Of a stretch of 64,000 nt of DNA, positions 1 through 64,000 are shown piece by piece. This DNA is from an uncultured Gemmatimonadota bacterium (GTDB taxonomy: Bacteria; Gemmatimonadota; Gemmatimonadetes; Longimicrobiales; Longimicrobiaceae), in assembly GCA_902805735.1 (NCBI GenBank), contig CADCTW010000089.1, positions 62,001-126,000 on the forward strand, read 5' to 3'. A model generated the notes under the pieces. That model did no database searches, had not been told where the DNA came from, and worked only from the letters and a program-made list of their open reading frames with translations. A program made the translations under genes and the position numbers. Positions within the stretch are counted from its first letter, which is position 1. Every line of letters begins with the position of its first letter.

Positions 1-86
<86 letters not shown>

Positions 87-251
87 TCCCGCTCCCTTTG
101 GATACGCGGCACATCCGCGCGATTCCGATTGCCTTATGGGCCGGTTGCAAGCTAGGCCGGGTGATTCTGTACCGCAATCGGACGCTGCTGTGGATGCGGG
201 TCCCCGGATCGCACCGAGTTGCGCGGACGGCAGATTCGGTGGGAGGAGGAG

Positions 252-911
252 CTAGGGCCCAGGCTTCCACTCCAGTAGCACGACCGTGCGTCCCAGCTCC
301 GTGACCCGCCACCAGACGACATGCGGGCGTGTGGGATCCTCTCTGCGTTCTACCAGGCCGTTGTCCGCGAGCCAGCGAAGGTCGGTCCCGTCCACGGCGT
401 AGAACACGGACCCGCGCTGCCGCCCGCACAGGCGGTTCGCGGCCTCCACGCGCGCGCCCAGCTCCCGCCCTGTCACCCATCCGCGCCCGCCGAAGTGGAC
501 CGGCACGGCCGTATCGTCGTAGGCCGCGCGGAGAAGTAGCAGTGCCCCCCTCTGGCGCGACGGCGCGTAGACGGCCGGCTCAGCTTCCGCCAGCCGGGGA
601 GCCGGGATCGCCCGATGGGGTTTGAGGCCCTGCGCCCCCGCTACCTGCACGCCCCGCATCGTGATGCGATATACCCATTCGGATCGGACGCGGTTGGGGG
701 CGCGAACGTCGGCGCGGTCCAGCAGCCCGCGCGCGTGCAGGCGCGGAAGCACCTCGAAGTACCCCCCGGCGGACGCCTCCTGCACGTCGTTCAGGTGCGC
801 CCAGCCACGCACCCCCCGAAGCTGATACCCGGCGCGATCTGCGGCCAGTTGGCCCAGGAACAGGAGTGCGTCCCATTCCCGGCGCGTCCAACGCCAGCGA
901 CTTTCGGCCAT
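252..911 (-). CDS. Hypothetical winged-helix (PadR-like?) protein
   Basis: MAESRWRWTRREWDALLFLGQLAADRAGYQLRG...YFEVLPRLHARGLLDRA...YRITMRG resembles a PadR/wHTH layout. Start chosen at the internal ATG of the 291-aa ORF. Confidence 0.5.
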   Translation of the reverse strand: MAESRWRWTRREWDALLFLGQLAADRAGYQLRGVRGWAHLNDVQEASAGGYFEVLPRLHARGLLDRADVRAPNRVRSEWVYRITMRGVQVAGAQGLKPHRAIPAPRLAEAEPAVYAPSRQRGALLLLRAAYDDTAVPVHFGGRGWVTGRELGARVEAANRLCGRQRGSVFYAVDGTDLRWLADNGLVERREDPTRPHVVWWRVTELGRTVVLLEWKPGP

Positions 912-1208
912 ACCGGGCAGCTCCGGGTGAGCGGTGGCGTTTGGGGGCACCCTGCCCCGGACGCCGAGTGTACCCGCGCCGCTCCACTGCGCATAGTCGC
1001 CAATGATGGCCGAACACACACGGAAACCGGCGCGGGCCGCACGCTCCCGTTGTGGGGGCGCGCGTGCTCCGCTCCCGCGCCTTCCAGCGTGTGTGTAGAA
1101 ATGGCGTATTCTGGAAATACTGCACAACTGGCGTGAACGGTGCGCCCCGTCGCATATTCCGCCGCCGCTCTTTCGAAGGACAAAACCCCAGCCACAGGAA
1201 CGGACTCC

Positions 1209-1457
1209 ATGAAAGCACCTCGGCTCGCGCTTGCCCTGCTCCCCCTTGCCGTGCTCGCCGCCTGCGCGGATGGTGCGTCGATCACCGGCGCGGCTCCGTC
1301 GCAGCCGGCGCTCAACGGGGGCGGCTTCGGGTTTGGATCGGGTGGAGTGGTCGCTCCCGATACCACGACGGCCGGAACCGCCAGCACGGCCACAACGGAT
1401 ACCGCGACCACCTCAGTAGATGGGCGCGGCGGGTTTGGCTTCGGCTCGGGGGGCTGA
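1209..1457 (+). CDS. Small lipoprotein-like secreted peptide precursor with duplicated GGFGFGSGG motif
   Basis: MKAPRLALALLPLAVLAACADG... signal peptide with lipobox LAAC; ...GGGFGFGSGG...GRGGFGFGSGG* at the C-terminus. Confidence 0.6.
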   Translation: MKAPRLALALLPLAVLAACADGASITGAAPSQPALNGGGFGFGSGGVVAPDTTTAGTASTATTDTATTSVDGRGGFGFGSGG

Positions 1458-1459
1458 TC

Positions 1460-2740
1460 CTAGGACCTGCCCGACATAGTAAATTGCTGCAAATCGACGC
1501 CAGCTCCGTCACCCGAAGCGCGTAGCTCGCGAAGGCGGTCCACGAACAGCGCGCGGAGCGCAGCGGTGCGCGCCACAGGCGGCACCGGCGGCTGATCCCG
1601 CTCGCCACTCAGAACGCGCCGAGCCCGCCGCTGAGCCTCGCGCTCGCGGCGGCGCTCTGCCAGCTCCAGCGCCCGCGCGGCCAGCCGCCGGGCGCGTTCC
1701 TCTTCCCCCAGCAAGGCCGCGCCTTCAGCGGCGAGCACCAGGGCCGCAGCCGCGTACGAATCGGCGGTGGACTCCAGCAGCAACAGGTCCGCAATGGCCT
1801 CTGCGTGCCGTTCCCGATACCCGGCCCCCGCTGCCGCTTTCGCCACCGTGCCCAGGACGGCGGCACGCTCCCATGGCCGCACCAAGTGGGGCAACGTCGC
1901 GTCCAGCAGGTCCAGCGCGTCCATGTACGCGCCGTGACACGTGAGCAGGTACGCAACGTCATGCGCCAGGTACGGCAGGCGCGGGAAGCGGGCCGGGTGC
2001 AGTTCCAGCGCCAAGCGAGCGTGGCGCTCACCCACGTCGTACGTTCCGCACGAGCATTCCACGAGGAGCAAGTCGTGATGGGCCTTCGCGGCGTACGTCT
2101 TGTACCCCGCCCACACAGCCGCCCATTGTGCCCGATGGAACGCACGGCGGGCTCGCGTCAGGTGCCCCAGCTCGTACGCGAGGATCCCCATGCGCAGGTG
2201 AGCCCGGATGTACCATTCCCAATCGCGCATGCGGCGAGCGGTGCGGATCGCACGCGTCAGCCACACTTCCGCACGTTGATCTGCTGCCAGCGCGGTGCAC
2301 GCGGAGCCCGCCACGGCGGCGGCGTGTGCGCTCGTCGGGTCGGCCAGGGCGGCGGCTTCCGCGAAGTGCAGCGCCGTCTCCGGCATGTGCTCACCTTCTG
2401 CCCATTCCGCGACGGCGAGGCATGCCGCGCACACGTCAGGCGGGGTCACAAGATCAGGGAACCGCACCAGGGCACGCAGGGTACGCAGCGCCGCCGCGAC
2501 GGGCTCCGCGAGCGCTTCCCCAATCTCCAACGCGGCCTCCACGTCTTCCTGGCCCGCGAACAGGCCGCCACGGCTGCCAGGGGCGGCCAGGGCCCACAGC
2601 CGCACATCGCGGGCACGCTGCCAGAGCAGGAGGGCGAGCGGGGCGTCTGTCTCCCCCAGCAGAGTCGTTTCGTCGCGCGGCCAGACCGGGGCCGGCGGGT
2701 AGGCTGGGGCGCTCGTGGGCCGCTGGAGCTTGGGTCGCAT
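1460..2740 (-). CDS. TPR-repeat protein of unknown function
   Basis: MRPKLQRPTSAPAYPPAPVWPRDETTLLGETDAPLALLLWQRARDVRLW...; helical repeats with alternating A/L/Y/A positions (e.g. MPETALHFAEAAALADPTSAHA, HLTRARRAFHRAQWAAVWAGYK). Confidence 0.6.
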   Translation of the reverse strand: MRPKLQRPTSAPAYPPAPVWPRDETTLLGETDAPLALLLWQRARDVRLWALAAPGSRGGLFAGQEDVEAALEIGEALAEPVAAALRTLRALVRFPDLVTPPDVCAACLAVAEWAEGEHMPETALHFAEAAALADPTSAHAAAVAGSACTALAADQRAEVWLTRAIRTARRMRDWEWYIRAHLRMGILAYELGHLTRARRAFHRAQWAAVWAGYKTYAAKAHHDLLLVECSCGTYDVGERHARLALELHPARFPRLPYLAHDVAYLLTCHGAYMDALDLLDATLPHLVRPWERAAVLGTVAKAAAGAGYRERHAEAIADLLLLESTADSYAAAALVLAAEGAALLGEEERARRLAARALELAERRREREAQRRARRVLSGERDQPPVPPVARTAALRALFVDRLRELRASGDGAGVDLQQFTMSGRS

Positions 2741-3191
2741 GTGGAAGCGAGTAGGTGCGGTGCGTTTTGGCCCGTTCCGGCGGGCAGTCGTGTGCGCGCT
2801 TTCGTGAGTGCCCCGTCGCGACCCCCGCCGCGCCCGCTCTCTGGCTCGCTTTACGTGGCAACCCGCTTCCGGCCAACGCTCACACGTAAACACAGTGTAC
2901 GGCGGGAGAGGTTCTTTCCGCCAGACTGTATCGTTGGCCGCATCTGAGCGGCAGGCTAGAGGCGGGGGCCCGGTGCGACGGGGCATTGCCCTTGTGCTCG
3001 TGTCTAGCAGCCGGCCGCTCTTCGCCGACTGCCCGCCTGCGACGGAGCCGCCCCGTTCCTTGGCTTCGATGCGGCGAAGGGCGTTCATCGCCCGCGCGCC
3101 ACCCGCGATCATTCACCGCAGTCGGTGCTCCTTGTCCAAGAACACGCTCGCCGCAGCCGCACTTGCACGCTGGCATAGCGCACCAGAAACA

Positions 3192-3220
3192 CGAAAGCCG
3201 CCCCGGGAGGGCGGCTTTCG
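3192..3220 (-). terminator. Hairpin terminator candidate downstream of the tRNA pair
   Basis: Perfect inverted repeat CGAAAGCCGCC-CCGGGAG-GGCGGCTTTCG. Confidence 0.55.
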
Positions 3221-3227
3221 AAGAAAG

Positions 3228-3301
3228 TAGCAGGGGGGGGGCTCGAACCCCCGACCTTACGATTATGAGTCGTACGCTCTAACCAGCTGAGCTACCCTGC
3301 C
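3228..3301 (-). tRNA. tRNA with CAU anticodon (elongator Met or Ile2)
   Basis: GGCAGGGTAGCTCAGCTGGTTAGAGCGTACGACTCATAATCGTAAGGTCGGGGGTTCGAGCCCCCCCCCTGCTA: full cloverleaf, loop CTCATAA, no encoded CCA. Confidence 0.85.
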
Positions 3302-3308
3302 ACTGCGA

Positions 3309-3334
3309 AGGGCCGGTCCGTGAGGACCGGCCCT
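3309..3334. other. Perfect hairpin between the two tRNA genes
   Basis: AGGGCCGGTCC-GTGA-GGACCGGCCCT, 11-bp arms. Confidence 0.6.
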
Positions 3335-3346
3335 CCGGTCGGAGCA

Positions 3347-3420
<74 letters not shown>

Positions 3421-3457
3421 ATCAGTGCACACAATGTAGCCCCGCGCGGGGTGTGCG

Positions 3458-5127
<1,670 letters not shown>

Positions 5128-5143
5128 TCAACGGAAACGGGGT

Positions 5144-5172
5144 CTCACACGGAGGCACAGAGACACGGAGAG
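5144..5172. repeat. R1 dispersed repeat, half copy
   Basis: ctcacacggaggcacagagacacggagag matches one arm of the R1 palindrome. Confidence 0.6.
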
Positions 5173-5245
5173 GGCTTGGTGTGGCGCGGGGAGGTCGAGC
5201 AAGGCGCCGCGGGTCGTGGGCACATCTTCCGTCTCGGCGCGGCAA

Positions 5246-5505
5246 AGGGGCCCTCTCCTCCCGACCTCCTCCCCCAAACCGCTGGGGGAGGAGGCGATTC
5301 CCACGGATCCATCCGTGTGGGCGCGATTTATCGCGCCCGCCCTTTCGGTGCGCTCCACACCCGGCTGCACGCTCGGATCCCGCAGGGGCAGCCCATGGGG
5401 GCCGAAGCGACGCCACCGGCTCGCCGCACCCGAAGTAGTCCCCTCTCCCATGGTGTTTATGGGAGAGGGTGGCAGCTGTAAGCTGCCGGGTGAGGGCCCC
5501 TCACC
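5246..5505. repeat. R2 composite repeat (two hairpin modules in opposite orientation)
   Basis: ggggccctctcctcccgacctcctcccccaaaccgctgggggaggaggcgattccc ... cccctctcccatggtgtttatgggagagggtggcagctgtaagctgccgggtgagggcccctcac. Confidence 0.7.
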
Positions 5506-7015
5506 GCGCCGCGGCTAGATCCATCACCACGCCAGGCATCGCGGGCGGTTCGGGTGCCTCCGCGAGGGCGGCGGGGAGCGCTGCGGCGACGTCGCGGGGG
5601 AGGAGGCCCCTGCCCCGCCCCGCGAGCTCGGCGGCGCGGCCGGCGTAGAAGAGGGCCAGCGCGGCGGCTTCGCGGGGCGCGGTGCCGACGGCCAGGAGCG
5701 CACCCGCGACGCCGCTCAGCACATCGCCCATGCCGCCGGTGGCGATTCCGGAGTGGCCGGCGACGTTTACCAGTGTGGGGGTGCCCGGCTCGGTGACCAG
5801 CGAGGGATTTCCCTTGAGGAGCACCGCGCAGTGGAAGCGCTCCGCGGCTTCGGCGGCGGCGGCGAAGGGCTCGGCCGTGATGGCGGAGACGGGGCGGTCG
5901 AGAAGGCGGCCCATCTCGCCCGGGTGCGGCGTGAGGAGGAGGGGGCGCTCGATCTCGTCGCGGAGGCCGGCGTTCCGAGCGAGGAGGGTCAGGGCGTCCG
6001 CGTCCAGGAGGAGCGGGGCTTGGCCCGGAGCGAGGCGGCGGAGGAGGGCGAGGGACTCTTCGTCCGTACCCATCCCAGGGCCCGCGACGACGGCGTCGGC
6101 GGATGCGGCGAAGTCTTCCGGGAGGGCGTCGCGGTCCAGGTAGAGGGCTTCGGGGATGGCGCCCTGCAGGATCGCGCGGTTGGCGCCGGGGGAGACGAGG
6201 ACGGCGTACCCCGCGCCGGTGCGCAGCGCGCCCATCCCGGCCAGGACCGCGGCGCCCGCCATCCCCGCGCGGCCCGCGACGATCAGCACCCGGCCCATGC
6301 TCCCCTTGTGCGCGTTCGGCGCGACGGCGGGGAGACGGCGGGCGGCCCACGCTGGCGTGATCAGCTCGGCACCGGCCGTCGCCAGCGGGGCGAATCCCAC
6401 CTCCACCGCCACGATCCTCCCCGCGTGCTCGCGGCCGGGGAAGAGGAGGAGCCCGCGCTTGGGGGCGCCGAAGGTGACGGTGAGGGCGGCTCGGAGCGCC
6501 GGGCCCGGTGCGGCTCCCGTGGTCAGGTCGATCCCCGAGGGGCCGTCCAGCGCCACGACGGGGACGGCGCTGCGGGTGATGGCCTCGATGGCCGTCGCTT
6601 CGGGCTCGCGGGGGGCGCCGCGCGCGCCGGTGCCGAGCAGTCCATCGACCACCACCGCCGCCCCCGCGAGCACCGCCTCCAGCTCGGCGTCCGGACGCAC
6701 ATCCACCTTCCACCCGTGCAGGAGCATGGAGTCGGGCGGACGCTTCCCAATCGATACCGCCACCACCTCGCGCCCCCACGCACGCAAAGTACGCGCGACG
6801 ACCAGCGCGTCGCCGCCGTTGTTTCCTCCGCCCACCACGGCGACCACACGGCCAGACGGAAAGAAGCGCTGCACCAGGGCGGCGGCGGCACGGCCGGCGC
6901 TCTCCATCAGCACGCGTTCGGGGATTCCCGTCTCACGAATGGCCGCCGCGTCCCAGGCGCGCATCTCGTCGGCGCCGAGGACGGGGACGCGCTCGTGGGC
7001 GCGAAAGCGGGACAT
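5501..7015 (-). CDS. nnrD/nnrE: Bifunctional NAD(P)H-hydrate epimerase / ADP-dependent NAD(P)H-hydrate dehydratase
   Basis: MSRFRAHERVPVLGADEMRAWDAAAIRETGIPERVLMESAGRAAA...VVGGGNNGGDALVVAR; C-terminal AHKGSMGRVLIVAGRAGMAGAA...LTPHPGEMGRLL...AVLLKGNPSLV...GMGDVLSG. Confidence 0.93.
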   Translation of the reverse strand: MSRFRAHERVPVLGADEMRAWDAAAIRETGIPERVLMESAGRAAAALVQRFFPSGRVVAVVGGGNNGGDALVVARTLRAWGREVVAVSIGKRPPDSMLLHGWKVDVRPDAELEAVLAGAAVVVDGLLGTGARGAPREPEATAIEAITRSAVPVVALDGPSGIDLTTGAAPGPALRAALTVTFGAPKRGLLLFPGREHAGRIVAVEVGFAPLATAGAELITPAWAARRLPAVAPNAHKGSMGRVLIVAGRAGMAGAAVLAGMGALRTGAGYAVLVSPGANRAILQGAIPEALYLDRDALPEDFAASADAVVAGPGMGTDEESLALLRRLAPGQAPLLLDADALTLLARNAGLRDEIERPLLLTPHPGEMGRLLDRPVSAITAEPFAAAAEAAERFHCAVLLKGNPSLVTEPGTPTLVNVAGHSGIATGGMGDVLSGVAGALLAVGTAPREAAALALFYAGRAAELAGRGRGLLPRDVAAALPAALAEAPEPPAMPGVVMDLAAAR

Positions 7016-7029
7016 CAGGTGGGGAGGAG

Positions 7030-7227
7030 CTACTTGTAGCTCTGGCCGATGGTGCGGCCGAAGCTGATCTCGCCGTTGTCGATGCGGATGTTGAAGCCGC
7101 ACTCCGGGTTGGAGCAGACCCAGGCCTTGTACGTGATCGGCGCGCCGTCGCGGCCATAGTCGGAGAGGGGGACCAGCAGGCCCTCGTTGCACTTCCTGCA
7201 CTGCGGGAACTCACGTCCGTCCGGCAT
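7030..7227 (-). CDS. Small zinc-ribbon-like hypothetical protein
   Basis: MPDGREFPQCRKCNEGLLVPLSDYGRDGAPITYKAWVCSNPECGFNIRIDNGEISFGRTIGQSYK: CxxC...CxxxxC. Confidence 0.6.
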   Translation of the reverse strand: MPDGREFPQCRKCNEGLLVPLSDYGRDGAPITYKAWVCSNPECGFNIRIDNGEISFGRTIGQSYK

Positions 7228-7319
7228 GGCGCACCCCCTCCCCTTGCGTTGGACCCACTCCCCACGGCCACCGGCCCCGCGCCCGCGGGGGCCGAACCGC
7301 GCCGCAAGGGCTGTTCCAG

Positions 7320-7718
7320 CTACGAGGCGGTGAGGAAGCCGCGGCAGGGGCGCCAGGGGTAGTTGGACTCGAACGCGTCCGCGAAACAGAAGATGCCGTC
7401 GAACTCCGTGAGCGAGTCGCCGTCCTGCTTCACCAGGACGCCGCACTCCACCAGCGCGAAGACGATCTCGCCGAAGTCGCGGGTGCCGCGGATGCCCCAG
7501 AACTCCAGGACGTGGCGGGCCATGAGGCCGTAGCGCTCCAGCGCGAGGTCGCGGCACCCTTCGGCCAGCTCGCGGCCGCTGATGTGGCGCGCCTCCCCCA
7601 CCCGTTCGATGGTGAAGTGCAGGGCGGCGAGGACGAAGAGGTAGGCGGTGTCGTGGTACGCCGGGAATTGCTTCCGCAGGCGGTCCATGATGGGTTCCGC
7701 CAGCACGGATCCCTCCAT
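7320..7718 (-). CDS. Minf_1886-like conserved hypothetical protein
   Basis: MEGSVLAEPIMDRLRKQFPAYHDTAYLFVLAALHFTIERVGEARHISGRELAEGCRDLALERYGLMARHVLEFWGI...; family by recollection. Confidence 0.65.
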   Translation of the reverse strand: MEGSVLAEPIMDRLRKQFPAYHDTAYLFVLAALHFTIERVGEARHISGRELAEGCRDLALERYGLMARHVLEFWGIRGTRDFGEIVFALVECGVLVKQDGDSLTEFDGIFCFADAFESNYPWRPCRGFLTAS

Positions 7719-7841
7719 GCGCGGCTCTCCTGAGGGCGATGCTGTGCCGGACGCGGGCGCGCGCGGCAGAACGAGGTGTGCGGCCTGCGCGGGCGCGGCG
7801 TGACCCCCCGCCGTCCGCGCGTTCCTGCATGAATACGCCGC

Positions 7842-8480
7842 TCAGGATTCCGCGTTCCGAAAGAGCAAACTTTCCCCGATCCGCTCCGCCGCCAGCGCCC
7901 CCGCAGTGGACTCGCGGAGCTCGTCCCGCAGCGCGCCTTCCGCCCCCGCGGGGACGCTGAACTCCACCGTCCCCGCGTTTCCCTCGGGCGCGTAGCCGTG
8001 CTCCACCTCGGCCGCCGCCGCCCGCTCCAGCGCCCGCATCACCGCCGACGTGTGCTCGTACGGGTAGCGCACGGCAAGGCGCACCGCCACGGTGCCGGCG
8101 CGGCGGGGCGCGGCTTCCAGCGCCTCGGCCGCGGCGTCGCCGTACGCGCGCACCAGCCCGCCCACCCCCAGCTTGGTGCCGCCGTAGTAGCGCGTCACGA
8201 CGACCACGCAGTCCACCACCCCCGCCCCGTCGATGGCGGCCAGGATCGGCGCGCCCGCGCTGCCGTTGGGCTCCCCGGCGTCGTTGGCGCGGTGCACCCC
8301 GTTCCGCATCCGCCACGCGCTGCAGTTGTGCGTGGCGTCCCACATCTCCCGCTCGCGCGCGGCCAGCCGGGCGCGCGCCTCCGCCTCGTCCCCCGCGGGC
8401 GCCGCGAGGGCCAGGAAGGTGGAGCCCTTGATGCGCGTCTGCGCCAGGCCGTCGCCGGCGAGCGTGACGAAGGTGTCCAT
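7842..8480 (-). CDS. YigZ/IMPACT family protein
   Basis: IKGSTFLALAAPAGDEAEARARL...ATHNCSAWRMRNGVHRANDAGEPNGSAGAPILAAIDGAGVVDCVVVVTRYYGGTKLGVGGLVRAYGDAA. Confidence 0.9.
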   Translation of the reverse strand: MDTFVTLAGDGLAQTRIKGSTFLALAAPAGDEAEARARLAAREREMWDATHNCSAWRMRNGVHRANDAGEPNGSAGAPILAAIDGAGVVDCVVVVTRYYGGTKLGVGGLVRAYGDAAAEALEAAPRRAGTVAVRLAVRYPYEHTSAVMRALERAAAAEVEHGYAPEGNAGTVEFSVPAGAEGALRDELRESTAGALAAERIGESLLFRNAES

Positions 8481-8489
8481 CAAAAAAAT

Positions 8490-8553
8490 CTCACACAGAG
8501 ACACAGAGGCACAGAGACGAATTCATCTCTGTGCCTCTGTGTCTCTGTGTGAG
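8490..8553. repeat. R1 dispersed palindrome, full copy (perfect 28-bp arms)
   Basis: CTCACACAGAGACACAGAGGCACAGAGA-CGAATTCA-TCTCTGTGCCTCTGTGTCTCTGTGTGAG. Confidence 0.95.
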
Positions 8554-8563
8554 CCATGCCGTA

Positions 8564-8839
8564 CTAGAGCCAGCTCCGCGCCGCCAGGGCGACCACGAGC
8601 ACGCCCAGCACGCTCATGAAGTCCAGGCGGAACACCACCGGGCCCAGGGTGATCCCAAAGGCGACCAGGTCGACGACCAGCGGCCCGAAGGCGGCCGAGA
8701 CCGACGTGGTGAAGAAGGTCCGCGCCGTGCTGTCCGGCGTGAAGCGGACGACGAGCTCGGAGAGCAGCGCCCCCAGGATCAGTCCCAGCAGCACCACCAG
8801 GAGCAGGCGCCCCGCGCGGCGGCGTGTCACCACAGTCAT
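8564..8839 (-). CDS. DUF4321-like small membrane protein
   Basis: MTVVTRRRAGRLLLVVLLGLILGALLSELVVRFTPDSTARTFFTTSVSAAFGPLVVDLVAFGITLGPVVFRLDFMSVLGVLVVALAARSWL. Confidence 0.6.
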   Translation of the reverse strand: MTVVTRRRAGRLLLVVLLGLILGALLSELVVRFTPDSTARTFFTTSVSAAFGPLVVDLVAFGITLGPVVFRLDFMSVLGVLVVALAARSWL

Positions 8840-8912
8840 CTCACCTCCCCCCGACCCCCGTGAACGGTTGCACCTCTCGAACGCCGCGCCGTTGCAGGCA
8901 AATGCCGTTCCG

Positions 8913-9902
8913 TCAACGGCGCCGCTCCACCGCGTGGGCGATGCTGGCGCGCAGCGCGTCCAGCGCCGCCCCCTCCGGCAGCCCGGCCAGCGCCTCCTCG
9001 GCGCGGGCCGCGCATTCCATGGCCGCGTCGTGCGCATACTCCAGACCGCCGTGCGCGCGCACCAGCTCCACCACCCGCGCGATCCCCTCGTCGCTCGGCT
9101 CCGGATCGCGAAAGAACGCGTCCACCTCCGCCCGCGCGGCCGGCGAGAAGCGGGGGAGCGCGGCGATCAGCGGCAGCGTCACCTTGTGCTCGCGCAGGTC
9201 CAGCCCGCTCGGCTTCCCCGTCTGCTCCGCGTCGGCCGTGTAGTCCAGCAGGTCGTCGGCGATCTGGAAGGCCAGCCCCAGCTCGCGCCCAAAGGTGCGG
9301 AGCTGCTCGCGGTAGGCGGGCGCGCCGGTGAGGGCGCCCAGCTCGCACGCGGCCGACATCAGCGACGCCGTCTTGCTGTCGATCAGCCGGTAGTAGTCCG
9401 CCTCGCCGAAGTCCAGCGCGTCGTGCGACGAGAGCTGGCGCATCTCCCCCACCGTCATGGCGTTGGCCGCGTCGGCCAGCACGCGGATGGGCTCGATCTG
9501 CCCCAGGCGCGTGATCTCGGTGATGGAGCGCGAGTACAGGTAGTCGCCCATGATGATGGCGACCTGGTGGCTCCACAGCGCGTTCACCGTGGGCATCCCC
9601 CGGCGCAGCACCGAGTGGTCCACCGCGTCGTCGTGCACCAGCGTGGCCAGGTGCACCAGCTCCACCACCGCCGCCAGCGTCTCCGCCTGCGGCGACGGGC
9701 GCCCCTCCAGCTCGTCGCACAGGAGGAGGAGCCCCGGGCGGAACAGCTTCCCGCGGATCTTGGCGAGGTACGCGTTGACCTCCTCCACCGGGGCGAAGTC
9801 CGACACGACGATGCGCCGGATCTCGTCCACCACGGCGTCGAGCCGTTCGCGGATGGGAGCCTGGATGTCGGAAAGGCGGGGCGGTGCCGTGCGCAGCGTC
9901 AT
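8913..9902 (-). CDS. Polyprenyl (all-trans) diphosphate synthase family protein
   Basis: LVHLATLVHDDAVDHSVLRRGMPTVNALWSHQVAIIMGDYLYSRS...FQIADDLLDYTADAEQTGKPSGLDLREHKVTLPLI: FARM/SARM-type Asp-rich motifs. Confidence 0.92.
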   Translation of the reverse strand: MTLRTAPPRLSDIQAPIRERLDAVVDEIRRIVVSDFAPVEEVNAYLAKIRGKLFRPGLLLLCDELEGRPSPQAETLAAVVELVHLATLVHDDAVDHSVLRRGMPTVNALWSHQVAIIMGDYLYSRSITEITRLGQIEPIRVLADAANAMTVGEMRQLSSHDALDFGEADYYRLIDSKTASLMSAACELGALTGAPAYREQLRTFGRELGLAFQIADDLLDYTADAEQTGKPSGLDLREHKVTLPLIAALPRFSPAARAEVDAFFRDPEPSDEGIARVVELVRAHGGLEYAHDAAMECAARAEEALAGLPEGAALDALRASIAHAVERRR

Positions 9903-9966
9903 GCGGGGGAGAGCCTTGGATTTGCCTGCCGGAATCGCCGCAACCTAACCGCGGCGCCCGGCGGTG

Positions 9967-12180
9967 TCAAAATTCCGAGGCCCGCCCCGCGCCCCGCAGC
10001 GCTTCGGCGCGCCGCGCGGCGTCGCGGAAGCGGATGTCCACCGACAGCACGCGCTCGTACAGCTCCACCGCCTGCGCCGTGTTTCCCAGCTCCTCGTGGC
10101 TGCGCCCGAGGTGGTACAGCACCCCCACCAGCTCCGCGTCGCCCACGTTGGGGAGGCGGAGCGCGCGCTCCAGCACGCGGCTGGCCACGGGGTACTGCCC
10201 CTTCTCCACGAAGCACTGCCCCAGCAGCTCCAGCGTGGCCAGCGGGTTGGAGCCGCCGCGCAGCGCCACCTGGAACTCGGCGATGGCCTCGTCGGTCAGC
10301 CCCATCTCCATGAAGGCCAGCCCCAGGTCGTAGTGGCTGGACGAGTCCTCCGCCTCGATGTTCTCCGCGACCTTTTGGCGGAAGTGGGCCAGCATGTCCG
10401 CGAAGTCGCGGTCCTCGTCGCCCGTGGGCTCCTTCTCTTCCACCACGAAGCGCGTGGTCTGCTCGCGCTCGTCCGGGTCGCCCAGGATCAGCGAGCCCAG
10501 GTCCACGTACTCGTTGGCGGGCGGGGGCGGAGGAGGGGGCGGCGGCGGGGGCGCGGCGCGGCGGGCCGCCTGGGCCATGGCCTCCAGCGCGGCGCGTGCC
10601 TCCGGGTTGTACGACTCGATCTCCAGCACGCGCCCGAAGACGGCGCGGGCCTTGTCGCGCGAGCCCGTGGTGTCGAAGTACCTGGCCAGCGCCAGGTACG
10701 CCTCCACCATCGACGAGCGGTCGCCGGACTTGAAGGCGTACTCCACCCGTTTCTGCAGCAGCACGCCGTCGCCGGGGTGCAGGCGGATCAGCTGCGAGAT
10801 GGGCCCCACGGCCTCGCGGTAGAGCCCGCGCACGGCCAGCGCCCGGTGCGCCTCGTCCAGCACGCGCTGCACATCGCCCTCGGCGCCGCGCTCGTGCAGC
10901 AGGTCCACCAGCGCGTCGCGGGCGGCGGCGTCCTCCGGGTTCGTGGCCACGCGCGCCTGGAGCTGCTCCAGCGGATCGCGCGCGGGAGGAGGAGGAGGAG
11001 GCGCCGGGTCGATCCTGGGAAGGTCGACCGCGCCGAAGTCGCTCCCCATGTGCAGCAGGGGAAGCTCGTCGCCGTCGCCGTCCGCGTCCAGCGAGGTCCC
11101 GTGGTCGATCAGGGGAAGCGCGTCGTCCGCCTCGCCGAACGCGGGCTCGTGGCCGATCAGGGGGAGCGCGCCGTCGTCCTCGTCCGCGTCGGGGGCGATG
11201 AGAGGGAGCGGATCGTCGTCCAGGCTCACCTCGCCGTACGCGGAGGGGTCCGCGGGCGGGCCCATGTCGAAGTCGAGCAGCGGGAGGGCGTCCTCGTCCT
11301 CTTCCTCCGCGGCGGGCTGCGGCGGCGGCGCGGGGGTGGAGTCCGGACGGCTGAAGTCCATGGAGACCTCCAGCCCCTCGATGGCGGAGACCTCCAGGAG
11401 CCCGTCGTCCGCGTCGCGCCCGGGCCCGAACTCGATCTCGGCGGGCGGCTCGGCGCGGGGCTCGGGGGCGGGCGGCGCCGGGAGCGGGTCCGCGATGTCG
11501 ACGTTGCCCGCGTCGAACACGCCGTAGTCGTCCGCTGCGGGAGCCTCTTCGGCGCGGGCGAGCGGCTCGGTGCTGGCGTTGGGGTCGGTCGCGCGGATCT
11601 GCTCGCGCACCGCCTCGGCGGCGTCCTCGTCGCCGTTGCGCACGAGGGGCGCGAGCAGGGCGCGGAGCTGCTCCACGGCCTCGCCGCGGCGCCCGTGGGC
11701 CAGGAGCTGGTCCGCCAGCAGCCGGCGCACCTCCACGTCGTCCGGCGAGAGCTCCGCGAACTCCTTGAGCGCGGCGAACGAATCGTCGATCTTCCCGGCG
11801 CGGCGCATCCGGTCCGCGTACTCCAGGAAGTTCTGGCGCGCGTCGGCCAGGAACCCCTTGGCAGCGCTGATCTGCCCGAGGCGCCGGTAGGTGGCGATGC
11901 GCCCCGGCACCAGCCGCAGGATCTTGCGGCACAGCGCGATGGCGTTGTTGTACAGCCCGACTTCCACGTACGCGTTGACGGCCGCCTCGTACGCATCCAC
12001 CGCCTTCTCCGTCTCGTTGAGGCGGAGGTGCAGGTCCCCGATGCGGTTCCACAGGGCGATGTCGACCTCGCCCCCTTCCGGGCTCTCCAGGATCTGGCGG
12101 TAAGCGCCGATCGCTTCACGCCACTGGTCCCGCTGCTCATAGGCGCGAGCCTGGTCCCTCAGCTTTCCGATGTTCGCCAT
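9967..12180 (-). CDS. TPR-repeat protein with acidic low-complexity linker
   Basis: MANIGKLRDQARAYEQRDQWREAIGAYRQILESPEGGEVDIALWNRIGDLHLRLNETEKAVDAYEAAVNAY...; TPR blocks flank a D/E/P-rich linker with repeated xLPLIxx motifs. Confidence 0.8.
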   Translation of the reverse strand: MANIGKLRDQARAYEQRDQWREAIGAYRQILESPEGGEVDIALWNRIGDLHLRLNETEKAVDAYEAAVNAYVEVGLYNNAIALCRKILRLVPGRIATYRRLGQISAAKGFLADARQNFLEYADRMRRAGKIDDSFAALKEFAELSPDDVEVRRLLADQLLAHGRRGEAVEQLRALLAPLVRNGDEDAAEAVREQIRATDPNASTEPLARAEEAPAADDYGVFDAGNVDIADPLPAPPAPEPRAEPPAEIEFGPGRDADDGLLEVSAIEGLEVSMDFSRPDSTPAPPPQPAAEEEDEDALPLLDFDMGPPADPSAYGEVSLDDDPLPLIAPDADEDDGALPLIGHEPAFGEADDALPLIDHGTSLDADGDGDELPLLHMGSDFGAVDLPRIDPAPPPPPPARDPLEQLQARVATNPEDAAARDALVDLLHERGAEGDVQRVLDEAHRALAVRGLYREAVGPISQLIRLHPGDGVLLQKRVEYAFKSGDRSSMVEAYLALARYFDTTGSRDKARAVFGRVLEIESYNPEARAALEAMAQAARRAAPPPPPPPPPPPANEYVDLGSLILGDPDEREQTTRFVVEEKEPTGDEDRDFADMLAHFRQKVAENIEAEDSSSHYDLGLAFMEMGLTDEAIAEFQVALRGGSNPLATLELLGQCFVEKGQYPVASRVLERALRLPNVGDAELVGVLYHLGRSHEELGNTAQAVELYERVLSVDIRFRDAARRAEALRGAGRASEF

Positions 12181-12323
12181 GAGTGTGGGACGGAGAATTC
12201 CTGCTACTGCCCGAGCGGCTGTGTGATACGTTGCGAAGATAGCGGGGGCCGCAAGGGTTGCCAACGGCAGTGCCTTGGAGTGCGTCCGTACAGCCGGAAC
12301 CGAGAAGGCTGCGGCACGCTCAA

Positions 12324-12509
12324 GGGGCCCTCACCCCCCCGACCCCCCTCTCCCAATAATGGGAGAGGGGGGCGCACTCCAGCCATCCAGCCTCACCCCG
12401 GGGATCGAGAGGGCCGCGGCTCGGCAGAAGCCGCTTCGTCGCACGGTTCCGTGGAAATCGCCTCCTCCCCCAGCTGTTTGGGGGAGGAGGTCGGGAGGTG
12501 AGGGCCCTC
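12324..12509. repeat. R2 composite repeat
   Basis: ggggccctcaccccccc gacccccctctcccaataatgggagaggggggcgca ... gtggaaatcgcctcctcccccagctgtttgggggaggaggtcgggaggtgagggccctcc; outer ends are inverted. Confidence 0.8.
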
Positions 12510-12565
12510 CGTCAGCCCGCGCCGATCCCTCACCGCCATCTGCCGTACGCACCTACGCACTTTCG

Positions 12566-13801
12566 TCATCCCACCACGCGTACTCCGCCCTTCCACACGC
12601 CGGCCACGACGGGAGCGGCGAGGCGGTAGGGGATCTCGCCCGCGGAGGCGCAGCGCCAGAGCACGAGATCGGCCGGGGCGCCGGGGGCCAGCGTGCCGCG
12701 CCCGTCCGCCAGCTCCAGCGCGGCGGCGCCGCCGGCGGTGGCGGCGCGCAGGGCTTCGGCGGGGCTCATCCCCATGCGCGAGCAGGCGGCGGTCATCACG
12801 AAGGGAAGGCTGGGCGTGGGCGACGAGCCCGGGTTGAAGTCCGTCGCCAGGGCCACCGTGGCGCCGGCGTCCAGCAGGGCGCGCGCGGGGGCGAAGTTGG
12901 GGCGGCCCAGGAAGAAGAGGGTGGCCGGGAGCAGCGTGGCGACGGTGCGCGAGCCCGCCAGCGCCGCGATCCCCGCCTCCGACACGTCGCCCAGGTGGTC
13001 CGCGGATGCGGCGCCCAGCTCCACCGCCAGCTCCGCCCCGCCGCTCCCCTCCAGCTCGTCCGCGTGGATCTTGGGGCGCAGGCCGTGGTCCAGCCCCGCG
13101 CGCAGGATGCGCTCGCTCTGCGCGCGGTCGAAGACGCCGGGCTCCATGAACACGTCGCAGAAGCGCGCCAGCCCCGATTCCGCCACCGCGGGGATCATCT
13201 CCTCCACCAGGAGCTCCACGTACGCGTCGCGGCGATCGCGGTACTCGGGCGGCACCTCGTGCGCACCCAGGAAGGTGGGGATCAGCTCGATGGGCTGCAG
13301 CGAGGCGAGGCGGCGGATGGCGCGCAGCGTCTTCAGCTCGTCCTCCGTCGCGAGGCCGTAGCCGCTCTTCACCTCGGCCGTGGTGACGCCGTTCGCCAGC
13401 AGGTCACGCAGGCGCGGGAGGGACAGCTCCACCAGCTCGTCCTCCGAGCGGGCGCGCAGGTCGCGCACCGAGGCGTTGATGCCGCCGCCGCGCCGCGCGA
13501 TCTCCATGTACGGCACGCCCTGGGAGCGCAGCGCGTACTCGTCCGTGCGCCAGCGCCCAAAGACGGCGTGGGTGTGCGAATCCACCAGCCCCGGCGTCAG
13601 CGTGCCCCCCGCGCAGTCCACCTCCGCCGCGCGCGGGAAGCGGGCGCGCAGCTCCGCCTCCGGGCCCACCTCCACGATGCGCCCGCGCTCCACGGCCACG
13701 GCGACCCCCTGGCGCGCGGCGGCGGGGTCCGCGTCCTCCGCCTGGCGCGGGGGGCCGGAACAGGCGGCGACTTCGGCGGCGCGTACGAAGAGCGTTTGCA
13801 T
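12566..13801 (-). CDS. hutI: Imidazolonepropionase
   Basis: GGTLTPGLVDSHTHAVFGRWRTDEYALRSQGVPYMEIARRGGGINASVRDLR...KSGYGL...TFLGAHEVPPEYRDRRDAYVELLVEEMIP...ATDFNPGSSPTPSLPFVMTAACSRMGMSPAEAL. Confidence 0.95.
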   Translation of the reverse strand: MQTLFVRAAEVAACSGPPRQAEDADPAAARQGVAVAVERGRIVEVGPEAELRARFPRAAEVDCAGGTLTPGLVDSHTHAVFGRWRTDEYALRSQGVPYMEIARRGGGINASVRDLRARSEDELVELSLPRLRDLLANGVTTAEVKSGYGLATEDELKTLRAIRRLASLQPIELIPTFLGAHEVPPEYRDRRDAYVELLVEEMIPAVAESGLARFCDVFMEPGVFDRAQSERILRAGLDHGLRPKIHADELEGSGGAELAVELGAASADHLGDVSEAGIAALAGSRTVATLLPATLFFLGRPNFAPARALLDAGATVALATDFNPGSSPTPSLPFVMTAACSRMGMSPAEALRAATAGGAAALELADGRGTLAPGAPADLVLWRCASAGEIPYRLAAPVVAGVWKGGVRVVG

Positions 13802-13908
13802 CGTTGAGACCTGTAATTGGCTGGGTTCTTGCTCGTGCGCCTGGGCGTGACATTCTGGCGGGGCGCCGCGCGCCGCGTCAACCAGCCCTCCACAACGTCC
13901 GGAGATCC

Positions 13909-16590
13909 ATGGTCCAGGTACCGACGACACCCCCCTCGGAACGCTACCCGGGGCGCCCGCCGGAGGGGCGCATCGTCGTCATCGCGCCCACCCGCGCCGC
14001 CTGCGAGACCATCGAGCTGGGCGTGCAGCTCACGGGCGTGGAGACCATCATCAACCGCGAGCACGGCGCTGAGCTGAGGGAGCTGGCGGGCGCAGGGAAG
14101 GGCTTCGGGATCGTGGCCGGCACCGGCACGGGGAAGACGCTGGCCATCCGCCCCATCGCCGAGGCCATCGTGGGCCCCGAGCTGCGCGTGGGCGTGGTGA
14201 ACCGCGAGCGCGAGGCGACGCCCGAAACGCCGAGCTGGAACGTGGTGATCGTGACCACCGGCATCGCGCGGCGCTGGCTGCAGGACAAACTGATCGACGC
14301 CAGCGACGTGGTGATCGTGGACGAGATCCACCAGACCTCGGCCGAGCTGGAGCTGTGCCTGGCGCTGGCCAAGCGCGCCGGTTGCCGATTCGTGTGGCTC
14401 TCCGCCACCGTGGACCCGACGTTCTACGCGGAGTACCTCAGCTCCGCCACCGTCATCGAGAGCTCCGCGTTCGACCCGGAGAAGGCGGCGACGGTGCGGA
14501 TCTCCAACACGCTCAACCCCGGTGCCTTTTTGGGCGACCGCTTCATGCGCCACGTGCGCAAGGAGAAGCGGGGCGTGGCCGTCTTCGTCCCCACGCGCGC
14601 GGGGACGGAGCAGACGGTAAAGGCGGTGGCCGAGCGCTACCCGGAGATGCTCACCGAGTTCTACCACGGCGGCGAGCCGGTGGCGAAGCTGCGCCCCTTC
14701 CTGGAGGGCGAGGGCGCGCCGCACCCCTTCGTCCTTTCCATGACGGCGGCCGGCCAGTCCGCGCTCAACATCCGCGGGCTGGACACGGTGGTCATCGAGG
14801 ACGCGCAGTTCACCACGCTGGTGGAAAAGGGCCGCAGCGTGCTGACGCGCAAGCCGCTGGGCACCAACGAGATCCTGCAGATGGCGGGGCGCGTGCACGG
14901 CCGCGTGGCGGACGGCGAGGTGTGGATCCTGAGCGAGCGCGACATCGACTTCGGCTCGCTGCGCCCCACCGCGCCCAACTTCCAGCTCGCCGGCGACCCC
15001 GAGCGCGTGGCCATGACCTGCGCCGACATGGGCGTGCGCGCCGACGAGCTGGACCTGCCGGTGCCGCTGGACCGCATCGCCTACCGCCGCGCGGTGGAGA
15101 CGCTCACGCGCCGCGGCCTCATCGCCAACAACCGCCTGACGGACTACGGGCGCAAGGTGGAAGTGCTCCCCGTGGACCGCCCCTGGGGGGAGCTGCTGGT
15201 GCAGGCGGAGGAGCGGATGGTGCCGCTGGTGGCCGCGATGGCCTCCATCGACTCGCTGCACCGCATGCTGCGCCAGCAGGACAACGACATCAGCGCGTAC
15301 ATCGTCCCCGGCAGCGACCACCTGACGGCGTACCGCATCTACCAGGACGCGCTGGCCACCAACGGCACGCTGGGCCAGGTGTACGGCCTTCCGCGCCACG
15401 TCTTCGACGCGGAGGCGCTGGCGGAGTGGGCGGACGAGCGGGGGGTGCTGGTGAGGTCCATCGAGGACGCGGCGCTCGCCATCGCCTCCATCTTCCGCTC
15501 GCTGGACCTGGAGCTCCCCCGCACCCTCCCCCCGCTCAACCGCGAGCTGGAGAGCGCCTGGCAGGAGCTGCTGGCCCGCGTGATGCCCTTTTCGCTGGTG
15601 ATCGACGAGGAAACGTCGTGGGGCGAGGAGGTCCGCGTTTCCAAGACCAGCGTGTGCGGCACCTGGGGCCCCGTGGCGGGGGAGATCAACTTCTTCGCGG
15701 ACCGCTTCGGCAAGGCGCGCGGCTCCATCGCGGGGACGCAGCTTCCCTTCAAGCTGCTGCTGAAGCACGCCGTGCGCGCCGAGCCGGAGGTGGTGTACGA
15801 CGCCAGCCACCGCCGCCACCCCCTGCGGCTGCGCAGCATGGTGGAGTACAACGGCTTCGTGCTGGACTCCGAGGACCAGCCCATCGACGGCTTCCCCGAG
15901 GAAATGGAGGAGGCGTGCCGCCGGGCGCTGGCCGCGGCCGTGATGGCGGGCGAAGCGTTCCACAAGGACGCGGCGGCCAACCGCGACGCGCTCCGCCAGC
16001 TCCGCCAGGTGCACCGCAAGTCGGGCGGCAAGGCGGGGGTGAGCGAGGAGTCGATGATCGAGACGATCGCGGCGCAGCTCACCGGCGTGCGCTCGTACGC
16101 CGACTTCCTGGAGACGCCGCTGCGCATCGAGGCGGACTCGCTGGTGGACCCGGCGGAGCGCGAGCGGTGGATGTCGCTTCCGGACCACGTGTACCTGGAG
16201 GGCCGCGAGTACCCGCTGGACTACGCCTTCGACGACGGCACGCCCATCGTGCGCGCGCGCATCCCGGCCAAGATCCTCAACTACATCGACGAGGAAGACG
16301 TCCCGGAGTTCGACCGTCCGCTGCACTGGACGATCACCCGCGGCAAGCGCCCCGAGATCCGCGTCGCCACGCTGGAAGAAGCGCGTGACGCGATGCTGCG
16401 CGAGCGCCCCGAGGCCCCTCCGCACCGCCCCAAGCGCGGCGGCGCCGACCGTGACAAGGAGCCGCGCCGCGGCCGGGGCCAGGGGCGCGGCCGTGGCCAC
16501 CCTCCCCGCGCCGAGGAGGAGGGCCCGCGCCGCAAGGGCCAGCGCGCCCGCACCGGCGGCCGCCACAAGGGCGGCCGCCGCAGGGGATAG
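13909..16590 (+). CDS. DExH-box (HrpA/HrpB-like) helicase-like protein with C-terminal RG-rich tail
   Basis: GIVAGTGTGKTLAIRPIAE (Walker A), VVIVDEIHQTSAE (DEIH), WLSATVD (SAT), NEILQMAGRVHGR (motif VI-like); tail GRGQGRGRGHPPRAEEEGPRRKGQRARTGGRHKGGRRRG. Confidence 0.85.
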   Translation: MVQVPTTPPSERYPGRPPEGRIVVIAPTRAACETIELGVQLTGVETIINREHGAELRELAGAGKGFGIVAGTGTGKTLAIRPIAEAIVGPELRVGVVNREREATPETPSWNVVIVTTGIARRWLQDKLIDASDVVIVDEIHQTSAELELCLALAKRAGCRFVWLSATVDPTFYAEYLSSATVIESSAFDPEKAATVRISNTLNPGAFLGDRFMRHVRKEKRGVAVFVPTRAGTEQTVKAVAERYPEMLTEFYHGGEPVAKLRPFLEGEGAPHPFVLSMTAAGQSALNIRGLDTVVIEDAQFTTLVEKGRSVLTRKPLGTNEILQMAGRVHGRVADGEVWILSERDIDFGSLRPTAPNFQLAGDPERVAMTCADMGVRADELDLPVPLDRIAYRRAVETLTRRGLIANNRLTDYGRKVEVLPVDRPWGELLVQAEERMVPLVAAMASIDSLHRMLRQQDNDISAYIVPGSDHLTAYRIYQDALATNGTLGQVYGLPRHVFDAEALAEWADERGVLVRSIEDAALAIASIFRSLDLELPRTLPPLNRELESAWQELLARVMPFSLVIDEETSWGEEVRVSKTSVCGTWGPVAGEINFFADRFGKARGSIAGTQLPFKLLLKHAVRAEPEVVYDASHRRHPLRLRSMVEYNGFVLDSEDQPIDGFPEEMEEACRRALAAAVMAGEAFHKDAAANRDALRQLRQVHRKSGGKAGVSEESMIETIAAQLTGVRSYADFLETPLRIEADSLVDPAERERWMSLPDHVYLEGREYPLDYAFDDGTPIVRARIPAKILNYIDEEDVPEFDRPLHWTITRGKRPEIRVATLEEARDAMLRERPEAPPHRPKRGGADRDKEPRRGRGQGRGRGHPPRAEEEGPRRKGQRARTGGRHKGGRRRG

Positions 16591-16593
16591 GGG

Positions 16594-16657
16594 CTCACAC
16601 AGAGCCACAGAGGCACAGAGATGACTTCATCTCTGTGCCTCTGTGTCTCTGTGTGAG
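16594..16657. repeat. R1 dispersed palindrome, full copy
   Basis: ctcacacagagccacagaggcacagagatgacttcatctctgtgcctctgtgtctctgtgtgag between convergent genes. Confidence 0.93.
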
Positions 16658-16665
16658 CCCTGTTT

Positions 16666-17178
16666 TTATTTACGGAACTCGTACAGCGACTCGATGCCGA
16701 AGAAGGGATCCGCCACGTCCATGCTGAGCTTCCCGCGGAAGAGCGTGGCGTCGGGGTTGATGTCCACCTCCGAGCTCCCGGACGGGGTCAGGGTCAGCGT
16801 GCTCCCGTCCAGGCTGTAGCTCCCCGACGCCGTGAACGTCTCCGTGTCCGGGGGGAACCGGCCCCGGGTCTCGGTGATGCGGTACGTGCCGCTGAACTGG
16901 TAGGTGCTCCCGCTCTCCACCAGCGTCATCCTGGAGCCGAGCAGCTCGAAGCGGATGTCGAAAACCGCACCCGACTGCGCCGTCGCCTGGCCCTCGTAGA
17001 GCACCACCGGCACCGTCTTGCGGGTCGTCTGGCCGTTGTCCAGCGACGACACGATACCCGCCACGAGCGTGTACTCGCCGCCTACGGAGGTGTCCGTCCC
17101 CGTGCTGTCGCCGCAGGCGGCCACGAGGGTGAGCGCGAGCACCAGCAGGCCGCGCGCGGAGAATGAGGAGAGCTTCAC
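16666..17178 (-). CDS. Hypothetical lipoprotein
   Basis: MKLSSFSARGLLVLALTLVAACGDSTGTDTSVGGEYTLVAG...SGTYRITETRGRFPPDTETFTASGSYSLDGSTLTLTPSG. Confidence 0.8.
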   Translation of the reverse strand: MKLSSFSARGLLVLALTLVAACGDSTGTDTSVGGEYTLVAGIVSSLDNGQTTRKTVPVVLYEGQATAQSGAVFDIRFELLGSRMTLVESGSTYQFSGTYRITETRGRFPPDTETFTASGSYSLDGSTLTLTPSGSSEVDINPDATLFRGKLSMDVADPFFGIESLYEFRK

Positions 17179-17272
17179 GATCGGCTCCAGTGGTGGGTGG
17201 CCCGCGCCGCGGAGGAGCGGCGGCTTCCGGCTCTGCCCTCAATCATAGCCGCACCGCCGCCAAAACTGCAAT

Positions 17273-17300
17273 CTCACACAGAGGCACAGAGGCACAGAGA
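17273..17300. repeat. R1 dispersed repeat, half copy
   Basis: ctcacacagaggcacagaggcacagaga. Confidence 0.75.
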
Positions 17301-17397
17301 AAAACCCCGGACCCTTGACTCAGGCTCCATTCACGTCCAATATGGTCACGGATGGTGTCCCTTCCGCACCTTTAAGGCCGTTACAGAGGAGGATCTT

Positions 17398-17940
17398 GTG
17401 ACCGCAAGCCGTCGGCGTACGCCCACGAAGTGGCTGCTGTGCAGCGTCGTCCTGCTCGGCGCGTGTTCCGAATCGCCCCCGGGCGGTGCCCGCAACGATC
17501 CTCTCAGCCCCGCACCGGCCGCCGCAGGGCGCCGCGCGCTGTCGCCCGAGATGCGTGCGCATACGGGGCTCAGCCATTCTCCCGAAGCTGCCGACAAGGA
17601 GGCATACGCCGCGAGCTTCCGTCGCCACTACCCGGCCCAACTCCGTGCACAGGGCGTCTCCGGTGCCGCGCTTGTGGAGGTCTACATAGACGCTGAGGGC
17701 CGGGTTCGGGAAGTAGAGGTGGTCCCACGTCCCGCATCCTCCTCGCACCAGACTCACCGGGCGGTGCTTCAGGACCGTGGCACCTCACGCGTGGTGGACC
17801 TCAACTATCGTCCGGAGTTCGGGCCCGCTGCGCAGGCCGTCCTGCGTGAGACGCGCTTTCTTCCGGCGCTGAAAGACGGGAAAGCCGTGCCCTCCAGGTT
17901 CCGCATGACCCTGCAGTTTACGCCGCCGACCAACCCGTGA
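17398..17940 (+). CDS. Lipoprotein with TonB C-terminal-like domain
   Basis: GTG start after aggagg RBS; VTASRRRTPTKWLLCSVVLLGACSES...YPAQLRAQGVSGAALVEVYIDAEGRVREVEVV...AVLRETRFLPALKDGKAVPSRFRMTLQF. Confidence 0.8.
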   Translation: MTASRRRTPTKWLLCSVVLLGACSESPPGGARNDPLSPAPAAAGRRALSPEMRAHTGLSHSPEAADKEAYAASFRRHYPAQLRAQGVSGAALVEVYIDAEGRVREVEVVPRPASSSHQTHRAVLQDRGTSRVVDLNYRPEFGPAAQAVLRETRFLPALKDGKAVPSRFRMTLQFTPPTNP

Positions 17941-17947
17941 GCCAACG

Positions 17948-18169
17948 ATGCCGAGACCCAAGCATACGAAGCCGCACTGGATCGTCGCCACGTCCGCGGT
18001 TCTGCTGGTGTCGACCGTCGCGGGAGCACAGGGGTTCAGTTGTATCGACGCCTGCCTGTACGCAATCGGCCGCTACCACACGGTCGAAGGGAAAGAGTAC
18101 TCACTGTCACACTGCAGTTCGATCTACCATGACGGCCATCACCATGTCGACTGTTACTATGTCGGCTAG
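17948..18169 (+). CDS. Small secreted Cys/His-rich peptide, unknown function
   Basis: MPRPKHTKPHWIVATSAVLLVSTVAGAQGFSCIDACLYAIGRYHTVEGKEYSLSHCSSIYHDGHHHVDCYYVG: signal peptide, 4 Cys, HDGHHH. Confidence 0.55.
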   Translation: MPRPKHTKPHWIVATSAVLLVSTVAGAQGFSCIDACLYAIGRYHTVEGKEYSLSHCSSIYHDGHHHVDCYYVG

Positions 18170-18179
18170 GTAACCGCAT

Positions 18180-18244
18180 CTCACACAGAGACACAGAGGC
18201 ACAGAGATGAAGTTCTTCTCTGTGCCTCTGTGTCTCTGTGTGAG
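18180..18244. repeat. R1 dispersed palindrome, full copy
   Basis: ctcacacagagacacagaggcacagagatgaagttcttctctgtgcctctgtgtctctgtgtgag between convergent genes. Confidence 0.93.
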
Positions 18245-18256
18245 CCCAAAGCAGTT

Positions 18257-18532
18257 CTATTCGAACATGTCCCAGGCCGCCCCCATGTCCTGCTTGGAGA
18301 AGACACGGAAGGCGGTGAGCGTGTTGGTGCGCTCGATGCCGGTCACCTGCGCGATCTCCTCGGTGACGATCTCGGCGATGCGCTGGTACTCGGCGACGCG
18401 GACGACGGCGATCAGGTCGTAATCGCCCGAGACGGAGTAGACCTCGGCGACCCCGTCGATGCCGGCGATGCGGCGGGCCAGGGCGGGAACGTCGCCGGGG
18501 ACGGCGCGGATCAGGACCACGGCGGCTACCAT
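18257..18532 (-). CDS. Stand-alone Lrp/AsnC ligand-binding (RAM) domain protein
   Basis: MVAAVVLIRAVPGDVPALARRIAGIDGVAEVYSVSGDYDLIAVVRVAEYQRIAEIVTEEIAQVTGIERTNTLTAFRVFSK; no HTH. Confidence 0.88.
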   Translation of the reverse strand: MVAAVVLIRAVPGDVPALARRIAGIDGVAEVYSVSGDYDLIAVVRVAEYQRIAEIVTEEIAQVTGIERTNTLTAFRVFSKQDMGAAWDMFE

Positions 18533-18554
18533 GCGGATCTCCGTTGGTTCGGGT

Positions 18555-20585
18555 TCAGGGAGCGGGCACCGGCGCGCCGGCGGGGCCGGCCGGCACGGGC
18601 TCGCGGCGCGGGAGGAGCCAGAGGCCGAGCCCCAGTAAAAAAGGCGCCAGCACGAGCGGCAGGGTGGCCGGCCGGTCGCCCGCCAGCGCGAAGCGGCGCA
18701 CCTCCGGCTGCCACAGGAGGAGCACCACGATGCCGTTGTTGACGAAGTGCATCAGCATGCTGGCGAACACCGAGCGCCCGCGCCACGCCACGTACCCCAT
18801 CAGCACGCCGATCCACGCCGTCGGCAGGAAGCGGATCGCCGTCTCGTTGGACACGTGGAAGGCGCCGAAGACCAGGGCCGATACCGCCACCGCCCGCGCC
18901 ATCGGCAGTTCGCGCCCCAGCGACTGCAGCAGGACGCCGCGGAACACCAGCTCCTCGCACACCGCCGGCGTCGCCGCCACCAGCAGCAGGAGCCAGAGGG
19001 CCCGGCGCGCGTCGGTGGCCGTCACCAGCTTCTCCAGCCCGCCCAGCGCCTCGGCCGCGGCCGGGAAGAGCTGGAGCTGCATCCACCCGATCCCCCACCC
19101 CAGCGGGATGCCGCCCAGCGCGATCAGCAGCGCCGCCGCCACCGTGCGTCCCGACGGGCGGCGCAGCGCCAGCGTGCGGCGGGCGTCGTAGGGCCCGGCC
19201 ACCGCCAGCAGCACGGCGGGGACGCCCAGGATCAGGATCTCCGAGAGCAGCAGGCCCCGCTCTCCCAGCCCCCCCTGCAGCGCGGCGCCCAGATGGAAGT
19301 AGAGGAGCGCCACCACCGCGATGAAGGCGAACCCCTGCGCCGGGGTGGGCACGGCGCGCTCCCCCGCGCGCCAGCCGCGCATCCGCGCCCCCCACCCGCC
19401 GCGCGATCCCGACCCCGAGCCGAAGAGCACGTCCTCGCGCCCGAACGCGCGCGCGGCGAAGACCAGCGCCAGCGCTGCGTACGCCACCGACGCGCCGAAC
19501 GCGATCAGCGAGGGCTCCAGCCGCGCGGTCCCCGACATCAGGTCGCGGAAGAGGAGCGCGACGCCCGCCACCGGGAGCGCCGCGATCAGCGGGGTCGCCT
19601 CGATGCCGGGGAGCCCCACCAGCATCACGGGGATGATCACCGCGAACTGCACGGGGGTGAGCGCGTTCTGCGCCTCCTTGAACGACTGCGAGCGGACGGC
19701 GATCCCCAGGAAGAGCGCGGAGAAGAGGATCGCCAGCGGGACCAGGCCGGCCAGCACCAGGAGCGCGGAGCCCCAGGGCAGGGAGAACTGCAGGTTGGCC
19801 GCCTTGGCGAAGCGGAAGATCCCGGACTGGAAGGTCAGCAGCATGCTGAGCAGGTTGACCGTCGCCGCCGTCATCGCCAGCAGCGCCACCGCCAGGAACT
19901 TCCCCGCCACGATGTCGCGCGCGGGGACGGGCGCCGTCAGCAGAGTCTCCAGCGTGCCGCGCTCCTTCTCCCCCGCCGCCAGGTCGATGGCGGGGTAGAA
20001 CGCGCCCAGCAGCGTCATCAGCACCAGGATGCCGGGGAGGAAGCGGCCCAGCGCGTACCCCCCCGCCTCCTGCGCCGTGGCCACCGACGAGTCCGCCACC
20101 GCCAGCGGCGCGGCGAAGCTCTGCGGGAGTCCGCGCGCGGCCAGGCGCCGCGCCAGCAGCGAGTCGCCGAACGCCGCGAGCCGCTCGCTCACGATCTGCC
20201 CCGCGCGGCGCGAGCGGTCGTCGGACTCGTCGAAGAGCACCCGCACGGCGCGCGTGTCATCGGTGCCGGCCGCGCCCTGCACCACCACGGCCGCCTGCAC
20301 GCGCCCCGCCCGCAGCGCCGCCGCCGTGGCGTCTCCGGCGGGGGCCAGGCGCAGCAGGGAGTCGCGCGCCAGGAAGGCCCGCACGTCCTCCGCGCCCGCC
20401 ACGGCAACGGCGGGCGGGCGCTCCTCCAGGCGGCGCTGGCCAAAGAGCGCGAGCTGCTCCATCAGCACGAAGAGCGCGGGATAGAGCAGCGTGGGGATCA
20501 CCAGCATCATGAAGAGCGTGCGCCGGTCGCGCAGCGTCTCCCGCAGCTCCTTGCGCAGCACCGTGCCCACCGTGCGGAGGTTCAC
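18555..20585 (-). CDS. ABC transporter permease (ABC-2/NatB-like) fused to CPBP intramembrane protease
   Basis: VNLRTVGTVLRKELRETLRDRRTLFMMLVIPTLLYP...LAAGEKERGTLETLLTAPVPARDIVAGKFLAV; C-terminal CEELVFRGVLLQSL...FGAFHVSNETAIRFLPTAWIGVLMGYVAWRGRSVFASMLMHFVNN. Confidence 0.9.
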   Translation of the reverse strand: MNLRTVGTVLRKELRETLRDRRTLFMMLVIPTLLYPALFVLMEQLALFGQRRLEERPPAVAVAGAEDVRAFLARDSLLRLAPAGDATAAALRAGRVQAAVVVQGAAGTDDTRAVRVLFDESDDRSRRAGQIVSERLAAFGDSLLARRLAARGLPQSFAAPLAVADSSVATAQEAGGYALGRFLPGILVLMTLLGAFYPAIDLAAGEKERGTLETLLTAPVPARDIVAGKFLAVALLAMTAATVNLLSMLLTFQSGIFRFAKAANLQFSLPWGSALLVLAGLVPLAILFSALFLGIAVRSQSFKEAQNALTPVQFAVIIPVMLVGLPGIEATPLIAALPVAGVALLFRDLMSGTARLEPSLIAFGASVAYAALALVFAARAFGREDVLFGSGSGSRGGWGARMRGWRAGERAVPTPAQGFAFIAVVALLYFHLGAALQGGLGERGLLLSEILILGVPAVLLAVAGPYDARRTLALRRPSGRTVAAALLIALGGIPLGWGIGWMQLQLFPAAAEALGGLEKLVTATDARRALWLLLLVAATPAVCEELVFRGVLLQSLGRELPMARAVAVSALVFGAFHVSNETAIRFLPTAWIGVLMGYVAWRGRSVFASMLMHFVNNGIVVLLLWQPEVRRFALAGDRPATLPLVLAPFLLGLGLWLLPRREPVPAGPAGAPVPAP

Positions 20586-21304
20586 GCGGCCTCCTTCACG
20601 ATGCGCAGGAAGGCGCGCGACAGGCTCCCTTCGCCGCTCCCCCGCACCACCTCCGCCACCGTCCCCTCCGCCACCAGCCGCCCGCCCGCGATGATCCCCA
20701 CGCGGTCCGCCAGCAGCTCCACCTCGCTCATCTGGTGCGTGGAGAAGACCACGGCGCGGCCCCGCTCGCGCGCGTCCTCCACGAAGCGGTAGATGGACTC
20801 GCCGCTGAGCACGTCCAGCCCCAGGGTGGGCTCGTCCAGCACCAGCGCGGGGGGATCGTGCACCACGGCGCGGGCGATGGAGACGCGCTGCCGCTGCCCG
20901 GTGGAGAGCTTGCCGCACAGCCGGTCCGCGAATTCCTCCAGCCCGAACGCCGCCACCGCCGCCTCCACCCGCACGGCCGTCTCGCCCGCGGGAATGCCGT
21001 GCAGCTCCGCGAAGTAGCGCAGCAGCTCGCGGGCGGTGAGGCGGGCGTAGAGCCCCATGGAGGCCGCCAGGAAGCCGAGCCGCCGCCGCACCTCCAGCGG
21101 GTGGGTGCGCGCGTCGAACCCCGCGATGCGCGCCGTGCCCGACGACGGCTCCAGCAGGGTGGCGAGGCAGCGCAGCGCGGTGGTCTTCCCCGCCCCGTTG
21201 GCCCCCAGCAGCGCGTACACCTCGCCGGCTTCCACGCGCAGCGACAGGTTGCGCACCGCGTGGAAGTCGCCGTACCGCTTCGACAGGTCCTGGAGCTCGA
21301 TCAT
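20582..21304 (-). CDS. ABC transporter ATP-binding protein (NatA-like)
   Basis: MIELQDLSKRYGDFHAVRNLSL...LLGANGAGKTTALRCLATLLEP...LSTGQRQRVSIARAVVHDPPALVLDEPTLGLDV; overlaps the downstream permease start by 4 bp. Confidence 0.95.
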   Translation of the reverse strand: MIELQDLSKRYGDFHAVRNLSLRVEAGEVYALLGANGAGKTTALRCLATLLEPSSGTARIAGFDARTHPLEVRRRLGFLAASMGLYARLTARELLRYFAELHGIPAGETAVRVEAAVAAFGLEEFADRLCGKLSTGQRQRVSIARAVVHDPPALVLDEPTLGLDVLSGESIYRFVEDARERGRAVVFSTHQMSEVELLADRVGIIAGGRLVAEGTVAEVVRGSGEGSLSRAFLRIVKEAA

Positions 21305-21323
21305 GCCGGGAAGATACGACATT

Positions 21324-21387
21324 CTCACACGGAGACACAGAGGCACAGAGACGAATTCATCTCTGTGCCTCCGTGTCTCCGTGTGAG
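21324..21387. repeat. R1 dispersed palindrome, full copy
   Basis: ctcacacggagacacagaggcacagagacgaattcatctctgtgcctccgtgtctccgtgtgag: compensatory changes preserve the stem. Confidence 0.93.
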
Positions 21388-21394
21388 ACCGCGG

Positions 21395-22153
21395 CTACGG
21401 CTTCGGCGCCGGCTGCGTCATCAGCGCCTTCACCTCGGCCGGCGGCTCGAAGGCCGCGGGGTCGATGGGGTCGTTGCTCACCGACTTCACCGTGGTCGTG
21501 AGCTCCTGCCCCTCCATCTGGGTCACGGTGCGGGTGGGCATCTTCATCCCGCCGAAGTCCTTGTAGTCCAGCATGTTGATGGTCGTCTCCGTCGGGCCCA
21601 TCTGCGTCTCCTGACGGCTCTGCATCTGCGACATCAGGCCGGTCCCGACGTCGAAGCAGGCGAAGACCGTGTCCTGCGACGCGGACACCATGCGCACCCG
21701 GTAGCAGGGCGAGCCGTTGGCGGTGGCGCGCTCCACGGTGGTCATGGACGGGAAGTTGGCTGCCAGGTTGAAGTTGGAGTCGAAGTCCGCCTGGCGGGCG
21801 AGCTGCTCCAGCTCCTTGCCCTGCATGAGCTGCGCGCCGGCCATGGGGTTCAGCGACCAGCCGCGCGCGCCGTCGTAGCCGCTGCGCATCGACATCCCCG
21901 CCATCTCCATGCTCACGACGAACTTGTTGGGCCGCGCGGACTTCATGTCCATCGTCATGGTACCGGCGGGAGTGGACATCTCGGCCACCATGTGGCGGAA
22001 GTTCTGCCGCGCCGCCGCGCCCTTGCCGACCGCCTCCGCGTAGCGGTCGATGATCTGCTTGGCGGGGGGCAGGTCCTGCGCGGCGGCGCCGCGGGCGGAA
22101 CCGGCGAGCACCAGCGCCGCGAGAGCCAGGGTACGGCCGAAGCTATGCTTCAT
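21395..22153 (-). CDS. Secreted hypothetical protein (outer-membrane lipoprotein-sorting-like)
   Basis: MKHSFGRTLALAALVLAGSARGAAAQDLPPAKQIIDRYAEAVGK...FVVSMEMAGMSMRSGYDGARGWSLNPMAG...LDYKDFGGMKMPTRTVTQMEGQE. Confidence 0.7.
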   Translation of the reverse strand: MKHSFGRTLALAALVLAGSARGAAAQDLPPAKQIIDRYAEAVGKGAAARQNFRHMVAEMSTPAGTMTMDMKSARPNKFVVSMEMAGMSMRSGYDGARGWSLNPMAGAQLMQGKELEQLARQADFDSNFNLAANFPSMTTVERATANGSPCYRVRMVSASQDTVFACFDVGTGLMSQMQSRQETQMGPTETTINMLDYKDFGGMKMPTRTVTQMEGQELTTTVKSVSNDPIDPAAFEPPAEVKALMTQPAPKP

Positions 22154-22231
22154 GAGGTTTCCTTCCAGTGTGTGCGTGTGTGCGCCGGTGGCGCGTGGGC
22201 CGGCGGCTGCCGGCACGGTGTTCGGGACGGC

Positions 22232-23560
22232 TCAGCGCGAGCCGGCCCCCTTCTGTTCGTCGATCCACTTCAGTGCGGCTTCCAGCGCCGGGTCGCGCCC
22301 GGCCAGCAGCGCGGCGCGGGTGAGCGGCGCCGCCACGTCCGGCACCACGCCGGGCCCTTCCAGCCGGTACCCGCCCGGCCCGCGGAAATCCGCGAAGGCG
22401 TGCACCAGCACGTCGCCGTTGGGGAGCTTCGTCGCCAGCGACGGCAGCGCCTGCCCCGCCGAGGGCGTCCCGAAGACCCGCGCGCGCCCCACCTTCTGCA
22501 GCCCGCCGGCGAAGATCTCCGCCGTGCTGATGGAGAGCGCGTCCGTGAGCACCGCCACCAGCCCGCCGAACGGGCGCACCGACTGACCGGCCCGCGTGGA
22601 GCGGCGCGGGTTGGCCACGAACTGCAGCCGGTTCTGGCGCGTGACCATGGTGCCGATGGTGTCCTGCCGCTCGGTGAAGTGCCCCGCCACCCCCATCGCC
22701 ATGGCCCCCACCCCGCCGAAGTTGCCGCGCATGTCGATCACGATCCCGTCCGCCCCGCGCAGCTCGTTCACGGCGTCGTCGATGTTGGCGGCGATGGCCG
22801 GGAACCAGTAGTTGAAGCGGATGACCCCCACCGCCGCGCCCCCGGGCGCACGCAGCCGCTCGTGCTGCGCCACCACCCGGATGGACGGCAGGTTGCCGAA
22901 GCGGGTCATCACGCCGGGGGCGGGGCGCAGCACGAGCCGCCGGTCGACCGGCCGGTCGCGCGCGTCCAGGAAGCGCGCGGGGAGCGCGGTGCCCACGGGC
23001 CCGCTCAGCTCGTGCGCCATCGCCCCCCACCCGCGCAGCTCGCGCAGGCGCGGATCGGTGCCGGCGGGGAGGCGCGCCAGGTTGCGCAGCACGCCCGCCG
23101 CGTCGGTGGTGCCCAGCCGCTGCACCACCCACCCCGTGCGCACTCCGGCCGCCGCCGCGGCGCCGCCGGGGGCCACGCGCGTCACCAGGAAGCGCCCGCC
23201 CACCAGGCGCAGCTCCATCCCGGCGTCACCGTCGGTGCCCGTGCTCTTTTCGCGCGTCAGCCCCGCCTCCACCTCGCCGGGCACCAGGTAGAAGTGCGAC
23301 TGGCGCAGGCGGCCCAGCATCTCGTGGATCACTCCGCGGAGCTGCGGCGTGCTGGCCGCGGCGGCGGCGCGGGGGCGCAGCTCGGTGCGCAGGGCGCGCC
23401 AGTCCACCCCGTTGAAAGCGGTGTCGTAGTGGGTCCGGTGGATGGCGGACCAGGCGGAGTCGAAGGTCGCCAGGGCGGCCGTGGAGTCGAGCGGCGCCTG
23501 CGCCTGCGCCCCGGTGGCGGCCAGGGCGGCGAAGGCGGCGAGCGTGCGGATGATCTTCAA
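22232..23560 (-). CDS. S41 family (C-terminal processing-like) peptidase, PDZ-like domain
   Basis: LKIIRTLAAFAALAATGAQAQA...; GGRFLVTRVAPGGAAAAAGVRTGWVVQ; ADGIVIDMRGNFGG; VLTDALSISTAEIFAGGLQKVGRARVFGTPSAGQ. TTG start assumed; ATG at 23635 is the alternative. Confidence 0.82.
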   Translation of the reverse strand: MKIIRTLAAFAALAATGAQAQAPLDSTAALATFDSAWSAIHRTHYDTAFNGVDWRALRTELRPRAAAAASTPQLRGVIHEMLGRLRQSHFYLVPGEVEAGLTREKSTGTDGDAGMELRLVGGRFLVTRVAPGGAAAAAGVRTGWVVQRLGTTDAAGVLRNLARLPAGTDPRLRELRGWGAMAHELSGPVGTALPARFLDARDRPVDRRLVLRPAPGVMTRFGNLPSIRVVAQHERLRAPGGAAVGVIRFNYWFPAIAANIDDAVNELRGADGIVIDMRGNFGGVGAMAMGVAGHFTERQDTIGTMVTRQNRLQFVANPRRSTRAGQSVRPFGGLVAVLTDALSISTAEIFAGGLQKVGRARVFGTPSAGQALPSLATKLPNGDVLVHAFADFRGPGGYRLEGPGVVPDVAAPLTRAALLAGRDPALEAALKWIDEQKGAGSR

Positions 23561-23597
23561 GCGTTCCCGGTGAGGTTGAGGATGCGTCGGTGCGTGA

Positions 23598-25136
23598 CTA
23601 CGGCCGGCGTTGGGGGATGTTTCGCGACTCGCCACCCGCGGCCACTGCGCGCACCACGTCGTCGATCCCCGCCTTCATCCGCGACGAGGGCTGGCCGGAG
23701 GCGTTGGCGATGATGGCGAAGGTCACTTCGCCGCCGTCCGCGCGCGTCAGGTACCCGGCGAGCGAGTCCACGTTGCCGATGTACCCCGTCTTCGCCCGCA
23801 CCCGCCCCGGCAGGTCGGTGAAGCGCGCCTGCAGCGAACCCTTGCCGCCCGAGACGGGGAGCGCGCCGCGCACCACCGCCTGCCGCGGCGTGCGGCGCAC
23901 GTAGTCCAGGAGCTGCACCAGCGCCCGCGGCGTCACCAGATTGCCGGCGGAGAGTCCCGAGGCGTCGCGCAGCACCACGTCCGCCGAGTCGATCCCCACC
24001 ACGCCCGTCAGGAACTCGCGCTCCACGCGCAGCCCCGCGTCCCAGCTCCCCTCCCCCGCCACCTGCCGCCCCACCGCCTTCAGGAGCTGCTCGGCGAACC
24101 AGTTCTGGCTGTTCATCAGGATGGGCCCGATCGCCTTTTCCAGCGGGGGCGACTGGTGCTCGGCCAGCACGGCCGCGCCGCGGGCCGGGGAGCGCGCCGG
24201 GTCGGACACCACGCGCACCGCGTCGTTCGCCACCTCGATCCCCCTCCTCTCCAGCACCTCGCGGAACACGGTGCCCGCGAACTCGGCGGCGTTCGCCACC
24301 GCGAAGTGCTCGGTCTTCGCCGCTGCCCCCGCCGGGAACACGCCGTAGGCCCGCACGCCGCCGCCGCGCCAGCGCTCGAAGTCCAGCGTGCTGGCGATCC
24401 CCGCCGCGCCGGTGGCCGCCGTGTTCTCCAGCGTCACGTACGACGACTGGGGCTCCCAGGTGATGCGCGGGCGCTCGCCCGGTGTGACGCCGGGGAGGAT
24501 GCGGAAGTCGATGGAATTGTCGTTGAAGCCCAGGGCGGAAACGGGCGCCCCGTACCACCAGCGCGTGTCGTACGCTTCCCAGTCGCCGCGCAGGTAGTCG
24601 GCGTCGAAGAAGCTCTCGTCCGCCACCACCGCGCCCGCCACGCGCCGGATGCCGCGCGCCTTCAACGAGTCCGCCAGCGCCTCCCACACCGCCGCGCGCG
24701 AGGGGAAGTAGCGGTCGGAGATCATGGGGTCGCCGCGGCCGTAGAGCACCAGGTCGCCCTCCAGCACGCCGTCGCGCACGGCGCCCGTGCCATGCACCGT
24801 GGTGCGGAAGCGGAAGTCGGCGGGGAGGTGGTGCGCCGCGGTGGCGCTCACCACCAGCTTCAGGGCGGACGCGGGGATGAAGTGCCGCTCGGCGTTGCGC
24901 GCGTAGAGCACGCGGCCGGTGGCGGCGTCGCGCACCAGCACGCCCCAGTGGGCCTGGCGCAGCGCGGGGCGGGCGAGGATGGAGTCGATCCGCGCCGCCA
25001 GCGTGGACTGGGAGGTGGCGGCGGGGCGCGGGGGTGCTAGATTCCCCGCAGCGGCGTGCGTGGCGAGCAGCGCCGCCATCAGGGCCGACGCCGCGGCGAG
25101 CCGGCGGGGTGCGTAGAGGGATCGCAAGGGAGTCAC
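23598..25136 (-). CDS. dacB: D-alanyl-D-alanine carboxypeptidase/endopeptidase (PBP4/DacB-like)
   Basis: ASALKLVVSATAAHHLPADFRFRTTVHG...GDLVLYGRGDPMIS...SQNWFAEQLLKAVGRQVAGEGSW...RDASGLSAGNLVTPRALVQLL...RVRAKTGYIGNVDSLAGYL: SxxK, SxN-like and KTG motifs. Confidence 0.9.
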   Translation of the reverse strand: MTPLRSLYAPRRLAAASALMAALLATHAAAGNLAPPRPAATSQSTLAARIDSILARPALRQAHWGVLVRDAATGRVLYARNAERHFIPASALKLVVSATAAHHLPADFRFRTTVHGTGAVRDGVLEGDLVLYGRGDPMISDRYFPSRAAVWEALADSLKARGIRRVAGAVVADESFFDADYLRGDWEAYDTRWWYGAPVSALGFNDNSIDFRILPGVTPGERPRITWEPQSSYVTLENTAATGAAGIASTLDFERWRGGGVRAYGVFPAGAAAKTEHFAVANAAEFAGTVFREVLERRGIEVANDAVRVVSDPARSPARGAAVLAEHQSPPLEKAIGPILMNSQNWFAEQLLKAVGRQVAGEGSWDAGLRVEREFLTGVVGIDSADVVLRDASGLSAGNLVTPRALVQLLDYVRRTPRQAVVRGALPVSGGKGSLQARFTDLPGRVRAKTGYIGNVDSLAGYLTRADGGEVTFAIIANASGQPSSRMKAGIDDVVRAVAAGGESRNIPQRRP

Positions 25137-25148
25137 GGGCCGGAGACG

Positions 25149-26066
25149 ATGAGCGAGATTCTGTTCGCGGACGACGACGATGCGCTGCGCTCGATGGTGG
25201 TGGACGTGCTCACCGCCGCGGGCTTCACGGTGCGCGCGGCCCGCAACGGCAACGAGGCGCTGGCCGAAGTCAGGCGCGAGGCGCCCGAGCTGGCCATCCT
25301 GGACTACCGCATGGGGACGCCGGACGGCTTCGAGGTGTGCCGCCAGATCAAGACCGACCCCGGCCTGGCCTGGCTCCCGGTGCTGATCCTGACCGCCGAG
25401 CGCAGCATCGAGGACCGGCTGGGCGGCTTCGGCGCCGGCGCGGACGACTACCTGGCCAAGCCCTTCGACCCGCGCGAGCTGGTGGCGCGCGCCAACGCCC
25501 TCCTCCGCCAGGCCGCCCGCGGCCGCGACCGCAACCCCACCACGGGCCTTCCCGGCGGCGAGGCGCTCTACGCCGAGGTGGAGCGGCGTCGCGCGCACGG
25601 CGAGCCCTTCTCCATCTGCTACTTCGACCTCGACCACTTCAAGCCCTTCGCGGACCGCTTCGGCTTCGCGGTGGCGGACGCGGCCATCCGCGAGGTGGGC
25701 GCGGCCGTGGCCGCCGCCGCGGCCGAGGGGCCCGACAACTTCGTGGGCCACGTGGGCGGCGACGACTTCGTGCTCCTGAGCCCGCCCGCCGACGCCCGCC
25801 GCCGCGCCGAGGACGCCCGGGAGCGCTTCGCCGCCGCCCTGGCCACGCACCTCCCGGAGGAGGCGGTGGAAGCGGGGAGCTACTGGGGGCGCGACCGCTA
25901 CGGCGTGGAGCGCTACTTCCCCCTCACCCGCCTCAGCGCCGCCGTTCTGCGCGTGGACCCCGCCCGCTGGGTCTCCCTGGAGCACCTGGGCGAGCGGGTG
26001 GCCGAGCTGAAGCGCGAGGCGAAGCAGGAGGGCGGCCAGGGCATCGCCGAGGCCGACCTAATCTAA
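25149..26066 (+). CDS. Response regulator with degenerate GGDEF-like output domain
   Basis: MSEILFADDDDALRSMVVDVL...LAILDYRMGTPDGFEVCRQIK...ADDYLAKPFDPREL; then NPTTGLPGGEALYAEV...CYFDLDHFKPFADRFGF...GHVGGDDFVLLS. Confidence 0.88.
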   Translation: MSEILFADDDDALRSMVVDVLTAAGFTVRAARNGNEALAEVRREAPELAILDYRMGTPDGFEVCRQIKTDPGLAWLPVLILTAERSIEDRLGGFGAGADDYLAKPFDPRELVARANALLRQAARGRDRNPTTGLPGGEALYAEVERRRAHGEPFSICYFDLDHFKPFADRFGFAVADAAIREVGAAVAAAAAEGPDNFVGHVGGDDFVLLSPPADARRRAEDARERFAAALATHLPEEAVEAGSYWGRDRYGVERYFPLTRLSAAVLRVDPARWVSLEHLGERVAELKREAKQEGGQGIAEADLI

Positions 26067-26074
26067 CACAAGGT

Positions 26075-26103
26075 CTCACACAGAGACACAGAGGCACGGA
26101 GAA
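26075..26103. repeat. R1 dispersed repeat, half copy
   Basis: ctcacacagagacacagaggcacggagaa. Confidence 0.75.
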
Positions 26104-26107
26104 AAGA

Positions 26108-26169
26108 GGGGAACGGAGAACGGGGAACGGTAAAACCAGGTGGTTACCGTTCCCCGTTCCCCGTTCCCC
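26108..26169. terminator. Long imperfect hairpin between convergent genes
   Basis: ggggaacggagaacggggaacggtaaaaccaggtggttaccgttccccgttccccgttcccct; arms built of reiterated ggggaacg/cgttcccc. Confidence 0.55.
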
Positions 26170-26175
26170 TCCGTC

Positions 26176-26997
26176 TCACGCCATCAGCCGCGGCGCCTGC
26201 GTCGGAGGCGGGACGGGCTGCGGGCCGGGTGCGGGCATGTGCATCAGCTCCGGGAAGTCGTACACGATGACCCCCTCGGGCGTCACGTCGCCCATCACCC
26301 GGTAGCCGTCTTCCATGGAGGAAAGCACCTTCTCGGCGCGCGGAATCGTCCACCCCAGCTCCTGCGCCACCTGCGTCACGGTCAGCCGTCCGCCGCGGCT
26401 GGCGGCCAGGCGCAGCACGGGGAGGTGCATGCTCTGCAGCAGGGCTTCGCGGCGGCGCTCGCGGGCCTCGTTGCCCGAGCGGCGCAGCAGGAACCCGGCC
26501 GCGCCCGCCATCATCGAGAACCCGAAGAGGACGGCCTCCGCCTCGGCCATGCCCAGCATCAGGAAGAAGGCGGCCAGGGCGAACAGCGCCCACGCCACCC
26601 CGCGCTTCCCCCGCCCGTCGGAGCCCAGGTCCGGCGTCATCTCCTGGATGCGGGCGCCGTTGGGGGACACGGGCGCCAGGTACCCGCCGCGCCCCCACTT
26701 CAGCCCGCACTGCGGGCAGATGCGCTCGCCGCCGCGCAGCAGCAGGTAGATGATGGCGCCGATGCCGCTGGTGAACACGGTGAGCCCCAGCAGCACCAGG
26801 AGGTGGGAGCCGGTGGCGAAGTACGAGACGCTGGTGCCGTGGAAGCCGCAGCGGGGGCAGACGCGCACGGTGTCCAGGCTCATCGACGCGTTCGGCGCCG
26901 CCAGCGTGATCCCCGGCGCGCGCCCCACCATCGCGCCGCACTGCGCACAGGAAGCGCGCCCCTCCGGGACCCGCGCTCCGCACATCTGACAGGTCAT
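26176..26997 (-). CDS. Zinc-ribbon membrane protein, hypothetical
   Basis: MTCQMCGARVPEGRASCAQCGAMVG...VCPRCGFHGTSVSYFATGSHLLVLLGLTVFTSGIGAIIYLLLRGGERICPQCGLKWGRG. Confidence 0.75.
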   Translation of the reverse strand: MTCQMCGARVPEGRASCAQCGAMVGRAPGITLAAPNASMSLDTVRVCPRCGFHGTSVSYFATGSHLLVLLGLTVFTSGIGAIIYLLLRGGERICPQCGLKWGRGGYLAPVSPNGARIQEMTPDLGSDGRGKRGVAWALFALAAFFLMLGMAEAEAVLFGFSMMAGAAGFLLRRSGNEARERRREALLQSMHLPVLRLAASRGGRLTVTQVAQELGWTIPRAEKVLSSMEDGYRVMGDVTPEGVIVYDFPELMHMPAPGPQPVPPPTQAPRLMA

Positions 26998-27158
26998 GCT
27001 GCGCTCCGTTCCGCCGCTCAGATCCAGGTCCCGGGCCCTGGCGCCCGGGAGGTACAGGGCTTGATACGACCGCGAGCCCGGAAAGATTCACCGGGACCGG
27101 TGCCGCCCCATCCGGGTACACCGCAGCGTGGTCCGGTTCCCTACACCCGTCCGCAGAG

Positions 27159-28061
27159 GTGCCCGTGCTCCACCGCTTTTTCCTGCTTGCCCTTTTGCTC
27201 GCCTGCGTCCCCGCCGCGGCCGCGGCGCAGGCGAAGCACGTCGTGCTGATCTCCATCGACGGCCTGCGCCCGGACGCCATCGAGGCCGCCGGCGCGCGCA
27301 ACCTGCAGCGGATGATGCGCGAGGGCGCCTACACCCTGAAAGCGCGCACCATCGTACCCAGCCGCACGCTGCCGTCGCACACGTCGATGCTGACCGGAGT
27401 GCCCCCCGAGGTGCACGGGATCACCTGGAACTACGAGCGGGTGGGGAGCACGGGCGAGGTGCAGGTGCCCACGGTGTTCGACGTTGCGCAGCAGGCGGGG
27501 AAGACGACGGCGGGCTTCTTCGGCAAGGCCAAGTTCCGCCACCTCCTGCGCCGCGGCGCCCCGCAGTTCCGCATGGCGCCCACCGGCAGCGACCTGTGGT
27601 CCGCGCCGCGCATCACGCAGGAGGTGCAGGACTACCTGCGCCACCGGCAGCCGGACTTCGTCTTCGTCCACCTGATCGACCCCGACATCGCGGGCCACTC
27701 CATCGGCTGGATGAGCGCCCCCTACCGCTTCGCCGTGCGCCGCGCGGACGCCGCCGTCGCGCGCATCGCCGCCGCCGCCCGCCGCGCCTACGATGACGAC
27801 GTGGTCATCATCGTCACCGCCGACCACGGCGGCCACGGCCGCGACCACGGCACCGAGCAGGACGTGGACATGAACATCCCCTGGATCGCCTGGGGCCCCG
27901 GCGTCACTCCCGGCGAGATCAGCGCCCCCGTGAGCACCATGGACAGCGCCGCCACCGCCCTCCGCCTCCTCGGCGTCCCCGTCCCCGAAAACTGGACCGG
28001 CCGCCCCGTCGAAGCCGCCTTCGGGGGACGGGAACGCGGATCCGGGGTATCTATACAGTAG
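27159..28061 (+). CDS. Secreted alkaline phosphatase/ectonucleotide pyrophosphatase-phosphodiesterase family protein
   Basis: KHVVLISIDGLRPDAIEAAGARNLQRMMREGAYTLKARTIVPSRTLPSHTSMLTGVPPEVHGITWN...VFVHLIDPDIAGHSIGWMS...VVIIVTADHGGHGRDHG. Confidence 0.92.
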   Translation: MPVLHRFFLLALLLACVPAAAAAQAKHVVLISIDGLRPDAIEAAGARNLQRMMREGAYTLKARTIVPSRTLPSHTSMLTGVPPEVHGITWNYERVGSTGEVQVPTVFDVAQQAGKTTAGFFGKAKFRHLLRRGAPQFRMAPTGSDLWSAPRITQEVQDYLRHRQPDFVFVHLIDPDIAGHSIGWMSAPYRFAVRRADAAVARIAAAARRAYDDDVVIIVTADHGGHGRDHGTEQDVDMNIPWIAWGPGVTPGEISAPVSTMDSAATALRLLGVPVPENWTGRPVEAAFGGRERGSGVSIQ

Positions 28062-28109
28062 GACCCGCGCATCGCCCCCACGGGTTCGGACCCCATCCCC
28101 CGTGACGGA

Positions 28110-28307
28110 GTGACGATGCCGGGCCATTTCACGCTGGTCCTCCTGCAGTGCGAGAGCTGGTGGGTCGGCTGGGTCAGCGAGCTCCCCTCCGTCAACGCCC
28201 ACGCCGACACCCGCGACGGCCTCCTCGACACCCTCCGCACCGCCCTGGGAGACGCGCTGGAACCGCTAACGGCGGGCTCACACAGAGACACAGAGGCACA
28301 GAGATGA
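28110..28307 (+). CDS. HicB-like antitoxin-type small protein whose C-terminus is encoded by an R1 repeat
   Basis: MPGHFTLVLLQCESWWVGWVSELPSVNAHADTRDGLLDTLRTALGDALEPLTAGSHRDTEAQR*; SHRDTEAQR* is R1 sequence. Alternative ATG at 28116. Confidence 0.55.
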   Translation: MTMPGHFTLVLLQCESWWVGWVSELPSVNAHADTRDGLLDTLRTALGDALEPLTAGSHRDTEAQR

Positions 28308-28333
28308 CTTCATCTTTGTGCCTACGTGTGAGA
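28278..28333. repeat. R1 dispersed repeat, degenerate full copy
   Basis: ctcacacagagacacagaggcacagagatgacttcatctttgtgcctacgtgtgag (right arm shortened). Confidence 0.85.
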
Positions 28334-28367
28334 CCAACTGCGGACTGCGTAGCGCGGAGTCACGCGA

Positions 28368-28772
28368 GTGACTGACTTCGAGCTGCTGATCCTGCGGCGT
28401 CCCCTGTCGTTGCAGACCGGAAGCCGGAAGAACCTGCAGGCGTGGAAGCGTTTCGTAGCCGGGGAGGCGGAAAAAGCCTGGGGCGATCAGTCCCCGGTTG
28501 CATCGGCGGATCTGCATCTCACACTCGTATACCTCTCAGGCATTCATGCCGCAGACGCAGACAACATTATCAAGCCGATCCAGGACGCACTCGTTGGCCC
28601 CGTCCTCGCGGATGACCGCCTGGTGGTTGACGTCGAGAGCCATCGGCGTCTCATCACGGGAATGTTCGAGCCCACCCGGTTGCCGGCGCTCCTGCGCCAG
28701 GGCTTGCTCGCGGGGAAGGAATGTGTCTATGTACGGCTGCGTGACGCCCAGCCTCTGGAGGAACTGCTATGA
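28368..28772 (+). CDS. RusA-like crossover junction endodeoxyribonuclease family protein
   Basis: LHLTLVYLSGIHAADADNIIKPIQDALVGPVLADDRLVVDVESHRR: D-x-DN-x-x-K-x5-D and DDRxV pattern of RusA. GTG start. Confidence 0.72.
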   Translation: MTDFELLILRRPLSLQTGSRKNLQAWKRFVAGEAEKAWGDQSPVASADLHLTLVYLSGIHAADADNIIKPIQDALVGPVLADDRLVVDVESHRRLITGMFEPTRLPALLRQGLLAGKECVYVRLRDAQPLEELL

Positions 28773-29443
28773 GGAGCCAGCCCCAGAATGCTCGTCAGAA
28801 GCGAATCTCTGAGCTTGCCGCCGAATACGCGCAGCGGGGATTCCACGTCCTTGTCGACCCCGGGCCGGATTCGGTGCCATTCGACCTGGGCGGGTATCGT
28901 CCATCCCTGCTCGCCGAGCAGGGGAACGAGTACCACATCGTCGAGGTGAAGACGCCGGGAACGCACTTCTCCGTGGATCGCCTCCAGGAGCTTGCCGAGG
29001 AGGTGACGCGGCACCCGAACTGGCGCTTCTTCCTGGTAACCGCCGACGATTTGCTTCCGGGCGAGTTCCCCGCGAGCGCCATGCTCCTTTCCGCGGAACA
29101 GTTGGAAGAACGGTTCGAGAAGGCGGGACGGCTGCTGGAGCTCGGTAATAGCGAGGCGGCGCTACTGGCGCTCTGGGCAGTCCTGGAAGGAATGCTTCGC
29201 CTCCAGGCGGAGCGCGCCTCCCTCCCCGTCGAGCGACTCCCAAGCCCTGTCCTGATCGACTACCTGTACTCGCACGGGGAGATCTCGATGGAGCAGTTCG
29301 ACGAGGCCAGGTTCCTCCTCGACCTCCGCAACCGCGTCGCCCACGGCTTCGTCACACCGGACGTGGAAACCGCGGCCACCCGGCTCCAGTCCCTGATCGT
29401 CGGCCTCCTCGACGAGTGGGTGCCGCGAAGCGCGGCAGCATGA
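28769..29443 (+). CDS. PD-(D/E)XK nuclease-like (AHJR-like) domain fused to HEPN-like C-terminal domain
   Basis: ISELAAEYAQRGFHVLVDPGPDSVPFDLGGYRPSLLAEQGNEYHIVEVKTPG (D...E-x-K); C-terminal AALLALWAVLEGMLRLQAE...DEARFLLDLRNRVAHGFV (RN-x3-H). ATGA overlap with the upstream gene. Confidence 0.65.
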   Translation: MRSQPQNARQKRISELAAEYAQRGFHVLVDPGPDSVPFDLGGYRPSLLAEQGNEYHIVEVKTPGTHFSVDRLQELAEEVTRHPNWRFFLVTADDLLPGEFPASAMLLSAEQLEERFEKAGRLLELGNSEAALLALWAVLEGMLRLQAERASLPVERLPSPVLIDYLYSHGEISMEQFDEARFLLDLRNRVAHGFVTPDVETAATRLQSLIVGLLDEWVPRSAAA

Positions 29444-29646
29444 CGAGGGACCTGCTCGAGCGGATCACGTTGGACCCGGCCGTGCGGAGCGGCAAGCCCG
29501 TCATCCGCGGGACAAGGATCACGGTCTCCGACATCCTCGAATACCTCGCGGGCGGGATGTCGCCGGAGGAGATCCTCTTGGACTTCCCTTACCTCGCCGC
29601 GGAGGATGTCCGGGCGGTGCTCGCGTTCGCGGCGACTCTTCGATGA
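29440..29646 (+). CDS. DUF433-family (VapB-like antitoxin) protein
   Basis: MTRDLLERITLDPAVRSGKPVIRGTRITVSDILEYLAGGMSPEEILLDFPYLAAEDVRAVLAFAATLR; ATGA overlap with the upstream gene. Confidence 0.88.
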   Translation: MTRDLLERITLDPAVRSGKPVIRGTRITVSDILEYLAGGMSPEEILLDFPYLAAEDVRAVLAFAATLR

Positions 29647-29658
29647 CGAACAGCAGGG

Positions 29659-29722
29659 CTCACACAGAGACACAGAGGCACAGAGATAAGTTCATCTCTG
29701 TGCCTCTGTGTCTCTGTGTGAG
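29659..29722. repeat. R1 dispersed palindrome, full copy
   Basis: ctcacacagagacacagaggcacagagataagttcatctctgtgcctctgtgtctctgtgtgag. Confidence 0.93.
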
Positions 29723-29730
29723 CCCGCTTT

Positions 29731-31077
29731 TTAGACGGCCGCGAGCTCCTGCACATTGTCGAGGTAGTACTCGAGGCCCAGGTGCGTGATCTGCTCCTCG
29801 CCCATGAGCCAGCGCAGGGTGTTCTTGAGCTTCATCTGCTGGATGAACAGGTCGTGCTCCGGGTACAGGCCCTCGGCGGTCATGGGGCTCTTGAGGTAGA
29901 ACGAGAGCCACTCCTGGATGCCGTGCAGCGAGCTGCGCGAGGCCAGGTCCAGGAAGAGCGCCAGGTCCAGGACGATGGGCGCAGCCAGGATGCTGTCGCG
30001 GCAGAGGAAATCGACCTTGATCTGCATCGGGTAATCCAGCCACCCGCGGATGTCGATGTTGTCCCACCCTTCCTTGGCGTCGCCGCGCGGAGGGTAGTAG
30101 TTGATCCGCACCTTGTGGTAGAAGTTGCGGTACAGCTCGGGGTACAGCTCCGGCTGGAGGATGTGCTCCAGCACCGACAGCTTGCTCTCTTCCTTGGTCT
30201 TGAACGACTCGGGGTCGTCCAGCACCTCGCCGTCGCGGTTCCCCAGGATGTTGGTGGAGAACCAGCCGTCCAGCCCCAGCATGCGGGCCTTGAGCATGGG
30301 CGAGAGCACCGTCTTGATGAGCGTCTGCCCCGTCTTGAAGTCCTTGCCGGCCACGGGCACGCCGTTCTTCTGCGCCAGCTCCACCATCGCCGGGAAGTCG
30401 ACCGACAGGTTGGGCGCGCCGTTGGCGTAGGGAACGCCTTCCATCAGCGCCGCGTACGCGTAGAGCATCGAGGGCGCCACCTGGTCGTGGTCCTCGTCGA
30501 TGGCGCGCTCAAAGGCTTCCAGGGTCTGGTGGATCTCACCCGGCTTGATGAACACCTCGGTGGAGCCGCACCACACCATCACCAGCCGGTCGCACCCCTT
30601 CTCTTCCTTGAAGCGGCGAATGTCCTCGCGCAGCGCATCGGCCCAGGCGCGCTTGCTGCGGCCGGGCTTGACGTTGATCCCCTCCAGCTTCTTGACGTAG
30701 CGCTGGTCGAAGGCCGCCGGCATCGGCTTGATGGACTGGAGGAAGTCCTTGATGGGCTCGATGTGCTCCCACTTGTCGAGCACGCCCGCGTTGAGCGCGC
30801 TCTCGTACGCGTCCTGCGGGAACGGGTCCCACGCGCCGAATACGATGTCCTCCATCCCGGCGAGGGGGACGAAGTCCTTGATCAGCGGGTGGCGGCCCTC
30901 GGTGCGCTTGCCCAGGCGGATGGTGCCCATCTGCGTGACGGAGCCGATGGGGCGCCCCAGGCCGCGGCGGGCGAGCTCCACGCCGGCGATCAGGGTGGTG
31001 GAGACCGCCCCGAGGCCGGGGAGAAGGATGCCCAGGCGCCCCTCGGCGGGGCGCGGCGTATACTGTTCGGTGCGCAT
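29731..31077 (-). CDS. ino1: Inositol-3-phosphate synthase
   Basis: LGILLPGLGAVSTTLIAGVELARRGLGRPIGSVTQMGTIRLG...NGAPNLSVDFPAMVELAQKNGVPVAGKDFKTGQTLIKTVLSPMLKARMLGLDGWFSTNILGNRDGEVLDDPESFKTKEESK. Confidence 0.95.
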   Translation of the reverse strand: MRTEQYTPRPAEGRLGILLPGLGAVSTTLIAGVELARRGLGRPIGSVTQMGTIRLGKRTEGRHPLIKDFVPLAGMEDIVFGAWDPFPQDAYESALNAGVLDKWEHIEPIKDFLQSIKPMPAAFDQRYVKKLEGINVKPGRSKRAWADALREDIRRFKEEKGCDRLVMVWCGSTEVFIKPGEIHQTLEAFERAIDEDHDQVAPSMLYAYAALMEGVPYANGAPNLSVDFPAMVELAQKNGVPVAGKDFKTGQTLIKTVLSPMLKARMLGLDGWFSTNILGNRDGEVLDDPESFKTKEESKLSVLEHILQPELYPELYRNFYHKVRINYYPPRGDAKEGWDNIDIRGWLDYPMQIKVDFLCRDSILAAPIVLDLALFLDLASRSSLHGIQEWLSFYLKSPMTAEGLYPEHDLFIQQMKLKNTLRWLMGEEQITHLGLEYYLDNVQELAAV

Positions 31078-31080
31078 GCG

Positions 31081-31752
31081 CTACCTGTTGGCGGGGGTGG
31101 AAGCCCGGCGCGACCGCGTGGAGGCGGGGGACGCCGGCGTTTGGAGGTGACGGTACACCCAGTAGATCCGGTACATCGCCGTGGCGTTGGTGAGCACCGC
31201 CATCGCCCAGATCACGCAGGTGAGGACGATGCCCTGCCGCCACGACCCGAAGAGGAGCGTGGAGCCGCCCAGCAGGATGATCCGCTCGGCGCGCTGCATC
31301 AGCCCCACCTTGCAGTCGATCCCCAGCCCCTCGGCGCGGGCGCGCGTGTACGACACCATCAGCGAGCCGGAAAGGGCGAGCACCACGAGGTACACCATCC
31401 ACGGCTCGCCGATGTTGCGGCCCGTGCCGAGGTAGAGCGACATCACGCCGATGAGCACCACCACCTCGGAGGCGCGGTCCAGCGTGGAGTCGTAGAAGGA
31501 GCCGAACTTGGTGGAAAGGTTGGCGGCGCGCGCGATGGCGCCGTCCACCATGTCCAGCACGCCGCCCAGAAGCACCAGCGCCCCGCCCGTGCGGATGTTC
31601 CCCAAAAAGAAGGAGAGCCCGGCGGACACCGTGACCAGGAACCCGAGGGTGGTGACCACGTTGGGGTTCACCCCCATGCGGCCGAGCGCGCCCATCGGCC
31701 GCTCGATGAGCGGCGCGATGAGGGGGCGGAGGGCGCTGGGCTGGAGCTTCAT
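31081..31752 (-). CDS. CDP-alcohol phosphatidyltransferase family protein
   Basis: GALVLLGGVLDMVDGAIARAANLSTKFGSFYDSTLDRASEVVVLIG: DxxDGxxAR-x8-G-x3-D-x3-D motif. Confidence 0.93.
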   Translation of the reverse strand: MKLQPSALRPLIAPLIERPMGALGRMGVNPNVVTTLGFLVTVSAGLSFFLGNIRTGGALVLLGGVLDMVDGAIARAANLSTKFGSFYDSTLDRASEVVVLIGVMSLYLGTGRNIGEPWMVYLVVLALSGSLMVSYTRARAEGLGIDCKVGLMQRAERIILLGGSTLLFGSWRQGIVLTCVIWAMAVLTNATAMYRIYWVYRHLQTPASPASTRSRRASTPANR

Positions 31753-31765
31753 GCGGCGGCGCCGA

Positions 31766-32125
31766 TCAGGACGGGAGAATGATGCGGCTCTGCTCCCCGG
31801 CCTCGACGCCCTTCGCGATCTCTTCCTGGATGCGCATCATCAGGCGGTCGAAGTTGGCCTGCGCGGAGGCGTACCCCTGGTAGACGCTGGAGCTCTGCAC
31901 CTCGGTGGCGAGGCGCTCGAACTCTTCCTGCTCCTCCAGCGGGGGCTCGCTGCCCCCCTCCACGGAGCGCTGGAAGCTGACCTGCAGCTCGTTGAGGCGG
32001 TTGAGGCGGGTGACCAGGTCGCGGTCGTCGGCCATCTGCGTGTTGGCGCGCTTGAACGCCTTGTACTCGTCGCTCTGCGCAACCAGGCGGCCCACTTCGC
32101 GCGCCTTCTCCCAGATCATTTCCAT
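31766..32125 (-). CDS. YlbF/YmcA family regulator-like protein
   Basis: MEMIWEKAREVGRLVAQSDEYKAFKRANTQMADDRDLVTRLNRLNELQVSFQR...FERLATEVQSSSVYQGYASAQANFDRLMMRIQEEIAKGV. Confidence 0.8.
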   Translation of the reverse strand: MEMIWEKAREVGRLVAQSDEYKAFKRANTQMADDRDLVTRLNRLNELQVSFQRSVEGGSEPPLEEQEEFERLATEVQSSSVYQGYASAQANFDRLMMRIQEEIAKGVEAGEQSRIILPS

Positions 32126-32132
32126 CCGGTCC

Positions 32133-33005
32133 CTAGTCCGTTGAAGTTTGCAGCTCCGCCAGGACGATGCGGTCGCGCCCTGCGAGGTCCTTTTCCACGC
32201 GCGGGGCGCCGAACGCCCCCGCCGCGCCCACCAGCCCGGCCACCGCGGCGCCCTGCCTTTCCCCGATCTCCAGCGCCAGCAGCCCTCCCGGGCGCAGCAC
32301 CGCCGGCGCGCCCGCCACGATCTCGCGGATCACGTCCAGCCCGTCGCCCCCCGCGAAGAGGGCGGAGGCCGGCTCCCAGTCGCGCACCTCCACGTCCAGC
32401 GATTCGCGTTCGCCGGTGCCGATGTAGGGAGGGTTGGAGACGAGGACGTCGAAGCGCTCGCCGCGCAGCGGGGCCACGCCGGCACCCAGGCGGAACTCGA
32501 CCGGCGCCTCCGGAGCGGCGAACGCGTGGTTGGCGCGGGCGGCTTCCAGCGCGCCGGGCTCCACGTCCGTGGCCACCACCCGCCCGAACGCCCCTTCCGT
32601 GGCCAGGGCGAGCGCGATGGCGCCGGAGCCGGTCCCCACGTCCGCCGCGGCGAGGCCGGGGCGGGGGGCGGCCCAGTCCAGCACGCGCTGCACGAGCTGC
32701 TCCGTCTCCGGGCGCGGGATGAGCACGCGCGGATCCACGCGGAGGCGAAGGTCTCGAAAGTGGGCTTCGCCCTCAATGTACTGCAACGGCTCCCGCTTCG
32801 CACGCCTCAGCAGGCGACCCTTGAACTCCGCCAGCTCTTCCGGCCGCAGGGGCCGGTCGAACTGCAGGTACAGGTCGAGCCGCTTGACTCCGAGCACCCC
32901 CGACAGCAGCAGCTCGCCGTTGAGGCGCGCGTTGTGGAAGCCCTTCTCCCCCAGATACTCCGCGGTCCACCGCAGAAGTTCCATCACCGTCCAGACGCGG
33001 GTCAC
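32133..33005 (-). CDS. prmC: Peptide chain release factor N5-glutamine methyltransferase
   Basis: [35 protein letters not shown]...[16 protein letters not shown]...[18 protein letters not shown] at 33005 overlaps the prfA stop (alternative ATG at 32984). Confidence 0.93.
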
Positions 33006-34060
33006 GCGGCGCGTTCGCTCTGGGAGGCCAGCTTGAGGTTCTCCACCAGCTCGCCCACGTCGCCGTCCAGCAGCTGCTGCAGGGCGTGCGTGGTGAAGCC
33101 GATGCGGTGGTCCGTCACGCGGCTCTGGGGGAAGTTGTAGGTGCGGATCTTGGCCGAGCGGTCGCCGGTGCCCACCTGCGTCTTGCGGTCGCGGGCGCGC
33201 TCGGCCTCCTGCTCGGCCACGCGCATGTCTAGCAGGCGCGAGCGGAGCACGCCCATCGCCTTGTCCTTGTTCTTGTGCTGGCTCTTCTCGTCCTGGCAGG
33301 TCACCACCAGCCCCGTGGGGAGGTGGGTGATGCGCACGGCGGAGTCGGTGGTGTTCACCGACTGCCCGCCGGGGCCGGAGGAGCGGTAGACGTCGATCTT
33401 GAGCTCGTTGGCGCTGATCTGCACGTCCACCTCCTCGGCCTCGGGGAGCACGGCCACAGTGGCCGCGGAGGTGTGGATGCGCCCCTGGTTCTCGGTGGCG
33501 GGCACCCGCTGCACGCGGTGCACCCCGCTCTCGTAGCGCAGGTCGCCGTACGCGTTGGGGCCGCGCACCACGAAGATGGCCTCCTTGTACCCGCCCGACC
33601 CGCCTTCCGACGCCGAGAGCACCTCGATCTTCCACCCGCGGCGGTCGGCGTAGCGCTGGTACATGCGGAACAGCTCGCCCGCGAAGAGGGCCGCCTCGTC
33701 GCCGCCGGTGCCGGCGCGCACTTCCACCACGGCGTCGCGGTCGTCCAGCGGGTCGCGGGGGATCAGCAGGCGGCGCACCTCGGCCGTGAGGCGCTCCGTC
33801 TCCGCCTCCAGCTCGGCCACTTCGGCTCGGGCCATGGCGGTCATCTCGGGGTCGTCGCTCTCCTCCACCAGTCCGCGGGCGCCTGCCAGGTCCGCCTCGG
33901 CGCGGCGCAGGCGGGCGGCGGTCTCCACCGTCTGCGTGAGCTGCGCGTGCTCGCGCGAAAGGTCACGGAGGCGCTTGGGGTCCGCGTGGATGGCGGGGTC
34001 CGCGAGCTGGTCGGAGAGGTCCTGGTAGCGGCGTTCTACTTCGTGGAGGCGGTCGTCCAT
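33002..34060 (-). CDS. prfA: Peptide chain release factor 1
   Basis: ...[49 protein letters not shown]...[42 protein letters not shown]. Confidence 0.97.
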
Positions 34061-34132
34061 GATGCGGTCTTCGCGGGTGCTTGGGTGATTCCGGCACTCG
34101 CGCGGGCGGTGCTGTTTGTGGTCCAGATACTC

Positions 34133-34163
34133 GGAGAGCCGGGGCTACTGACCCCGGCTCTCC
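34133..34163 (-). terminator. Hairpin terminator candidate downstream of rpmE
   Basis: Perfect 12-bp arms GGAGAGCCGGGG-CTACTGA-CCCCGGCTCTCC between rpmE and prfA. Confidence 0.65.
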
Positions 34164-34183
34164 CTTTGCTGCGCGAGCCTGGC

Positions 34184-34393
34184 TTACTTGGCCTCGCCGC
34201 CGGCGTACCGCTGCCGGAAGCGCTCGATGCGCCCGGCCGTGTCCATCAGCTTCTGCTTGCCCGTGAAGTACGGGTGGCACTGCGAGCAAACTTCCACCGA
34301 GATGTCGTCGGTGGTGGAACGCGTCTCGAACGTGTTGCCACAGGCGCAGCGCACCTGGGTGGCCTTGTAGTTCGGATGGATGTCGGCCTTCAT
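34184..34393 (-). CDS. rpmE: 50S ribosomal protein L31 (CxxC type)
   Basis: [69 protein letters not shown]. Confidence 0.96.
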
Positions 34394-34524
34394 GTTGCAC
34401 CCGCTCTCAGTTCGGGGTACGCCGATCGCCGCTTGCCCCGGACGATCGAAAGCCTTGATAATAGCGGGATTGAACCGCGAAAGCAACGGGGAACGGGGAC
34501 GGCAGAGGTAGGCGCGTGCCGAAG

Positions 34525-34797
34525 GAGGCCCTCACCCCCCCGACCCCCGCTCTCCCAATAATGGGAGAGGGGGGCGCATCTTCTGTGTCGGTCGTTGACT
34601 CGGGTTTCTTCTAGGCTGCGGCTCCGCCAACGCGTCGTCGCGGCTGGGTGGCTGGAAATCGCCCCCTCTCCCGTTATCGGGAGAGGGGGTCGGGGGGTGA
34701 GGGCCCTTTCGGAGTCGCTCGACACCCGCCCGCCGCACGCGCAGCAGTACCTTCTCCCCATCGTGTTCATGGGAGACGGTGGCAGCTGCAAGGGCAG
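34525..34797. repeat. R2 composite repeat, with an additional adjacent module at about 34740-34797
   Basis: gaggccctcaccccccgacccccgctctcccaataatgggagaggggggcgcatcttc ... ggaaatcgccccctctcccgttatcgggagagggggtcggggggtgagggccc. Confidence 0.8.
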
Positions 34798-34807
34798 GGT
34801 CCCCCTC

Positions 34808-36165
<1,358 letters not shown>

Positions 36166-36169
<4 letters not shown>

Positions 36170-37446
36170 TGGTCGGCCTGGTGCGTGGGGAAGCAGACGG
36201 AGAAGGACGCGCCGCCGCCGCTGGCGGAGGACGCCTCGATGCGGCCCCCGAATTCTGCCACGGTGCTGGCGACGATGGCAAGGCCGAGCCCCGTGCCCTC
36301 GCCCGGCGCGCGGGTGGTGAAGAACGGGTCGAAGATGGCCTCGATGTTCTCGGGCGAGATCCCCGCCCCCGTGTCCGCGATCACCACCCGCACCACCTCC
36401 GTGCCCGGCTCGATGCGCGTGGCGTCGCGCACGGAGGCGAAGCGCGGGCGGCGCAGGTGCGCGTAGGTGATCCCCGGCGGGTCGTCCGCGCGGCGCGAGG
36501 GGATGGGGCGGTCGATCTGGTACTCCTCCACCACCGTGCGCACGCTCAGCCGGCCGCGGCCCTCCATCGCGTTGCAGGCGTTGTCCATCAGGTTGAGGAA
36601 GAGCTGGTCCAGCAGGTGCGAGTCGGCGCTGATGACGGTGGGCGCGACGGCGAGCTGGATGTCGAGCTCCACCTCGGCGAGCCGCTCCTGGGCGCGGAGC
36701 AGGTCCACCACGCGCCGCAGGGAGTGGTTCACGTCCACCGGCTCCAGCTGGGCGGGGGCGGGGCGCGCGTAGTCCAGCAGGCGGCGGACGATGCGGTCGA
36801 TGCGGCGCGCCTCGCGCTCGAGCCCGTCCACCAGCTCGGCCTCGGCGCCGCGCTTGCGCAGCAGCGAGGTGTAGCCGAGCACCGCGCCCAGCGGGTTGCC
36901 GATCTCGTGCGCCACCCCGGCGGAGAGGCGGCCGATGGAGGCCAGCTTTTCCGCCTGCACCAGGTCGCGCTGCGTGGCCAGGAGCACGCGGTTGGTCTCG
37001 TCCAGCGAGTGGACGTTGTGGGCCAGCCGCCCCTGGTTCTCCAGGAGCTGGTCCGTCATGCGGTTGATGGCCCCCGCCAGCGCCGCCAGCTCGCGCGTGT
37101 CGCCGGCCGGCACGCGCCGGTCGTAGGCGCCGCCCGCGATGGCCTCGGCGGCTTCGACGGCCTGGGAAAGGGGGCGCACGACGTGGCGGTGGATCAGGTG
37201 GCTTCCCAGGAGGATGAAAGCCAGGATGTCCACCGCCAGCAGGAAGACGGGGAGGGTGCGCGAATCCGGCGCGGCCATGCGGACCACGGTGAGCGTCCAC
37301 ACGCCCAGGACGAGCGCCGCGCCCGCCAGGAAGGCGAGGTTGAAGAGGAGCTCGCCACGCAGAGAGCCCCGGCGCACGTCGCCGGGGCTCTGCTCGCTCC
37401 CCGCTCCACGCGCGTCGGAAGCGCGCCGCCGGGCCGGGGTGGTCAG
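36166..37446 (-). CDS. Sensor histidine kinase (NtrB-like), start uncertain
   Basis: HAMP-like region, LASIGRLSAGVAHEIGNPLGAVLGYTSLL (H box), LDQLFLNLMDNACNAM (N box), IADTGAGISPENIEAIFDPFFTTRAPGEGTGLGLAI. Start may be CTG 37446, GTG 37377 or downstream. Confidence 0.88.
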
Positions 37447-37634
37447 ACGTCCACCGCCTCGCGCGGGCGGGTGTCGTTCCTGGCGCGCCCGTCGCCCTCG
37501 TACGCTTCCTTTTCGATGTAGTGCCAGAGGCGGTCCACGACCGTCCCGATCGGCTCGTCGATGTGGATCAGCCCCTCGCCCATCACCTGTTCCATGGACC
37601 TGCGCAGCGCGTGCTTGCTCACCGGCTTCCTCAT
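37443..37634 (-). CDS. Small hypothetical protein
   Basis: MRKPVSKHALRRSMEQVMGEGLIHIDEPIGTVVDRLWHYIEKEAYEGDGRARNDTRPREAVDV. Confidence 0.55.
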   Translation of the reverse strand: MRKPVSKHALRRSMEQVMGEGLIHIDEPIGTVVDRLWHYIEKEAYEGDGRARNDTRPREAVDV

Positions 37635-37779
37635 GGCCCCTCCCCGTGTGGTGCGTGCTGGACGTCTCGGACGCGCGGCGCCCGACCATGCATTCACAGA
37701 GTAACCCCGGGGGGCGGTGCGCGCGAGGGGGTACGGCGGGGAACGGGGGATGGGGGATGGACTGGAGGGTGCCGAGAGT

Positions 37780-37962
37780 GCCCTCACCCCCCGACCCCCT
37801 CTCCCGATAACGGGAGAGGGGGCGATTTCCACGCGCCTGTGCGACGAAGTGGCCCCTCCCAACCCGCGGCTTTCGAGGTGTCCGGCCGTGGCTGGAGGGC
37901 CGGAATGCGCCCCCCTCTCCCAGCAGTTTGGGAGAGGGGGGTCGGGGGGGGTGAGGGCCCCT
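37780..37962. repeat. R2 composite repeat
   Basis: gccctcaccccccgaccccctctcccgataacgggagagggggcgatttccacg ... gcgcccccctctcccagcagtttgggagaggggggtcggggggggtgagggcccc. Confidence 0.8.
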
Positions 37963-38004
37963 TCCAGCACGCCGCCAGCTGCCTCTCCCGCTCTCCGTTC
38001 CCCC

Positions 38005-38700
38005 TCACCCGTTCCCCGCGTTCACGAGCATGATCTTTTGCCACACCTTGCCCGAGAGGCCGGTGGTCAGCGTCTCCACTTCGTCCACGGCGGCGAGGAC
38101 GACGGGGTCGTCGAAGTTCTGGGCGTAGAGGGCGGCGAGCTTGCTGTTGAGGGCCAGCATCTCCGAGCAGTAGTCCAGGTAGCGGGAGAGCTCGTAGCGG
38201 TCCAGCGTGCGGCGCGGAGAGGACGGGGTGTCGGTGCCCACCTGCACCAGGGTGTCGGGGTCCTTGGTGAGCTGGTGCATGTCTACGATGTGGGCCACGG
38301 CGCGCAGGTCACGGATGAAGCGCAGGGCGCGGCGGCGCTTGACCCGGGCTTCGGCGCTGGCCAGGAAGTAGACGGCGGCTCCCAGCAGGATCAGGTCGTT
38401 TATGCCGCTCTCCGTCGCCTGCAGGAACTCGGCGAGGGTTAGACCCTCGGCGCGCGGGTTCAGGCGCAGGACCAGCGACCCGAAGGTGGCGGCCAGCAGG
38501 ACGATCGCCACCCAACCGCCCACGCGCAGCGGCAGGTGCGGACGCGCGACCCACCGCAGCTGCTCGCCCGTGGCTTCCGCGATGCGCTGCAGCTCGCCCG
38601 CGATGCGCTCCAGCCCACTCCCCGGAAAGCGCTCGCCGATGCGCGTGCGCAGCGTGCTCACGGTCGCGATGATCTGGTCGGGATCGAGCGAAAGCGGCAT
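38005..38700 (-). CDS. Hypothetical two-TM membrane protein
   Basis: MPLSLDPDQIIATVSTLRTRIGERFPGSGLERIAGELQRIAEATGEQLRW...LPLRVGGWVAIVLLAATFGSLVLRL...INDLILLGAAVYFLASAEARVKRRRALRFIRDLRAVAHIVDMHQLTKDPD. Confidence 0.7.
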   Translation of the reverse strand: MPLSLDPDQIIATVSTLRTRIGERFPGSGLERIAGELQRIAEATGEQLRWVARPHLPLRVGGWVAIVLLAATFGSLVLRLNPRAEGLTLAEFLQATESGINDLILLGAAVYFLASAEARVKRRRALRFIRDLRAVAHIVDMHQLTKDPDTLVQVGTDTPSSPRRTLDRYELSRYLDYCSEMLALNSKLAALYAQNFDDPVVLAAVDEVETLTTGLSGKVWQKIMLVNAGNG

Positions 38701-38718
38701 CACGGCAACTCGGGTGAA

Positions 38719-38844
38719 TGGGCGACTAAAGTCGCGGCAACAACAGCACAAAGTCCGCCTGCGCGGACTCGCATTCCAGGATCAGCCGGACCCCAAGTCC
38801 CCGCAGGGGGACTTCGTGCAGTCGTTGCCGCGGTTTCAACCGCC
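38719..38844. repeat. R3 structured repeat, divergent copy
   Basis: gggcgactaaagtcgcggcaacaacagcacaaagtccgcctgcgcggactcg...ccccaagtccccgcagggggacttcgtgcagtcgttgccgcggtttcaaccgcc. Confidence 0.65.
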
Positions 38845-38863
38845 GGAACGGTCGCGCCCGGAA

Positions 38864-38916
38864 ACAGAGAGGCACGGAGATGAAGTTTTCTCTGTGTCTC
38901 TGTGTCTCTGTGTGAG
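38864..38916. repeat. R1 dispersed repeat, partial copy
   Basis: acagagaggcacggagatgaagttttctctgtgtctctgtgtctctgtgtgag. Confidence 0.75.
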
Positions 38917-38924
38917 GCCGCCAT

Positions 38925-41186
38925 TCAACGCAGCCGCTCCACCAGGCGCTCGGCGGCGCGGGCGCAGACGGCCCACATGGTGAGCGTGGGGTTCACGCCG
39001 TGGCACGAGGGGAAGACGGCCGTGCCGAAGACGTAGAGGCCCGGCGTGTCGTGGACGGCCAGATCGGCGTCGACTACCGATGTCGCCGGGTCGTCGCCCA
39101 TGCGGCAGCCACCCAGCTCGTGGCTGCTCACCACACCGCTGAAGCGGGGGCCGCGCCACGTCTTCGCCGCGCCCATGGCGCGCAGGATCTCCTCCGCGCG
39201 GGCCTCCATGAAGTCGGACATGCGGTGCTCGTTGGGCTGCATGTCGTAGGTGATGCGCAGCACGGGGAGACCCAGGCCGCTGCGGTCGCGGTGGCGGGGA
39301 TCGAGGTCCAGGTAGTTGGCGTGGTAGGGGAGCGTGTCCGGCTGCAGCCGCACGGCCGCGATGTGCTGCCATTCGCGCAGGTGGTCGCGGTACGGGCGGC
39401 CCCAGGGGCGCACGTCGGGGGGCACGGACTCGCGGCTGATCTGGATGGGGAGCCGCTGGTTCTCCACGTTGGGCGCGGCGCCGCCCACGAAGCCGTGCGC
39501 CGCCGCGTCGAAATCGGCCGCGATGTAGTCGTCCAGGCTCCACATCTGCGCGGCGGGGCCCGTGTGCGCGTTGAACGCGGTGCCGGGGAAGTGTCCCGAC
39601 ACGTCGGACCACAGCTTGTTCATGATGTGCTTCCCCACCTGCCCCGCGTCGTTCCCCACCCCGTTGGGGTGACGCGAGGAGCCGGAGAGGAGCATCAGGC
39701 GCACGTTCTCGAAGGTGTAGCTGCACAGGATGACGGTGCGCGCCTCCTGCACCCGCCACTCGCCGTTGGCGTCCACGTACTCCACGCCCCGCGCGTGCCC
39801 GTCGCCGTCGGTCAGGACGCGGACGACGCGGCAGTGGGTGCGCAGGTCGAAGTTGCCCGTGGCGAGCGCTTCGGGCACCCAGGTCTGCCCCGGGTGCCAG
39901 CGCTCGTCGTTGAACGGCCCAAAGCCGCCGCTCCAGGCGCAGTAGGTGATCGCGGGATTGCCGTTGTACGGCTGGCTGTTTACCGCGACGGGGGTGGGAT
40001 AGGGATGCAGGCCCAGCCCCTCCGCCGCCCGGCGAAAGATCTCGCCCATGCGGAACGGGCGCACGGGCGGGAGCGGATACGGGCCGCTGCGCGGGACGAA
40101 CGGGTTCGCGCTCCCCTCCCCCGCCACGCCGATGTGGTGCTCAAGCGCCGCGTAGTACGCCTCCAGCTCCTCGTAGGTCACCGGCCAGTCGGCCAGGGTG
40201 TGGCCCTCGGGAAGCGCGCGGTCGCCGCCCGTCTCGCGCAGGTGGGAGAGGAAGCGGAAGTGGTGCGGGTGGCAGCGGCGGAGGGCGCCGCCCCAGTGGA
40301 TCACGGAGCCGCCCACGCCGTTCATCATCCGCCCCAGCGTGAAGGTGGCGGCGCGCGAAGGCTCGCCCTCGTTGCGTCGCCACCTCGGGGTCTCGTCCAG
40401 GAACTTGGGGCCCATCCCTCCGCGGCAGTAGTACGACGAGCCCAGCTCGTCCGGCACGAAGTCGCGGCTCGTCCTCCACGGACCCGCCTCCAGCCCCACC
40501 ACGCGCAGCCCCGCTTGGGTGAGGATGGACGCGGCCATGGCCCCCGCGGCGCCCACGCCCACCAGCACCACGTCGGCGGGGCCTGACGGAGGCTCGGCGC
40601 CGCGCTGGGGGTCGTAGCCGGGGATCTCCACCGGCTCGCGCGGGCCGCCGTCCAGCGAGTAGCCCACGTCGGCCAGGGAGAGGATGACGCCGCCCTTGGT
40701 GACGGGCTCCGCCGCCAGGTTCTCCTCCGCGCTGTTTTCGAACCAGACGCCGGGGTGGCCCAGGAAGCGCCACCCCGCCTTGCCCCGGTTGCCCCCGTAC
40801 GCCGGGTCCGCGAAGAGCCCCTCCTGCAGGTGCTGCCGCAGCATCGCGAAGAAGTCGCGCGGCGGCGGCACCCGGAACCCGTCCAGCGTCCCCGCTTCCA
40901 GCCCGGCGAGGAGCGCGTCCTGCTCCTCCGCCGTGCACTCCGCGAAGGGTCGCTCGTGGCGCTCGCAGGCGATGCGGTCGAAGGTGGCCAGGCCCACGCG
41001 GTACGTGTCGCAACGGTCGCGGTAGGCGCCGGCGAGGGCGCGGTCCACGTATGCGGTGACACCCAGCTCCGTGGCGCCGGGACCGTGCTCGTCCGCCGGG
41101 AACATGCGCTCGAAGATGGCCGCCGCGGTGCGCGCCTCGTACGGGTTGAGGGCGAGGAGCGCCGGGTCCGCCGGGTTGGGATGCAC
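38925..41186 (-). CDS. Gluconate 2-dehydrogenase subunit 3-like domain fused to GMC-family oxidoreductase
   Basis: N-terminal EARTAAAIFERMFPADEHGPGATELGVTAYVDRALAGAYRDRCDTYRVGLATFDRIA; then DVVLVGVGAAGAMAASILTQAGLRVVGLEAG...GVGGSVIHWGGALRR...SSHELGGCRMGDDPATSVVDADLAVHDTPGLYVFGTAVFPSCHGVNPTLTMWA. Confidence 0.88.
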   Translation of the reverse strand: MHPNPADPALLALNPYEARTAAAIFERMFPADEHGPGATELGVTAYVDRALAGAYRDRCDTYRVGLATFDRIACERHERPFAECTAEEQDALLAGLEAGTLDGFRVPPPRDFFAMLRQHLQEGLFADPAYGGNRGKAGWRFLGHPGVWFENSAEENLAAEPVTKGGVILSLADVGYSLDGGPREPVEIPGYDPQRGAEPPSGPADVVLVGVGAAGAMAASILTQAGLRVVGLEAGPWRTSRDFVPDELGSSYYCRGGMGPKFLDETPRWRRNEGEPSRAATFTLGRMMNGVGGSVIHWGGALRRCHPHHFRFLSHLRETGGDRALPEGHTLADWPVTYEELEAYYAALEHHIGVAGEGSANPFVPRSGPYPLPPVRPFRMGEIFRRAAEGLGLHPYPTPVAVNSQPYNGNPAITYCAWSGGFGPFNDERWHPGQTWVPEALATGNFDLRTHCRVVRVLTDGDGHARGVEYVDANGEWRVQEARTVILCSYTFENVRLMLLSGSSRHPNGVGNDAGQVGKHIMNKLWSDVSGHFPGTAFNAHTGPAAQMWSLDDYIAADFDAAAHGFVGGAAPNVENQRLPIQISRESVPPDVRPWGRPYRDHLREWQHIAAVRLQPDTLPYHANYLDLDPRHRDRSGLGLPVLRITYDMQPNEHRMSDFMEARAEEILRAMGAAKTWRGPRFSGVVSSHELGGCRMGDDPATSVVDADLAVHDTPGLYVFGTAVFPSCHGVNPTLTMWAVCARAAERLVERLR

Positions 41187-41188
41187 GG

Positions 41189-42052
41189 CTACGCCGCGGC
41201 CACCGTGTTCCGCAGCACGCCGATGCGCTCGATCTCCGCCTCCACCACGTCGCCGGGCTGCAGCCAGCGCTGTGGATCGAAGCCCATTCCCACTCCGCTG
41301 GGGGTGCCGGTGGAGACGATGTCGCCGGCCTCCACCGTCTGGCCGCGCGAGAGCACCTCGATGATGGCGGGGATGTCGAAGATCAGGTCGCGCGTGCGGC
41401 TGTCCTGCATGGTCTGGCCGTTGACCCGCAGCGAGAGGGCGAGGTCGCCTGCGTCCGGCAGCTCGTCCGCGGTGACGATGCAGGGGCCCATCGGGCAGCT
41501 TCCATCCAGGCTCTTCCCCTTGAAGAACTGCTGGTGCCGGTTCTGGAGGTCGCGCGCCGAGATGTCGTTGATCACCGTGTACCCGAAGACGTAGCCCAGC
41601 GCGTCCTCGCGCGAGATGTTCTTCCCCGTACGCCCCAGTACGAAGCCCAGCTCCACCTCCCAGTCGAGCTGCGACGTGAGCCCCGCGTCGAGCGGGATCT
41701 CGCCGTCGGGGCGGTTCACGCTGGTGGGCGACTTGGTGAAGAAGACGGGGTGCTCCGGCAGCTTCTCCGGGAGCCCGCGCGCGCGGCACGACTCGTACGC
41801 GTGCGCCGCGTAGTTCATCCCCAGGCACACGATGTTCTTGCGCGGCCGCGGGATCGGCGCGAGCAGGCGCACGCGGTCCATGGGCACCGGCGTCCCCTGC
41901 TCCACCGCGGTGCGCGCCTCGGCGAGACCCGCTTCGCCGCGCTCGATCAGCGACAGCATGTCCGGAGCGACCGCGCTCAGCTCCACCACACCGCCATCCG
42001 CCAGCGCACCGATGCGCGTCGTGTTCTCGATCTCGTACGTCACCAGCTTCAT
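41189..42052 (-). CDS. Fumarylacetoacetate hydrolase family protein
   Basis: LLAPIPRPRKNIVCLGMNYAAHAYES...PVFFTKSPTSVNRPDGEIPLDAGLTSQLDWEVELGFVLG...GYTVINDISARDLQNRHQQFFKGKSLDGSCPMGPCIVTADE...GDIVSTGTPSGVGMG. Confidence 0.95.
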   Translation of the reverse strand: MKLVTYEIENTTRIGALADGGVVELSAVAPDMLSLIERGEAGLAEARTAVEQGTPVPMDRVRLLAPIPRPRKNIVCLGMNYAAHAYESCRARGLPEKLPEHPVFFTKSPTSVNRPDGEIPLDAGLTSQLDWEVELGFVLGRTGKNISREDALGYVFGYTVINDISARDLQNRHQQFFKGKSLDGSCPMGPCIVTADELPDAGDLALSLRVNGQTMQDSRTRDLIFDIPAIIEVLSRGQTVEAGDIVSTGTPSGVGMGFDPQRWLQPGDVVEAEIERIGVLRNTVAAA

Positions 42053-42085
42053 GTCGGGCTCCAGAAAGGATTTACGCGGGAAGCA

Positions 42086-42282
42086 GGCCCTCACCCCCGG
42101 CCCCTCTCCCGATAACAGGAGAGGGGCTTCGCCCCTGTTATCAGGAGAGGGGCGCATCTTCGGTGGCGCGCGGCGAGGCGGCTTTATTCTGGGTTGCGGA
42201 CCCGGCGGTGCGCCAGGGATGCACCCAGCCGTGGAAATCGCCCCCTCTCCGGTTACCGGGAGAGGGGGTCGGGGGGTGAGGG
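42086..42282. repeat. R2 composite repeat (extended-stem variant)
   Basis: ggccctcacccccggcccctctcccgataacaggagaggggcttcgcccctgttatcaggagaggggcgcatcttc ... ggaaatcgccccctctccggttaccgggagagggggtcggggggtgaggg. Confidence 0.8.
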
Positions 42283-43554
42283 ACTTTCAGCGCCCGCCTC
42301 CACGTAGGGCACCGTCTGCGGGCCCTCGGGGAGCACGGCCATGCGCGCGCCGGGGCCGTAGCGGCGCAGGAGCGAGGCCAGGGTGGCTTCCAGGTCTGCG
42401 CAGGGGGTGAGCATGGCGGCGCGCACGGTGTCGGGCGGGAGCGAGGAGAAAAGATGCACCTCGGCCTTGCGCTGCACCAGCGCCTGGGACTGCGCCTGCC
42501 ACTGGTCGTGCATCTCGAAGCCGGGCTCCTCGATGGCGCGCAGAAGCTCCTCGGAGGTGGCGCGCATCCGCAGCAGCTGTTTGTAGTTGCCGTGCTCGGG
42601 GAGGCCGTCGCTGCACTCGGCGGCGACGACGATGGCGCCGCCCGGCTTCACGATGCGCGCCGCCGCGCTCATCCCCTTCACCGACTGGTAGACGTTCTGG
42701 TCCAGGGGGTAGCCGCTGTTGCTGGAGAGCACCACGTCGAAGGCGCGGTCCACGGCGCGCATGGCGTGCGTGGCCACGAAGCGGCACGCTTCCTCGTGCG
42801 CCCGCAGGTAATGGCCGGCCCACACGGCGGTGATGCCGCGGCGCGAGTTGATGGCCACGTTGACCAGGAAATGCGGCGGCGCCATCGCCACCGCCTCGCG
42901 GATCTCGCCCTGCACCGGGTTCCCCTCCAGCCGCGCCCAGGTGGAGCGCGGGTCGCCGATCATCTGCGCGTTGTGCAGGTGCTTGATGGTGCGGATCCCC
43001 GCCAGCGCCGGCACCACGCCCTTGGGCCCGCCACTGAAGCCCGCGAAGAAGTGCGGCTCCACGAACCCCGTGACGATGCGCACGTCGGCGCGCAGCCACT
43101 CGTCGCTCACCCACACCTCGCCGCCGTACGAGGTGTCGCCCAGGTGGGTGAGGCCCGTTTCCGCGAAGGCGTCGTGGTTGACGACGCGCACGGTGTCCAC
43201 CACCTCCGCGCCCAGCATGGTCACCAGCTCGGCCCGCGTGTTGGGGCGGTGCGAGCCGGTGCCGTTCAGGATGACGAAGTTGCCGCGCGGGACGTGCGCC
43301 AGCTCCGCCAGGATCCAGGGGACCAGGCGCTCGCTGGGCGTGGGGCGGGTGATGTCCGAGATGGCGATGGCGACCGTGGATTCCGCCGTCGCCAGGGAGC
43401 GCAGCGGCGCGGCGCCGATCGGGCGGCGCACTGCGTCCAGGAAGGCGGCGCGCTCGTCCGCTAGGCCGGGAAGCTCGCGCGGGCAGATGACCACCGCGTC
43501 GTCGGGCACGGCCACGTCGATCCGGCCCCGGCCGTAGGCGAGCGAGACGTTCAC
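42253..43554 (-). CDS. LarA-like (nickel-dependent lactate racemase / DUF2088) family protein
   Basis: VNVSLAYGRGRIDVAVPDDAVVI...AIAISDITRPTPSERLVPWIL...NFVILNGTGSHRPNT...RIVTGFVEPHFFAGFSGGPKGVVPALAGIRTIKHLHN. The C-terminus runs into R2. Confidence 0.88.
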   Translation of the reverse strand: MNVSLAYGRGRIDVAVPDDAVVICPRELPGLADERAAFLDAVRRPIGAAPLRSLATAESTVAIAISDITRPTPSERLVPWILAELAHVPRGNFVILNGTGSHRPNTRAELVTMLGAEVVDTVRVVNHDAFAETGLTHLGDTSYGGEVWVSDEWLRADVRIVTGFVEPHFFAGFSGGPKGVVPALAGIRTIKHLHNAQMIGDPRSTWARLEGNPVQGEIREAVAMAPPHFLVNVAINSRRGITAVWAGHYLRAHEEACRFVATHAMRAVDRAFDVVLSSNSGYPLDQNVYQSVKGMSAAARIVKPGGAIVVAAECSDGLPEHGNYKQLLRMRATSEELLRAIEEPGFEMHDQWQAQSQALVQRKAEVHLFSSLPPDTVRAAMLTPCADLEATLASLLRRYGPGARMAVLPEGPQTVPYVEAGAESPSPPDPLSR

Positions 43555-45071
43555 TGCGGCGGCAGCTCCGCGACGGGCGTCGTGTACGGCATCATCCCCT
43601 CCGTGGAGGCCTCGCCATAGCTGACGTAGACCGTCTTCTTGCGGAAGTAGTGGTCGAAGCCGTGATGGCCGTCGTCGCCGCCCATCCCGCTGAGTCCGTA
43701 GCCGGTGTGGAAGCCCTGGAACTGCTCGGGGCCGATCTTGTTGATGTACACCTCGCCGGAGCGCAGCGCCCGCACGGCGCGCATCATCTTCTTGAGATCG
43801 CGGGTGAAGAGGTAGGCGCTGAGGCCGTACGGAGTGTCGTTGGCGAGCGCGATGGCCTCGTCGAAGTCGTCGAAGGCCATCACCGGGGACACGGGGCCGA
43901 ACACCTCCTGCTGCATGATCTCCATGTCGTTGCTCACCCCGGTGAGCACCGTGGGCTCGTACCAGAAGCCGCGGCCGAACTCCCCGCCCTCCGGCCGGCG
44001 CCCGCCCAGCACCACCTCGGCGCCCTGCTCGCGGGCGCGGGCCACCATGGCGTCCACCTTGTCGACCTCCGCCTGGTTCACCTTGGGCCCCAGGTCGATG
44101 TCGGTGCGCATGGGGTCGCCCATGCGCAGCCCGCCCGCGACCTCCACGTAGCGCTCCAGGAAGTGGTCGAAGACGCGGCGGTGGACGTACGTGCGCTCGT
44201 TGCAGGTGCATACCTGGCCGCAGTTGACGAAGCGCGCGTGGATGGCGTTGCGCACCGCCAGCTCCACGTCGGCGTCGTCCATGACGATGAAGGGCGCCTT
44301 GCCGCCCAGCTCCAGCGACACCACGGTGATGTTCTCGGCCGCCGCGGCCAGGATCTCGCGGCCGGCGCGCACGGAGCCGGTCACCGTCACCAGCCTGGTG
44401 CGCCGGTCACGGACCAGGGCGTCGCCCACGTCGCGCCCGGTCCCCGTCACCACGTTCACCACGCCGCGCGGCAGCCCCGCCGCCTCGCAGACGCGCGCCA
44501 GCTCCAGCGCGCTCAGCGGCGTGTCCTCGTGCGGCTTCACGACGATGGTGTTTCCGGCCATGAGCGCCGGCGCCACTTTGCGCGCGAACAGGGCCGCCGG
44601 GTAGTTCCAGGGGATGATGGCCGCGACGACGCCGTAGGGCACGTTGCGGATCCAGATGTCCTCGTCCGGCGCGTCGGAGGGCATGATCTCGCCCATGGGC
44701 GCGCGCGCAAAGGACGCGAAGTAGTCAAAGAACCCGGCCGTCCCGCCGATCTCGCCGCGCGCCTCCACCAGCGGCTTCCCCTGCTCGCGCACCACCACGC
44801 GCGCCAGCCGCTCCGCGTCCGCCTCGATGGCGCGGGCGATGCGCGTGAGGTACGCGGCGCGCTGCACGCCCGTGAGCGCCTCCCACGCGGGCTGCGCGGC
44901 GCGGGCGGCCTCCAGCGCGGCCCCCGCGTCCTCGCGCGTCCCGTCGGGCACCTCCGCGAACGCCTCGCCGGTGGCCGGGTTGAGCACGGGCCGCGTGGCG
45001 CCGCCGGACGCCCCGCGCCACTCCCCGCCGATCAGCATCGGATTACTCTCAAGCAGTGCGTCGCGCGCCAT
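43551..45071 (-). CDS. Aldehyde dehydrogenase, AldA-like (lactaldehyde/glycolaldehyde dehydrogenase type)
   Basis: PWNYPAALFARKVAPALMAGNTIVVKPHEDTPLSALELARV...VSLELGGKAPFIVMDDADVELAVRNAIHARFVNCGQVCTCNERTYVHR...INKIGPEQFQGFHTGYGLSGMGGDDGHHG: close to E. coli AldA by recollection. Confidence 0.9.
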   Translation of the reverse strand: MARDALLESNPMLIGGEWRGASGGATRPVLNPATGEAFAEVPDGTREDAGAALEAARAAQPAWEALTGVQRAAYLTRIARAIEADAERLARVVVREQGKPLVEARGEIGGTAGFFDYFASFARAPMGEIMPSDAPDEDIWIRNVPYGVVAAIIPWNYPAALFARKVAPALMAGNTIVVKPHEDTPLSALELARVCEAAGLPRGVVNVVTGTGRDVGDALVRDRRTRLVTVTGSVRAGREILAAAAENITVVSLELGGKAPFIVMDDADVELAVRNAIHARFVNCGQVCTCNERTYVHRRVFDHFLERYVEVAGGLRMGDPMRTDIDLGPKVNQAEVDKVDAMVARAREQGAEVVLGGRRPEGGEFGRGFWYEPTVLTGVSNDMEIMQQEVFGPVSPVMAFDDFDEAIALANDTPYGLSAYLFTRDLKKMMRAVRALRSGEVYINKIGPEQFQGFHTGYGLSGMGGDDGHHGFDHYFRKKTVYVSYGEASTEGMMPYTTPVAELPPQ

Positions 45072-45117
45072 CGTCTCTCCGGGGGTCAGACCAATCATTC
45101 GTGAGCCGACTTCCCAG

Positions 45118-45294
45118 GAGCGATTGAAATCGCCGCTGGAACCACGCGAAGTCTCCTACGGCGACTCATAAGCGGAAGAACCCACCGTGTAGGGGCCCCA
45201 TTTATCGCGGCCTTACGACTTCGTATCACGAGTCCCGAGGGAACAGTCCGCGGAGGCGGACTTCGCGTAGTTCCAGCGGCGAATTCATTCGCTC
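45118..45294. repeat. R4 long imperfect palindrome
   Basis: gagcgattgaaatcgccgctggaaccacgcgaagtctcc ... ggcggacttcgcgtagttccagcggcgaattcattcgctc. Confidence 0.75.
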
Positions 45295-45304
45295 GCTGGC
45301 GGCG

Positions 45305-45492
45305 TTCGCGGATGTCGCTCGCGGGCGTCACTCGCGGCCGTCGCCCCGGACGTCGCTCGCGGACGTCGCTCGCGGACGCCGCTCGTGGCCGCCGCTCGTG
45401 GCCGCCGCTCGTGGCCGCCGCTCGTGGCCGCCGCTCGCGGGCGTCACTCGCGGCCGTCGCCCCGGACGTCGCTCGTGGGCGTCGTTCGCGCT
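45305..45492. repeat. Tandem repeat, period about 13 bp
   Basis: Reiterated cgctcgtggccgc / cgctcgcggacgt units; the block ctcgcgggcgtcactcgcggccgtcgccccggacgtcgctcg occurs twice, 116 bp apart. Confidence 0.85.
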
Positions 45493-45517
45493 CGCGGGCG
45501 AGTCGGCGACCTCACGA

Positions 45518-46270
45518 TCATGCGGCGGTCCAGCCGCCGTCGAGCACCAGGCTGGTGCCGGTGACGAAGGCGGCGTCGTCGGAGGCCAGGTAGAGGGCGG
45601 CGGCGGCGACTTCTTCCGGGGTGCCCAGGCGGCCCATCGGCTGGCGGGCCTCCAGGGCGGCGCGCGCGGCGGCCCTGTCGTCCACGCCCGCGAGGAGGCG
45701 CTCCACCCAGGGCGAGTCCACGGTGCCTGGGCACACGCAGTTGACGCGCACGCCCTGCTTCACGAAGTCCATCGCCACCTGGCGGGTCAGCGCGATCACG
45801 GCGCCCTTGCTGGCGCAGTACGACGCGCGCTTGGGCACCCCCACCATCCCCGCCACCGAGGCGGTGTTGACGATGGCGCCGCGCCCCTGCCTCACCATGT
45901 GCGGCACGGCGTATTTGCACCCCAGGAACACGCTGCGCACGTTCACCGTCATCACCCGGTCCCAATCGTCCGGCTCGCAATCCACCACGTCGGTGGTCGA
46001 CCCGATCCCCGCGTTGTTGCAGAGCACGTCGATGCGCCCCATCTCGCCCACCGCGCGCTCGATCATCGCGCGCACCTCCTCCGGCTGGCTGGCGTCCACG
46101 CGCATCGCCACGCACCGCGCGCCCACCTGCGCCGCCGTCTCCTCCGCCGCCGCGCCGTCCAGGTCCGCCGCGAGCACGAGTGCCCCCTCGCGCGCGAAGA
46201 GGATGGACATCGCGCGCCCGATCCCCGAGCCCGCCCCCGTGATCACCGCCACCCGGTCCTGTAGCCGCAC
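45518..46270 (-). CDS. SDR family oxidoreductase (2-keto-3-deoxy-sugar-acid dehydrogenase-like)
   Basis: VAVITGAGSGIGRAMSILFAREGALVLAADLD...SYCASKGAVIALTRQVAMDFVKQGVRVNCVCPGTVDSPWV...RQPMGRLGTPEEVAAAALYLASDDAAFVTGTSLVLDGGW. Confidence 0.93.
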   Translation of the reverse strand: MRLQDRVAVITGAGSGIGRAMSILFAREGALVLAADLDGAAAEETAAQVGARCVAMRVDASQPEEVRAMIERAVGEMGRIDVLCNNAGIGSTTDVVDCEPDDWDRVMTVNVRSVFLGCKYAVPHMVRQGRGAIVNTASVAGMVGVPKRASYCASKGAVIALTRQVAMDFVKQGVRVNCVCPGTVDSPWVERLLAGVDDRAAARAALEARQPMGRLGTPEEVAAAALYLASDDAAFVTGTSLVLDGGWTAA

Positions 46271-46283
46271 GCCGCCTCCGTTG

Positions 46284-46311
46284 TCTCTGTGTCTCCGTGC
46301 CTCCGTGTGAG
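46284..46311. repeat. R1 dispersed repeat, half copy
   Basis: tctctgtgtctccgtgcctccgtgtgag. Confidence 0.75.
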
Positions 46312-46315
46312 ACAC

Positions 46316-47503
46316 CTAGGGTCCATGCTGCTCGATCCGGTATCGATCGACGGCCGCCTGGTTCAGCTTCACGCCCAGCCCCGGAAGCTCGGGAAGCGCG
46401 ATGGTCCCGTCGGCGCGCACCGTCAGCGGCTCCTCGAACAGCTCGGAGCGCAGCGGGTTGGGATTCTGGTCCAGCTCCAGCCAGCTTCCGTTGGGGATGG
46501 AGGCGATGAAGTGCATGTTGGCGATCGCCGCCACGGCCGACGAGAAGTTGTGGGGGATCACCGGGAGGCCGTACGCGTGGGCCAGCGCGGCGATCCTGCG
46601 CGTCTCGGTGATCCCGCCCGACCAGATCACGTCCGGCTGCACGATGTCCACCGCGCGCCGCGAGATCAGCTCGCGGAACCCGGGAAGGGCCGATTCCGTC
46701 TCGTACCCGGCCACCGGCGTGGCGACGCGGTGCGCCACCAGCGCCGAGCCCTCGATGTCTTCCGTGCCGACGGGCTCCTCCAGCCAGTAGATGTCCTGGT
46801 CCTCCACGGCGCGCATGAACTTGAGGGCCAGCGACGGCGTCCACGCGTTGTTGGCGTCGATGGCCAGCTTCACCCTGGGCCCCAGCGCGGCGCGGGCGGC
46901 GAGGACGCGCTCCACGTCTTCCTCGAAGGAGACGGTCGCGTAGTCCGACGCGTTCATGTCGTGCAGCGGGTTGAGGAGGGCGTCGGGCTGGCGGCCCACC
47001 TTGATCTTCACGCACCCGAAGCCCCGCTCCGCGTACCCGCCCACCTCCTCCGCCAGCCCCGCCGCGTCCTTGCCCGCCGCGTAGAACCCCGCCGACGCGT
47101 ACACGGGCAGGTGGTCACGGTACCCGCCCAGCAGCCGGTACAGCGGCGTGCGCGTGGCCTGGCCGATGATGTCCCACAGGGCGATGTCCACGCCGCTGAT
47201 GGCCTGCATCAGCATCCCGCGCCGGCCGCGCTGGTGGGAGCGCGCGGCCATCATCGACCAGAGCCGCTCCACGCGAAACGGGTCCTGCCCCACCAGCGTG
47301 CGCCGCAGCTCGCCGGTGATCAGCGACTCCGTGCTCTCCAGGAACCCGCCGTACGCCGCCGCCTCGCCCAGCCCGACGATGCCGTCGTCGGTGTGCACCT
47401 GCACCAGCAGCGTGGGGCGCGACGGCATGTAGTGGATGGCGTCCGCCATCGCGACATCCATGGTGTAATGGAGCTTGATGGTGGTGACGTCGGTGATGAT
47501 CAA
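46316..47503 (-). CDS. Mandelate racemase/muconate lactonizing enzyme family (enolase superfamily) sugar-acid dehydratase-like
   Basis: TLLVQVHTDDGIVGLGEAAAYGG...GVDIALWDIIGQATRTPLYRLLGG...GFGCVKIKVGRQPDAL...KLAIDANNAWTPSLALKFMRAVEDQDIYWLEEPV. Confidence 0.92.
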   Translation of the reverse strand: MIITDVTTIKLHYTMDVAMADAIHYMPSRPTLLVQVHTDDGIVGLGEAAAYGGFLESTESLITGELRRTLVGQDPFRVERLWSMMAARSHQRGRRGMLMQAISGVDIALWDIIGQATRTPLYRLLGGYRDHLPVYASAGFYAAGKDAAGLAEEVGGYAERGFGCVKIKVGRQPDALLNPLHDMNASDYATVSFEEDVERVLAARAALGPRVKLAIDANNAWTPSLALKFMRAVEDQDIYWLEEPVGTEDIEGSALVAHRVATPVAGYETESALPGFRELISRRAVDIVQPDVIWSGGITETRRIAALAHAYGLPVIPHNFSSAVAAIANMHFIASIPNGSWLELDQNPNPLRSELFEEPLTVRADGTIALPELPGLGVKLNQAAVDRYRIEQHGP

Positions 47504-47529
47504 CGCGAGGCTCCCTGTAAGTGACGTGT

Positions 47530-47772
47530 GCCCTCACCCGGCAGCTTACAGCTGCCACCCTCTCCCAGTAACCGCCCTCGGAGAGGGGACTACTTCGAGT
47601 GCGTTTACGGCCGGGACTGCTCTGTGTCTCTGTGCCTCTGTGTGAGCCCCGCTGTTTCCGCGGGAGCCTTCGAGGTGGAGCGGTACCCTGCCCCACCGCG
47701 CCCGAAGTGGTCCCCTCTCCCACGCTGTTTGTGGGAGAGGGTGGCAGCTGTAAGCTGCCGGGTGAGGGCCCC
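47530..47772. repeat. R2 composite repeat with an R1 half copy nested inside
   Basis: gccctcacccggcagcttacagctgccaccctctcccagtaaccgccctcggagaggggactacttc ... gtcccctctcccacgctgtttgtgggagagggtggcagctgtaagctgccgggtgagggcccc; R1 half at 47621-47646. Confidence 0.8.
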
Positions 47773-47845
47773 TGGCCCGCGCCGTGCTGCCATCCTCCAC
47801 GGCCCGGGCATCTCGCGCGGGCCTCCGTTTCAACGAGGAGGGGGG

Positions 47846-48319
47846 ATGACCCTCGAAATGCGCGCGGGCGTGGCGGCGGCGCTCCTGCTGGCGGGCTGCG
47901 GCGGCGGGGCCGGGCCGGAGGCGGGTCCGGAGCCGGAGGAGGCGCAGGCCGGGTACGGCACGCGGCCGCGCGAGCGGAACACGGGCGCCGTGGGCTCGCT
48001 CACCGAAGCGGACATGGCCGGCGCGCAGGCCACGCGCGTGGAGGAGCTCCTGCGCGGGCGGCTGGCCGGGGTGCAGGTGGTGCGGCTCCCCGGCGGCGAG
48101 TTCTCCGTGCGCATCCGCGGCGCGGGGCCGCTGGGCGGCGGCGAGCCGCTGTACGTGGTGGACGGCGTGCCCATCGCGGGCGGCACCCTCTCCGCCGCGC
48201 TGGCCGGGATCTCGCCGCGCGACATCCGGCGCATCGACGTGCTCAAGGACGGCGAAGCGGCCATCTACGGCTCGCGCGGGGGCAACGGCGTGATCCTGAT
48301 CACAACGCGCCAGCGGTAG
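47846..48319 (+). CDS. Lipoprotein consisting of a TonB-dependent receptor plug-like domain only
   Basis: MTLEMRAGVAAALLLAGCGGGAG...VEELLRGRLAGVQVVRLPGGEFSVRIRGAGPLGGGEPLYVVDGVPIAGGTLSAALAGISPRDIRRIDVLKDGEAAIYGSRGGNGVILITTRQR*. Confidence 0.88.
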   Translation: MTLEMRAGVAAALLLAGCGGGAGPEAGPEPEEAQAGYGTRPRERNTGAVGSLTEADMAGAQATRVEELLRGRLAGVQVVRLPGGEFSVRIRGAGPLGGGEPLYVVDGVPIAGGTLSAALAGISPRDIRRIDVLKDGEAAIYGSRGGNGVILITTRQR

Positions 48320-49472
48320 ACAGCGGCTCGATGCTCGCCCCGTCGGAGGCGGAGCAGACGTAGACGCGCGGCTCCAGCCCCGTGCGCGCCTGGTAGTCGG
48401 CCGCAACTCCCTCCGCGAAGGCGGCCGCGCCGTCCGCGCGCACCAGGGCCACCGCGCACCCGCCGAAGCCGGCGCCGGTCATGCGCGCGCCGTAGCAGGC
48501 GGGGTGCGCCTGGGCCAGCTCCACGATGGTGTCCAGCTCCACGCGGGACACCTCGAAGTCGTCGCGCAGGGAGGCGTGGCTGGCGTCCATCAGCCGCCCC
48601 ACCGTGGCGGCGTCGCCGCGCTCCAGCGCGTCGGCGGCCTCCAGCGTGCGCGCGATCTCCGTGACCACGTGCCGGGCGCGGCGGCGCATCACCGGCTCCA
48701 TCTCCGCGGAGCGCGCCTCGAAGGTGGCCGGGTCCACGTCGCGCAGGGCACGGACGTGCAGGAAGCCCGCGGCGGTCTCGCAGTGGCGGCGCCGGTCGTT
48801 GTACGCCGAGTCCACCAGCCCGCGGCGGGTGGAGGTGTCCAGGATCACCACCGCCGTCCCTGGCGGCAGGGGCACGGAGCGCGTGTCCAGCGTGCGGCAG
48901 TCGATCAGCAGGGCGTGCCCCGCCTCGCCCGTGGCGGAGATCATCTGGTCCATGATCCCGCAGTACACGCCCACCCACTCGTTCTCCGCGCGCTGGGCGA
49001 GCTGCGCCATCTCGCGCGGGTTCCACGCGAAGCCGTCCACCGCCGCGAAGGCCCGCGCCGTCGCCAGCTCCAGCGCCGCGCTGGACGACAGCCCGGCGCC
49101 GATCGGGACGTCGCCGGCGGTGACGCCCTCCCATCCGGCCAGGCCGCGGTCCTTCTTCTGGAGCGCCCACGCCATGGCCTGCAGGTACTCGATCCACCCC
49201 TTGCCCGAGCTGGCCAGGTGGCAGATGTCGAAGGAGTCTTCCTCCTGGAAATCCAGCGAGTACACGGAAACCTTGCGGTCCGCGCGGGGGCGCAGGGCGA
49301 TCCACACGGCGCGGTCGATGGCCATGGGGAGCACGAAGCCCTCGTTGTAGTCCGTGTGCTCGCCGATCAGGTTCACGCGGCCCGGCGCGCGCGCCACGAA
49401 CACGGGGGGCTCTCCGAACCTTTCCTCGAAGGCCCGCACCACGGTGGACCGAAGCTGCTCGCTGGTGTTCAT
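48300..49472 (-). CDS. galK: Galactokinase
   Basis: FVARAPGRVNLIGEHTDYNEGFVLPMAIDRAVWIALRPR...GDVPIGAGLSSSAALELATARAF...RMTGAGFGGCAVALV. Confidence 0.97.
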   Translation of the reverse strand: MNTSEQLRSTVVRAFEERFGEPPVFVARAPGRVNLIGEHTDYNEGFVLPMAIDRAVWIALRPRADRKVSVYSLDFQEEDSFDICHLASSGKGWIEYLQAMAWALQKKDRGLAGWEGVTAGDVPIGAGLSSSAALELATARAFAAVDGFAWNPREMAQLAQRAENEWVGVYCGIMDQMISATGEAGHALLIDCRTLDTRSVPLPPGTAVVILDTSTRRGLVDSAYNDRRRHCETAAGFLHVRALRDVDPATFEARSAEMEPVMRRRARHVVTEIARTLEAADALERGDAATVGRLMDASHASLRDDFEVSRVELDTIVELAQAHPACYGARMTGAGFGGCAVALVRADGAAAFAEGVAADYQARTGLEPRVYVCSASDGASIEPLSTAGAL

Positions 49473-49485
49473 CGCGGAAACGGGG

Positions 49486-50463
49486 TCAGGGGTAGCCGTG
49501 GGGGTGCGCCTGGTGCCAGGCCCAGGCGCTCTCGATGATCGCCCTCAGGTCAGCGTGCTTCGGCGTCCACCCCAGCTCGGCGCGGATGCGGTCGCTGGCG
49601 GCCACCAGTACGGCGGGGTCACCCGGGCGGCGCGGCCCCACGTCGGCGGGGATGGGGTGGCCGGTGACGGCGCGCGCGGTCTCGATCACCTCGCGCACGC
49701 TGAAGCCGCGGCCGTTCCCCAGGTTGTAGGTGCGGCTCCCCAGGTCCAGCGCGTGGAGGGCCAGCACGTGCGCCTGCGCCAGGTCGGAGACGTGCACGTA
49801 GTCGCGCACGCAGGTGCCGTCGGGCGTGTCGTAGTCGTCGCCGTAGACCGTCACCCGCTCCCGCTGCCCCAGCGCCACCTGCAGCACCAGGGGGATGAGG
49901 TGCGTCTCGGGGTCGTGGTCCTCGCCCAGCTCGGGCGACACGGCGCCCGCCGCGTTGAAGTAGCGCAGCGCCGCGTAGCGCATCCCGAAGCGGTCGTCCA
50001 TCCAGTGCAGCATCCTTTCCAGGATGTACTTCCCCTCGCCGTACGGGCTGCCGGGGGTGATGGGCGCCGTCTCGTCGATGGGGACGCGGTCCGGGATGCC
50101 GAACAGGTTGGCCGTGGACGAGAGGATGAAGCGCCGCACCCCGTGCTCCGCCGCGCTCTCCATCAGGTTGAGCCCGCAGCGCACGTTGTCGCCCAGGTAC
50201 AGGAAGGGCTTCTCCATGGACTCGCCCACCAGCGTGTGCGAGGCGAAGTGGAGGATCCCCTCCGGCTCGTGCTTCCCGATCGCCGCGTCCACGGCCTTGC
50301 GGTCCGCCAGGTCCGCCTCGACCAGCGCCACGTCCGGGTGCAGCGCCTGGCGGTGCCCCTGGGCCAGGTTGTCGAACACGACCACCTCGTGCCCCGCCGC
50401 CAGCAGCTCCACCACGGCGGCGCTGCCGATGTAGCCGGCGCCCCCCGTCACCATCACCTTCAC
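49486..50463 (-). CDS. galE: UDP-glucose 4-epimerase
   Basis: [41 protein letters not shown]...[14 protein letters not shown]...[12 protein letters not shown]...[27 protein letters not shown]. Confidence 0.96.
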
Positions 50464-51521
50464 CGCGCACCTCGGGTCTCGGGGAGGGCGCGGAGGCGCG
50501 CGGCGCTGCTCTCGGGGGTAACGTCGCGCTGCGGCTCGCCCAGCATCTCGTAGCCCACCATGAACTTCTTTACGGTGGCCGAGCGGAGCAGGGGCGGATA
50601 GAAGTGCATGTGCAGGTGCCACTCCGGATGTGGGCGGCCGTCGGTGGGTGCCTGGTGCACCCCGGCCGAGTACGGAAACGATACGCCGAACAGGTTGTCG
50701 TAGCGCCGGGTGAGCCGGCCGATCACCTCCGCCAGCCCGTCGCGCTCCGCGTCGTCCAGCTCCAGCAGCGAGGGGACAGGGCGCCGCGCGATCACCAGCG
50801 TCTCAAAGGGCCACACGGCCCAGAAGGGCACCACGACGGCGAAGTGGTCGTTGGCGAGCACCACGCGCTCGCCGCTCTCCTCCTCCAGCCGCAGGTAGTC
50901 GGCCAGCAGGGTGCGGCCGTGGCGCCCGAAGTGCTCGCCCATGCGCTGCGTTTCGCGCGCCGGGCCCTGCGGCATGGAGTGTTGCGCCCAGATCTGCCCG
51001 TGGGGGTGGGGGTTGCTGCACCCCATCATCTCCCCCTTGTTCTCAAAGATCTGGACGTAGCCGATCTCGGGGCGGCTTCCCAGCCGCGCGTACTCGTCCG
51101 CCCACACGTCCACCACGCCGCGCAGGCCGGCCGCGTCCAGGTCCGGCAGCGACAGGTCGTGCCGTGGCGAGAAGCAGATCACCCGGCAGACGCCCGGCTC
51201 CGCGCGCGCCACCAGCAGCTCCGCCACGTTCATCTCCGCACCCGCCCCGCCGGGCCGCAGCGCCGCGAAGTCGTTGTCGAAGACGAAGGTCCCGGTGTAG
51301 TCCGGGTTGCGGTGGCCGCCGGCGCGCTCGTTCCCCGGGCACAGGTAGCACGCGGGGTCGTGCGCCGGCCGCGTCTCCGCCGGAAGCTCCTCCACCTGCC
51401 CCTGCCACGGCCGCTTGGCCCGGTGCGGCGACACCAGCACCCACTCCCCCGTCAGCGGGTTGAATCGCCGGTGCGGCTCCTCGTACAGTGTTTCCGGCAA
51501 GCGGGGTGAAGCGTCGGTCAT
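50460..51521 (-). CDS. galT: Galactose-1-phosphate uridylyltransferase
   Basis: [28 protein letters not shown]...[31 protein letters not shown]...[26 protein letters not shown]. Confidence 0.97.
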
Positions 51522-51549
51522 GCGCGTCTCAGGTTGTGTCTGTGCGGCG

Positions 51550-51631
51550 GGCCCTCACCCCCCGACCCCCTCTCCCGATAACAGGAGAGGCTGCGCCTCT
51601 CGTTATCAGGAGAGGGGGCGATTTCCATGGA
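51550..51631. repeat. R2 repeat, single module
   Basis: gccctcaccccccgaccccctctcccgataacaggagaggctgcgcctctcgttatcaggagagggggcgatttccatgg. Confidence 0.8.
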
Positions 51632-51794
51632 TGTTCACGCTGGAGCGCTCACCACTCGAACGGAGCCGCATGGGGCGATTCATCGCGCCCGGGCCGTACG
51701 CGCACAACGGATACCGCACGGCGCGGATCGACAAAACCGGACGACCCGGATGTCGGTGCGGGGGGAACCGGGCGGAGCCGGCCGTGCCCTGCCG

Positions 51795-52913
51795 TCATCT
51801 GTCGCAGGGCTCGCCGGAGGGCACCCGCAGCGGCACGCCGGAGGCCACGGGCTCGCCGAAGTCGGGGGAGCCGTCGGGGCGCCAGGTGAAGCGCTGCATG
51901 CGGATGACGCGGTTCCAGTTGGGGAGCGTGTCGACCTTGGCGTGGTAGACGATCCAGTCCTCGCGCCCGTCCGGGGACCTGGCGAAGCCGTTGTGGCCGG
52001 GGCCGTAGACGCCGTTCGCCGCCGCGAACACGGGGCCCGACTTGGTCCAGCTCGACGGCAGCATCGGGTCCGCGGTGGGGCTGTTGAGGCGAAGCTGGCC
52101 CAGGCGATAGGCCTGGGTCCAGGACTCGCGGGTGGAGTACAGGATGAACGTCTGCCCGTTGCGCTCCAGCACCTGCGGGCCCTCGTTCAGGTCCAGACCG
52201 TCCTTGGGGTCCACCCGGCGCTCCCAGCTCTCGGTGGGGGCCGAGATCTGCGCGCGCGGGCCGCTGATGGTGGCGGGGTCGGACATCTTCGCGGCGTACA
52301 GGTACTGCGGCGTGCGCGCCAGCGGCGTGTTGTTCTCCCAGCCCGACCAGATGCCGTAGAGCTGGCCGCCGAAGCGGTGGACCGTGAAGTCGATGGCCCA
52401 CACGTCGTCCGCGCGGGTGGCGATGTCGCCGCCGGTGTCGAGCTGGCCCAGGTCCGCGTACGCGCCCTGCGGGTCGCCGCCGGTGGCGCGGAGGACGCCC
52501 GCGCGCTGGAAGATGAAGGGCGCGTCCTGCGGGCCGGGGCGGCCGGCGGCGTAGTAGATGTACCAGCGGCCGTCCACGTCGCGGATCTCGGGGGCCCAGA
52601 CGTGCGTCTGGTTCCAGCCGCTGTCCGGCGCGGTCCACACGCGCACGCTGTCGCGCATGGGATCGGTCAGCTTTCTCGACCGGAACACCCAGATGCTGCT
52701 ATTTTGCCCTTCCGGGTTCTTGGACTGCGCCATGTAGTAGTACCCGTCGCGGAACTCCAGCCACGGGTCGGCGCCACGGGCCACCGGGTTGGTGAAGGTG
52801 CACGATGCAGCCGTCGGCGCGGGCGCCTGAGCGGGCGGCGCGCAGGCCGCGAGCGTCCCGAGCGCGAGCAGGGCCCCGCGGGCGGGCTTCACCTTACCAC
52901 GAGTGCGATTCAT
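51795..52913 (-). CDS. Glycoside hydrolase family 43-like lipoprotein
   Basis: MNRTRGKVKPARGALLALGTLAACAPP...CTFTNPVARGADPWLEFRDGYYYMAQSKN...QTHVWAPEIRDVDGRWYIYYAAGRPG...NEGPQVLERNGQTFILYSTRESW. Confidence 0.9.
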   Translation of the reverse strand: MNRTRGKVKPARGALLALGTLAACAPPAQAPAPTAASCTFTNPVARGADPWLEFRDGYYYMAQSKNPEGQNSSIWVFRSRKLTDPMRDSVRVWTAPDSGWNQTHVWAPEIRDVDGRWYIYYAAGRPGPQDAPFIFQRAGVLRATGGDPQGAYADLGQLDTGGDIATRADDVWAIDFTVHRFGGQLYGIWSGWENNTPLARTPQYLYAAKMSDPATISGPRAQISAPTESWERRVDPKDGLDLNEGPQVLERNGQTFILYSTRESWTQAYRLGQLRLNSPTADPMLPSSWTKSGPVFAAANGVYGPGHNGFARSPDGREDWIVYHAKVDTLPNWNRVIRMQRFTWRPDGSPDFGEPVASGVPLRVPSGEPCDR

Positions 52914-52915
52914 CG

Positions 52916-53953
52916 ATGAGCTCCTCTGAGCGTGTATCCAGCTTCCGGCCCATTTTCCCCGAAACCGCCGACCAGGGCGACCCGTACCTCCTCGCCCTGC
53001 CCGAAGGCGTGGCGGCGTACCGCTTCTACGTGTACGTCACCCGCGACGAGACCAGCGACGGCCGCGGCGGCGTGGCGTCGGCGGGCGCGTTCCCCGCGTT
53101 CGCGTCGCACGACCTGGTGACCTGGACCGCGCTGGGCCCGACTTTTCAGGGCGACGCGACGCGGCATGCCTTCTGGGCGCCGTGCGTGCGCTACGTCCCC
53201 GGCCTGGACCGTCCGTACGTCATGCTCTACTCGCACGGCGCCGGCATCGGCGAGCAGGCGCACATCGGCCACGTCATCCGCCGCGCGGACAGCGAGCGTC
53301 CCGAGGGCCCCTTCATCGACACGGGCCACGTGCTCACTCCGGATACCGACTTCGCCATCGACGCCGACGTGTATCCCGCCCCCGACGGCTCGCTGCGCAT
53401 GGCCTACGCGACGGACTTTGTAGATGGCGAGCCGTACGGCACCGGCATCGTGGAGGCCGCGGTGAGCGACGACCTCACGCGCACTCTCTCACCCCCCACG
53501 CTCCTCGCCCGCCCCTCCGAGGAGTGGCACCTCTTCGACGGCGCGCGCCGCATGCCCTGGAAGCAGATCCCCGGCGTGGACTGGCGCACCGACACCGTGC
53601 GCTGGAGCACCGTGGAGGGGCCGGTGGGCGGGCTCGTCAGCCCGCGCGGGTGGCGCGTGTACCTCTACAGCGGCGGCTGCTACTTCGGCTTCTACGCCGT
53701 GGGCGCGCTGGTGGAGGACGACGCCGGGCGCCTCGTGAACGTAACGCGTGACGGGCGGCACTTCGTCCTCGCCTCGATGCCGGAGCACGGCTTCCACGCT
53801 CCGGGACACTGCTCGTGGTTCCGCGCCCCGGACGGCGTCGAGTACCTCGTCACCCACGCCCGCTTCGGCTCCGAGACCGCCCCCCGCAACGCCTGCCTCG
53901 TCGAGCTGCGCTGGGACGACGAGGGGCTGCCGTACTGCCCGCCTCCGCTGTAG
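52916..53953 (+). CDS. GH43-like five-bladed beta-propeller glycosidase
   Basis: PIFPETADQGDPYLLALPEGVAAYRFYVYVTRDE...FASHDLVTWTALGPTF...HAFWAPCVRYVPGLDRPYVMLYSHG...DTDFAIDADVYPAPDGSLRMAYATDFV...GFHAPGHCSWFRAPDG. Confidence 0.8.
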   Translation: MSSSERVSSFRPIFPETADQGDPYLLALPEGVAAYRFYVYVTRDETSDGRGGVASAGAFPAFASHDLVTWTALGPTFQGDATRHAFWAPCVRYVPGLDRPYVMLYSHGAGIGEQAHIGHVIRRADSERPEGPFIDTGHVLTPDTDFAIDADVYPAPDGSLRMAYATDFVDGEPYGTGIVEAAVSDDLTRTLSPPTLLARPSEEWHLFDGARRMPWKQIPGVDWRTDTVRWSTVEGPVGGLVSPRGWRVYLYSGGCYFGFYAVGALVEDDAGRLVNVTRDGRHFVLASMPEHGFHAPGHCSWFRAPDGVEYLVTHARFGSETAPRNACLVELRWDDEGLPYCPPPL

Positions 53954-53990
53954 CGCACCGCTCCGAGCTTTCGTGCGCCCCCCCTTGCCG

Positions 53991-54117
53991 GGCGACTGAA
54001 GTCGCGGCAACAACTGCACGAAGTCCCCCTGCGGGGACTGGGCCCCGGGCGCCAGCCCCCGAAGAACGAGTCCGCGAAGGCGGACTTTGTGCCGTCGTTG
54101 CAGCGAGTTTACTCGCC
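53991..54117. repeat. R3 structured repeat, copy 1
   Basis: ggcgactgaagtcgcggcaacaactgcacgaagtccccctgcggggactgggccccgggcgccagcccccgaagaacgagtccgcgaaggcggactttgtgccgtcgttgcagcgagtttactcgcc. Confidence 0.92.
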
Positions 54118-54148
54118 AGCAGCGATCCCCTGCCGTCCCCCCTTGCCG

Positions 54149-54274
54149 GGCGACTGAAGTCGCGGCAACAACTGCACGAAGTCCCCCTGCGGGGACTGTA
54201 CAATCCCGGCTGATCCTTCAGCATCAGTCCGCGCAGGCGGACTTTGTGCTTTTGTTGCAGCGAGTTTACTCGCC
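54149..54274. repeat. R3 structured repeat, copy 2
   Basis: gggcgactgaagtcgcggcaacaactgcacgaagtccccctgcggggactgtacaatcccggctgatccttcagcatcagtccgcgcaggcggactttgtgcttttgttgcagcgagtttactcgcc. Confidence 0.92.
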
Positions 54275-54286
54275 AGCAACGCCGCG

Positions 54287-55417
54287 TCAGCGCGTCCGCG
54301 GCCGTGCGCGCGGCTCGGTGGAGGGGCCGCGGTCCACGCGTGGCCAGCCGTCCGTCCATACCAGTCGGTCGATCAGCATCACGCGGCGCGTGTTGACGTC
54401 GTCCGTGGGCCTGGATCGCGGACGACGCACATCCACGGCGTGGTACACGATCCAGTCGTCGCCGCGCGCGTCGCGGATGACGGAGTTGTGGCCGGGCGCC
54501 GTCCAGTGGCCGCCGCGCTCCAGGATCACGCTGCTGGGCGCCCCCGTGGCCTGCGCCAGCGTCTCGAACGGGCCGGTCGCGCTGCGCGAGCGCGCGACCA
54601 TGGCGGCGTAATGGGCGCGCGGGCCGCAGCAGTTGTCGCCGGAGTAGAACAGGTAGTAGTAGGGCGCGCGATAGGTGACCCACGCGCCCTCCACGAGCCG
54701 CTGGTAGTCCGTGGAATCCGCGGTGGGGACCGGGTGGACGAGGTCCACGGGGCGGCTCCCCGCCGCGAACGAGACGCGGTCGGGAGCCAGCTCCTGCACC
54801 TTGATGGGCCCGAAGCCGGAGCCCCAGTACAGCAGGCGCCGGCCCGTGCGCGGGTCGTCGAAGGCCATGGGGTCGATGTTGACGAAGCCCGGCCCGCATT
54901 GCAGCGGCTCGCCGCGGTCCACGAATGGGCCCTCCGGGCGGCTTCCGGTCGCGACGGCCAGGCAGAGCCCGCGCGTGGTGTCGCGCACGGCCGCGTCGGG
55001 CTTGGCCGAGTAGTACAGGTAGTACGTGCCCCCGTGCTCCGAAACGTGCGGCGCCCAGAAGTCCTGCGTCTCGCTGGCCCAGCGCGGCTTGGCCGGCAGC
55101 GCATCCCCGATCCGCTCCCACTCCGCCAGGTCCCGCGACCGCGCCACCTGGATGTTCACCTTCGCCCCGTCCCGCTCCCCCTGCGTGGCGTACGCGTAGT
55201 ACATCCCATCCGCCGCGCGGATCACCGTGGGATCGGGGAAGTCCGCGTCCAGCACGGGGTTGGTGTACGTGCCCGTATCCGCCGCGCGGGGCGAGGCGCA
55301 GGCGGTGAGGGCGACGAGGAGGAGGAGGGCGAAGGGGCGGATCGGCGCGGAACCCCGCAGACCGGCACCGGTCCAGGAGCGAATGAATCCGCCGCTGGAC
55401 CTACGCGAAGTCCGCAT
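54287..55417 (-). CDS. Glycoside hydrolase family 43-like lipoprotein
   Basis: ...FALLLLVALTACASPRAADTGTYTNPVLDADFPDPTVIRAADGMYYAYATQGERDGAKVNIQVARSRDLAEWERIGDALPAKP...DFWAPHVSEHGGTYYLYYSAKPD. The putative ATG lies inside repeat R4. Confidence 0.9.
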   Translation of the reverse strand: MRTSRRSSGGFIRSWTGAGLRGSAPIRPFALLLLVALTACASPRAADTGTYTNPVLDADFPDPTVIRAADGMYYAYATQGERDGAKVNIQVARSRDLAEWERIGDALPAKPRWASETQDFWAPHVSEHGGTYYLYYSAKPDAAVRDTTRGLCLAVATGSRPEGPFVDRGEPLQCGPGFVNIDPMAFDDPRTGRRLLYWGSGFGPIKVQELAPDRVSFAAGSRPVDLVHPVPTADSTDYQRLVEGAWVTYRAPYYYLFYSGDNCCGPRAHYAAMVARSRSATGPFETLAQATGAPSSVILERGGHWTAPGHNSVIRDARGDDWIVYHAVDVRRPRSRPTDDVNTRRVMLIDRLVWTDGWPRVDRGPSTEPRARPRTR

Positions 55418-55504
55418 GCGCGGACTGTTTCCGCGGCTCTGGCTCGCGGAAAACAGTGCCCGCAGGGGCACTTCGCGTGGTTCCAGCGGCGAATTCATTC
55501 GCTC
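55377..55504. repeat. R4 long imperfect palindrome
   Basis: gagcgaatgaatccgccgctggacctacgcgaagtccgcatgcgcggactg ... cagtgcccgcaggggcacttcgcgtggttccagcggcgaattcattcgctc. Confidence 0.88.
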
Positions 55505-55572
55505 GTGGGAGGGTTCCGCCCGGCGCGGATCCGCCACTGCCGCCGGCTCCACCGGATTCCGGCTCGCGCGGC

Positions 55573-55707
55573 CTTGCCGGGCGACTGAAGTCGCGGCAAC
55601 AACTGCACGAAGTCCCCCTGCGGGGACTGGGCCCCAGGCGCCGGTCTCCGAAGAACGAGTCCGCGAAGGCGGACTTTGTGCCGTCGTTGCAGCGAGTTTA
55701 CTCGCCA
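55573..55707. repeat. R3 structured repeat, copy 3
   Basis: cttgccgggcgactgaagtcgcggcaacaactgcacgaagtccccctgcggggactgggccccaggcgccggtctccgaagaacgagtccgcgaaggcggactttgtgccgtcgttgcagcgagtttactcgcca; nearly identical to copy 1. Confidence 0.92.
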
Positions 55708-55839
55708 CCGGGATCCCAGCCACCGGGATCCCAGCCACCGGGATCCCAGCCACCGGGATCTCAGCCACCGGGATCTCAGCCACCGGGATCTCAGCCACCG
55801 GGATCTCAGCGAGTGGGATCTCAGCCACTGGGATCTCGG
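55705..55839. repeat. 15-bp tandem repeat, 9 units
   Basis: ccaccgggatcccag x3, ccaccgggatctcag x4, cgagtgggatctcag, ccactgggatctcgg. Confidence 0.95.
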
Positions 55840-55853
55840 CCACCCGGCCCGAC

Positions 55854-56909
55854 TCACCCATGGCCGGCGCGCTTCTGCAGGCGGCTCTGCACCACCACCA
55901 CGCCCAGCAGGAAGACGCCGCGCAGCACGCCCTGCCACCAGGGGGTGATGGTGCCCTCCAGGTTGAACAGGTTGAAGATCACGCCGAGGAGCAGCACGCC
56001 CACAACCGTGGAGCCTACCCCGCCCTGCCCGCCGCTGAGCAGCGTCCCGCCGACGACCACCGCGGCGATGGCGTCGAGCTCCCAGCCCGTGCCGGCCACC
56101 GGCTGGCCCGCGCCCAGGCGCCCGGCCAGGACGATCCCGGCCAGGGCTGCGAGGAGGCCGCTGAGGGCGTAGGTGGCGATCAGCACGCGGTCCACCTTGA
56201 GGCCCAGCAGGCGCGCGGCGTCCTGGTGGTCGCCGGCGGCGTAGATGTAGCGGCCGAAGCGGGTGTAGCGCAGGACGATGAAGCCGATGAGGAACGCCAG
56301 GGCGGCGAGGATCACGGGGACCGGGACGCCGAACATGCGCCCCCGGCCCAGCCAGAGGAAGCCCTCGGCCGTGCGATCCACCCGCACCGAGTTCTCGCCC
56401 GTGACGCCGAGCGCCACACCGCGCGCGGCGATCATCATGGCGAGCGTGACGATGAACGGCTGGATCCGGGCGCGGGTGATGAGGAGGCCGTTGATGGTCC
56501 CCAGCAGCAGGCCGGCCGCGAGCCCGCCCGACACCGCCACGAGCGTCCCCTGGTCCGAGAGCATCGCCGCCACGATCCCCGCGATGGCGAGCACCGATCC
56601 CACTGACAGGTCGATCCCGCCCGTGAGGACCACCAGCGTCATCCCCAGCGCCACCATCCCCAGCATGCTGTTCTGGCGCAGCACGTTGAGGAGGTTCTCG
56701 GGCGTGGCGAAGGGCGCGTAGCGGATGGCGCCGAACACGCACACCACGATCAGCGCGACCACGGCGCCCTGCCGCTGCAGCATCGAAGCCGCCTTGGCCC
56801 GCAGCGCCGGCGTGCGCCGCGCGGGAACGCCGCTTCCTGCACCCGGCGGCGTGCCGGGCTGCGGGGGCGGCACCGCCAGCGCCCCGCCCATCTGCCCCTG
56901 AGTTTCCAC
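55854..56909 (-). CDS. Sugar ABC transporter permease (RbsC/YjfF-like)
   Basis: MLGMVALGMTLVVLTGGIDLSVGSVLAIAGIVAAML...INGLLITRARIQPFIVTLAMMIAARGVAL...ELDAIAAVVVGGTLLSGGQGGVGSTVVGVLLLG. GTG start shares a base with the upstream stop. Confidence 0.93.
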   Translation of the reverse strand: METQGQMGGALAVPPPQPGTPPGAGSGVPARRTPALRAKAASMLQRQGAVVALIVVCVFGAIRYAPFATPENLLNVLRQNSMLGMVALGMTLVVLTGGIDLSVGSVLAIAGIVAAMLSDQGTLVAVSGGLAAGLLLGTINGLLITRARIQPFIVTLAMMIAARGVALGVTGENSVRVDRTAEGFLWLGRGRMFGVPVPVILAALAFLIGFIVLRYTRFGRYIYAAGDHQDAARLLGLKVDRVLIATYALSGLLAALAGIVLAGRLGAGQPVAGTGWELDAIAAVVVGGTLLSGGQGGVGSTVVGVLLLGVIFNLFNLEGTITPWWQGVLRGVFLLGVVVVQSRLQKRAGHG

Positions 56910-57886
56910 TAGACCCGCCTCGGGCGTTGGAGGTAGACGGCGAAGACGATGATGAGCGCCTTGAAGGCCAGCGACCACGCGTAGGGCACCAGCAGCATGT
57001 TGAAGCTGGTCGCGATCACCTGCATGATCAGCGCGCCCACCACCGTGCCCAGGATGGTGGCGCGCCCGCCGCTGAGCAGCGTACCGCCCACCACCACGGC
57101 GGCGATGGCGTCCAGCTCCACGTTCTGCCCGATCTTGGCGGCGGCGCTCGCCCCGAGGCGCGACGCCTCGATCAGCCCCGCGAGCCCCGCCAGAAGCCCG
57201 CTGATCACGTAGACGGACACCACGGTTCGGCTCACCGGCACGCCCGCGAGCCGCGCCGCGGCCGGGTTGCCGCCCGCCGCCAGCACGTAGCGTCCAAAGG
57301 GCGTGGCGCGGAGCACGAACACCGCGAGCACCACCACCAGCGCCGCGATCAGCACCTGCACGGGCACCGGCCCCAGGTGCCCGCGGCCCAGCCAGAGGAA
57401 GCCGGGATCGTTGATGCTGATCAGCGCGCCGTCGCGGTTGATCACCTGCGCCAGGCCGCGCCCCGCCAGCAGCGTCGCCAGTGTGACAACGATCGCCTGG
57501 ACCTTGAAGTACGAGACGAAGGCGCCGTTCAGCAGCCCCACCGCCATGGCCGCCAGGAGCGCCGCGGGTACCGCCAGGGCGAGGCCGCGGTCGATGGTCA
57601 CGGCCGCCACCGCCGCGGCGATCGCCATCACCGAGCCCACGGACAGGTCGATGCCGCCGGTGGAGATCACCAGCGTCATCCCCACCGCTACCAGCAGGGT
57701 GACGGAGAGCTGGAAGAGGACGTTCCAGAAGTTGCCGGCCGTGGCGAAGTTGGGGGTGAAGACCGCGTTGGCCAGCACCAGCACCACCAGCGCGACCACC
57801 GCGCCCCCCGTGGGCCCCAGCGCGCTCCACCACCGTCCGGCCTTCCCGCCGCCGGGCGCGGGGCGCGCGGCTACCGATGCCTCCAT
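56909..57886 (-). CDS. Sugar ABC transporter permease (RbsC/YtfT-like)
   Basis: LSVTLLVAVGMTLVISTGGIDLSVGSVMAIAAAVAAVTI...LNGAFVSYFKVQAIVVTLATLLAGRGLAQVIN...VELDAIAAVVVGGTLLSGGRATILGTVVGALIM. Confidence 0.94.
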   Translation of the reverse strand: MEASVAARPAPGGGKAGRWWSALGPTGGAVVALVVLVLANAVFTPNFATAGNFWNVLFQLSVTLLVAVGMTLVISTGGIDLSVGSVMAIAAAVAAVTIDRGLALAVPAALLAAMAVGLLNGAFVSYFKVQAIVVTLATLLAGRGLAQVINRDGALISINDPGFLWLGRGHLGPVPVQVLIAALVVVLAVFVLRATPFGRYVLAAGGNPAAARLAGVPVSRTVVSVYVISGLLAGLAGLIEASRLGASAAAKIGQNVELDAIAAVVVGGTLLSGGRATILGTVVGALIMQVIATSFNMLLVPYAWSLAFKALIIVFAVYLQRPRRV

Positions 57887-59443
57887 CTAGCTCTCCAGGG
57901 GCGGGGCGGCGGCCGCGCTACCCTCGGCCATCGCGTGGATGATCGACTGCTGCGAGATGCCGGCGCCGCGCAGCTCGGCCACGTTCTGGCCGTCGCGCAG
58001 CACCACCACGCGCGAGCTCCCCTCCACCAGCTCCTCCAGCTCGGACGAGATCATGAGCACGCCGAGCCCCGTGGCGGCCAGCTCGTTGATCAGCGCCTGG
58101 ATCTCCGCCTTGGCGCCGATGTCGATGCCGCGCGTGGGCTCGTCCAGGATGAGCAGCGCCGGGCTCATGCACAGCCAGCGCGCCAGCAGCACCTTCTGCT
58201 GGTTGCCGCCGGAGAGCTCGCGGATCTTCTGGTCGGCGCTGGTGCACTTGATGCCGAGGCGCCGCATGAACTGGTCGACGATCTCCCGCTGCCGGGCGCG
58301 GTCCACGATCCCCAGGCGCGTGAGCGTGGGGAGCGCGGCCAGCGTCAGGTTCTCGCGCACCGAGAGCTCCGGGATGATCCCCTCGCCCTTGCGGTCCTCC
58401 GAGACGAAGGCGATGCCGGCGCGGATGGCGTCGTCGGGGGTGCGCGGGTTCAGCGGCTTCCCGCCCAGGTGCATGGCGCCGTCTTCCGCGGGGTCCGCGC
58501 CGAAGATGGCGCGCGCCGTCTCCGTGCGCCCCGAGCCGAGCAGCCCCGCCACGCCCAGGATCTCCCCCTTCCCCACGTCCAGCGTGACGCCGCGCAGCTT
58601 CTGCCCGCGCCGCAGCCCCTCGGTGTGCAGCAGCGGCGCGCTCCCCGCCGGCTCCGCGTGGTGCCCGCCGAAGCCGGTCGTGCCCTGCCGCAGCGCTTCG
58701 CGCGGCTTCCCCAGCATGAGGCACACGAGGTCCAGCCGTTCGAGGTCCGCCATGCGGTGCGTCCCCACCCGCTTCCCGTCGCGCAGCACGGTCACCCGGT
58801 CGCAGACGGTGTACAGCTCGTCGAAGCGGTGGCTGATGTAGACGATGGCCGTCCCCTGCGCCTGGAGCTGCCGGATCAGGTCGTAGAGGATGGCCACCTC
58901 GCGCTCCGCCAGCGAGCTGGTGGGCTCGTCCAGCACCAGCACCTTGGCGCCCAGCGACACGCCGCGCGCGATGGCCACCATCTGCTGCTGCGCCGTGCTG
59001 AGCGACCCCAGCGTGGCCGCGGGGTCGATGTCCAGCCCCAGCCGCTGCAGCAGCGCGCCCGTCTCGGCGTTCATGCGCGACCAGTGCACCAGCCCCCAGC
59101 GCCGCGGCTCGCGCCCCAGGAACACGTTCTCGGCGACCGTCCGGAAGCTGAGCAGGTGGATTTCCTGGTGCACCGCGATCACCCCCGCCGCCTGCGCATC
59201 GGCCGGCGTGGCGAAATCGACCGGCTCCCCCTCCAGCCACACCTGCCCCCCGTCGCGGTGGTACGCGCCGGTCATGACCTTGATCAGCGTGCTCTTCCCC
59301 GCCCCGTTCTCCCCCACGAGCGCGTGCACCTCCCCGCGCCGCAGCGTGAAGTCCACGCGGTCGAGCGCCGTAGCGCCCGCGAAGCGCTTGACGATCCCTT
59401 CCATGCGGAGGATTTCCGGTGTGTCGACTGGAGGGCTCGTCAT
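57887..59443 (-). CDS. Sugar ABC transporter ATP-binding protein (duplicated ATPase, YtfR/RbsA-like)
   Basis: VGENGAGKSTLIKVMTGAYHRDGGQVWLEG...LSTAQQQMVAIARGVSLGAKVLVLDEPTSSLAEREV...VSEDRKGEGIIPELSVRENLTLAAL...LSGGNQQKVLLARWLCMSPALLILDEPTRGIDIGAK. Confidence 0.96.
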   Translation of the reverse strand: MTSPPVDTPEILRMEGIVKRFAGATALDRVDFTLRRGEVHALVGENGAGKSTLIKVMTGAYHRDGGQVWLEGEPVDFATPADAQAAGVIAVHQEIHLLSFRTVAENVFLGREPRRWGLVHWSRMNAETGALLQRLGLDIDPAATLGSLSTAQQQMVAIARGVSLGAKVLVLDEPTSSLAEREVAILYDLIRQLQAQGTAIVYISHRFDELYTVCDRVTVLRDGKRVGTHRMADLERLDLVCLMLGKPREALRQGTTGFGGHHAEPAGSAPLLHTEGLRRGQKLRGVTLDVGKGEILGVAGLLGSGRTETARAIFGADPAEDGAMHLGGKPLNPRTPDDAIRAGIAFVSEDRKGEGIIPELSVRENLTLAALPTLTRLGIVDRARQREIVDQFMRRLGIKCTSADQKIRELSGGNQQKVLLARWLCMSPALLILDEPTRGIDIGAKAEIQALINELAATGLGVLMISSELEELVEGSSRVVVLRDGQNVAELRGAGISQQSIIHAMAEGSAAAAPPLES

Positions 59444-59496
59444 GCGCGATGGGGTGGAGGGCTGGAAGTAGGCATCTTGATACGGATGAGGCCGGC

Positions 59497-59650
59497 AGGC
59501 CCTCACCCCCCGACCCCCTCTCCCGATAACAGGAGAGGCTGCGCCTCTCGTTATCGAGAGAGGGGGCGATTTCCACGGGGCGGTGCGACGTGGCGGGGCC
59601 CCCTCCCCCCGTCCCCCTCCCCCGCAAACCGCGCGGGAGAGGGGGCGCAC
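59497..59650. repeat. R2 composite repeat within the transporter operon
   Basis: aggccctcaccccccgaccccctctcccgataacaggagaggctgcgcctctcgttatcgagagagggggcgatttccacggggcggtgcgacgtggcggggccccctcccc...aaaccgcgcgggagagggggcgcac. Confidence 0.8.
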
Positions 59651-59935
59651 CTTCCGTGTCGGCGCGTGGCGAACCCAAGTTTGAGCGCGACGCGACGCGG
59701 GTGGAAGCCACCGAAGACGATGCGACCAGCGTGGAACGCACCCGAAAATCCAAGGTGGGGGCGCGATTCAGCGCGCCCAACCTCTCAGCGCGCGACCAGC
59801 TCCGCCCGCACCACCGATCCCTCGTAGAAGCCCCCCACGTGGCGCCCCGTGCCCCGCCGCGCACACGGTACCTCGCCCGCCACGCGTACGCTAACGGTCG
59901 CCGCCGCCAACTGCCGGGAGTGCCAGGCGACCGCA

Positions 59936-60025
59936 GACTCAGGACTCAGGACTCAAGGCGCGGCACTCAGCACCTCGCACTCAGGACTTCTGTTACTAGG
60001 CACTAGGCACTAGGCACTCGGCACT
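59936..60025. repeat. Short 7-bp tandem repeats (actcagg / actaggc)
   Basis: gactcaggactcaggactca ... actaggcactaggcactaggcactcggcact. Confidence 0.8.
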
Positions 60026-60029
60026 GCCG

Positions 60030-60998
60030 TCAATACGCATCCGCGACAAACTGCGCCGCGTTGTTCCGGTCGAAGAAGCGGTCGGTGATCAGCTTCTTGG
60101 TCGGGACCGGCTGGTCCTTGCGGATCTGCTCGATGGTTTCGAAGGCGATGGGGCCGAAGCGGGGGTTGCTCTCCACGGTGGCGCCCAGCTCGCCGCGCTG
60201 GATCGCTTCGAGGGCCGCGCGCTGGCCGTCGATGGAGACGATCTTGACGTCGGCGCCCGGTTTGCGGCCCGAGGCCCTCAGTGCCTGGATGGCGCCGAGA
60301 GCCATCTCGTCGTTGTGGGCGTATACGGCCGTGATCTGGGGGCCGAGCGACTGCGCGATGTTCTGCATCACCCGCTGCCCGTTGGCGCGGGAGAACTCGC
60401 CCGTCTGCGAGGCCAGGATCTTCATCCCAGGGTGCTGCGCGATCACCTCGCGGAAGCCCTTGGCGCGGTCGGCGGCCACGGAGGAGCCGGGGGTGCCGGT
60501 CAGCTCCACGATCCCCGCGTTGCCGCCCGTCTCCTTCACCAGCCACTCGGCCGCGCGCTTCCCCTGCTCCACGAAGTTGGAGCCCAGGAAGGTCACGAAG
60601 TCCTCGCCCGCCGTCCCCTCCGCCTCGCGGTCCACCAGGACCACGGGGATGTTGGCGTCGCGCGCCGCCTGCAGCGCGGGCGCCAGCCCCTCGAACTCGC
60701 GCGGGGCCAGGAGGATCACGTCCACGCGCCGCGCGATCAGGTCCTCCACGTCGGCCACCTGCTTCGCCGTCTGGTCCTGCGCGTCGGTGACCACCAGCTC
60801 GTAGCCGCGCTTCTGCGCCTCGTCGCGCAGGCTCTTCGTCTGCGCCATGCGCCAGGGGTTGTCGTGTCCCATCTGCGAGAAGCCCACCGTGAACTTGCCG
60901 TCGTCCGCCTTCTTCTGGCAGCCGGCCAGCGTCGCGAGCGCGAGCACGGGCAGCAGCCCCGCGCGCAGGAGGGTACGAAGACGGGGCGGCTGCGGCAT
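60030..60998 (-). CDS. Sugar ABC transporter substrate-binding lipoprotein (YtfQ/RbsB-like)
   Basis: MPQPPRLRTLLRAGLLPVLALATLAGCQKKADDGKFTVGFSQMGHDNPWRMAQTKSLRDEAQKRGYELVVTDAQDQTAKQVADVEDLIARRVDVILLAP...YAHNDEMALGAIQALRASGRKPG. Confidence 0.95.
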   Translation of the reverse strand: MPQPPRLRTLLRAGLLPVLALATLAGCQKKADDGKFTVGFSQMGHDNPWRMAQTKSLRDEAQKRGYELVVTDAQDQTAKQVADVEDLIARRVDVILLAPREFEGLAPALQAARDANIPVVLVDREAEGTAGEDFVTFLGSNFVEQGKRAAEWLVKETGGNAGIVELTGTPGSSVAADRAKGFREVIAQHPGMKILASQTGEFSRANGQRVMQNIAQSLGPQITAVYAHNDEMALGAIQALRASGRKPGADVKIVSIDGQRAALEAIQRGELGATVESNPRFGPIAFETIEQIRKDQPVPTKKLITDRFFDRNNAAQFVADAY

Positions 60999-61054
60999 GG
61001 GTGGGCTCGGGCTGGTGGGCTGGGTGGACGGCCGCGCGGGCGGCTTGAACTTTT

Positions 61055-61068
61055 CCGAAACGTTTCAA
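61055..61068. promoter_or_regulatory. LacI-family operator candidate
   Basis: CCGAAACGTTTCAA: perfect GAAACGTTTC core palindrome, between the ytfQ-like start and its predicted promoter. Confidence 0.6.
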
Positions 61069-61080
61069 TTCGGTTCAGAG

Positions 61081-61110
61081 ACAGTACGCTTGCGAGGTGC
61101 ACGCTGTCAA
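61081..61110 (-). promoter_or_regulatory. Sigma70-like promoter candidate for the importer operon
   Basis: Minus strand TTGACA-18 bp-TACTGT. Confidence 0.5.
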
Positions 61111-61262
61111 GCACCTTCGCCGACCCCCGCTTCCCGCCGTTCCTCACGACCGATCGCGGCCCGGCGGAAACTCCAACCCCGCCAACGAGATGCGCGCAAT
61201 CTCACGTGTTTCCTTGGAAACATCCCGCGCCGCGAACCCTGCACACAGGGTGAACATGATGC

Positions 61263-61291
61263 TTGACAGTTTCGCGATCAACGTCTAACCT
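61263..61291 (+). promoter_or_regulatory. Sigma70-like promoter candidate for the lacI-like gene
   Basis: TTGACA-17 bp-TAACCT. Confidence 0.5.
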
Positions 61292-61368
61292 GAACCGACC
61301 GAACCTGTTCAATAAAGTTCAACCGCGGCCAGGCTGCACCGCCCCGCGTCCCACACGACCTATCCCGA

Positions 61369-62481
61369 ATGACGAAGCAGCCGACCATCAACGACGTCGC
61401 GCGCCTGGCGGGGGTGTCCAAGGCCACCGTCTCGGCCGTGCTCAACGACATGGGCACGGTCAAGCGGTCCACGCGCGAGCGGGTGCTTTCCGTCATCGAG
61501 TCGCTCAACTACCGCAAGAGCGGGCCGGACCGGCGCAACCCCGGGCAGCAGATGCGCAGCCTGGCCCTGGTGATCAAGGAGATCGACAACCCATTCTACG
61601 GCGAGGTCATCACCGGAGCCCGCGGCGCCGCGGACGAGGCCGGCTACACGCTGGTCGTGATGAGCTCCGAAGGCGGCCACGAGGCGGAGCGCCGCGCCGT
61701 GGAGCTGCTCCAGCGCAAGGAAGTGGACGGCCTGATCCTGACGCCCGTGCTGGACGTGGACGCGGACCTTTCGCACCTGTTCGAGCTGAAGCGGCGCAAC
61801 TTCCCCTTCGTCCTGCTGGAGGAGGTGCGCGGGGTGCCGGGAAGCCTGATCGACGTGGACAACGAGGAGGCGTCGCGCCGCGCGGTGGAGTTCCTGATCG
61901 AGCAGGGGCACACGCGCATCGTGCACTTCGCCGGGCCCGAGTACTCGTCGCACAGCCAGGAGCGCATCGACGGGGTGCGGCGCGCGTGCAGCGGATCGCA
62001 CGTCATCTTCTCCGACGACGACGTGGTACGCGCGGGCGCCCACCTGGAAGACGGCTACCGCGCCGGCCTGGCGTACTTCGGCGACCGCCCGCCCGCGGAG
62101 CGGCCTACCGCGGTGACCTGCTACAACGACCTGGTGGCGATCGGCCTCTGCCGCGCGCTGGCGGAGCTGGGGATCCGCGTGCCGGACGACGTGTCGGTGA
62201 TCGGGTTCGACGACATCGCGCTCCTCGACTACCTGCCGGTGCGCCTGACCACGGTGCGCATGCCCAAGGGCGACATGGGGCGGCTCGCGGCGCAGCTTCT
62301 CATCCGCCACATCGAGTCGCGCGAGGCGCTCCCGCCCGAGAAGGTGTACCTGGAGGCCGAGCTGGTGGTGCGGGACTCCACGCGCGCGCTCCACGCCGAG
62401 GCACCGCCCGTACGGGTGCGGGTGGCGAGTACCGAGGAGACCGGGGCGCCCGCGGGCACCCGGCAGCGCGTGGCGCGATGA
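61369..62481 (+). CDS. LacI family transcriptional regulator
   Basis: MTKQPTINDVARLAGVSKATVSAVLNDMGTVKRSTRERVLSVIESLNYRKS...LALVIKEIDNPFYGEVITGARGAADEAGYTLVVMSSEG...DDVSVIGFDDIALLDYLPVRLTTVRMP. Confidence 0.96.
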   Translation: MTKQPTINDVARLAGVSKATVSAVLNDMGTVKRSTRERVLSVIESLNYRKSGPDRRNPGQQMRSLALVIKEIDNPFYGEVITGARGAADEAGYTLVVMSSEGGHEAERRAVELLQRKEVDGLILTPVLDVDADLSHLFELKRRNFPFVLLEEVRGVPGSLIDVDNEEASRRAVEFLIEQGHTRIVHFAGPEYSSHSQERIDGVRRACSGSHVIFSDDDVVRAGAHLEDGYRAGLAYFGDRPPAERPTAVTCYNDLVAIGLCRALAELGIRVPDDVSVIGFDDIALLDYLPVRLTTVRMPKGDMGRLAAQLLIRHIESREALPPEKVYLEAELVVRDSTRALHAEAPPVRVRVASTEETGAPAGTRQRVAR

Positions 62482-64000
62482 GCCCGGCCGCGGTCGCGCA
62501 GCCCGGCGTGAGCATGCAGCTCGCCCCCGCGCCCGCGGCCGCTCCGCGCGCCTGGCGCCCGGCGCCGGGTGCGCTGCTCACCCGCTGGGCGGATCAGGTC
62601 GATCCCGGCAGCGTCCTTCCCGAGTACCCGCGCCCCCAAATGGTGCGCCCCCGCTGGCAGAGCCTCAACGGCACCTGGCAACTCGCGATCCTTCCCCACG
62701 GCGCCGCCTCCGTTCCGCTCGGCGAGGAGCTCCCCGAGCGCATCCTCGTCCCCTTCCCCGTGGAGTCCGCGCTTTCCGGCGTGGGCAGGCACGCGCAGCA
62801 CCTGGTCTACCGCCGCACCTTCCAGGCGGAGCTGGCAGAGGGCGAGCGGCTGCTGCTGCACTTCGGGGCGGTGGACTGGCGGGCGCGCGTGTTCGTGAAC
62901 GGGCGGCAGCTCGCGGAGCACACGGGGGGCTTCGACGCGTTCTCGGTGGACGTGACCGACGCGCTGGTCGCGGGCGAGCAGGAGCTGGTGGTGGCGGTGG
63001 ATGACCCCACGGACGGCTTCGGGCAGCCGCGCGGCAAGCAGGCGACTAAGCCGCACCCGATCTTCTACACGCCGGTCACCGGCATCTGGCAGACGGTGTG
63101 GCTGGAGCCCGTTCCCGCCGCGCGCATCGAGTCGCTGCGCATGACTCCAGACGTCCCGGGGGAAGCCCTGCGCCTGACGGTGCGCGGCGCCGCGGGAACC
63201 GTGGAGGCCGTCGCGCGCGCGCAGGGGCGCGAAGTCGGGCGGGCGCGCGGGCCGATGGGAAGCGAGATCCGCGTCCCCGTGCCCGCGCCGCGCCTGTGGG
63301 GGCCGGACGATCCCTTTTTGTACGACCTGCGCGTGACGCTGCTGGAGGGCGGGCGCGAGGTGGACGGCGTGGACAGCTACTTCGGGATGCGCACCGTGGG
63401 GCTGCAGCGCGACGAGCGCGGCTTCACCCGGATCGCGCTGAACGGCGAGCCCTGGTTCCACGTGGGGCCGCTGGACCAGGGCTGGTGGCCGGACGGCCTG
63501 TACACCGCCCCGACGGACGAGGCGCTGCGCTGGGACGTGGAGCGCACCAGGGCGCTCGGCTACGGCTTAACGCGCAAGCACATCAAGGTGGAGCCCGCGC
63601 GCTGGTACTTTCACGCGGACCGCCTGGGCCTCCCCGTCTGGCAGGACATGCCCTGCGGGTGGAACGACACGCCCGAGGCGCGCGGCCACTTCGCGGGCGA
63701 GCTGGCCGCCATGATGGATGGCCTGCACAACCATCCATCCATCCTGGTCTGGGTGCCCTTCAACGAGAAGTGGGGCCAGTGGTCGCACGAGGCCACGCGC
63801 GACACGGTGGCCGCCATGCGCCGCGCCGACCCGTCGCGCCTGATCGACGACGCCAGCGGATGGCAGCACACCGGCGCGGGCGACATCATCGACGTGCACC
63901 GCTACCGCGGCCCGCAGGCGCTGGTCCCCTCAGCCGAAAAAGCCACGGTGGTGGGCGAGTACGGCGGCCTCGGCTACGCGGAAGACGGCCACCTGTGGCG
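62478..64000 (+). CDS. Glycoside hydrolase family 2 protein (beta-galactosidase/glucuronidase-like), truncated by the window end
   Basis: Read from sequence (ORF open at the window end): ...PRWQSLNGTWQLAILPHG...VYRRTFQAELAEGERLLLHFGAVDWRARVFVNGRQLAEHTGGFDAFSVDVTDAL...GFTRIALNGEPWFHVGPLDQGWWPDGLYTAP...NHPSILVWVPFNEKWGQW. ATGA overlap with the lacI-like gene. Confidence 0.92.
   Translation, partial: MSPAAVAQPGVSMQLAPAPAAAPRAWRPAPGALLTRWADQVDPGSVLPEYPRPQMVRPRWQSLNGTWQLAILPHGAASVPLGEELPERILVPFPVESALSGVGRHAQHLVYRRTFQAELAEGERLLLHFGAVDWRARVFVNGRQLAEHTGGFDAFSVDVTDALVAGEQELVVAVDDPTDGFGQPRGKQATKPHPIFYTPVTGIWQTVWLEPVPAARIESLRMTPDVPGEALRLTVRGAAGTVEAVARAQGREVGRARGPMGSEIRVPVPAPRLWGPDDPFLYDLRVTLLEGGREVDGVDSYFGMRTVGLQRDERGFTRIALNGEPWFHVGPLDQGWWPDGLYTAPTDEALRWDVERTRALGYGLTRKHIKVEPARWYFHADRLGLPVWQDMPCGWNDTPEARGHFAGELAAMMDGLHNHPSILVWVPFNEKWGQWSHEATRDTVAAMRRADPSRLIDDASGWQHTGAGDIIDVHRYRGPQALVPSAEKATVVGEYGGLGYAEDGHLW

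Follow-up and report, generated by a model that had tools for sequence, protein, structure and literature searches.

Do the three overlapping open reading frames at positions 28,368 to 29,646 of the window (the whole stretch of 64,000 nucleotides that was analysed) form one system, or do only some of them belong together? A preliminary description of this DNA had read them, as a RusA-like nuclease, a fusion of a PD-(D/E)XK and a HEPN domain (ORF2) and a DUF433 protein, to be a single candidate defence or toxin-antitoxin cassette. Our analysis indicates that the RusA gene and the ORF2 gene make up an apparently undescribed two-gene unit, which occurs in bacteria of at least five phyla.

Composition of the cassette

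The features of the locus are listed in Table 1. The three frames and both ATGA overlaps lie exactly at the positions given in the preliminary description, and its domain calls (RusA, AHJR-like, HEPN and DUF433) were all borne out by Pfam, by motifs and by structure models.

Table 1. Coordinates of the cassette and of the palindromic element in the window
Feature	Position	Strand	Remarks
RusA-family nuclease (ORF1)	28368..28772	+	134 aa, GTG start
ORF2, whole	28769-29443	+	224 aa
ORF2 N-terminal domain, archaeal Hjc-like PD-(D/E)XK fold	28769..29122	+	PF18743, Foldseek, profile, alignment
ORF2 C-terminal domain, HEPN (HepT-like), all-helical	29123..29443	+	Foldseek; RNRVAHG at residues 187-193
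ATGA overlap, RusA stop and ORF2 start	28769-28772	+	conserved across phyla
ATGA overlap, ORF2 and DUF433	29440-29443	+	window only; no recurrence elsewhere
DUF433 ORF	29440..29646	+	68 aa, ATG at 29440; PF04255, E=5.8e-26
Palindromic element, copies flanking the cassette	28274-28335, 29656-29728		second copy just past the shortened DUF433 gene
Palindromic element, about ten other places	e.g. 8494-8549, 16598-16653, 18184-18240, 38865-38912, 47620-47642		

The first protein was assigned to PF05866 by Pfam (E=1.8e-6, above the cut-off). Its AlphaFold2 model (mean pLDDT 86, pTM 0.81) had E. coli RusA (1q8r) as the top PDB match in Foldseek, with E=1.1e-5 and TM 0.66/0.79; a sequence profile of this RusA subfamily did not reach E. 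coli RusA in a search of the PDB. The catalytic set of the window protein, D63, D65, K69 and D83, is intact. In the alignment of 40 pairs, D65, K69 and D83 were kept in all 40 and D63 in 39. In the E. coli enzyme, the catalytic residues are D70, D72, K76 and D91.

Residues 3-114 of ORF2 match the AHJR-like REase family PF18743 in Pfam (E=1.3e-20). The AlphaFold2 model of ORF2 has a mean pLDDT of 86 and a pTM of only 0.55, so the placement of its two domains relative to each other is uncertain. In Foldseek, the N-terminal half matched archaeal Hjc (2wiw and 2wcz, probability 1.00) and the C-terminal half matched the HEPN structures 2hsb, 1o3u, 7ae8 and 5yep (probability 0.99-1.00), with E-values of about 1e-2 to 1e-1, which are modest since a match spans only one domain. 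The ORF2 sequence profile also matched Hjc 2eo0 at E=7e-4. That is, structure prediction, which the preliminary description had proposed as a check, finds both an REase fold and a HEPN fold in the model. Among 22 ORF2 homologues, Pfam detected PF18743 in every one, Hjc (PF01870) in five and HepT-like (PF01934) in five. The HEPN part of the window protein itself falls under the Pfam threshold, yet the R187-N-x3-H192 motif is present.

The two active sites of ORF2 differ in conservation. Across the 40 pairs, R187 of the HEPN motif was kept in 38 and H192 in 39, and R-x4-H was kept in 37-38/40, more often than the K and E residues of the DNase. The Hjc-like site is looser, with D46 in 37/40, E59 in 35 (Asp in two others) and K61 in 32 (Arg in six others). 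In the window protein, the PD aspartate is replaced by Ser46, while E59 and K61 are present; in the ORF2 of genome G273, Ala46 takes its place. Because of these substitutions, the DNase activity of ORF2 has probably been lost in both strains, in which the RusA and HEPN sites remain intact. The preliminary description had ascribed two nuclease activities to ORF2; both folds are indeed there, but for the window strain the claim is doubtful in view of Ser46.

None of the PADLOC-DB 2023 models matched the cassette proteins at E<=1, in agreement with the label of candidate undescribed system in the preliminary description, and NCBIfam offered no relevant model that matched them.

We also observed in the window an intergenic dispersed palindromic element, CACAGAGACACAGAGGCACAGAG, an inverted repeat of about 70 nt. 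Its half-sites gave 35 matches in the window against 0.19 expected.

Linkage and distribution of the two genes

Our set comprises 59 distinct loci that encode a homologue of ORF2, from Gemmatimonadota, Pseudomonadota, Bacteroidota, Cyanobacteriota and Chloroflexota. In 56 of them (49 full, 7 partial), the gene immediately upstream of ORF2 on its strand is RusA, which is the co-occurrence with RusA-like genes on which the preliminary description had staked its proposal. The two frames overlap in 49 of the 59 loci, with 4 nt shared in 39 of these and 1 nt in the other 10; because this overlap recurs across phyla, it is far beyond chance. Among 292 cyanobacterial genomes, ORF2 was found in 31, the RusA subfamily in 28 and both in 27. 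In the 28th RusA-bearing cyanobacterium, G347, a diverged AHJR-like ORF overlaps RusA by 4 nt. A further orphan RusA with a diverged catalytic motif is present in G477.

In a mirror-tree analysis of 40 loci, the pairwise distances of RusA and ORF2 correlated with r=0.93, a value that 0/2000 permutations reached and part of which reflects the common ancestry of the loci. The tree is nevertheless patchy by phylum, which shows that the two genes travel together. It is almost beyond doubt that the RusA and ORF2 genes form one functional unit. The coupled unit of the preliminary description thus holds for RusA with the AHJR-HEPN fusion, but not for DUF433 as a member.

When named genomes were scanned, 16 ORF2 relatives came up; they belong to Hymenobacter, Methylococcaceae, Rugamonas, cyanobacteria, a Litorilinea MAG (Chloroflexota) and a Gemmatimonadetes MAG. 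Besides the cyanobacteria counted above, whole-genome searches found ORF2 in 6/399 Pseudomonadota genomes, in 4/297 Bacteroidota genomes, of which two match in the HEPN part only, and in further Gemmatimonadota. Five more loci lie on plasmids of Agrobacterium, Rhizobium and Azospirillum. The distribution is therefore patchy, about 10% of cyanobacteria and 1-2% of the other sampled phyla. In viruses, a pattern-based scan of IMG/VR and a search of a phage collection gave no ORF2 relative, and we reject a viral origin of the pair on this ground; the same viral data contained only three distant RusA matches, all without ORF2.

The DUF433 gene

The preliminary description had counted DUF433 as a member of the unit and had suggested that recurrence of the triplet be looked for among gene neighbourhoods. 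DUF433 adjoins the pair nowhere else. It was absent downstream of ORF2 at every other locus examined, including the syntenic slot of two congeners in which the pair is present, and what recurs is RusA and ORF2 alone. In all, seven DUF433 genes occur in the genome of the window. At the congener locus L153, a DUF433 gene shares 4 nt with the ORF behind it, the start of which resembles a DUF5615 toxin by sequence, not by profile. In the window, no DUF5615 toxin follows the DUF433 gene, which ends early, and the palindromic repeat begins within 30 bases. From these sequence features we judge the window DUF433 to be an accidental bystander, the orphaned and shortened antitoxin remnant of a DUF433-DUF5615 type pair. 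Its absence at other loci and the missing toxin partner rule it out as a third component. The ATGA overlap with ORF2 speaks for the original view of a three-gene toxin-antitoxin or immunity cassette with a DUF433 antitoxin, but against this general absence and the orphan state of the window copy that view is hardly credible.

Other genes of the toxin-antitoxin type were seen beside ORF2. In G273, one of the two syntenic congeners, an orphan PF09720 "addiction module component" gene (L003, 1156-1431, minus strand) lies directly 3' of ORF2, in the place that DUF433 occupies in the window; it is antitoxin-like and unrelated to DUF433. As a weaker and tentative pattern, a few lineages, most notably one cyanobacterial clade, have RelE-like, PIN, DUF433 and PF09720 genes next to ORF2 or joined to it in one frame.

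Variant architectures

At seven loci, RusA is broken or absent and ORF2 is open. The HEPN motif is intact in six of them (L025, L039, L044, L048, L053 and L058), and the seventh, L036, has RD in place of RN; some of these loci come from draft assemblies or MAGs, in which a sequencing error is possible in individual cases. Because six loci keep the HEPN motif without an intact RusA, it is hard to uphold RusA as an obligatory antitoxin, and we think that it is probably not one. The sequences further suggest that ORF2 is harmless without RusA or without a trigger.

The reverse arrangement was found in the cyanobacteria G319 (L062), G481 (L063) and G477 (L088), in which RusA is followed by an Hjc-like protein without HEPN. 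In G180 (L005, 1495-2598, minus strand), a Cro/C1-type HTH is fused to AHJR-HEPN, and no RusA lies upstream. This HTH-AHJR-HEPN protein represents another architecture found in the same genus. We considered it as a genus-wide variant and rejected this, as the look-alikes with long open frames in G599 and G602 do have RusA.

In a cyanobacterial clade (L038, L041-L044, L097, L100 and L101), ORF2 is longer at its C-terminus by about 180 residues, the last of which form a RelE/Gp49-like stretch with a weak Pfam match (E=0.016). The ORF after the extended ORF2 of G460 may be Shedu-like, and the extended ORF2 of G474 shares an overlap with a PIN gene.

Genomic context and evolution

In three congeners, the pair occupies one slot between a phosphodiesterase gene and a myo-inositol-1-phosphate synthase gene. 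Comparing the genes of this slot by the Nei-Gojobori method, we obtained dS values of 1.1-2.3 and dN values of 0.2-0.4 for RusA and ORF2, against dS values of 0.06-0.55 for the neighbours; the values of the pair are near saturation and mean no more than "much higher". The GC3 of the pair was 0.69-0.82 in all three congeners, compared with 0.89-0.97 for the neighbours. The high dS together with the low GC3 fits an in-place replacement of the pair by diverged alleles. The excess over the neighbours resembles that of fast-exchanged conflict genes. In one cyanobacterial clade dS was not raised, and the dN/dS of both genes was about 0.7-0.8, while that of nearly all neighbour genes was 0.02-0.18; elsewhere the dN/dS of the pair was 0.1-0.4.

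The cyanobacterial neighbours of the pair are largely housekeeping genes. Around 12 cyanobacterial loci, PADLOC families showed no excess among 106 neighbours compared with 107 control genes 60 kb away, and a defence-island location is unsupported there. The "defence" of the preliminary description is possible, but the cyanobacterial copies lie outside defence islands. On plasmids, the pair of Rhizobium sp. T136 has AbiEii/DUF6088 and restriction genes next to it, and that of pTi CFBP2177 lies near ligD and imuA/polymerase repair genes; the adjacency to defence genes is known from single plasmid examples only. On two rhizobial-type plasmids, an HATPase (HATPase_c_3) gene is convergent to the pair (L030, 6640-8574; L032, 7226-9205).

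Proposed function

Our model starts from what was observed, namely the unit and its conservation, the folds, the intact RusA and HEPN sites, the co-divergence of the two genes and their fast or replaced alleles. We propose that the pair may be a DNA-structure-gated HEPN effector in which RusA and the Hjc-like domain serve as the DNA engagers, and we give this reading a probability of a little under 40%. RusA and the Hjc-like domain would bind branched DNA, that is, replication or recombination intermediates, for example from a replicon that invades the cell or is damaged. Such engagement would license the C-terminal HEPN domain to act as an RNase, and the cleavage of RNA would lead to arrest or death of the cell, as an abortive response gated by DNA structure. 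RusA would then be an activator and not an inhibitor, and the sensing of DNA structure would serve against invaders.

We favour a gated effector because HEPN is kept without RusA and because RusA is kept with a HEPN-less Hjc-like protein. The near-invariant catalytic residues of RusA and the retention of the HEPN R and H in 38 and 39 of the 40 pairs support it, as do the conflict-like evolution in the congener slot, the patchy spread over five phyla and the location of some copies beside AbiE-type, restriction or RelE-like/PIN genes. The lack of PADLOC enrichment near the cyanobacterial copies and of any PADLOC model match counts against it, and so do the missing PD aspartate of the window Hjc-like domain and the HTH-fused ORF2 of G180 without RusA. 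Slightly more tentatively, the pair might be the first known example of a class of two-gene switches for immunity or dormancy, with nucleases of the Holliday-junction type (RusA and the Hjc-like domain) that recognise branched DNA and thereby control a HEPN ribonuclease.

Instead of this, the pair could be an accessory of DNA repair or recombination that processes stalled forks or junctions, in which case HEPN would serve dimerisation or nucleic-acid binding and any RNase activity would be secondary. RusA is a plausible repair enzyme too, both it and the N-terminal domain of ORF2 have Holliday-junction resolvase folds, and the stable cyanobacterial positions beside housekeeping genes, the missing defence-gene enrichment and the repair genes near the pTi CFBP2177 copy all agree with such a role. 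Nevertheless, we consider it rather unlikely, since HEPN R-x4-H is better conserved than the DNase K/E residues, the distribution is patchy and hyperdivergent alleles occur at one locus. It is more unlikely that the pair is a toxin-antitoxin system in which the upstream coupled RusA neutralises a HEPN RNase toxin. The loci with a broken or absent RusA argue against it, and an antitoxin that merely binds would have no need of the catalytic residues that RusA conserves; on the other hand, the gene order and coupling are those of HepT/MntA with its upstream antitoxin (PMC7641770), the HEPN active site is intact and the distribution is sporadic.

We give little credence to a restriction-like attack on DNA, in which RusA and the Hjc-like domain would cut invading DNA with HEPN as a back-up. 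The two DNase folds and the restriction genes that adjoin the pair in Rhizobium sp. T136 would suit such a role, but the pair has no methyltransferase or recognition domain, and the PD aspartate is lost in the copies of the window and G273.

In this coupled unit, enzymes of DNA junctions are joined with a ribotoxin fold, and the combination spans at least five phyla. Should the HEPN RNase indeed be licensed by branched DNA, few abortive responses would have a comparable trigger, and both the AHJR-HEPN fusions described in 2013 and the RusA proteins that lie outside prophages would gain a concrete role. Even as a repair system, it would be a conserved pair, undescribed as far as can be searched, with clear residues to mutate.

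Comparison with known systems

The window RusA shares its fold and the catalytic D/D/K/D set with E. coli RusA (1q8r, 2h8c), but it belongs to a distinct subfamily tied to ORF2 and is not on a prophage. Similarly, the N-terminal domain of ORF2 has the fold of archaeal Hjc (2wiw, 2wcz, 2eo0), but is fused to HEPN and, in the window copy, lacks the PD aspartate.

HepT/MntA resembles the pair in having a HEPN RNase with R-x4-H and an upstream coupled partner. In that system, the tyrosine of the HepT RX4HXY motif is AMPylated by MntA (PMC7641770). This tyrosine is present in 9/40 ORF2 relatives and is Phe in the window; no MNT-type gene was found at the loci examined, the upstream partner being RusA. 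The pair is not a HepT/MntA system, because the tyrosine is mostly absent and there is no MNT gene, and the lack of conservation of the tyrosine rules out control by MNT-type AMPylation. In addition to lacking a nucleotidyltransferase partner, the pair differs in the extra Hjc-like domain of ORF2.

Among 5.39 million open-access papers, we found no report of a RusA-HEPN partnership. On AHJR-like proteins or PF18743, the same literature gave nothing relevant beyond Anantharaman et al. 2013 (PMC3710099), Table 1 of which states that HEPN-M (DUF86/HepT) is occasionally fused to an archaeal Holliday-junction-resolvase-like REase. This is the same domain fusion as in ORF2. RusA is not mentioned in the main text of that paper, whereas the ORF2 described here has an almost obligatory coupled RusA partner.
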